From positions 1 through 36,562 of the forward strand of contig JAGLUN010000053.1 in the NCBI GenBank assembly GCA_023134705.1: 36,562 nt of DNA. The letters are read 5' to 3'. This DNA comes from Candidatus Omnitrophota bacterium. GTDB taxonomy: Bacteria; Omnitrophota; Gorgyraeia; Duberdicusellales; 4484-171. Position numbers and translations under genes: made by a program. The notes under the pieces were generated by a model that worked only from the letters and a program-made list of their open reading frames with translations, searched no databases and was not told the origin of the DNA. Below are positions 1-36,562 of the stretch, in pieces (the first letter of the stretch is position 1; each line of letters opens with the position of its first letter).

Positions 1-139
1 CACTGGAAGGAACGCCCATTTAAGAAATTTAATCAACTGGGGAAAGACCAACTATGACAACTTACACATTTTCGCTTGCGTTACCTTTTATTATTTTATT
101 TTTGACAATCATCTTTAGGTATTGTAAGATAAACACGGG

Positions 140-1171
140 ATGAAAATAAAGGGATTAGAAGGAATAAAACAATTAGTCAGCATAAAGAGCTTATTCAATA
201 AGGCCGTAGATAAATTAACTCAGACCGAAGTCAATGAATTCGTTGCTTTTGATTTTGGGGCGAGATACGTAAAGGGGCTTTTTGTGAGAGACGGCCGGGT
301 TGAAGATGCCTTTGTAGAAAAGAACAAGGGCAAAAGAGTAGAAACTGCCGCCGGTTTGTTAAGAAAGAAAGGGCTGCTTTCTAAAAAAGTAAAGGTCTCC
401 TTAAAGGGGCAGGATACACTTATAAGGTATCTGCCTTTTCCTAAAGTTGAAAAGAGCAAAATCAAAGAAGTTTTGGGTTATGAACTTTCAAAGTATTTGC
501 CTTTTCCGCAGGGAGGCACTTATTTTGACGCTTTCATTTTAGACGAGAATTATTCCAAAGAAGATTTTTTTGTCCTTCTTGCCGCGGTAAAGAAAAACAG
601 TATTGATCTTTTGCTGAAAGAGTTCCGGGAAGAAAAAATGAATATCAGCGAGATTGTTTTAAATAACGTAGCTTTAATAAACTTGTTGCTTCATAACCAG
701 AAAACGACTCCAAATATTGCGATAGTGGATTTAGGATTCTCTTCCACTCTGCTTAATTTGATAAAAAAGGGCACCCCTTATTTAAGCCGGGAGATTAAAA
801 CCGGCGTTGTGAACCTTCTTGATAAACTGTCCGTGGCTAAAAGTTTAAGTATAGATGAAATCGAAGATTGGCTTATTAATTCCGCCCAGGAAAAAGATAT
901 TTTGACTGTCATGGAAGAATTGTTTTTTGACCTTTCCGAAGAAATAAGGAATTCTCTCGATTATTTCGAAATGAATGCTGGAGACCGCATTGAAACTGTA
1001 TGTCTAACCGGAGGAGGGGCCCGGCTTAAAGGGATAGTCGAAGTTATAAAGACTGCTTTAGATATTGAGGTTAAACTTTGGGAGCGCGGAGAGAGTTTGA
1101 ATTTTAAACAAGATAAAACCCTGTCCTTTCCGCCTCAAATGATGAGTGTGGTGTCGGGTTTAAGTTTATGA
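140..1171 (+). CDS. pilM: PilM-like type IV pilus assembly ATPase (actin-like fold)
   Basis: AFDFGARYVKG and LTGGGARLKGI motifs; first gene of an overlapping pilM-N-O-P-Q series. Confidence 0.85.
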   Translation: MKIKGLEGIKQLVSIKSLFNKAVDKLTQTEVNEFVAFDFGARYVKGLFVRDGRVEDAFVEKNKGKRVETAAGLLRKKGLLSKKVKVSLKGQDTLIRYLPFPKVEKSKIKEVLGYELSKYLPFPQGGTYFDAFILDENYSKEDFFVLLAAVKKNSIDLLLKEFREEKMNISEIVLNNVALINLLLHNQKTTPNIAIVDLGFSSTLLNLIKKGTPYLSREIKTGVVNLLDKLSVAKSLSIDEIEDWLINSAQEKDILTVMEELFFDLSEEIRNSLDYFEMNAGDRIETVCLTGGGARLKGIVEVIKTALDIEVKLWERGESLNFKQDKTLSFPPQMMSVVSGLSL

Positions 1172-1740
1172 AAATAATAAGAATTAATCTTCATCCTTTG
1201 AGGGAAAAAAAAGAACAAAAAACTTTTACTGTGCTTAAAAAGTATTTTCCTTATGTTTTTGCCGCCTTTTTTTGCCTGGCAGGTATAAATATCGTCCTTT
1301 TTATTTTTACCGGGTTTTACCGGCTCCCGCACAAAAAGTTAAAAAAAGAATGGCAGAGTCTAACTCCGCAGGTTAAAGAAATCCTTTCTTTAAAGGAAGA
1401 AGTGGATGCTTTGAATAAGGAAAAAACCGAGTATAAAAGTTTGTTTAAAAAAGATATCCTGATTTCCCGGATTTTTGCCGACATCCAAAGTGCGCTTCCT
1501 AAAAATATCTGGTTTGAGCAGATTAAGATTGAGAAGGGCGAAATTAATTTTGTCGGATATGTGGTTAAATTAAACGAAGATTATTTGGTTTCTCTGGATA
1601 GATTCATTAAAGAATTAAAAAAGAAAAAGTATTTCACCGGCATATTTCCCAGAGGTAATATAAATCTAAAGACTACCCGAAAAGCCAAAGTGTCGGGAGT
1701 ACGCGTTGTTAAATTCGAAATAGGATGCGACAGAAAATAA
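1168..1740 (+). CDS. pilN: PilN-like inner-membrane pilus assembly protein
   Basis: N-terminal INLHPLREKK, single TM segment, PKNIWFEQIKIEKGEINFVGY fimbrial-assembly pattern; overlaps pilM by 4 nt. Confidence 0.8.
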   Translation: MKIIRINLHPLREKKEQKTFTVLKKYFPYVFAAFFCLAGINIVLFIFTGFYRLPHKKLKKEWQSLTPQVKEILSLKEEVDALNKEKTEYKSLFKKDILISRIFADIQSALPKNIWFEQIKIEKGEINFVGYVVKLNEDYLVSLDRFIKELKKKKYFTGIFPRGNINLKTTRKAKVSGVRVVKFEIGCDRK

Positions 1741-2267
1741 AAATCGATAAGCAATTAGCTATAATTATGTCTATCTACCTGTTGTGTTTGATAGATACTT
1801 TTGTCTTTGTTCCTTTTCAGATAAAAAATTTTTTTAGCATCCAGTCAAAAATGCAGGAACTGGAAAAAAATATAGAGCAGTTTAGGAATGAACGGAGTTG
1901 TAAAGAAAAGTTTATCTCCGATAAGGAACGGATAAGAAAGGATATTTTTAATCTTGAGAACAAAATAATTACTTTCGAAGACATTAGCGCTCTCCAGGCT
2001 TATATTTCCGGTAAGGCTAAGAATAACGGCCTGGAAATTGCTTCGATAACTTTATCTCCGCCGCAAAACCATAAAACTACTTCAAAAGGGCAGTTTCTTT
2101 ATGCCCCTTTAAAAATAACTTTAGAATCTAATTTCCATAGTCTGGGCAGCTTTTTTAATGACTTTGAGAGAGGAGATTATTTTTTGATGGTAAAGGAGAT
2201 ATTAATAAGGGGGGGGAGGCCTTATCATACGGTGGTTATAGATTTAGGGGCTATTATAAAAAAATAA
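1725..2267 (+). CDS. pilO: PilO-like pilus assembly protein
   Basis: N-terminal TM, coiled coil, ferredoxin-like C-terminus (FHSLGSFFNDFERGDYFLMVKEI); position after pilN. Confidence 0.75.
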   Translation: MRQKIKIDKQLAIIMSIYLLCLIDTFVFVPFQIKNFFSIQSKMQELEKNIEQFRNERSCKEKFISDKERIRKDIFNLENKIITFEDISALQAYISGKAKNNGLEIASITLSPPQNHKTTSKGQFLYAPLKITLESNFHSLGSFFNDFERGDYFLMVKEILIRGGRPYHTVVIDLGAIIKK

Positions 2268-2270
2268 AAG

Positions 2271-2606
2271 ATGAAAAAAATATTTTTTATTTTTATTTTA
2301 AATATTTTTGTTTTTTATCTTGGAGCTGAAGATTTTAAGTATCCTTATAACGCCCTTACTGAAAGAGATCCTTTGCGTCCTTTAATAAATGAAAGAGGAG
2401 AGATACTTATAAAGGACAAAAACGATATCGGGGATTTATTCCTCCAGGGAGTTATTTATTCTCCCCAGGGGGGTACAGCCATAATAAATAATGAGATGTT
2501 TGTTGAAGGTGATATGATCGGGGTGTATAAGGTAAAAAGAATAGAAGCTAAAGGGGTGTTTTTAGAAAAGGATGGTGAGGATCTTTATTTAAAATGGGAG
2601 GAGTGA
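2271..2606 (+). CDS. pilP: PilP-like small periplasmic/lipoprotein-like pilus component
   Basis: Signal-like N-terminus, RDPLRPL and LQGVIYSPQGGTAIINNEMFVEGDMIGVYKVKRI pattern; between pilO and secretin. Confidence 0.65.
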   Translation: MKKIFFIFILNIFVFYLGAEDFKYPYNALTERDPLRPLINERGEILIKDKNDIGDLFLQGVIYSPQGGTAIINNEMFVEGDMIGVYKVKRIEAKGVFLEKDGEDLYLKWEE

Positions 2607-3943
2607 TGAAAAAAAGTCAAAAAATTGTTCTGGTTTTTCTGTTTTTCTTTTCTTGTTTAGTATCTTCTTTGGAGCTTTTTGCCCAGGAAGGCATAATCCC
2701 TTCTTTGAAATTTAAAGACGCTGATATAAGAGTGGTTCTTCAGGCTATTGCTCAGAAAGCGGTAAAGAACGACAAAGAAATAAACATACTCCTTTGTCCT
2801 GAGGTTAAAGGACTGGTTAACGTGGATTTATCAAATGTGGACTGGGAGACTGCTTTGGACGCTGTATTAAAGACTTATAATTACGGTTATGAATGGGTGG
2901 GAGCAAATATTATTTTAGTGGATACTTTAGAGAGTTTAACCGAAAAACGCAAGAGAACTCAGGAAGCAAAAATAGCTGAGCCTTTAGACACGAAGACTTT
3001 TGTTTTAAGTTTTGCTAAAGTTAGCGAAATAGAAGGAACGATTCAGAAAATGCTTAGTTCCCGGGGAAGGCTTACTTATGATAAGAGAACAAATGCTTTA
3101 GTTATTACAGATACCCAGTCGAATTTGAGTGGTTTAGAAAAAGCGATTAAGACTTTAGATGCTATAACCCCCCAGGTTTTGATTGAAGCAAAAATTATCG
3201 AAACGAGTGTGGATGTGGCTAACAAGATAGGAATAGACTGGACTATTCAAGGTGGAGCTTCAGGAGCTAAACGTCCGCATACATGGCCGTTTACTTCAAG
3301 CACTGCCAATAAATATGCTAAGAGTGATGCTTTTCCTGCGGCAACCGATCTTTTGTTTAGCTTTGGAACATTAAATGCTTCTTCGTTGCAGGCAACTTTA
3401 GAGGTTATTTTTAGTGATACAGATACCAATATTTTGTCAATGCCTAAAGTTACTACTCTGGATAATTACACTGCCATGATTGATGTTAGTACTACTGATC
3501 CTGTGCCGAATTATACTTATAATCAAGAGAGCGGATTCTGGGAAATATCCGGTTTTGATGAGTATAGATACGGAATATCTTTAGAAGTTACGCCTCAGAT
3601 AAACAGAGAAGGATTTATTACTTTGACTGTGAATCCCAAAGTGGACGAAAAATTAAGGGATAAGACTTTTACCAGCGTTTCCGGGCTTATAACAACCGTT
3701 CCTGTTCTTAGTACTCAAACTACTACTACGAAAGTTATGATTAAAAACGGGGAAACTTTAGTAATCGCGGGGTTAATCCGGGATAAAAAGATAGATATAG
3801 TTAAAAAAGTGCCTATTTTGGGAGATATTCCGATTTTAGGTTACCTTTTTAAGCATAAAGATAAGACAACAGAAAAGAAAAACCTTTTAATTTTTATTAC
3901 TGCCACTATAATTACGCCGGAAAGAGTTCTGGCTGAAAAGTAG
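2606..3943 (+). CDS. pilQ: PilQ/GspD-family secretin
   Basis: STN-like N-domain (SLKFKDADIRVVLQAIAQ), secretin core (VLIEAKIIETSVD..., VPILGDIPILGYLFKHKDKTTEKKNLLIFITATII). ORF track starts at 2594; ATG 2606 overlaps the pilP stop (ATGA) and has a GGAG upstream. Confidence 0.9.
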   Translation: MKKSQKIVLVFLFFFSCLVSSLELFAQEGIIPSLKFKDADIRVVLQAIAQKAVKNDKEINILLCPEVKGLVNVDLSNVDWETALDAVLKTYNYGYEWVGANIILVDTLESLTEKRKRTQEAKIAEPLDTKTFVLSFAKVSEIEGTIQKMLSSRGRLTYDKRTNALVITDTQSNLSGLEKAIKTLDAITPQVLIEAKIIETSVDVANKIGIDWTIQGGASGAKRPHTWPFTSSTANKYAKSDAFPAATDLLFSFGTLNASSLQATLEVIFSDTDTNILSMPKVTTLDNYTAMIDVSTTDPVPNYTYNQESGFWEISGFDEYRYGISLEVTPQINREGFITLTVNPKVDEKLRDKTFTSVSGLITTVPVLSTQTTTTKVMIKNGETLVIAGLIRDKKIDIVKKVPILGDIPILGYLFKHKDKTTEKKNLLIFITATIITPERVLAEK

Positions 3944-3982
3944 GAAAGTATAAAAAGGCAATCCTGTAAAAGCTAGGTGTTT

Positions 3983-4021
3983 TAACTTGACAAAACCTTT
4001 TGAAAGGTATGTGTCAAGTTA
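3983..4021. repeat. Two-tier inverted repeat: outer 10-bp arms TAACTTGACA/TGTCAAGTTA, inner CCTTT-TG-AAAGG
   Basis: Read directly; arms 3983-3992 and 4012-4021, inner hairpin 3996-4007. Confidence 0.8.
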
Positions 4022-4055
4022 GAGGGATAAACTTTTGCTGAAGGAGAATAAGAGG

Positions 4056-4853
4056 ATGTATCTTGATTTTTACGGTTTAAAAAACAAGCCTTTTAATATT
4101 ACTTCCGACCCCCGGTTTTTTTTCGAGAGTGTCACCCACAGGGAAGCTTTAGCCGCGCTTTTGTACGGCATTCAGGAAAGAAAAGGCATAATTTTAATTA
4201 CCGGAGAAGTAGGCACCGGCAAGACGACTTTATGTAAGGCTTTGCTTAATCAGCTTCCTCCGGAGGTTAAAACCTCCTTTATCCTTAATCCTTATTTTAG
4301 TCATGTCCAGCTTCTGCAGGCTATAGTTGAGGATTTTGGCCTGCAGGTTGCAAAGAAAAACCCTTTAGAAATCGTAAAACAGCTAAATACTTTTTTGCTG
4401 GAGATAAGTACTGAGGGTGGTAACGCTGTGTTAGTTATTGATGAGGCTCAGAATTTGTCCGCCCGCCAGCTTGAGCAGATAAGACTGCTTTCCAATTTAG
4501 AAACTTCTCAGGAGAAGCTTTTTCAGATTGTTCTTGTGGGCCAGCCGGAATTAACGGAGAAATTGAACCAGTATAATTTAAGGCAGATCCGTCAGCGAAT
4601 TTTTGTAAAATGCAATCTAATTCCTTTAAAACGAGCCGAGGTGAAGGAGTATATAGATTTCCGGCTCAAAAAAGCGGGAGAAACCGATATTGAGATTTTA
4701 CCGGAGAGTTTAAGGGTTATTTATGAATTTTCAAAAGGTATCCCCCGGGTTATTAATATGCTTTGTGACCGGGCTTTGCTTCTCGGCTTTGTAAAGGAGA
4801 CTAAAGTTTTCGACCAGGGAATTTTTCGGGATTGCATAAGAGAGCTTAAGTAA
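4056..4853 (+). CDS. ExeA/GspA-like AAA ATPase
   Basis: MYLDFYGLKNKPFNITSDPRFFFES, Walker A GEVGTGKTT, Walker B VLVIDEAQNLS. ORF track starts at TTG 4035; ATG 4056 matches family N-termini. Confidence 0.85.
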   Translation: MYLDFYGLKNKPFNITSDPRFFFESVTHREALAALLYGIQERKGIILITGEVGTGKTTLCKALLNQLPPEVKTSFILNPYFSHVQLLQAIVEDFGLQVAKKNPLEIVKQLNTFLLEISTEGGNAVLVIDEAQNLSARQLEQIRLLSNLETSQEKLFQIVLVGQPELTEKLNQYNLRQIRQRIFVKCNLIPLKRAEVKEYIDFRLKKAGETDIEILPESLRVIYEFSKGIPRVINMLCDRALLLGFVKETKVFDQGIFRDCIRELK

Positions 4854-4855
4854 TA

Positions 4856-4899
4856 GACGCGGATTCTCGCGGATAGAAGAAACGCGGATGGCCGCGGAG
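4856..4899. repeat. Degenerate GCGGA(T) direct repeats
   Basis: gacGCGGATtctcGCGGATagaagaaacGCGGATggccGCGGAg; 11-mer TAGACGCGGAT recurs near 17101 directly after another stop codon. Confidence 0.5.
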
Positions 4900-4951
4900 A
4901 AAAACGAGGGATGACCGCTGAGTTTATCCTGAGTAAAACCGATATGTTTAT

Positions 4952-5407
4952 ATGAGTACGATTTACGAGGCTTTAAAAAAAGTAGAAACTAAAAATAATC
5001 CTTCTGTTATTAGACCTGTTTTTGCTAAAACAGAAGAGAAACGCGAAATCCTTCCCGGCAAAAAGAAAAAGCCGCCTTTTCCGCCTTTAATCGTCGTTAT
5101 CGCCGTTCCTCTTCTTGTCCTGAGCTTTGTAGGGCTTAAAACGCTTTTTGGCCCGGAAGCTGGTGTTAATAAAGAAAGAAAAATGGCTGAAAGCGGAAAT
5201 AGGGTTTTTATCCCTAAAAAATACTCTAAAAATCGTTATATTTTGGAAGGGATTCTTTATGACCAGGAAGTTTCTTCAGCGATAGTTAACGGTAAAGTGG
5301 TGAAAACAGGAGACAGGATAGGAAATTTAAAAGTAATAGATATCCGTTCCGACAGAATAGAGGTTATAAATTTAAAAAATTATAATAAATCGACCCTCAC
5401 CTTTTAA
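4952..5407 (+). CDS. GspB-like general secretion protein
   Basis: MSTIYEALKKVE start, single TM, C-terminal YILEGILYDQEVSSAIVNGKVVKTGDRIGNLKVIDI pattern; follows ExeA-like ATPase. Confidence 0.7.
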   Translation: MSTIYEALKKVETKNNPSVIRPVFAKTEEKREILPGKKKKPPFPPLIVVIAVPLLVLSFVGLKTLFGPEAGVNKERKMAESGNRVFIPKKYSKNRYILEGILYDQEVSSAIVNGKVVKTGDRIGNLKVIDIRSDRIEVINLKNYNKSTLTF

Positions 5408-5437
5408 TCAGTTAAAGTAAGCAGTAAAAGTCGCGAA

Positions 5438-6151
5438 ATGAGAAAATTACATCTTAGTCCCTCCCTGCTGTTTAAATTATATAAAATAGAAAGAGAAAAA
5501 ATAGATTATGCCTTTAGCTTTGATTATAAGAGTTTGGCTTTAACCGCTTTGAAATTTTTAAAAAACTCTTCAAAAATTATAAATTTTGCCGGGCTGAATT
5601 TTTATCAGGGCATTTATAAAGATAAAAAAGTTATTGTGGCTAATGGCGGTACTTATGCCCCGGATACGGCAATGGGTACGGAAATATTATGTTTCTTAGG
5701 GGCAAAATATTTGATAAGAATGGGGTCTTGCGGAGGTTTAAAAAAAGAACAGCAATCCGGAGATTTGGTCTTGGCTGATTCAAGTTTAGATTATACAGGA
5801 GTAACTAAATTTTACCCCGGCAGGTTGAACATTTCTTTGAGGCTGAATGAAAAGATAGAGGAAATTTCCGGCTCTGCCGGGTTATATAAAGGGCGGGTAT
5901 GTTCTTATGATGCTATTTTCCGGGAGACAGAAGAAATCGCGGAGAAGATGATAAAAAAAGGAAGTATTGCTGTAGACATGGCCTTAAGTGCTTTTTTAAA
6001 AGTAGCCGGATTTTATAAAAGGGAGGCCGCGGGTTTATTGGTTATAAGCGATAATTTAAAAACAGGAGAGATTGGTTTTAAGGAGAAGGTAGTTTATGAA
6101 AAATTAAACCAATGGGCGGGAAATATTCTTGAAGTTGTGGATTTGATTTAA
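5438..6151 (+). CDS. PNP/UDP-family nucleoside phosphorylase or nucleosidase
   Basis: GTYAPDTAMGTEILCFLGAKYLIRMGSCGGL and VDMALSAF motifs. Confidence 0.75.
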   Translation: MRKLHLSPSLLFKLYKIEREKIDYAFSFDYKSLALTALKFLKNSSKIINFAGLNFYQGIYKDKKVIVANGGTYAPDTAMGTEILCFLGAKYLIRMGSCGGLKKEQQSGDLVLADSSLDYTGVTKFYPGRLNISLRLNEKIEEISGSAGLYKGRVCSYDAIFRETEEIAEKMIKKGSIAVDMALSAFLKVAGFYKREAAGLLVISDNLKTGEIGFKEKVVYEKLNQWAGNILEVVDLI

Positions 6152-6203
6152 GAAAAAAGGAAAAAATATATAACCCCAAAATTAGTGGCTAAACAGAAAA
6201 GAA

Positions 6204-7232
6204 ATGGAAGATATAAAAGACTTTGGGTTGGAAGAGTTGAAGGAATCCTTACTGAATAAAGGGTATCCTCGTTTTTTAGCCCGGCAGGTTTTTAGCTGGA
6301 TTTATGGAAAAAGGATAGAAGATTTTAGCTTAATGACCGATATTTCCCGGAAGGCACGCAAATTTTTGGAGAATAATTTCTATATTTCAGGGCTGAAGCT
6401 TTTAGAAAAAGAAACCTCGATTGACGGGACAGAGAAATTTTTGTTCCGGCTCCGGGATAATTCAACGATAGAAACTGTTCTGATTCCCGAAGGCAAAAGG
6501 AATACCCTTTGTATTTCTACTCAGGTAGGATGTAGATTCAGATGCGCTTTTTGTGTAAGCGGGATAAATGGCTTTAAAAGGAATTTAAAGAGTTCCGAGA
6601 TTACCGGGCAGTATTTAGAGGTGAGCAGATTTAAAAAAACAAAACCGGTTACCAACATTGTTTTTATGGGTATAGGCGAACCTTTGGATAATTTCGATAA
6701 TCTGGTAAAAAGTATCGGCATTTTAACGGATCCCTCGGGAATCAGCCTGGGGAAAAAGAGAATCTGTGTTTCCACTGTAGGGATAATTCCGGAGCTAAAA
6801 GAATTAATCGCCTTGAATTTGGGGGTTAAGCTATCTGTCTCTTTGCATTCGGCAGATGCCTTTAAGCGTGAAAAACTTATGCCTATAGCGAAGAAATATC
6901 CTTTAGACGAATTAATTAAGGTGGTGAAAGACTTTTGCCGTAAAATAAAGGTGCCGCTTACTTTTGAATATATCCTTATCGGAAAGGTTAATTCTTCCAG
7001 GCAAGACGCTTTAAAATTAGCAAAGCTAACTAAAAATATAAATTGCAAGGTAAACATTATTCCTTATAATCCTTCGTCTTATTTTAAGTGGCTGAAACCT
7101 TCTTCTGAAGAAATCGAAGGCTTCTCAGATGTTTTACGAAAGTATAATCTGCTTTTTACTTTGAGGAAACCTAAAGGCTGGGATATCAACGCGGCTTGTG
7201 GGCAGTTAAGAGCGAAATTCGGTTGCAAATGA
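6204..7232 (+). CDS. rlmN: Dual-specificity 23S rRNA/tRNA A2 methyltransferase RlmN (radical SAM)
   Basis: CRFRCAFC radical SAM motif, GIGEPLDNFDN, SLHSADAFKREKLMPI, GWDINAACGQL. Confidence 0.92.
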   Translation: MEDIKDFGLEELKESLLNKGYPRFLARQVFSWIYGKRIEDFSLMTDISRKARKFLENNFYISGLKLLEKETSIDGTEKFLFRLRDNSTIETVLIPEGKRNTLCISTQVGCRFRCAFCVSGINGFKRNLKSSEITGQYLEVSRFKKTKPVTNIVFMGIGEPLDNFDNLVKSIGILTDPSGISLGKKRICVSTVGIIPELKELIALNLGVKLSVSLHSADAFKREKLMPIAKKYPLDELIKVVKDFCRKIKVPLTFEYILIGKVNSSRQDALKLAKLTKNINCKVNIIPYNPSSYFKWLKPSSEEIEGFSDVLRKYNLLFTLRKPKGWDINAACGQLRAKFGCK

Positions 7233-8140
7233 CCCCTTCATACATATCCCTACATGAGAACGGAATTTTAGATGAAATTAAAAATAAACTTTTAGAGGAA
7301 TTAGGAAGCTGCGATTTATGCCCGCATAAATGTAAAGTGAATAGGAACAACGATGAAACGGGATTTTGTGAAATAGGACGTTTAGCTAAAGTGAGTAATT
7401 TTTTTCTTCATTTCGGAGAGGAGCAGGAACTTGTCGGGGAAGGGGGATCAGGCACGATATTCTTCTCAGGATGCAATTTAAGGTGTATATTTTGTCAGAA
7501 TTATACTTTATCTCATTTAGGAGAAGGGCAAATCGTGACTCCTCAGGAATTGGCTGGAATGATGTTAGTATTGCAGAATAACGGCGCGGAAAATATTAAT
7601 TTCGTTACCCCTACACAGGTAATTGCCCAAATAATTGAGGCTTTACCATTGGCCATAAATAAAGGGCTTACTTTACCTTTGGTTTATAATTGCGGAGGGT
7701 ATGAGAACCCGGAAGTTTTAAGGCTGATAAAAGGCATTTTTGATATTTATATGCCTGATATAAAATATGCCGATGATGAAATTGCGGCGAAGTTCTCCTG
7801 CGCTCCTGATTATTGGGAAAAGGTTAAAACGGTTATAAAAGAAATGTATTCTCAGGTTGGCGATTTATTAATTGAAGAAGGAATTGCTAAAAGAGGGCTT
7901 CTTCTTAGGCATCTGGTTCTTCCTCAAAGATTGGCTGGTTCCTTTGAAATACTCGATTTTATAAAGGAAGAAATCTCCCTGGATACATATGTGAATATAA
8001 TGGAGCAATACCGTCCCTGTTATCGCGCGGGAGAATTTAAAGAACTGTCTCGGCGGTTAACTGACCGTGAATATGAAGAAGTAATCGAGTATGCCCAAAA
8101 AATCGGCCTTTATCGAGGTTTTCCCCATCCCCTAACGTAA
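7229..8140 (+). CDS. PflA-like radical SAM protein
   Basis: SGCNLRCIFCQNYTLSH (CX3CX2C), CDLCPHKCKV. ORF track starts at GTG 7196; ATG 7229 more likely. Its last codons lie in repeat R1. Confidence 0.8.
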   Translation: MTPSYISLHENGILDEIKNKLLEELGSCDLCPHKCKVNRNNDETGFCEIGRLAKVSNFFLHFGEEQELVGEGGSGTIFFSGCNLRCIFCQNYTLSHLGEGQIVTPQELAGMMLVLQNNGAENINFVTPTQVIAQIIEALPLAINKGLTLPLVYNCGGYENPEVLRLIKGIFDIYMPDIKYADDEIAAKFSCAPDYWEKVKTVIKEMYSQVGDLLIEEGIAKRGLLLRHLVLPQRLAGSFEILDFIKEEISLDTYVNIMEQYRPCYRAGEFKELSRRLTDREYEEVIEYAQKIGLYRGFPHPLT

Positions 8141-8174
8141 CAAAATCAGTTCAGGACTAAAAGTGTTGCATTAG
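8133..8174. repeat. REP-like hairpin repeat R1 (left end of RAYT unit)
   Basis: TAACGTAACA-AAATC-AGTTCAGGACT-AAAAG-TGTTGCATTAG; imperfect palindrome, 34/42 identical to R2. Confidence 0.85.
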
Positions 8175-8200
8175 AAAGTAGAGAGGATATAATAGACGAT

Positions 8201-9106
8201 ATGGATATTGCAAATTTATTAGAGGAGAAGAGATTAAAGAGGTTTTTTAGCGTAAAGCATAAACTTATAGTAGAGAACGGGTTGTATCATGTTACTCAGC
8301 GTGCTCCTGGCAGAGAAATATTGTTTTTAGAAGAAGCAGATTATCTTTATTTCCTTCATCTTCTTAAGGAGACTTCGAAAAAATTTAATGTCGATGTTTA
8401 TGCTTTTGCTTTAATGCCGAATCATTTACATCTGTTTGTTTATTTGAACGAAAAAAATTTAGATAAAGCTATGAAAAAAATTTTTCAGAGATACGCAATA
8501 TATTTTAATACAAAATACTGCAGGAAAGGGCATGTGTTTTGTGGTGCATATCGATGTGCCTTATGCAATGATGAAAGATATGCTTTAGTTACTTCTTTGT
8601 ATATTCATCTAAATCCTTTTAAGGCCGGTTTAGCAAAAAATATGCAGGGGTATCGATGGACATCTTTAGAGATATATTTGAATCCAGAAATAAAGTCCTT
8701 TGTGAAAAACGATAAGATTTTAAAGTTTTTAGACTCTGATAAAGAAAAAGCAGCGGCGATTTATAAAAATATATTAAAAGAAAGCAGTGGAATAGATTAT
8801 AAGTCCCGATGGGGAACCTTTAAGGAGAGTAAAAGCATTTTTGAACTATTCTTCAAAAAGATGGAGATGTTAAAAATAGTTGTTCAGAAGAAAAATGAAA
8901 AGGTTTTCCAGCCTTTAAATAAGAAGATAAATGCGCTCAGAATGAAAAAGAAATTGATTTCCTCCGAAGATAAAAAAGCTTTAATCTATACAATAGAACA
9001 ATTGAAAAGCAGAGGCTTTAATCTTACAGAGGCAGCCGAAATTTTAGGAGTAAGCCGGACGAAGATTTACCGCGTAGCGAATGTAACAAAATCAGTCCTG
9101 AACTGA
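8201..9106 (+). mobile_element. RAYT / IS200-like Y1 HUH transposase with C-terminal HTH
   Basis: GLYHVTQRAPGREILF, HUH motif MPNHLHLFV, FQRYAIYFNTKYCRKGHVFCGAYR, YIHLNPFKAGL; C-terminal GFNLTEAAEILGVSRTKIYRVAN. Confidence 0.88.
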
Positions 9107-9120
9107 AAGTGTTACGTTAG
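9079..9120. repeat. REP-like hairpin repeat R2 (right end of RAYT unit)
   Basis: GAATGTAACA-AAATC-AGTCCTGAACT-GAAAG-TGTTACGTTAG; overlaps the last codons and TGA stop of the transposase ORF. Confidence 0.88.
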
Positions 9121-9130
9121 AGGTTAAATA

Positions 9131-10075
9131 ATGAAGGAAGAATTATATCGGCTTCCCCAGGAATTTCTGGCGAAGCTTAAGAAAATTTACCCCGGGAATT
9201 ATCATAAAATATACGAAACTTTTTTAGAGAAAAAAGAACAGTCTTTCAGGATAAATTATTTAAAAACGGATTTAAGGGGATTGCGTAAACTTTTAATTAA
9301 TGAGAAGATAAAATGTAAAGAATTGCCTTATCCCAAAGGGAGTTTCCTTCTAAAGTCCGATTTAAGGAAATTGCAAAAAAGCTTTATTTATCAAGATGGT
9401 TTAATATATGTCCAGAATGTTTCCAGTATGATCCCTCCTTTAGTTTTAGATCCCGGGCAAGGGGAGCGGATTTTAGATTTATGTGCTGCCCCAGGAGCAA
9501 AGACTACCCAGATGCTTTCTCTGGCGGGGAAGGAGTTAGAGCTTATAGCAGTTGAAAAAATCAGGGTTAGATATTATAAGCTTCTTGCTAATTTAAAGAT
9601 TCAGGGTGTTGATTTTATAACCCCTCTTCTTTTAGACGGGATATGGGTTAGAAAAAAATTCCCCGAATATTTCGATAAGGTTTTACTGGATTCTCCCTGT
9701 TCCTGTGAAGGGTTATTTTACGTGAAGAATCCGCGCAGTTATAAATATTGGAAGCAGCGAAAGGTAAAAGAAATGGCCCATAAACAGAAAAGGTTAATTT
9801 CTTCAGCAATCTATTCGCTCAAAGAAGGCGGGGTCCTAGTTTATTCTACCTGTACCTTTTCACCCGAAGAAAATGAAGGAATTATTAATTGGGTATTAAA
9901 TAAATTTAAAGATAGCCTGCAGATAGTTCCGATTAAAATCCCCCTTAATAATGTTACCCCGGGGCTTATTAGATGGAGAGATAAAACTTTCTCTTCGGAT
10001 TTAAAATTCTCTTTACGGATAATCCCTAATCGTTCTATGGAAGGGTTCTTTCTCGCCAAGTTGATAAAAAGATAG
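9131..10075 (+). CDS. RsmB/NSUN-family RNA m5C methyltransferase
   Basis: LDLCAAPGAKTTQM, LLDSPCSCEGLF, VYSTCTFSPEENEGII. Confidence 0.87.
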   Translation: MKEELYRLPQEFLAKLKKIYPGNYHKIYETFLEKKEQSFRINYLKTDLRGLRKLLINEKIKCKELPYPKGSFLLKSDLRKLQKSFIYQDGLIYVQNVSSMIPPLVLDPGQGERILDLCAAPGAKTTQMLSLAGKELELIAVEKIRVRYYKLLANLKIQGVDFITPLLLDGIWVRKKFPEYFDKVLLDSPCSCEGLFYVKNPRSYKYWKQRKVKEMAHKQKRLISSAIYSLKEGGVLVYSTCTFSPEENEGIINWVLNKFKDSLQIVPIKIPLNNVTPGLIRWRDKTFSSDLKFSLRIIPNRSMEGFFLAKLIKR

Positions 10076-10113
10076 GCTGTTTTAGACTTTGGAGGATAAA
10101 AAGCCGAAGCATT

Positions 10114-10149
10114 CAAAAAAATCCAGGGAGCTTTTCTTAGCCCCCTGGA
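10114..10149 (-). terminator. Intrinsic terminator of the HU gene (minus strand)
   Basis: Minus strand reads TCCAGGGGGCTAAGAAAAGCTCCCTGGATTTTTTT, directly downstream of the HU stop. Confidence 0.85.
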
Positions 10150-10163
10150 AGTTTTGGTCTTAA

Positions 10164-10430
10164 TTACAGGCTGCTTTTCAAATCTTTAGAAGGTTTAAAA
10201 CCCACTGACTTTGAAGCAGCAATTTGAATCGTTTCCCCGGTTTTGGGGTTTCTTCCGCTTCTTGCTTTTCTGTTTTTAACTTTAAATGTCCCGAAACCGG
10301 CGATAGTTACTGGTTCTTGCTTCTTTAGAGCCTTTTTAATGGCATCTAAAATTGTTTCTACTGCCTCCTGAGCCTCTTTTTTGGTGTTGGTATTTTCAGA
10401 AACTATGTCAATCAATTGTGCCTTGTTCAT
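10164..10430 (-). CDS. hup: HU-family DNA-binding protein
   Basis: MNKAQLIDIVSENT...VTIAGFGTFKVKNRKARSGRNPKTGETIQIAASKSVGFKPSKDLK. Confidence 0.95.
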   Translation of the reverse strand: MNKAQLIDIVSENTNTKKEAQEAVETILDAIKKALKKQEPVTIAGFGTFKVKNRKARSGRNPKTGETIQIAASKSVGFKPSKDLKSSL

Positions 10431-10487
10431 CTAAACACCTCCTTTTAATTTAGTTGTTGATATTTTTATAATTTACATTTAGACTAT

Positions 10488-10515
10488 TTTATACTTTAAG
10501 CCAAAGGATTGTCAA
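10488..10515 (-). promoter_or_regulatory. Predicted sigma70-type promoter of the HU gene
   Basis: Minus strand TTGACA - 16 bp - TATAAA, followed by AAAGGAGGTG ribosome-binding site before ATG. Confidence 0.65.
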
Positions 10516-10535
10516 GCTTTTTTATATATTTTACA

Positions 10536-11360
10536 ATGGATTTCGTAATTATTACCAAAAAAGAATTTGACTGGATTTTGCATAATCGAGATAAAAAAGA
10601 GCTGTCTATTAAGGTCGATTTTGGATTAAAAGAGGTAAAAGTCCGGATAGAAGCCGATAAGGCTGTTTTGGATAACCGTTTTATTCTGAGTTTTGACCAG
10701 AGAATAAAAAGTAAATTCTGTTATATGCTTGAAAAAACTAAATTTTCGCCTATGGCCTTTTTTTCCGAAGATACAAAGAAGTTTTATAAGCTTATACCTA
10801 CGTCTGATTGGCCGAGTCTGGCTATCGGTTCAGTGCCGATGCACAAGATTTGTCTGGGTTCGCCTTATCAGGATACTCTCCAGAAGATAGAATTGATTAA
10901 GCCCCGGGGAAAAGTTTTAGATACCTGCACGGGGTTAGGCTATACGGCCATTTTAGCCTCGGAAACCAGCGATAAAGTGATGACTTTCGAGAAAGATGAG
11001 AATGTTTTATTTTTAGCAAAGCTTAATCCTTTTTCTAAAAAGCTTTTTGAGAAGGGAAATATCGAGCTGAAGCAAGCAGATATAAGTGAATATATTAGCC
11101 GTTTCGGCGATAATTACTTTCATGCTGTAATCCATGATCCGCCGACATTTAAATTGTCGCCTCCGCTTTATCATTTGGACTTTTATAAAGAGCTTTTTCG
11201 GGTTCTGAAAAATAAGGGAAGGCTTTATCATTATGTCCCTTTGTATAAGGTAAAAACAGGGTTTAATTTCCCTTTAAGGGTAAAAAACAGGCTTAAACAA
11301 GCCGGCTTTAAAATCCTGAAGTTTATGCCCCAGAAAAATGCCATCTTATGCGCGAAATAG
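10536..11360 (+). CDS. Predicted SAM-dependent methyltransferase, resembling the archaeal COG2521 family
   Basis: VLDTCTGLGYTAILAS, EKDENVLFLAKLNPFSKKLF, AVIHDPPTF, YKELFRVLKNKGRLYHYV. ORF track starts at 10509; ATG 10536 fits better. Confidence 0.7.
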   Translation: MDFVIITKKEFDWILHNRDKKELSIKVDFGLKEVKVRIEADKAVLDNRFILSFDQRIKSKFCYMLEKTKFSPMAFFSEDTKKFYKLIPTSDWPSLAIGSVPMHKICLGSPYQDTLQKIELIKPRGKVLDTCTGLGYTAILASETSDKVMTFEKDENVLFLAKLNPFSKKLFEKGNIELKQADISEYISRFGDNYFHAVIHDPPTFKLSPPLYHLDFYKELFRVLKNKGRLYHYVPLYKVKTGFNFPLRVKNRLKQAGFKILKFMPQKNAILCAK

Positions 11361-11926
11361 ATTTAGAAAAAGAACGGTTTGATTTAGACAGGGAAATGAC
11401 TTTTTTACATTTCCGAAAGGCTGAAAAAATTATCCGGCGTTGTTTAGAAAAAGCGGAAAAGGAAAAAAACTGCTTTTTTATCTATTATTTCACCGCCCAA
11501 AAGTACATTTTAAAAGAGGTTTTCAAAAAAGCGGTTGAGAATTTAGATAACGCCTTAAATTTGAGACCGTCTGATGGGATAACTTATAATGATAAGGCCG
11601 TTTGTCTGGCTGAAATGGAAGATTACGAGAGCAGCCTTTTGTGTTTTAATGAGGGGATAAAAAGGGATAGGGATTGCGCGTCTCTTTATCATAATAAAGG
11701 ATGGCTTCTTAACTTGCTGGGGCGGTACAAGCCGGCTATTATATGTTTCCATAAAGCTTTAGAATTGCACCCTGACCGGCCGGAATCTTTATACAGTTTA
11801 GGCGATTCTTATTATCATTTAGGGGAGTTGAAAAAAACCAGGATTTATTTTAAGAAAGCAGCCCGGGCAATTAAAGGTAAAAGCAGTTATTTTTATAAAG
11901 AAACCCTCCGGCGGCTAAAAACCTAA
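11348..11926 (+). CDS. TPR-repeat protein
   Basis: Repeated TPR units (NLDNALNLRPSDGITYNDKAVCLAEMEDYESSLLCFNEGIKRD..., YKPAIICFHKALELHPDRPESLYSLGDSYYHLGE). Confidence 0.8.
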   Translation: MREIDLEKERFDLDREMTFLHFRKAEKIIRRCLEKAEKEKNCFFIYYFTAQKYILKEVFKKAVENLDNALNLRPSDGITYNDKAVCLAEMEDYESSLLCFNEGIKRDRDCASLYHNKGWLLNLLGRYKPAIICFHKALELHPDRPESLYSLGDSYYHLGELKKTRIYFKKAARAIKGKSSYFYKETLRRLKT

Positions 11927-12066
11927 AATATTAATTTAACCCTGTCCGCAAACAATAACGATTTTTCCCTAAAACAAAAGTTAGTTATTTGCCCTTAAGG
12001 AAAATAAGGGACGTTCATAACTTAATAACTTATTAACTGATGAGTGGTTCTTTATAAGATGATTGC

Positions 12067-12234
12067 ATGCCGAGAAGCAAAAGGATAAATGTGGCAGGTG
12101 GAATATATCATGTTATCGTAAGAGGTATAGAACCTAAGGGGCTATTTAAGGACAATAAAGACCGCCAGGGATCTTTATCCCGCCTGGAAACCAGTTTAAA
12201 AAAGGCAAAATCTAATTTGAAAGTTTCGGCATAA
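12067..12234 (+). pseudogene. Truncated RAYT transposase remnant (55 codons)
   Basis: MPRSKRINVAGGIYHVIVRGIEPKGLFKDNKDRQGSLSRLETSLKKAKSNLKVSA* matches RAYT N-termini and stops before the HUH motif; followed by repeat R3. Confidence 0.75.
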
Positions 12235-12238
12235 GTTC

Positions 12239-12280
12239 TTATGTAACAAAATCAGTCCTGAACTGAAAGTGTTACATTAG
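12239..12280. repeat. REP-like hairpin repeat R3
   Basis: TTATGTAACAAAATCAGTCCTGAACTGAAAGTGTTACATTAG; outer arms ATGTAACA/TGTTACAT perfect. Confidence 0.88.
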
Positions 12281-12281
12281 G

Positions 12282-12300
12282 AGGACTGAAAGTGTTGCAT
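12282..12300. repeat. Half-copy R4 of the REP-like repeat
   Basis: AGGACTGAAAGTGTTGCAT; 18/19 identical to the right half of R1, directly abutting R3. Confidence 0.75.
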
Positions 12301-12351
12301 AAGGGGTATAGAAAGATGTTTAAGGAATATTGTGCAAAAATTGTGATAGAG

Positions 12352-14988
12352 TTAGGTTAAATACACTTTTATTACGCACTTTTTATGCGGAGGGAGGCTG
12401 GCTATTATCTTTCTTTCAATCCGTGCTGTTTTGTCTTTTAGCTTTAGGAGGGTATTATTAAGAGATATTTTTTCTATGGAATAAATTTTACTTTCTCTTA
12501 ATTTTTTAAATATAACTCTGACATTCCTTCCTAAAAATCTAAAATTTACCTCTAGGGTATCTTTAAAAAAATTATCTTTAGTTAATTTTGGCTGAATTAT
12601 CAGGTTGCCGTAAGAAAATTTTATCCCAAGAGTTTCTCTAAAAAGAGTGTGGATATACCAGCTTGCCGAACCGGTTAGATAAAAGTATAAGCCTCTGCCT
12701 TCTGAATTGAAATATTCCGGTATCATAGGATAGATTTTCGAAAATGGCGATGCCGCCATTTTGTAAATAGAACTTAGAACTTCAAAGCCTTCTTCTGTAA
12801 AACCTCTTTCATAAAGAGCAAAGCTGAGCATTATTATCATATGGTTAAAAAATGCGCCGTTTTCTTTATCTCCATAAGAAAAACCAAAAGCTCTTCCTAA
12901 ATCAAGATAAAGGGTTTTAAAGTCCGTGTTAAGGCGATAACCTCCTAAGTTTTTATCTTTTAAATATCTGGTTATGGATTGCCACATTTTTTTTATTTGA
13001 GAATCAGTTGCTGTGCCGCTCATTATAGGAAAAACCTGAGACTGAAGAAGCATTCTTATTCTGCCACGGGTTTTCCCTTCAACCCTTTTCCCTCTATTAT
13101 CATAGTAGCCATTAAAAAAGCCGTCTTTTAGCCATTCTTTTTCTCTCGTATAGTTAAAAATCCAGGCTGCCTTCTTTTTTAAGTCATCTATCAAGATTTC
13201 TAACTTTACTTTTACCTTTTTGCCGCTTACAATATGCTTTGTTTTTTCTAAGTATTCCTCTAAGATTTCTCGCTTTTGTTTAGAGCTCCTATAATCAATA
13301 GATTTTTTTGGTCTGCCTAAAAGGATAGTCAGTTCTTTTAAAATTTCTATATATTTTTTCTTTTTCTTTATCTTTTCTAAAATTTCTGCTAAAGTTTTTA
13401 AGTTATAAGCATACATGCAATAAAAAGGCACACATTCTCCCTTTTGAGGAGCTAAATCTAAACCATCGTTCCAATCGCCATTTTCCAAATTTAAAATATT
13501 ATGTTCACCTACGTTAAAGAACTGCACAAGATTTTCTGCAAGCAAATGCTCAAGCACCGAACCAAGATAAATTTTATTATCTTTTGTTTTTAAAAGATGG
13601 TTTTTATCTTGGAAGTTAATGTCAGTTTCTTTAGCTCTTTTTAATTGATGATCCCTAAAATAAGGGATATTTTTAAAAAGGACATTGAAGTTGCCGGTGC
13701 GCTGTAAATAAAGGTTGATAGAAAGAAGCGGCCAGGCGCCATGGTCTGTCCAAACTCTTGCGATTTTATTTCTGTCGGATATAAAATCTCCTTCTTTGGT
13801 GATAATCGTGGCGTTTGAACCATCTATTCTTATGGCTTTAAAATTATTTGCAATCAGTTTATCTATATCGTTTTCGTCTCTTGATATAAGATTTAAAATA
13901 TCCTGCCATAAATCCCTGAATCCCCGCCCGCCTTTCCCATAGTCAAAATGAGGCAAAAATGAGCAGCCAAACAGCTTTCTTAATGTAGGTTGTAAATTTA
14001 CCCATAGTAGCCAGTTATTAAAATTTTTATCTTTAAAGTCGAATTTCAAAGAAGAAAGATAACCTCTCCAGAATTTTTTTGTCCTTTCGAAATAATTTCC
14101 TACTTTTTTGGGAGAACTAAGTTTTCTAAAAACATAGTTTATGTAATTGCTGTCTTGGCATATTCCCATGATGAGGATGTAATTTATCTCCTCTCCCTTT
14201 TTTAAAACAGTATTTCTGAACCTAAAAGCGGCGCAAGCTTCTTTTCCGTCAAATGAACCAAGCTTTTTGGTAAAAGGTTTTAAATCTCTGCATACTGCCG
14301 CAGGTTTAACTAACCCCGATGATTCACCGCAAAAGCTTAAAAGAGTAGGGAATTGCCCTGAAGGAGGGATGTGATTATCCTGGTAACCCAAAGCAAAGTA
14401 AAGAGTTTTATTCTCTTTGTGGCCTTTTTCATCAAAAATCATTGTAGGTTTAAGGGTAATTCCAAATTTTGCTATTTCTATTCTATTCAAGAGTGAAGTT
14501 ACATGCCGATGGTCTCTTAAGTTCGCTTCTCCCCGTCCATAGAGAGGGATAAAAGAGGTAGGGGTTATCTCTATTGGATATTTACTTTTACTTTTGATTT
14601 TTATCCACATAACCTCTGCATCTAAATCAAAAGGGATAAAATTTAAAATTTCTATATGGAGCATGTTGTTTTCTTTAATCAGTTTATGATATAAAAGGCC
14701 TGCTTCTAAAGTATCTTTTAACGGTTCTGAAAGGCGTAGAATATCGCCTCCAGGAGATACTTTTATAAAAAAATCTCTACGGCATAAAAAGTTGTTTTTT
14801 ATATCTTCTATACCCGCGGGAGGCGTAAGAAAACGATGGTTATCTTTTTTTATGTCACCGGCTAAATTTGGACTGATCGAGCTTAAAAGGGAGCCTTCTT
14901 TATTGGTGAGCGGAAAATAGAGATAAGAAAATTGCTGAGGATTCTTTACGATAAAAGTCCCCTGCGTATCGATAAATTCATAAATCAT
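12352..14988 (-). CDS. GH94/GT36-like glycoside phosphorylase
   Basis: DYGKGGRGFRDLWQDILNLI, GDWNDGLDLAPQKGECVPFY, GASWYIHTLFRETLGIKFSYGNLIIQPKL-type C-terminus. Confidence 0.8.
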   Translation of the reverse strand: MIYEFIDTQGTFIVKNPQQFSYLYFPLTNKEGSLLSSISPNLAGDIKKDNHRFLTPPAGIEDIKNNFLCRRDFFIKVSPGGDILRLSEPLKDTLEAGLLYHKLIKENNMLHIEILNFIPFDLDAEVMWIKIKSKSKYPIEITPTSFIPLYGRGEANLRDHRHVTSLLNRIEIAKFGITLKPTMIFDEKGHKENKTLYFALGYQDNHIPPSGQFPTLLSFCGESSGLVKPAAVCRDLKPFTKKLGSFDGKEACAAFRFRNTVLKKGEEINYILIMGICQDSNYINYVFRKLSSPKKVGNYFERTKKFWRGYLSSLKFDFKDKNFNNWLLWVNLQPTLRKLFGCSFLPHFDYGKGGRGFRDLWQDILNLISRDENDIDKLIANNFKAIRIDGSNATIITKEGDFISDRNKIARVWTDHGAWPLLSINLYLQRTGNFNVLFKNIPYFRDHQLKRAKETDINFQDKNHLLKTKDNKIYLGSVLEHLLAENLVQFFNVGEHNILNLENGDWNDGLDLAPQKGECVPFYCMYAYNLKTLAEILEKIKKKKKYIEILKELTILLGRPKKSIDYRSSKQKREILEEYLEKTKHIVSGKKVKVKLEILIDDLKKKAAWIFNYTREKEWLKDGFFNGYYDNRGKRVEGKTRGRIRMLLQSQVFPIMSGTATDSQIKKMWQSITRYLKDKNLGGYRLNTDFKTLYLDLGRAFGFSYGDKENGAFFNHMIIMLSFALYERGFTEEGFEVLSSIYKMAASPFSKIYPMIPEYFNSEGRGLYFYLTGSASWYIHTLFRETLGIKFSYGNLIIQPKLTKDNFFKDTLEVNFRFLGRNVRVIFKKLRESKIYSIEKISLNNTLLKLKDKTARIERKIIASLPPHKKCVIKVYLT

Positions 14989-14990
14989 TT

Positions 14991-15854
14991 TTAGTCCAAA
15001 TTCCGGTTTAACTTCTCGGATATTTTTTCTATTGAACTGGGAGGAGTTGATGCTCCTCCGATAAGCGCGATAGAGGAAAAGCTTTTTATTTTTTTACTGA
15101 GTTGACTCTCATCCTGGATAAAAAAAGTATTTTTATTGAGTCTTTTAGCGATATTGTACAGACGCCGGCTGTTCGCGCTTTTTTTAGAACCTACTACCAG
15201 AACTGATTTACACTTTTTAGCCAGGGACTTTATTTCTTTCTGCCTCTTTTCTGTTTCCCAGCAGATGGTATTTATGAAAAGCAGCTCTTTCTCGGATTCA
15301 ACCAGCCCTTTTACTATATTTGCCACATTCTTTAAGTCCTGCGTGGATTGGCATACCAGAGCGACCTTCTTTTTTAATCTATTCTTTAAGTATTTTAAAT
15401 CCCGCGGCGTTTCTATTACCAGTCCTTCTTTAATATTCCCCAGGATGCCGAGTGTTTCTTCGTGCTGTTTATCTCCGGCGATAATAATCTGATAGCCTTT
15501 AGCAATTAAGTTATTGGCTATTTTATGTATTTCTAATACCTGGGGACAGGTAGCGTCAACTATTTTTATCTTATTTATTCTTGCTTTCTCATATACATCC
15601 TTTGGTACGCCATGGGCTTTAATTATGAGATAAGAGTTTTGAGGGATTTCCTCTATGCTTTTTACTTTTTTTATTCCCTGTCTTTGGATGTCTTTGCATA
15701 CTTTCTCGTTATGTACAATATCGCCGATTATGTATACCTTAGCTTTTTTAGAAACAACGGTTTTTTTGGCTATTTCCAGCGCCCGTTTTACCCCGAAACA
15801 AAAGCCAAAACTTTTAGCTTTGTATACTTTCATATTCCTCATTACTTGACCCAT
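14991..15854 (-). CDS. ispH: 4-hydroxy-3-methylbut-2-enyl diphosphate reductase
   Basis: AKSFGFCFGVKRAL, IIKAHGVPKDV, VDATCPQVLEIHKIA, NTICWETEKRQKEI; true start may be the internal MKVYKAKSFGF. Confidence 0.92.
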   Translation of the reverse strand: MGQVMRNMKVYKAKSFGFCFGVKRALEIAKKTVVSKKAKVYIIGDIVHNEKVCKDIQRQGIKKVKSIEEIPQNSYLIIKAHGVPKDVYEKARINKIKIVDATCPQVLEIHKIANNLIAKGYQIIIAGDKQHEETLGILGNIKEGLVIETPRDLKYLKNRLKKKVALVCQSTQDLKNVANIVKGLVESEKELLFINTICWETEKRQKEIKSLAKKCKSVLVVGSKKSANSRRLYNIAKRLNKNTFFIQDESQLSKKIKSFSSIALIGGASTPPSSIEKISEKLNRNLD

Positions 15855-15930
15855 CTTTATATTGTATAATAAATTCTTTATTTTTCACCTAATTTTTATT
15901 ATAATTTAACTTAGCCTAAAAATTGTCTTT

Positions 15931-15963
15931 ACCCCATTAGAGAACGAAGTCCTCTAACGGGGT
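15931..15963. repeat. Hairpin repeat family 2, copy a
   Basis: ACCCCATTAGAG-aacgaagtc-CTCTAACGGGGT; one mismatch in a 12-bp stem. Confidence 0.75.
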
Positions 15964-15975
15964 TTACCGAAGAAA

Positions 15976-17103
15976 ATGAAAAATTTAATTTTTTCCTTTT
16001 TATTCTTAACTTTTAGTTTAACCGCTTATGCTTCACAAAAAGTAGAAGCCCTTTTTTTTTACTCACCTAATTGTAAAGCTTGTTTAGCGGTAAAAAGAGA
16101 AATTTTCCCCTCGATTTTAAAGAAGTATAAGGACAGGATCCAAATCCAAGGATTCGACACTTTTAATCCCCAGAGTTTTGCTCTTATCCTTTCTCTTTCC
16201 GCCCGGTTCAAAAGAAAGAATGTAGGGACCCCGGCAATGCTTGTGGGAGAAAGATTCTTGGTAGGGAAGAATGAGATAAAAGATAATTTAGAAGACGCAA
16301 TAAACCTTGCCTTGGAAAAAGGAACCCGTTTCGGCCTTAGTTTTTCCCAGAACACTATTCTTCAGAAGTTTAAAGAATTTTCTGTCTTTACTCTAATTTC
16401 CGCGGGCTTAGTTGACGGGATAAACCCTTGTGCTTTTGCCGTTATTGTATTCTTTGTTTCTTTTCTTGCCATATACGGATACAAAAGAAAAGAGATGCTC
16501 TGTATAGGGATATTCTATATTTTAGCGGTATTCGCTACCTATCTTCTTATAGGCCTAGGAATTTTTAAATTTCTGTACTCTTTGCGAAATTTTTACTGGA
16601 TGACAAAAGTGTTTTATTATTTTGTCAGCATTTTCTGTTTTCTGCTTTTTATCCTCGCTCTTTATGATTATTTCCGGTTTAAAAAAACAAAAACCAGCGA
16701 TGGATTTATCCTTCAGTTGCCTTCTTTTTTTAAGAAGAGGATAAATGTAGTTGTCGGCAAAGGATTAAGAAAGAAAAAAACAGGATTTTTAAGTTTAGCA
16801 GCCATTTCTCTTTTAGTAGGGGCGCTTGTTTCCCTTCTGGAAGCAGTATGCACCGGGCAGGTATATTTACCCACAATATTTTTCATCTTAAGAATTCCCA
16901 AATTAAGATTAAAGGCTATTTTTTACCTGGTTATTTATAATCTCACGTTTATTGCTCCTTTACTTTTAGTGTTTATTTTTTCTTTTCTGGGGGTCAGTTC
17001 CCAGCAGTTTAACCTTTATCTTAAAAGGAATTTAGGGGTTATTAAACTGCTTATGGCTCTTTTGTTTTTAGTTTTAGCTGTTTCTATGTTTGTTTTGAGT
17101 TAG
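15976..17103 (+). CDS. Thioredoxin-like domain fused to CcdA/DsbD-type transmembrane electron carrier
   Basis: FFYSPNCKACLAVK (CxxC) followed by TM domain with GINPCAFAVIVFFVSFL and LLEAVCTGQVYLPTIFF. Confidence 0.82.
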   Translation: MKNLIFSFLFLTFSLTAYASQKVEALFFYSPNCKACLAVKREIFPSILKKYKDRIQIQGFDTFNPQSFALILSLSARFKRKNVGTPAMLVGERFLVGKNEIKDNLEDAINLALEKGTRFGLSFSQNTILQKFKEFSVFTLISAGLVDGINPCAFAVIVFFVSFLAIYGYKRKEMLCIGIFYILAVFATYLLIGLGIFKFLYSLRNFYWMTKVFYYFVSIFCFLLFILALYDYFRFKKTKTSDGFILQLPSFFKKRINVVVGKGLRKKKTGFLSLAAISLLVGALVSLLEAVCTGQVYLPTIFFILRIPKLRLKAIFYLVIYNLTFIAPLLLVFIFSFLGVSSQQFNLYLKRNLGVIKLLMALLFLVLAVSMFVLS

Positions 17104-17142
17104 ACGCGGATATGGGCATAGAATTATGTATTTTTGTAGACT

Positions 17143-18447
17143 TTGAAGTACAATAAAAGGTCAAATAAAAAAAAGCTTCCTTTTTTAGTATTTGCCGATG
17201 CTAACGGTAAAATACATTCTCATCCTTATCTCAGGATGGCGGTTTCCCGTTTAGAAGATTTTTTTCTTCCTGAGAAAGAAGATTTAATCCCTTTGCCTAG
17301 GGGAAGCAGTCTTTTTTATCTTCCTTATCGATATCCGGTAGGGTTTAATCTTCAAAAAGGAAGTTTTGAGGTTTTTCGCAGGTATGAGGGTAAAGAAGTC
17401 TTTGCCGTTGCCGCTTTTTTAATTCCCGCTTATCTAAGACTTTATAACCCCGCTTACCGGGCAAAGAATCAGAAAACAATGCCTTTATGGGCTTATACTT
17501 CCTGTGGTTTTTATGGAGGTAAATTTTTTGTTACGGCAAGCAGAGTTGATTCCAGAATACGGCAGAGCCCGCGATTTTATGATAACCGGTTAATAAAAAA
17601 GCAGGTCAACCTTTTTTGTAAAAATTTTCCCAACAATAGATTATATAGACATTTAGCAAATTGCGCTTTAAATTATAATTGTCTGGCTGCCAAGAATCTT
17701 TTTTTAAAAAGATGGGAGGCGCCTCTTCCTGTATCCAAAAATTGTAACGCTCGTTGTTTGGGGTGTTTGTCTTTTCAGGATTCAGATTGTGTCGCTTCTC
17801 ATGAGAGGATAAGATTTACCCCGAGCAGGGAAGAAATTTATCAGGTTATGTATAATCATTTAAAACAAGCTAGAGAGCCCATTGTAAGTTTTGGACAGGG
17901 TTGTGAAGGAGAGCCGATTCTAGAAGCTAAATTGATCAGTTCGGCAATCGCGCAGGTTCGGGAAGTCTTAAGCAGGGGTACGATAAATATGAATACTAAC
18001 GCCAGTATTCCTAAAAATACCGAAATACTTTGTAGAGCAGGAATTGATTCTTTCCGGGTAAGTGTGAATAGCCTGCGGAAGAAATTCTATGATTTTTATT
18101 TTAAGCCCCAGGGATATAAATTTAAAGATGTTTTAGAATCTATCCGGATAGCGAAGAAATATAATAAGTTTGTTGGAATCAATCTCCTTGTTTTTCCGGG
18201 ATTCACCGATCAGGAAAAGGAGGTGAAAAGTTTATTTAAATTTATAGAAAACACCGGGATTGATATGATTCAGTTCCGCAATTTAAATATAGATCCTTAT
18301 TTATATATCAAAGAGCTTAAGTTAAAAGAAACTCTTTGCCGGGGTATGTTGAATCTTGTCGAGGAGATAAAAAGTAAATATCCTGGTTTAAAAACAGGAT
18401 ATTTTAATCTTCCCAAGGAAATGTTTTTCAATCAAAAGGAGGTGTGA
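17143..18447 (+). CDS. Radical SAM protein with unassigned N-terminal domain
   Basis: SKNCNARCLGCLSF (CX3CX2C), FGQGCEGEPIL, INMNTNAS, FRVSVNSLRKKFYDFYFKPQGY; TTG start. Confidence 0.75.
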   Translation: MKYNKRSNKKKLPFLVFADANGKIHSHPYLRMAVSRLEDFFLPEKEDLIPLPRGSSLFYLPYRYPVGFNLQKGSFEVFRRYEGKEVFAVAAFLIPAYLRLYNPAYRAKNQKTMPLWAYTSCGFYGGKFFVTASRVDSRIRQSPRFYDNRLIKKQVNLFCKNFPNNRLYRHLANCALNYNCLAAKNLFLKRWEAPLPVSKNCNARCLGCLSFQDSDCVASHERIRFTPSREEIYQVMYNHLKQAREPIVSFGQGCEGEPILEAKLISSAIAQVREVLSRGTINMNTNASIPKNTEILCRAGIDSFRVSVNSLRKKFYDFYFKPQGYKFKDVLESIRIAKKYNKFVGINLLVFPGFTDQEKEVKSLFKFIENTGIDMIQFRNLNIDPYLYIKELKLKETLCRGMLNLVEEIKSKYPGLKTGYFNLPKEMFFNQKEV

Positions 18448-18448
18448 G

Positions 18449-18670
18449 ATGGTAACAAAAACAGTTGAGCTAAATATTCCCGCCAGTTTTAAAGATGAAC
18501 CCATTTTTTACCAGATTATTAAGAGTTTTAAGGTAGTTCCGAACATCCTGGAGGCGTCTTTTTCTACGGAAATGGGGTGGGCTATAGTAAAGATTGAGGG
18601 AAAGCAGGAGGAGTTAGAGAGGTTATTTAGTTTCTTAAGGGAGAAAGGTGTACAGATCAATGTCAGGTAA
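18449..18670 (+). CDS. NIL-domain-like small protein
   Basis: KTVELNIPASFKDEPIFYQIIKSFKVVPNILEASFSTEMGWAIVKIEGKQEELERLFSFLREKGVQI; strong SD AAAGGAGGTG. Confidence 0.7.
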   Translation: MVTKTVELNIPASFKDEPIFYQIIKSFKVVPNILEASFSTEMGWAIVKIEGKQEELERLFSFLREKGVQINVR

Positions 18671-18745
18671 TTGAGCTAAGGTTTGAGCTATATAGAAGTT
18701 GAAGCTTTAGATTGCGCTCTTTTATGAAATTTTCCGAGGAAATCC

Positions 18746-18773
18746 TTGACTAAATTCTGTTTTATGCTATTAT
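18746..18773 (+). promoter_or_regulatory. Predicted promoter of rplU
   Basis: TTGACT - 16 bp - TATTAT, with the rplU ATG at 18783. Confidence 0.5.
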
Positions 18774-18782
18774 TTACCAGCT

Positions 18783-19091
18783 ATGTGGACAATAATAGAG
18801 ATCGGTAGTAAACAATATAAAGTTAAAGAAGGCGATGCTTTGGAGGTGGAGCGGATTCAAAATGAGAGTTCGTTTACTTTAAATAAAGTTCTTGTTTTCT
18901 GTGGAAAGAATGAGGTAAAATTCGGTACTCCCTATCTTAATAACATAGAGGTAAAGGTTGATGTTCTGGAAGAGAAAAAAGGGGAAAAAATTATTGTTTA
19001 TAAATGCAAAAGAAGAAAGAAATATAGAATAAAGAAAGGCCACCGTCAGATTTATACCCGCCTTAAAATTTCCCAGATAAAAGAAAACTAA
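18783..19091 (+). CDS. rplU: 50S ribosomal protein L21
   Basis: IIEIGSKQYKVKEGDALEVERI...VYKCKRRKKYRIKKGHRQIYTRLKISQI. Confidence 0.95.
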   Translation: MWTIIEIGSKQYKVKEGDALEVERIQNESSFTLNKVLVFCGKNEVKFGTPYLNNIEVKVDVLEEKKGEKIIVYKCKRRKKYRIKKGHRQIYTRLKISQIKEN

Positions 19092-19093
19092 TA

Positions 19094-20005
19094 GTGATTA
19101 TCGATAATATAAAACTCCATCTTAAAGCCGGAAATGGAGGAGATGGGGGCTTGTCGTTTTTTAGAAAAAGAAATAATCTAATTGGAGATGGAGGAAGAGG
19201 CGGAAAAGGAGCTGATATTATCCTTCGGGCGAATGAGAGCCTTTACGATTTAAATAAATTTAGCTATAAAAAGAGATTCGTTGCCCGCAACGGCGGTAAC
19301 GGTACTTCTTCCAATAAAAAAGGGAAAGATGCCGAGCCTCTTATTTTAGATGTTCCTTTGGGAACTTCTATAAAAAATTTTAAAGGTGATATGCGTGTGG
19401 ATTTAAATCAGCCGGAGCAAATCTTTTTAGCTGTCCGGGGAGGGAAAGGAGGCGAAGGTAATTATAAAGGGAGTGAGGCCCAAAAGGGATATCCGGGGCA
19501 GGAGAAATATTTTATTTCAGATTATCGAATCCCTTGTGATGTGGGTATAATAGGGTTCCCCAACGTGGGGAAGACCACTCTTTTTAATTCCTTAAGCGGG
19601 AAACAACATAAGGTAGCCGGCTACCCTTTTACTACCTTACATAATTCCTGGGCAGTATGTGAGTATAAAACCCGGCGCTTTGTGCTTCTGGATACTCCTC
19701 CGATACGAGAAAGAGACGGGTTGTCCAAAGAAGAAGATTTTTTGAAACATCTTTACCGGACAAAAGTTATTTTGATTGTAAGCGATAATTTTGATAAATG
19801 TAAGAGCCAGATAAAAATTATACGGAATAAAATAGTAGATTTTGATAAAAGCTGTCGGTCGAAAAAAATTTTTTACTTGTTGAATAAAATTGATAAAATA
19901 GATGAAGGGTTAAAAATAAGAGGTTTCTTGCCTGTCTCGGCCAAGCAAGGAACGGGGATGGATATTTTAAGGGAGAAAATAGTAAGGGCTTTGTCGGATG
20001 GATAA
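19094..20005 (+). CDS. obg: Obg/CgtA-family GTPase, divergent
   Basis: Glycine-rich Obg fold, P-loop GFPNVGKTT, YPFTTL switch I, NKID G4; GTG start; G3 reads DTPP. Confidence 0.88.
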   Translation: MIIDNIKLHLKAGNGGDGGLSFFRKRNNLIGDGGRGGKGADIILRANESLYDLNKFSYKKRFVARNGGNGTSSNKKGKDAEPLILDVPLGTSIKNFKGDMRVDLNQPEQIFLAVRGGKGGEGNYKGSEAQKGYPGQEKYFISDYRIPCDVGIIGFPNVGKTTLFNSLSGKQHKVAGYPFTTLHNSWAVCEYKTRRFVLLDTPPIRERDGLSKEEDFLKHLYRTKVILIVSDNFDKCKSQIKIIRNKIVDFDKSCRSKKIFYLLNKIDKIDEGLKIRGFLPVSAKQGTGMDILREKIVRALSDG

Positions 20006-21047
20006 AAAAATAGTAATCAAAATCGGCTCAAGCATTTTTGCCCCTAAGGGCAAAATTGATAATAAAGTAATAAATAATATCGTAAAAAATATTGTTGCTT
20101 TGGAGGAAAAAGGGAAAAAAATAGTCCTGGTTAGTTCCGGAGCGATTGTTTCCGGTATAATCGCTTTAGGGCATAAAAAACGATTAGGGGATATTCATTC
20201 TCTCCAGGCTTACGCAAGTTTAGGACAGGTTATTCTTATGAATCTATATGCGCAAAAATTTAAAGCTTACAAAAAGATGTGTGCACAGGTTTTACTTACC
20301 TGGGATGATTTTGAGGATCGAGAGAGGTATTTAAACGCCCGTTATACTATAGAAAAGTTGTTAAAATTAGGGATAATCCCTATTATTAACGAAAACGACA
20401 CGGTTTCTAATGAAGAAATCAAATTCGGAGATAACGATAAATTAAGCGCTTTGGTGAGTAATTTAATTAGCGCTCAACTTTTGCTTATTCTCTCCGATGT
20501 CGAAGGGCTTTTACGGGAAGATGAACTGGTGAGACTGGTAGATAAAATAGATGATAAGATTATGAATCTGGCAAAAAGGGAGGATAGTATTTTTACTACC
20601 GGAGGGATGGTCACTAAACTGGAAGCAGCCCGGATTGCTACAAAAGCCGGAGTTAAAGTGGTGATTGCTGATGGCAGGATGAAAAACGTTATTTCTAAGG
20701 TGATGCAAGGCCGTGGGGTTGGAAGTTTATTTTTGCCGCATAAGACTCCACAGAAGGCTAAGAAACGTTGGATAGCTTTTAGCAAAAAAGTAAAAGGAAG
20801 AATCTTTCTTGATGATGGTGCGAAAGAGGCTGTTTTGAACAAAGGGAAAAGTATTCTTTCCTGCGGCATTACAAAAGTGGAAGGGTATTTTTTTAAAAAA
20901 GATGCCGTGGAAGTTTTAGATGTCGCCGGTAATGTTTTAGGGTGCGGACTGGTTGAATACGGTTCGCTCGAACTTATCGACGTAAAAAATAAACGTTTTA
21001 AGCGGGAGATTCTTCACCGGGATAATTTTGTTAAGAAGGAGGCTTGA
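19998..21047 (+). CDS. proB: Glutamate 5-kinase (with PUA domain)
   Basis: VIKIGSSIF, LVSSGAIVSG, INENDTVSNEEIKFGDNDKLSALVSNLI, C-terminal PUA-like region. Confidence 0.95.
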   Translation: MDKKIVIKIGSSIFAPKGKIDNKVINNIVKNIVALEEKGKKIVLVSSGAIVSGIIALGHKKRLGDIHSLQAYASLGQVILMNLYAQKFKAYKKMCAQVLLTWDDFEDRERYLNARYTIEKLLKLGIIPIINENDTVSNEEIKFGDNDKLSALVSNLISAQLLLILSDVEGLLREDELVRLVDKIDDKIMNLAKREDSIFTTGGMVTKLEAARIATKAGVKVVIADGRMKNVISKVMQGRGVGSLFLPHKTPQKAKKRWIAFSKKVKGRIFLDDGAKEAVLNKGKSILSCGITKVEGYFFKKDAVEVLDVAGNVLGCGLVEYGSLELIDVKNKRFKREILHRDNFVKKEA

Positions 21048-21048
21048 A

Positions 21049-22299
21049 TTGTTAAGCTACGCAGATAAATTAGTGAAGGAAGCGAAGAAAAACAGTTATT
21101 TAATGCCGCAGCTTACTCCCGAATTAAAGAATAACATTCTTCATCGTATGGCAGAACTTTTAGCCGGCAAAAAGGGATTTATTTTGAAAGAGAATAAGAA
21201 AGATGTTGAGGCGGCAAAAAAGAATAAGCTAAAAGAAAGCTTTATCGACCGTTTAATCCTGAATAAAAAACGCATCGCCGGGATGAGTGAATCTTTAAAA
21301 GAAATTGCTCTCCTGCCTGAGGTCATAAATACAGTTTTGAGCAGTTGGCGAAGGCCTAACGGGCTTTTTATTAAAAAAGTAAGAGTCCCTATTGGTGTAA
21401 TTCTTATAATTTATGAAGCAAGGCCTAATGTAACAAGCGATTGTATAGGTTTATGTTTTAAATCTTCTAACATAGTGATTTTAAGAGGAGGGAAAGCGGC
21501 GATAAATTCTAATAAAGCCATTTTTAATGTTTTATCTAAAGCAGTAAAATCTTTCGGAGTGACTTTTAACCCTTTTTTTCTTGTGGGGAAGACAGACCAT
21601 AAAGTAGTGGATTCTCTCCTTAGAAAAAATGAGTATGTTGATTTAGTAATACCCAGGGGAGGAGAAACTTTGATTAGAAAAGTCAGCGAGAGTTCAACTA
21701 TCCCGGTAATAAAGCATTACAAGGGGATTTGTCATGTCTTTGTCGATGAATTTGCTGATTTAGATAAAGCCGTGAAAATTTGTGTGAATGCCAAGGTGCA
21801 GCGGCCCTCTGTGTGTAATGCCGTGGAAACTATTCTTGTCCACAAGAAAGTAGCAAGAAAATTTTTGCCGGAGTTAAGAAAACATCTTGATAAACATAAG
21901 GTAACGATAAAAGGAGATAAAAATGTAACCGGGATTTTAAAAGGGATTAAGGCAGCTAAGCCGATTGATTGGGTTACGGAATATTTAGATTTAACCATTT
22001 CTATAAAGATAGTAAATAGTATATCAGAGGCAATAAACCATATTAACCTTTGTGGTTCTCATCATACCGATAGTATTATTACGGAAAAGAGTGATAACGC
22101 CGGAAAGTTTATTAACGAAGTTGATTCCGCCTGTTGTTTCGTAAATATTTCCACGCGTTTTAGCGATGGCTATCAGTTCGGATTAGGCGCGGAAATTGGG
22201 ATTTCTACCGATAAACTGCATGCCCGCGGGCCAATGGGATTAGGAGATCTTACTATTTATAAATACGTGGTTGAGGGAAACGGGCAGATAAGGGAGTAG
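21049..22299 (+). CDS. proA: Gamma-glutamyl phosphate reductase
   Basis: IYEARPNVTSDCIGLCFKSSN, RPSVCNAVETILVH, FGLGAEIGISTDKLHARGPMGL. ORF track starts at 21028; TTG 21049 follows AAGGAGG at proper spacing. Confidence 0.93.
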   Translation: MLSYADKLVKEAKKNSYLMPQLTPELKNNILHRMAELLAGKKGFILKENKKDVEAAKKNKLKESFIDRLILNKKRIAGMSESLKEIALLPEVINTVLSSWRRPNGLFIKKVRVPIGVILIIYEARPNVTSDCIGLCFKSSNIVILRGGKAAINSNKAIFNVLSKAVKSFGVTFNPFFLVGKTDHKVVDSLLRKNEYVDLVIPRGGETLIRKVSESSTIPVIKHYKGICHVFVDEFADLDKAVKICVNAKVQRPSVCNAVETILVHKKVARKFLPELRKHLDKHKVTIKGDKNVTGILKGIKAAKPIDWVTEYLDLTISIKIVNSISEAINHINLCGSHHTDSIITEKSDNAGKFINEVDSACCFVNISTRFSDGYQFGLGAEIGISTDKLHARGPMGLGDLTIYKYVVEGNGQIRE

Positions 22300-22301
22300 C
22301 T

Positions 22302-22340
22302 AGTGGCTAATGGCAAGTGGCAAGTGGCTGGCGGCTAATA
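22302..22340. repeat. Degenerate short tandem repeat (AGTGGC/AATGGC units)
   Basis: agtggctaatggcaagtggcaagtggctggcggctaata between proA and nadD. Confidence 0.6.
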
Positions 22341-22425
22341 GGTTAGGGGTGTTCGCAGTAAGATGCTGCAGAGATAGGCATTGTTTAAACCGGATATTTG
22401 AAACCGGAGGTTGACTGGTTTAAAT

Positions 22426-22986
22426 ATGAAAGTAGGGATTTTAGGAGGGACGTTTAATCCTCCTCATATCGGACATCTTATCTTGGCGCAGGAAACTCTG
22501 GATAAGGCGGGGTTAGATAGAATTTTTTTTATCCCTACCAATATCCCTCCGCACAAGAATGCTATTTTAGTTAAGGCGGAACATCGTCTTAATATGGTAA
22601 AGCTTTCCCTAAAAGAAAACAGAAATTTTTCATTGTTAGATTTGGAGGTAAAACGGGGAGGCGTATCTTATACTATCGATACAGTTAAAGAATTAAAGAA
22701 AAAGTTTCCCCGGCATAAATTTTATCTTATAATTGGTTCGGATCTGGCGAAAGAATTTCATGCTTGGGAGAAGTATAGAGAAATACAGAGATTAGTAAAA
22801 ATAATAGTAGCAAGCAGAGAAGCGTATCCCTTTAGTAAAAGGGAAAATTTCATTTTGATGAATATCTTACAAATAAATATATCATCGTCATTAATAAGGG
22901 GTTTGCTTCAAAAGGGGTTTTCTGTGAAATATTTAGTTCATCCCGATGTTGAGAAATATATTAAGAAAAACAAACTTTACATTTAA
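22426..22986 (+). CDS. nadD: Nicotinate-nucleotide adenylyltransferase
   Basis: MKVGILGGTFNPPHIGHLILAQE, NISSSLIRGLLQKG. ORF track starts at TTG 22411. Confidence 0.92.
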   Translation: MKVGILGGTFNPPHIGHLILAQETLDKAGLDRIFFIPTNIPPHKNAILVKAEHRLNMVKLSLKENRNFSLLDLEVKRGGVSYTIDTVKELKKKFPRHKFYLIIGSDLAKEFHAWEKYREIQRLVKIIVASREAYPFSKRENFILMNILQINISSSLIRGLLQKGFSVKYLVHPDVEKYIKKNKLYI

Positions 22987-23199
22987 CAGATACTGTCAAA
23001 AATAGAATGGAAGAAATATGAAAAAGAAGAGAATAAATAAGGAGGCCAGGAATACAGGAGAAGTATAAAAGGGATTGTTATATAAAGAATTAACCAAAAT
23101 AACTTTCACGGTTTCCCGGGCTCCTTATAAAAAATATTATCTATTTTAAAGAGTTTGGGCGGGGAGGCAAACTTTTTTAATAAAACGCTTTGTAAGTAA

Positions 23200-23248
23200 A
23201 CCCCGTTAGAAATAGGATACGGAAGGTGTTCGTTATTTCTAACGGGGT
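23200..23248. repeat. Hairpin repeat family 2, copy b (perfect 15-bp stem)
   Basis: ACCCCGTTAGAAATA - 19 nt - TATTTCTAACGGGGT. Confidence 0.85.
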
Positions 23249-23313
23249 AAAGAAAATATGAAGATATCCAACAAAAATTTTTGACAATACCATTTTAAAA
23301 ATGGGAGGCTAAA

Positions 23314-24699
23314 ATGATTAAGTTCGGCACGGATGGTTGGAGAGGCGTTATAGGCGAAGATTTTACTTTTGATAATATCAGAATTATTTCTCAGGCTATA
23401 GCAGCATATCTTAAGCAGGAAAGAGGTAAAAAAGTAGTAGTGGGTTACGACACCCGTTTCCTTTCTCGGGAGTTTGCTTTTACTGCGGCTTCAGTCCTGG
23501 CTGCGAACGGAATAAAAGTTGATGTTTCCGATCAGGTCGTTCCTACACCGGTAGTGAGCTTCAATGCGCTTTATAATAAGTATGACTTAGGGATTATGAT
23601 TACAGCTTCTCATAATCCTTCTAAGTTTAACGGATTGAAGATAAAAACAAAGGAAGGCGGTGCAGCCGACAAAAGTCTGACTGATAAGGTAGAAAAACTT
23701 TTATATAGAACTAAACCGAAAATCCTGAAACTGGGAGAAGCAGAAAGGAAACGGCTTTTAAGAGAGAAAGATTTTACTACAGAGTACAAAGACTTTTTGA
23801 GAAGCTTTGTGAACACCAAAAAAATAAAAAAAATGAAATTGAAAATACTTATAGATTTAATGTACGGAGCAGGAGGAACATTCGCTGAAGAAATCGTTTC
23901 TTCAAAGAGTCTAAAGATTGATTACCTCCATAATGAAAATAATCCTTCTTTTGGGGGTATTCATCCTGAACCAGTAGAGGAGAATTTAAAAGAATTGATT
24001 TTTAAGGTAAAGAAGGAAAAGTATGCTTTTGGTGTGGCTTTAGACGGTGATGGCGATAGGCTCGCTTTGATAGACGAGAAGGGTAATTTTATCGGCGCTC
24101 AGCTACTGCTTCCTTTACTGGCAATTCACATGGTAGAGAAGAAAAAAGCGAAAGGCGGTATAGGGAAAACCGTAGTGGGGAGTAACTTAATAGATGAAGT
24201 AGCTATTTTTTTGGGAGCCAGTTGTTTTGAGACTCCGGTAGGATTCAAATATATCTCTAATCTTTTTAAGGATAATTTGATTTTTATCGGAGGAGAAGAA
24301 GCGGGAGGCATAGGATTTAAAGGGTATATTCCCGAGAGAGATGGAACCGTGTCTTTACTTATGGTTTTGGAAATGATGGCTTATCAAAATAAACCATTAG
24401 TCGAAATCATAAAAGAATTTTATAAAAAGTTCAGTAAGTGGTTTTATGCGAGAAGTTCAATCCCTTTGCGAAAGGTGAATAAAAAAATAGGTGATTTAAA
24501 ATTGCCATCGCATCTTTTAGGGAAAAAGGTAGAAAGAATTAATCGTTTGGACGGGACAAAATTGATTACTAAGGAGAGTTGGTTGATGTTTAGAAAATCT
24601 GGTACTGAGCCTGTTGTAAGGGTTTACACTGAAGCTAAAACCAGGAAACAAAGAGATGCCCTTTTAGAATTGGGGAAGAAGGCAATCTATGCTTTATAG
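23314..24699 (+). CDS. Phosphoglucomutase/phosphomannomutase family protein
   Basis: ITASHNPSKFNGLKIK, ALDGDGDRLALID, GGEEAGGIGFKG, FRKSGTEPVVRVYTEA. Confidence 0.92.
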   Translation: MIKFGTDGWRGVIGEDFTFDNIRIISQAIAAYLKQERGKKVVVGYDTRFLSREFAFTAASVLAANGIKVDVSDQVVPTPVVSFNALYNKYDLGIMITASHNPSKFNGLKIKTKEGGAADKSLTDKVEKLLYRTKPKILKLGEAERKRLLREKDFTTEYKDFLRSFVNTKKIKKMKLKILIDLMYGAGGTFAEEIVSSKSLKIDYLHNENNPSFGGIHPEPVEENLKELIFKVKKEKYAFGVALDGDGDRLALIDEKGNFIGAQLLLPLLAIHMVEKKKAKGGIGKTVVGSNLIDEVAIFLGASCFETPVGFKYISNLFKDNLIFIGGEEAGGIGFKGYIPERDGTVSLLMVLEMMAYQNKPLVEIIKEFYKKFSKWFYARSSIPLRKVNKKIGDLKLPSHLLGKKVERINRLDGTKLITKESWLMFRKSGTEPVVRVYTEAKTRKQRDALLELGKKAIYAL

Positions 24700-25273
24700 G
24701 CTGGGGAAAATTTTATCAGTATTTTTTTTTAGACTGTTTTTTAGGCTGGAGGTAAAAGGAAAAGATAAAATCCCTCGAAAAGAAGCTTTTATTTTAGCTT
24801 CGAATCATATAAGCCATTTAGACCCGGTGGTTTTAGGAGCAGCTTCTCCCCGCCGAATTTATTTTTTAGGCAAAGAAGAACTTTTCAAAAATAAATTGTT
24901 TGGTTATATTCTTAAAAACTTAGGAGTTATTCCTTTAAATAGATATAAGGGTGATATTGGTGCTATGCGAATAGCGTTAAAACTTTTTAAAGAAAAGAAG
25001 GCTTTGCTTATTTTCCCGCAAGGGAGCAGGGGAAATATAAGCGTGGATAAAGTTAAATCCGGCGTCGGCTTTCTTTTCCGGAAGGCATCTGTTCCGATAG
25101 TTGTGGCGAAAATTTTTGGAACAGAAAAGGCTTTGCCTAAAGGAAAGAAGCTTTTAAGGTTTGTCAAGGTGAAAGTTATCTTTGACCGGTTGAATAATTT
25201 CCGGGATACAGATAGTTACAAAATTATTTCTTGTAAAGTCTTAGATAAAATAAAACATTTAGTTTATCATTGA
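24689..25273 (+). CDS. plsC: 1-acyl-sn-glycerol-3-phosphate acyltransferase (PlsC family)
   Basis: ASNHISHLDPVVLG (HX4D), GVIPLNRYKGD, LLIFPQGSRG. Confidence 0.88.
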   Translation: MLYRLGKILSVFFFRLFFRLEVKGKDKIPRKEAFILASNHISHLDPVVLGAASPRRIYFLGKEELFKNKLFGYILKNLGVIPLNRYKGDIGAMRIALKLFKEKKALLIFPQGSRGNISVDKVKSGVGFLFRKASVPIVVAKIFGTEKALPKGKKLLRFVKVKVIFDRLNNFRDTDSYKIISCKVLDKIKHLVYH

Positions 25274-25331
25274 CAAAGATTATCAATTAAGAGATAATTG
25301 TAAAAATTTTTTAAAAAGGGAGGAAACAGTA

Positions 25332-26900
25332 GTGACTAGTAATTCTTTAGAGTCTTTAGAGTTGGAAAAGGCTTATTTCGAATCTATTAAGGAGCTTAAA
25401 GAGGGAGATATTGTAAAGGGGAGAATAATTGCCCTTAGCGGCAGGGAAGTTATAATTGACGTGGGCTATAAGTCCGAAGGGATAATCCTTCGCGAAGAGT
25501 TCGTTGATGTGGAAAATCTGGAAGAGTTAAAGGATATCGAAGTTTATGTGGAGAATGTAGAGGATGAAGACGGGAAAATAATCCTTTCTTATAGAAAAGC
25601 ACAAGAATTAAAAGGTTGGGACAAGCTTTTAAACGAATATAAAGAGGGAGATTTAGTCGAAGGCATAGTGATAAAGAGGGTAAAAGGCGGGTATATCGTT
25701 AGTGTTTTTGGGATAGAAGGCTTTTTACCTCAAAGTCTTTCCACTTTTAGGGGCAGAACGGAAAAAGTGCTCGGCACTAAATTTTATTTCCAGGTAATTA
25801 AGTTGAGTAAAGCTAAGAGTAATCTTATCCTTTCCCGGAAAGACGCTTTTCGATTAGAAAAAGAAATAGCCAAGCAAAAGTTATGGGATACTCTTAAAGT
25901 AGGAGAAATAAAAAAGGGCAGGGTAAAAAGTATTACAAATTTTGGAGCATTTATAGATTTGGGCAAAGTCGACGGCCTTCTTCATATCGCTGATATGAGC
26001 TGGAAGAAAATTTCTCATCCCACAGAAATGGTTGCTGTAGGAGACGAAATCAATGTTGTAGTCTTGGGTTTTGACCGGGAAAAAGGGAAGATTTCTTTGG
26101 GGCTTAAACAAACTATGCCTGATCCTTGGATTGATATCGAAGCAAAATATCCCTCTTCGTCCACGATAAAAGGCAAAATCGTAAATATACAAAATTATGG
26201 AGTTTTTGTGGAACTGGAGAAAGGGATTGAAGGGCTTGTTCATATAAGTGAGGTCTCTTGGACAAAAAAATTCATTAATTTAAACGAAATGTTTGCCATT
26301 GGGGATATAGTAGAGGTGCAAGTTATCAAAGTTGACGCCAAAGCTAGAAAGATTTCTTTAAGTATAAAACAAATAGAGAAAGATCCTTGGGAGGAGATTG
26401 AGAATATAGTGGCTCTTGATTCAGAGGTGAAAGGAAAAGTCGTTAGTTTTGGTGAAGGCTGTGTGTATATAGAGATGGAGAACTCTTTGGACGGAATTAT
26501 TTATAATAATGACCTTTCTTGGACAAGAAGAATTTTGAAAGCAGCCGAGGTATTAAAGAAACAACATGTTTATGATTTAAAAGTTTTAGGGTTAGACAGG
26601 GATAACCGCCGTGTAATTTTGGGGAAGAGACAGATAGTTTCAGACCCCTGGCCTCAAATTTTAAAGAATTACCCTATCGGTAAAATAATAGAGACAGAGG
26701 TAGTTAAAATAACTAACTTTGGAGTATTCGTCAAACTCGAGGAAGATTTGGAAGGTTTAGTCTTTTCTGGTGAGATTGATAAAGAAATGATAGAAGCGCT
26801 TAAACCTATGGATAAACTCAGGGTTAAAATAATAAAGATGGATCCGGCTTCAATAAAAATCGGTCTTTCTGCCAGATTAGATGAAAAAGAGGATAGTTGA
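25332..26900 (+). CDS. rpsA: 30S ribosomal protein S1, six S1 domains
   Basis: Six S1 repeats, e.g. GEIKKGRVKSITNFGAFIDLGKVDGLLHIADMSW; GTG start after GGGAGG. Confidence 0.93.
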   Translation: MTSNSLESLELEKAYFESIKELKEGDIVKGRIIALSGREVIIDVGYKSEGIILREEFVDVENLEELKDIEVYVENVEDEDGKIILSYRKAQELKGWDKLLNEYKEGDLVEGIVIKRVKGGYIVSVFGIEGFLPQSLSTFRGRTEKVLGTKFYFQVIKLSKAKSNLILSRKDAFRLEKEIAKQKLWDTLKVGEIKKGRVKSITNFGAFIDLGKVDGLLHIADMSWKKISHPTEMVAVGDEINVVVLGFDREKGKISLGLKQTMPDPWIDIEAKYPSSSTIKGKIVNIQNYGVFVELEKGIEGLVHISEVSWTKKFINLNEMFAIGDIVEVQVIKVDAKARKISLSIKQIEKDPWEEIENIVALDSEVKGKVVSFGEGCVYIEMENSLDGIIYNNDLSWTRRILKAAEVLKKQHVYDLKVLGLDRDNRRVILGKRQIVSDPWPQILKNYPIGKIIETEVVKITNFGVFVKLEEDLEGLVFSGEIDKEMIEALKPMDKLRVKIIKMDPASIKIGLSARLDEKEDS

Positions 26901-28077
26901 ACAGCTTAAAGTTATAAAAGAAAATACCGTAGATTTAATTTCCGAAGAAGAAATAACCAGGAAACTCCAGAAGGCTTTTAAAGAAAACCGGCCTTTAAAA
27001 TTAAAGATCGGCTTTGATCCTACCTCAAGCGATATTCACTTAGGACATACCGTACTTTTAAAGAAATTAAGAAAAATTCAGGATTTAGGGCATATTGTTT
27101 ATTTTATAGTTGGCGATTTTACTGCCCGTATTGGTGACCCTTCGGGAAGAAAAAATTTAAGGCCTGTTCTTACTCAGAAAGAAATTATAAGTAATGCCAG
27201 GACTTATACCCGTCAGGCGTTCAAGATCCTAGATAAAAAAGGGACGAAGATAATATTCAACAGCCGTTGGTATAAAACTTTAAGTTTGATAGACTTCCTG
27301 CCTCTGCTTTCCCGTTATACCGTGGCAAGAATGTTGGAGCGGGATGATTTTTCACAGCGAATGAAAGAAGGTAGACCCTTAACTATCTTAGAGTTTATTT
27401 ATCCTCTTATTCAGGGTTATGATTCTGTAATGATGAGGGCGGATATAGAGTTCGGCGGCACAGATCAGAAATTTAATTTAATTGTGGGGCGGCATCTGCA
27501 GGAATCTTTTGGGCAGGAACCTCAAGGAGTTGTGACTATGTCTTTACTTGTTGGGTTAGACGGGAAGAATAAGATGTCTAAATCTCTGGGTAACTATATA
27601 GGAATAACCGAGAAGCCTTCTCAGATGCTGGGGAAAGTTATGAGCATTTCCGATGAAACCATGTGGGAATACTTCCGGATTCTTACGGATTTTGATTTAG
27701 AAAAAATAAAAAAAAATCACCCTAAAGAAGCAAAACTAATTTTGGCCCGGGAAATAGTAACGGCCTATTATTCTTCCGAAATCGCTGACAAAGAGAGAAG
27801 GGAATTTGAGCGAGTCTTTTCTAAAAGAAAAATTCCTTTGGAGCTGCCGGTTTACACGGCTTCCAGGGCAAGCGTGGATTTAATAGAGGTATTATATAAA
27901 ACTAAATTGGTGTCTACGAGGAATGAAGCCCGCCGTTTGATTCAACAGAAAGGCATAAAAGATGTAGGGAAAGAAGGATTCACTATAGAGGATAGGATGA
28001 TAAGTATCCCCCCGGGAGGAGTTATTTTAAAGATAGGAAAAAGAAAATTTTTGAAAATAATTTATAGAACGGATTAA
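26881..28077 (+). CDS. tyrS: Tyrosyl-tRNA synthetase (TyrS)
   Basis: GFDPTSSDIHLGHTVLL, QGYDSVMMRADIEFGGTDQKFN, KMSKSLGNYIG, C-terminal S4-like domain. Confidence 0.92.
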   Translation: MKKRIVEQLKVIKENTVDLISEEEITRKLQKAFKENRPLKLKIGFDPTSSDIHLGHTVLLKKLRKIQDLGHIVYFIVGDFTARIGDPSGRKNLRPVLTQKEIISNARTYTRQAFKILDKKGTKIIFNSRWYKTLSLIDFLPLLSRYTVARMLERDDFSQRMKEGRPLTILEFIYPLIQGYDSVMMRADIEFGGTDQKFNLIVGRHLQESFGQEPQGVVTMSLLVGLDGKNKMSKSLGNYIGITEKPSQMLGKVMSISDETMWEYFRILTDFDLEKIKKNHPKEAKLILAREIVTAYYSSEIADKERREFERVFSKRKIPLELPVYTASRASVDLIEVLYKTKLVSTRNEARRLIQQKGIKDVGKEGFTIEDRMISIPPGGVILKIGKRKFLKIIYRTD

Positions 28078-28190
28078 AAATAAAACTGCAATGTTTTCCC
28101 CGCGGCAGAATTGGGGAGGCGGAGACGGATAGAGCTTGGAAGATAAAATAGAGCCCGATACCAGGGGTTAGAAGTGTTCATTCCCCGGGC

Positions 28191-28219
28191 TTGCCAAAGG
28201 AAAAGGTTTTTAGTATAAT
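28191..28219 (+). promoter_or_regulatory. Predicted promoter of the PilZ gene
   Basis: TTGCCA - 17 bp - TATAAT; the -10 lies in a 7-bp inverted repeat GGTTTTT/AAAAACC. Confidence 0.55.
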
Positions 28220-28231
28220 AAAAAACCAAGG

Positions 28232-28552
28232 ATGCTTATGGCAGATAGGGTAGAAAACCGTATGTTCCAGCGTTTAAAAGAAAAAATTTCTTTGAATGTT
28301 TTTCTTTTTGAAAAAAGAATCGAGGCAAAAACTGTAGATGTAAGCGGTCAGGGATTAGGAATTGTTTTGTCTGCTTCGGTCCCGGCATGGGAAGATATCA
28401 ATTTACTTTTTATCCTTTCTAAGGTTAAAGATTCCCTGTCTGTGAAAGCAAGAGTTATTTGGGTAAAGAAGTCTTCCTTAAATTCATGGCGAGCGGGTGT
28501 GAAGATTATCAATCCCAACCTTTTTCTCCTTTCCAGGATATTAACGGCCTAA
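28232..28552 (+). CDS. PilZ-domain-like protein
   Basis: RMFQRLKEKISLNVFLFEKRIEAKTVDVSGQGLGIVL...VWVKKSSLNSWRAGVKIINP. Confidence 0.7.
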   Translation: MLMADRVENRMFQRLKEKISLNVFLFEKRIEAKTVDVSGQGLGIVLSASVPAWEDINLLFILSKVKDSLSVKARVIWVKKSSLNSWRAGVKIINPNLFLLSRILTA

Positions 28553-28717
28553 GATAAACTTGAAAGGTTCATTTTTAAAGGGATAGTGATTAAGGCGTTA
28601 TTTTTTTGCTTAATCGGAAAAGACAGGTTCTTCGAAAACAAGACAGAATAGCTTAATTTAGTTGAAAATCCTTCAAAGATGTGATAAGTTAAATTTTTCC
28701 AAAAAGAGGAGAGATAT

Positions 28718-30016
28718 ATGCGTTTTAAAAAAGTTTTGTTTTTTTTAACAGCTATAGTTGTGTTAGTTTTAAGCGCGTGTTCTCAAAAACCGGCAGAAGA
28801 CGAAAAAAACGAGATTGTTATCTGGCATTGGATGACTGACAGGCAAACTGCATTTAAAGAGTTAGCCAAGAAGTATGAGGAGCAAACAGGAGTAAAAATC
28901 GGATTTAAATTGATTTTCCCTCCCGATATTTATTCTCAAAAAGTAATCGCTGCCGCCCGAGCAGAAACTCTTCCTGATATTTTCGGGATTTTAGGAGAAA
29001 AAAGAACCCTGGGGTCTTTTATCCGCGCGGGATATATTGTTAATTTAAATTCTTATATGGAAGCAAACCAGGAGGAGTGGAAGGAGAGATTTTATCCGCA
29101 GACTTTAAAATTGCTTGCTTTCCCCAAGGACAGTCATTATGATGTCCCTCCGGGGATATATGGAGTCCCCATAGATACAACAATTATGCAATTTGTTTAT
29201 AATCGGTCTCTCTTTAAGGAAGCTGGGTTGGTGCCTGATAAATATCCGGAAACGTTTAAAGAGTTTATCGCTTATACCCAAACAGTAAAAGAAAAAACAA
29301 AAGTCAACGGATTTGTGTGTGGATGGGGGGAAGGTTGGCTTCTGAATTGTTTAGCCACGGAATGGGCAATAAATTTGATGGGCGAAGACAAGTTTTTTAA
29401 GACAATAAAAGGAGAAGTCCCTTATACTGACAAAGAATGGATAGAGGTTTTTTCGTTGTTTTCTAAATTAAAAGACGAGGGGATTCTTGTTTCTAATATC
29501 GCGACAATGACAAATAAAGAATCCGAGAGCGCGTTTTCCAGAGGAAAAGCTGTTTTTTCTTTTAATGGCAGTTGGGCGGTAAATGTTTACAAACAGTTGT
29601 CACCTGATTTAGATTATGCTTTTTTCCCTTTACCGAAAGTCTCCAGTAGGTTTCCGGTTAAAACCTGGGGTGGAGCTGGTTCCTCGTTTATGGTTAGTGC
29701 AAAATCTTCCCGGAAAGAGGAGGCAATCAAATTCTTGAACTGGTTTACTTCAGAAGAACAGCAGAAATTCCTTATTCGGGAAACTAATAATTTCCCGGCA
29801 ATAAAGGGTTGTGAAGAATATTTACCGCAGAATCTTAAGAGTTCAATAAATGTTTTTAGCAGCCTTACCCATCCGGACGTTTGGCCTTATAGTGAAGATT
29901 CGCGGGTCATAGAGGTTCTAAATAAAGGGTTACAGCAAATTGTTATGGATTTGAAAACCCCGCAAGAGGTTGCTTTAGAAATACAGAGGAAAAAGGAAAA
30001 AATATCGAGGAAATGA
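28718..30016 (+). CDS. Extracellular sugar-binding lipoprotein of a CUT1-type ABC transporter
   Basis: Lipobox LSAC, EIVIWHWMTDRQTAFKELAKKYEEQTG, GKAVFSFNGSWAV; strong SD. Confidence 0.9.
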   Translation: MRFKKVLFFLTAIVVLVLSACSQKPAEDEKNEIVIWHWMTDRQTAFKELAKKYEEQTGVKIGFKLIFPPDIYSQKVIAAARAETLPDIFGILGEKRTLGSFIRAGYIVNLNSYMEANQEEWKERFYPQTLKLLAFPKDSHYDVPPGIYGVPIDTTIMQFVYNRSLFKEAGLVPDKYPETFKEFIAYTQTVKEKTKVNGFVCGWGEGWLLNCLATEWAINLMGEDKFFKTIKGEVPYTDKEWIEVFSLFSKLKDEGILVSNIATMTNKESESAFSRGKAVFSFNGSWAVNVYKQLSPDLDYAFFPLPKVSSRFPVKTWGGAGSSFMVSAKSSRKEEAIKFLNWFTSEEQQKFLIRETNNFPAIKGCEEYLPQNLKSSINVFSSLTHPDVWPYSEDSRVIEVLNKGLQQIVMDLKTPQEVALEIQRKKEKISRK

Positions 30017-30921
30017 AAGCTTCATTAAAAGATAACGCTGTAGATTTTTCGTTTGTATTCCCCGCGGTACTTATTTTTTCTATTTTTTACATCTATCCGT
30101 TTTTTTACAGTTTCATTTTAAGTTTAACAAACTATGATTTGATCGGTAATTTCGATTTTAAAAAGTATTATGTCGGATTCCGGAATTTCCAGGATATTTT
30201 CAGTGACCGGGATTGGTGGAAATCGATGTATAACGGGGCATTCATTACTTTTTGGGCGCTGACATTCCAAAATATTTTAGCCTTAATCTTAGCCTTAGCT
30301 GTTGATAAAGTAATACGATTGAAGAAGTTTTATCGAGTTGTATTTTTTATCCTGCCGGTTCTTTCTGAAATTATTATTGGTTTGTTGATGAGGCAGTTTT
30401 TGATTAGTGAGCCGGTAGGAAGGGATGTTTTTAATCATTTATTAACGAATGTCGGGTTGGGGGCTATGGCTCAGGAGTGGCTAAGCGGTGACAAAGTGCG
30501 TTTGGTAACTGCGTTAGTTCATTGTTGGAAAGGTTTTGGATGGGCTTTCGTAATTTTCCTGGCAGGATTGCAGAGCATTCCGGAACAGTTATATGAAGCG
30601 GCCAGAATTGATGGAGCAAATGCCTGGAGAACTTTTTGTAAAGTGACAGTACCTCTTCTTATGCCTGTAATTACTTTAATCCTTGTCCTTACTATTTTAG
30701 GAACTATGCAGGCGTTTGCTATGATTTTAGCTTTAACTAAGGGGGCAGGCGGGGAAACTACAGTGCCGGTTATGATAATTTATTTCCATTTAGGGAATCG
30801 GTTCGCAGGCTTAGCTTGTGCCGAAGGGTTAATCCTGGGGATTATTCTTGTAGCGGTATCGTTTACTATGTTTTTTATATCGAAAAAAGTGAGGGAAAAA
30901 TATGGGGTTCTTCCGGACTAA
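30013..30921 (+). CDS. Sugar ABC transporter permease (MalF/UgpA type)
   Basis: IYPFFYSFILSLTNYDL, EQLYEAARIDGANAWRTFCKVTVPLLMPVI (EAA loop). Confidence 0.92.
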   Translation: MKASLKDNAVDFSFVFPAVLIFSIFYIYPFFYSFILSLTNYDLIGNFDFKKYYVGFRNFQDIFSDRDWWKSMYNGAFITFWALTFQNILALILALAVDKVIRLKKFYRVVFFILPVLSEIIIGLLMRQFLISEPVGRDVFNHLLTNVGLGAMAQEWLSGDKVRLVTALVHCWKGFGWAFVIFLAGLQSIPEQLYEAARIDGANAWRTFCKVTVPLLMPVITLILVLTILGTMQAFAMILALTKGAGGETTVPVMIIYFHLGNRFAGLACAEGLILGIILVAVSFTMFFISKKVREKYGVLPD

Positions 30922-31741
30922 AAAGATTATTTTTTTAATTGTCCTTCACACTTTTCTTTTAAGTGTAGCATTGAGTTGTATTCTTCCTTTTTTCTGGATG
31001 ATAAATGTTTCTTTTAAAACCCAGCAGCAATATGATGATGATTTCGGTTTGTCTCTGGCTTCTCATCTTAACTGGGAGAACTATAAAACAGTTATTATTA
31101 CGGAACAGTTTTGGCGTTATTTCCTAAATAGTGTGCTTTACACCTTTATCACTGTGTTGTTTATAGTGTTTATTTCTTCTCTTGCGGCATATGCCTTTTC
31201 ACGATTGCATTTCCCCGGGAAAAACATCATCTTTTATGCCTTTTTAGCGGCAATGATGATTCCTCTTCCCGCGGGTTTTGTCCCGGTATATGCTTTGTTG
31301 CAGCAATTCCATCTTCTTAACAGGACAGGGTATGTTCTGGCTATGACTAATATGGGGCTTTCTATAAGTATTTATCTTCTAAAAACGTTTTTTGACCAGC
31401 TGCCTCGCGATTTGGAAGATGCTGCCCGTATTGATGGATGCAGTAAATTGCAGATATGGTGGAATGTCGGGTTGCCATTAATTACTCCGGCTTTGGGGGT
31501 AGTTGTGATTTTCAATGCTTTGAATGTTTGGAATGAATTCGTTTTAGCTTCTCTTATATTTACCGGGGATAAATATATGCCTCTTCAGGTGGGGTTAATG
31601 CAATTTTCCGGAAAACTGGTTACCTATCATACTTTGATTATGGCGGCATTAACCGTTGCCGCTTTGCCTATAATTATTTTGTATATTCGGATGCAGAAAC
31701 AATTTATCAAAGGTATAACCGCGGGAGCGTTGGTAGGATGA
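30902..31741 (+). CDS. Sugar ABC transporter permease (MalG/UgpE type)
   Basis: FFWMINVSFKT, DLEDAARIDGCSKLQIWWNVGLPLITPALG (EAA loop). Confidence 0.92.
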   Translation: MGFFRTKKIIFLIVLHTFLLSVALSCILPFFWMINVSFKTQQQYDDDFGLSLASHLNWENYKTVIITEQFWRYFLNSVLYTFITVLFIVFISSLAAYAFSRLHFPGKNIIFYAFLAAMMIPLPAGFVPVYALLQQFHLLNRTGYVLAMTNMGLSISIYLLKTFFDQLPRDLEDAARIDGCSKLQIWWNVGLPLITPALGVVVIFNALNVWNEFVLASLIFTGDKYMPLQVGLMQFSGKLVTYHTLIMAALTVAALPIIILYIRMQKQFIKGITAGALVG

Positions 31742-34485
31742 ATAACCGGTCACCAGTCACAAGTTACAAGTCACGGGTTTCAATTGAAAAGTCAAAGGCC
31801 AGAGGCCGGAAGTCAGGAAAAATCCGTTTTCTGGTTTCTGTCTTTTGTCTTTTGTCTTCTGTCTGTTTCTCTCAGGATTCTTCCTCATACATTAGTAAAG
31901 CAAGAGTAGAGTTAGGCGAGAAAAATTTCAAGACGGCTTATGAAATAATGGATGAGTGTATTAAAAAATTTTCTGCCCAAGCGGATAACCTGGCTAAGTA
32001 TCTGGAAGATTTCCCGGCCAAAGGTAAAGAAGGGATTTATCAGGTAATGAATGATGTCGCTGTTTGTTATTTTATAAAGGGTGAAACTTTGATTCGTGAA
32101 AGGAAAATTGAAGAGGCAAAGAAAGTATTTAGAAAAGTGATAGAGAAATACCCTTATGCTCAGGCCTGGGATCCAAGAGGATGGTTTTGGTCTATTAGAG
32201 AAAAAGCAGAAATAACTATAAAAAAATGGGAAGTAACGGTTATAAAACAGGATTTTTCAGGAATTATTGAGGATATCGATACGCTTTTCAAGGATTTAGA
32301 GGAAAAGGGTTATATTAGTGAAAATGGATTAATCCAGGGGAGCTTTTATGCCTTAAAGAGTTTTTCAGAGATGGTTTTAGCTTCTAAGTTTGAAAGCAAA
32401 AAAAATAGGGTATATGATATTTTTCAAGCAGAAATAACTTCAACGAGAACAGACGCCGTTGTTGTAAAACAGAACTTTTCAGAAATCGTGGATAATCCGG
32501 GGGAGCTTTTTAATAATCTGATAGAAAATGCTTATATTAATGGGAACGGGCGAATACGGGGCCGTTTTTACGGCTTAAAGAATGCTTCCGGGATGGTCGT
32601 AGCTTCTAAATTTGAAAGCGCGAAAGAAAAGATATATACTATTTTTCAGCGAGCTGCCGGAGAGATTGAAGAAGAAGTTATTATTACAAAAGTTATTTTG
32701 AATGATGAGGGAAGTGAGTTCCCGGTAAATTACGAAGAATACGGAAAGTTTGAAAATGCGGGAACTTCAGAATACATTTATCGTATAGATAAACCCGTAG
32801 AATTAACAAAGGCGGTTGGAGAAGGGATTTGTCCTAATACTACTTCAGTCAAGTTTGACCCTAATTTTGTAAAGATACGAAAAGAGTTGGTTAAAGTCGA
32901 TCATTGGGAAATAATAAACAGCAGGGATTTATCTACCGCTTTTTATAAATGGTGTATGGCTCCAGAGCCTCCGGGTGTGAGGCAATTTTACATCGGAGAC
33001 ATATTAGAAAGAAGCGGTTTAATAAAACAGGCAGTAAAAGCTTACCACGCGGTCCTTGTGCATTTTCCGAAAACTGTGGCTTGGACATATTGGGAAACTC
33101 CCTGGTATGTAGGCAAAGCCGCTTTGTATCGCATAAAATTTCTTTTGAAAGAGCACCCGGAATTAAATTTAGAATTAAAGGATGCTTATTTTAAGATAGA
33201 AAACGGGACAGATAACGATATAAGAAACGATATTTTCATTGTTCATCCCGGACGATTGAAGAACCAATCTTTCAAAGATAAAGTTTTCCCTAAACATAAA
33301 GTTCGGAATTTTGGGAGGATAATAAAGACGCAAGGTATAGGTAAAATAAAGTTGATAAAGTATGAAAGCGGAGATTGGCAGCTTTTGGTGGATGATAAGC
33401 CGTTCATGATACAAGGGCTTACTTATTCTCCTACCCGGGTCGGAGAGTCTCCTGATGAAGGGACTCTTGCTGATTGGACTATTCAGGATGTAAATAATAA
33501 CAATATTATTGATGCCCCTTATGAGGTATGGGTGGATAAAAATAGAAATAACGTCCAGGATAAGGACGAAAAAAGAGTAGGCGATTTTTATCTTATGAAA
33601 GAGATGGGAGTTAATTGTATAAGGCTTTATCATCAACCGTTTGAGCCTAACAAAAAGCTTTTAAAAGATATGTACGAGAATTACGGGATATATGTGGCTA
33701 TGAGTGATTTCTTGGGGAAGTACGCTATCGGGAGCGGAGCTGATTGGGATCCGGGAACCGATTATGATAATCCGGTTCATCGGGAGAATATGCTTAAAAG
33801 CGTACGGGGAATGGTGGAGGATTTTAAGGATGAGCCCTACGTGTTAATATGGATTCTTGGTAACGAGAACATCTATGGATTAGCCTGCAATGCCGACAAA
33901 AAGCCTGCCAGCTTTTTTAAATTTGCTAACGAATGTGCGAAGTTGATTAAGGATTTAGATCCTTTAAAAAGGCCGGTAGCAATAGCTTCGGGCGATTCGC
34001 TTTATCTTTATATTTTCGGTGAAGAGTGCCCGGATATAGATATTTTTGGTACCAATTCTTACCGGGGAAAACATGGTTTTTTAGATCTTTGGTCAGAAGT
34101 AAAGGAATTATCAGGCAAAGCGGCAATGATTACCGAATACGGGTGTCCTTCTCTCGCCACAGGATATACCCGGGAAGAAGCAGAAGATTTCCAGGCAGAA
34201 TATCATAGAAACACCTGGTTAGATATATATAATCACCGTTGTGGTTATGGTGAGGGTAATGTTTTGGGCGGGTTTGTTTTTGAATGGCTTGATGAATGGT
34301 GGAAGGCTTACGAACCCGGCTATCATGATAAAAAAGGTTTATTTAAAGGGCCTTTCTTAGACGGAGCTATGCACGAGGAATGGCTGGGGATATGCGGCCA
34401 GGGGAATGGGAAAGATTCCCCTTTCTTAAGGCAATTGAAAAAAGCTTATTTTACCTATAAAACCCTGTGGACAAAAGATAAATAA
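31738..34485 (+). CDS. Secreted chimeric protein: repeated N-terminal domains, TPR-like region and C-terminal GH2/GH5-like TIM-barrel glycosidase
   Basis: GH motifs LLVDDKPFMIQGLTYSP, MKEMGVNCIRLYHQPFEP, WILGNENIYG, MITEYGCPS; ATGA overlap with upstream permease. Confidence 0.78.
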   Translation: MNNRSPVTSYKSRVSIEKSKARGRKSGKIRFLVSVFCLLSSVCFSQDSSSYISKARVELGEKNFKTAYEIMDECIKKFSAQADNLAKYLEDFPAKGKEGIYQVMNDVAVCYFIKGETLIRERKIEEAKKVFRKVIEKYPYAQAWDPRGWFWSIREKAEITIKKWEVTVIKQDFSGIIEDIDTLFKDLEEKGYISENGLIQGSFYALKSFSEMVLASKFESKKNRVYDIFQAEITSTRTDAVVVKQNFSEIVDNPGELFNNLIENAYINGNGRIRGRFYGLKNASGMVVASKFESAKEKIYTIFQRAAGEIEEEVIITKVILNDEGSEFPVNYEEYGKFENAGTSEYIYRIDKPVELTKAVGEGICPNTTSVKFDPNFVKIRKELVKVDHWEIINSRDLSTAFYKWCMAPEPPGVRQFYIGDILERSGLIKQAVKAYHAVLVHFPKTVAWTYWETPWYVGKAALYRIKFLLKEHPELNLELKDAYFKIENGTDNDIRNDIFIVHPGRLKNQSFKDKVFPKHKVRNFGRIIKTQGIGKIKLIKYESGDWQLLVDDKPFMIQGLTYSPTRVGESPDEGTLADWTIQDVNNNNIIDAPYEVWVDKNRNNVQDKDEKRVGDFYLMKEMGVNCIRLYHQPFEPNKKLLKDMYENYGIYVAMSDFLGKYAIGSGADWDPGTDYDNPVHRENMLKSVRGMVEDFKDEPYVLIWILGNENIYGLACNADKKPASFFKFANECAKLIKDLDPLKRPVAIASGDSLYLYIFGEECPDIDIFGTNSYRGKHGFLDLWSEVKELSGKAAMITEYGCPSLATGYTREEAEDFQAEYHRNTWLDIYNHRCGYGEGNVLGGFVFEWLDEWWKAYEPGYHDKKGLFKGPFLDGAMHEEWLGICGQGNGKDSPFLRQLKKAYFTYKTLWTKDK
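31751..31874. repeat. Low-complexity tandem repeat tract forming the 5' end of the glycosidase ORF
   Basis: caccAGTCACAAGTTACAAGTCAC...GGTTTCTGTCTTTTGTCTTTTGTCTTCTGTCTGTTTCTCTC. Confidence 0.65.
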
Positions 34486-34547
34486 GACATTTTGGGACAA
34501 AACTGTTCTTTGAAAACTCTTAATAAAACAAAAGTTAGCCTTGATAC

Positions 34548-34577
34548 TTGAAAACGTTTACAATAAAAAGGTATAAT
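34548..34577 (+). promoter_or_regulatory. Predicted promoter with overlapping cre/LacI-family operator
   Basis: -35 TTGAAA, 18 bp, -10 TATAAT; TGAAAACGTTTACA (34549-34562) fits cre consensus TGWAANCGNTNWCA at every position. Confidence 0.68.
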
Positions 34578-34610
34578 ATATTTTTATGCTGAAAAAATAG
34601 GAGGTGTGGT

Positions 34611-35783
34611 ATGAAAAGATTCCAAAAGGTAGTTGTGTTATTTAGCTTAGTGGCAATGGTCGGGGTTTTTGCTTATGCTCAGGATAAAACATTTTACGTC
34701 TATAGTGATAAGAGTGCTTCGGGAAACCATTTTATTCCTAGTGGATGGATGGGAGATTACGGGGATTTAAAATTTAATGACCAGGCTACAGAAGAAGCCG
34801 CGAGCGGGTCAACTTCGATTAGGATAACTTACAGTGCTAAAAAAGCTCAAGGCCAAGGTTGGGCTGGAATTTACTGGCAGTCCGCGGCTAACAACTGGGG
34901 ATCAAGGCAGAGCGGTTATGATTTAACCGGGTTTAATAAGCTTATATTTAAAGCTAAAGGCAAAGAAGGCGGCGAAGTAATTACCAAAGTAACAGTCGGA
35001 GGTATTATCAGAGACGGACAGGGGAATATTTATCCTTATCCTGACACTCTGGATGTAGAGTATGGCCCGATAAAGTTAACTAATGAATGGCAGGAATATT
35101 CTATTAACCTGGCCGGAAAAGATCTTTCTTATCTTAACGGAGGCTTTTGTATTGTCTTCAATGCTGACCAGGCAGTTGAAGGGGGACAGACGCTTTACTT
35201 GGATGAGATTTATTTTAGTTATGATTGTCTATTAAAAGAAGAGGAGAAGGCTTTGCTTTTGCCTTTTTATGTGTACGCGGATAGTGCTTCTTTAGATAAT
35301 CATTTCATCCCCAGTGGATGGATGCCGGCAACAGCCGCTCAGGATTTGAAAATGCAGATTAAATGGGAAGAAAGTCCTTTATCCGGAGATTCCTGTATAA
35401 GGATAGAGTATGTAAATAAATCCGGTACAAGGTGGGCAGGAATATACTGGCAGAATCCAGCGAATAACTGGGGGACTGTCCCGAAAGCCGGTTTTGACTT
35501 AAAAGAGGCTGGAAAATTAACTTTCTGGGCCAGAGGCGAAAAGGGCGGCGAGATAATTAATGAATTCAAAATGGGCGGTATTTCCAGCGGAGATCATATT
35601 GATTCCGATAGTGCCAGTATTGGGCCGATCCAGCTTACCAAGGATTGGAAAGAATATGAGATAGACTTAAGAGGTAGAGATCTTTCTTACGTAATAGGAG
35701 GTTTTTGCTGGGCTACAAATATTGACGTGAATGACCCTAATGGAATAGTCTTTTACCTGGATGAAATAAAATATGAGGAATAA
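34611..35783 (+). CDS. Secreted protein with two tandem CBM-like modules
   Basis: Signal peptide ending AYA; two copies of FYVYxDxxSxxNHFIPSGWM...WAGIYWQxxANNWG...FYLDEIxY. Confidence 0.75.
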   Translation: MKRFQKVVVLFSLVAMVGVFAYAQDKTFYVYSDKSASGNHFIPSGWMGDYGDLKFNDQATEEAASGSTSIRITYSAKKAQGQGWAGIYWQSAANNWGSRQSGYDLTGFNKLIFKAKGKEGGEVITKVTVGGIIRDGQGNIYPYPDTLDVEYGPIKLTNEWQEYSINLAGKDLSYLNGGFCIVFNADQAVEGGQTLYLDEIYFSYDCLLKEEEKALLLPFYVYADSASLDNHFIPSGWMPATAAQDLKMQIKWEESPLSGDSCIRIEYVNKSGTRWAGIYWQNPANNWGTVPKAGFDLKEAGKLTFWARGEKGGEIINEFKMGGISSGDHIDSDSASIGPIQLTKDWKEYEIDLRGRDLSYVIGGFCWATNIDVNDPNGIVFYLDEIKYEE

Positions 35784-36562
35784 GAAATATTTGATTTTTA
35801 AGGCAGGCATAATTTTTGCCTGCCTTATTTTTTTTACCGGGGCAGGGCCTAAAAAAGTAACCATAAAGAGGACGGGGAAGGGAGGTTATATCCTTCGGAT
35901 TAACCGTAAACCTTTTATTGTAAAGGGAGTTATTTATAATCCTACTCCGGTTGGTGAAGGATACGACTATGATTTTTTTTCTGACCCCAATAAGCCCTGG
36001 CTTGAGGATGGGAAACTGATGAAGGAGATGGGAGTAAATACGGTGAGGATTTATTCCTGTTCCGAAGATTTGACGAAAGTTAAAGAGTTTATAAAAGATA
36101 TGTATGAGAGATTCGGTATTTATACTATCATAGGAGATTGGCTGGGATTGTGGGAACACCCCGGGCCTAATTATGCTGATGAAGAATTCCGGCAGAGGAC
36201 TAAAGAGTCTATTTTAAGAAAGGTAAAAGCGCTAAAAGATCAGGAAGGCCTTCTTATGTGGATTTTGGGCAATGAGAATAATTATACCTTTTCCGGAGGA
36301 ATTGTTTTTTGGACTTCTCCTCAAGTAGAGAAAATTGAGAATTTACAAAAACGGATATTTAAAAAAGCCGAGATTTACTATTGTTTCGTGGATGAAATCG
36401 CGAGGGATATTAAAAAGATCGACCGCCATCATCCAATAGCTTTAGGCAACGGAGAAATAAGTATGTTAAATGTCGCGGCTCCTATATGTAAAAATGTCGA
36501 TGCTTTAGCGATAATTTGTTACCGGGGTAAACGTTTAGGAAATTTTTTTGAAAATGTGAGGT
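35773..36562 (+). CDS. Second GH2/GH5-like glycosidase, cut by window end (paralogue of 31738..34485 C-terminus)
   Basis: Own translation (not in ORF track): MRNKKYLIFKAGIIFACLIFFTGAGPKK...LRINRKPFIVKGVIYNPTPVGEG...MKEMGVNTVRIYS...LMWILGNENNYT... Confidence 0.78.
   Translation, partial: MRNKKYLIFKAGIIFACLIFFTGAGPKKVTIKRTGKGGYILRINRKPFIVKGVIYNPTPVGEGYDYDFFSDPNKPWLEDGKLMKEMGVNTVRIYSCSEDLTKVKEFIKDMYERFGIYTIIGDWLGLWEHPGPNYADEEFRQRTKESILRKVKALKDQEGLLMWILGNENNYTFSGGIVFWTSPQVEKIENLQKRIFKKAEIYYCFVDEIARDIKKIDRHHPIALGNGEISMLNVAAPICKNVDALAIICYRGKRLGNFFENVR
35799..35835 (+). terminator. Perfect intrinsic terminator hairpin inside the start of the next ORF
   Basis: TAAGGCAGGCA - TAATTTT - TGCCTGCCTTA followed by TTTTTTTT. 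Confidence 0.85.

Follow-up and report, generated by a model that had tools for sequence, protein, structure and literature searches.

The window analysed here, a 36,562-nucleotide stretch of DNA, is one contig (C49) of an Omnitrophota MAG (1.41 Mb, 94 contigs, 91% complete). At the junction of two other genes it holds a transposase gene between two nearly palindromic repeats. The locus raises the question of what these repeats are to the enzyme, and whether gene and repeats together form, or once formed, a mobile element. Our analysis points strongly to positions 8132–9120 being a transposable (or formerly mobile) unit, accompanied by a small population of non-autonomous hairpin copies lying between genes.

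The transposase and its two end hairpins

The unit is 989 bp long and consists of a Y1/HUH single-strand DNA transposase gene (8201–9106, + strand, 301 aa) with its two end hairpins. The gene was assigned from its intact ORF, Pfam matches and predicted fold. Pfam returned PF01797 (Y1_Tnp, E = 2.2e-10) together with a C-terminal HTH (about residues 266–293), the tail of the window protein matching HTH_8, HTH_17 and HTH_28. The HUH motif is NHLH (74–77) and the tyrosine motif YIHLNP (134–139), so that both marks of the Y1 HUH transposase superfamily (TnpAY1), an HUH motif and one catalytic Tyr, are present. His75, His77 and Tyr134 were invariant in 36 aligned sequences; among the aligned relatives the Y1_Tnp domain was found in 36/36, HTH_23 in 25/36 and HTH_28 in 12/36. 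Among PDB folds an AlphaFold2 model (mean pLDDT 82.6) best matched 4ER8, the REP-bound E. coli RAYT (E = 5.7e-6, TM-score 0.77 by target), with IS608 next. The initial annotation had called the protein a RAYT. Its Y1/HUH assignment holds and the fold agrees with it, but the RAYT label is loose: the NCBIfam RAYT model NF047646 scored 58.3 bits against the window protein, under the cut-off of 80, and the hairpins have no GT[AG]G foot.

Both ends are nested hairpins of 43 nt (one nucleotide longer than first annotated) read on the - strand: R1 on the left (8132–8174, covariance-model match of 69.3 bits) and R2 on the right (9078–9120). R1 is laid out as outer arms of 11 nt, A/T linkers, an inner stem of 4 bp and a 5-nt apex. 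As had been described, R1 and R2 differ at eight positions (8/43), their linkers (AAAT/AAAG) are identical, and their inner 11-mers are exact reverse complements. Linker orientation is kept and the apices are exactly inverted (three positions): in the reading direction CTTT..ATTT the apex is CCTGA in R1 and, flipped, TCAGG in R2. The same apex inversion was seen at two other loci, on one central base. The perfect 11-bp inverted ends said to enclose the ORF are also there, CTAACGTAACA (8132–8142) being the exact reverse complement of TGTTACGTTAG (9110–9120); they result from the repeat being palindromic and present twice, and are not an independent feature.

The two hairpins reach into coding sequence. 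R1 encodes the last codons (CTA ACG TAA), including the stop codon, of the upstream radical-SAM (amrS-like) gene (7220–8140, + strand), and R2 covers the 3' end of the transposase gene, stop codon included. The downstream neighbor, an RsmB/F-type rRNA methyltransferase gene (9131–10075, + strand), starts 10 nt past the unit. As single-stranded DNA, R2 folded better than shuffled sequences on both strands (z = -3.8/-3.3); the folding of R1 was no better than shuffles (z = -0.2/-0.4). A 28-nt core had 3 matches in the window, compared with 0.00 in 100 shuffles.

Matched hairpins across the transposase clade

Among named genomes, 49 relatives of the transposase were recovered at 36–53% identity, a few of them cut by contig ends, below which the score dropped from E = 9e-50 to 2e-32. 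The nearest relative shares 53–54% identity with the window protein. In a protein tree the window protein and its relatives formed one clade of 50 sequences (support 99/100), mostly from Omnitrophota. Records titled Thermodesulfobacteriota, Myxococcota, Stahlbacteria/WOR-3 and others also fall inside the clade, and some of these may be mis-binned contigs.

At each locus, a repeat common to the region upstream of the start codon and the region around the stop codon was sought. Paired nested hairpins were present at both ends in 42/48 loci with usable flanks (window included). With a fixed score cut-off, paired ends were found in 40/46 clade loci, against 0/37 displaced decoys. Non-clade Y1 loci gave paired repeats in 15/30, as expected, other Y1 genes also having end repeats. 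The clade hairpins are nested and 41–43 nt long in nearly all lineages, and 72 end hairpins from other loci could be aligned nearly gap-free. Over outer and inner stems, covariation reached 0.652 compared with 0.184 ± 0.013 in shuffles, and 321 cells were changed on both sides compared with 111. Paired cells made up 87%, against 33–36% in slid registers, a percentage that is inflated because a palindrome scan picked the hairpins. That selection does not by itself account for the match between the two ends or for the extent of the covariation. Pairing is kept in relatives, with stems that covary across species.

The most conserved element is ACA/TGT at the inner end of the outer stem, with a C-G pair in 71/71 hairpins. 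The feet read CTAA/TTAG, CTTA/TAAG and similar, and the only hint of a target-site consensus was a pyrimidine-rich left flank. In many clade loci (e.g., L105, L142, L100, and L131) the right hairpin overlaps or directly adjoins the stop codon, and the frame past the stop is similar to the C-terminal end of the window protein; the likeness arises because the hairpin encodes both.

The invariance of the linkers between R1 and R2 had suggested recognition or guide sequences, an idea that did not survive the comparison across species. The linkers of the 72 end hairpins are merely A/T-rich (95–96%), and the combinations AAA/TTT, TTT/AAA, AAA/AAA, and TTT/TTT are all present. As a result about 40% of linker pairs are unable to pair and the rest give a continuous hairpin. 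In an exploratory set of nine tests of linker and arm divergence, linker differences had no detectable link to transposase divergence. Outer-arm divergence tracked that of the Y1 domain (partial Mantel r = 0.23, p = 0.001) and not that of the HTH (0.06, p = 0.18), the latter being a weak test on a short stretch. Taken together, the variation of the linkers and the correlation of the arms with Y1 argue against guide sequences and favor the view that the Y1 domain recognizes the outer stem.

We propose that when the region becomes single-stranded the repeat would fold into an outer stem, an A/T internal loop, an inner stem and a loop, and that the Y1 domain would bind this folded DNA with its specificity mostly in the outer stem. 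Cutting near the hairpin foot would proceed through Tyr134; the DNA between the cuts could then be excised and re-inserted at a new site. Acting in trans, the enzyme might likewise mobilize lone hairpins, a route already suggested for REPs and RAYTs.

The palindromes could instead serve as double-stranded operators or end sites for the HTH, in autoregulation or end recognition, with single-strand folding incidental. This would suit hairpins that are nearly strand-symmetric and free in end orientation, an R1 that folds weakly and lies just upstream of the gene, and the HTH-like C terminus of most clade members. We consider it unlikely, though the strongest competitor, given that arm divergence follows Y1 and not the short, weakly tested HTH, and that Y1 enzymes of known structure act on single-stranded DNA hairpins (4ER8, IS608).

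The relative orientation of the two end hairpins varies from locus to locus, with 18 pairs in the same orientation and 15 flipped; the flipped apex of the window unit was thus rejected as a general rule. The enzymes of the clade might recognize their near-symmetric nested hairpins whichever strand these lie on, which would let the ends work either way, and their activity might turn the inner hairpin around with respect to the outer stem; we regard this suggestion as quite doubtful. A comparable outcome is the flip/flop that an HUH nuclease produces at parvovirus ends. For free orientation and an inverted apex, the ordinary explanation would be template switching during replication across palindromes.

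Hairpin copies, apparent relics and mobility in Omnitrophota

Further copies of the hairpin, which the initial annotation proposed to look for, do occur in the host genome. A degenerate 22-nt pattern matched 10 sites, and the reversed control pattern none; a covariance model built from nine copies added one site on C51 and a weak partial one on C16. About 11 copies of the 43-mer are therefore counted in the 1.41-Mb genome, with the consensus (in one direction) CTAATGTAACA-CTTT-CAGT-CCTGA-ACTG-ATTT-TGTTACATTAG. Two copies, R2 and a third window hairpin (12238–12280, - strand), have the exactly inverse apex TCAGG with unchanged linkers. All copies outside the window (8/8) lie between ORFs, and only one of the 15 hairpins examined elsewhere (8 with the 43-mer, 7 with a different sequence) overlaps an ORF. 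Among the host copies alone no covariation was detected, as they are too alike, and the test works only across species. The third hairpin is followed to about 12303 by a partial tandem duplication, which repeats its right half and whose end pairs with the left arm (CTTATG/CATAAG). By eye, a second and truncated Y1 transposase gene seems to begin before this hairpin (MPRSKRINVAGGIYHVIVRG...; window 12067–12303); Pfam gave no confirming match for the putative remnant (12067–12231), a stretch too short for one.

A model built only from other species, without window sequences, found R2 and several other host copies. It also detected hairpins of different sequence on C27, C71, C35, and C72 and in the window at 3982–4022 (+ strand). 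This last has the same architecture with different stems (TTAACTTGACA ... TGTCAAGTTAG) and lies between two genes, which by eye are secretin-like and ExeA-like; no cognate transposase for it was identified in the host genome. As that genome holds only one transposase of the clade, the different-sequence hairpins look like relics of earlier, related elements. In genome G029 at least 14 hairpins were counted, and no clade transposase passed the cut-off applied. Over 37 genomes hairpins went with transposase presence (12/14 against 7/23, Fisher p = 0.002), a census in which the association is partly built in, some training hairpins coming from the same genomes.

The unit occupies exactly the junction of the amrS and RsmB/F-type genes. 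In three other genera (G001, G007, and G009) the two genes are directly joined without a unit, and in several other relatives about 0.6 kb separates them. The closest relative, G002, has its transposase homolog elsewhere, upstream of rlmN in the same cluster. Within genus g23, one hairpin (on contig 12 of G031) is found in G031 and G032 but not in G029, G030, or G028; G031 and G029 have a second one, which is missing, along with about 250 nt, from G032. On these comparative grounds the mobility of unit and hairpins is well supported, bearing out the earlier claim that the unit is, or was, mobile. Hairpin positions are often common to congeneric species (78–86% nucleotide identity), which implies that movement is slow, and with one clade transposase in the host genome there is no direct sign of recent movement of the whole unit. 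The search for empty sites yielded loci without the unit or without single hairpins, but four regions of congeneric genomes gave no empty site whose junction was sharp at the nucleotide level. Left junctions fell in diverged intergenic DNA, and one site retains only the right arm; flanks in the nearest genera were too diverged, and congeneric cases were blurred or left half-hairpins.

Other features were seen in the congeneric genomes. Opposite L244:845-885, G032 has outer arms joined by a short A/T stretch (TTATGCAACAAAAGTGTTGTATTAG), the inner stem-loop being lost. At the G032 site matching L247:1037-1077 (L288/L292), the outer arms and linkers are kept and the apex carries an extra hairpin of ~55 nt, apparently a further small repeat that has inserted there. 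A separate interspersed repeat, about 80–110 nt long and in many copies (L243:46-128 and L244:262-373 in G029), shows 75–88% identity among copies in congeneric genomes.

A single transposase with dispersed extragenic hairpins is the RAYT pattern, and together with the positions shared by congeneric species it would fit a canonical, domesticated RAYT, in which the host retains enzyme and hairpins for a function of its own and the hairpins merely spread slowly. This is very unlikely for an HTH-tailed protein that falls under the RAYT model cut-off and whose hairpins lack the GT[AG]G foot; moreover, its homologs are non-syntenic and patchy across genera, and several phylum titles in one clade suit a mobile element better. 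Several copies sit a few bases 3' of a stop codon, as ordinary intrinsic terminators or other RNA hairpins flanking the gene by chance would, but near-identical copies genome-wide, lineage-specific stems matched at both ends of each transposase across the clade, the empty decoys and the lack of any Rfam match in the window make this highly improbable.

Relation to TIRYTs, RAYTs and IS200/IS605

The failure of two canonical RAYT features (GT[AG]G foot and curated model), with the HTH and YIHLNP, brings the unit nearer to TnpAY1 subclass 2.1 and the TIRYTs. Subclass 2.1 (Bertels group 1) has a C-terminal HTH (HTH_23/HTH_28/Bac_DnaA_C), the tyrosine motif Y[IV]HLNP or YIELNP and HUH motifs listed as NHVH/NH[YF]H, and no REP-like sequences were reported near its genes (Quentin et al., 2018; PMC6006769). 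TIRYTs, mostly of subclass 2.1, have terminal inverted repeats; some TIRtron repeats are self-complementary or double-palindromic, some occur in small dispersed families, and most described TIRtrons have a GGGGWSAS motif in their repeats (Di Nocera et al., 2013; PMC3733652).

Like these, our element has a Y1 transposase longer than RAYTs, with C-terminal HTH and YIHLNP, and terminal repeats at both ends that are unrelated to GTAG REPs, here in varying relative orientation. It differs in the nested hairpin at either end, whose arms covary and which comprises an outer stem, an A/T internal loop and an inner stem; in its HUH motif NHLH; and in the presence of paired hairpins in 42 of the 48 loci. 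GGGGWSAS was not seen in the 72 aligned hairpins. With the E. coli REPtron (TnpAREP, 4ER8) it shares the closest solved fold and an internal bulge in the hairpin, and with RAYT/REP systems a single transposase copy, dispersed cognate extragenic hairpins and a hairpin type of its own for each transposase. Unlike them, it lacks the GT[AG]G foot, its protein carries additional middle and HTH domains, and its hairpin copies number about 11 where theirs run to hundreds. IS200/IS605 elements (IS608, ISDra2) are alike in Y1 fold, small size and a hairpin near each end, but here the motif is YIHLNP (YxxxNP) and not YxxxQ, there is no tnpB, the hairpins are near-symmetric without fixed relative orientation, and no high-copy near-identical units occur (one clade copy in the genome). 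As far as sequence features can tell, the element resembles REP/RAYT in how it would work and a TIRtron in how it looks, and by domain, motif and repeat features a variant of TIRYT/subclass 2.1. What is new is the occurrence of REP-like hairpins on transposases of a type reported without them.

For a large group of HTH-tailed Y1 transposases, these data provide a putative hairpin substrate aligned across a whole clade, and they document REP-like repeats and apparent relics in a candidate phylum that has received little study. With ends so nearly symmetric, one may ask how the enzyme distinguishes strands, if it does so at all; the matched enzyme–hairpin pairs from more than 40 loci form a test set for hairpin choice.
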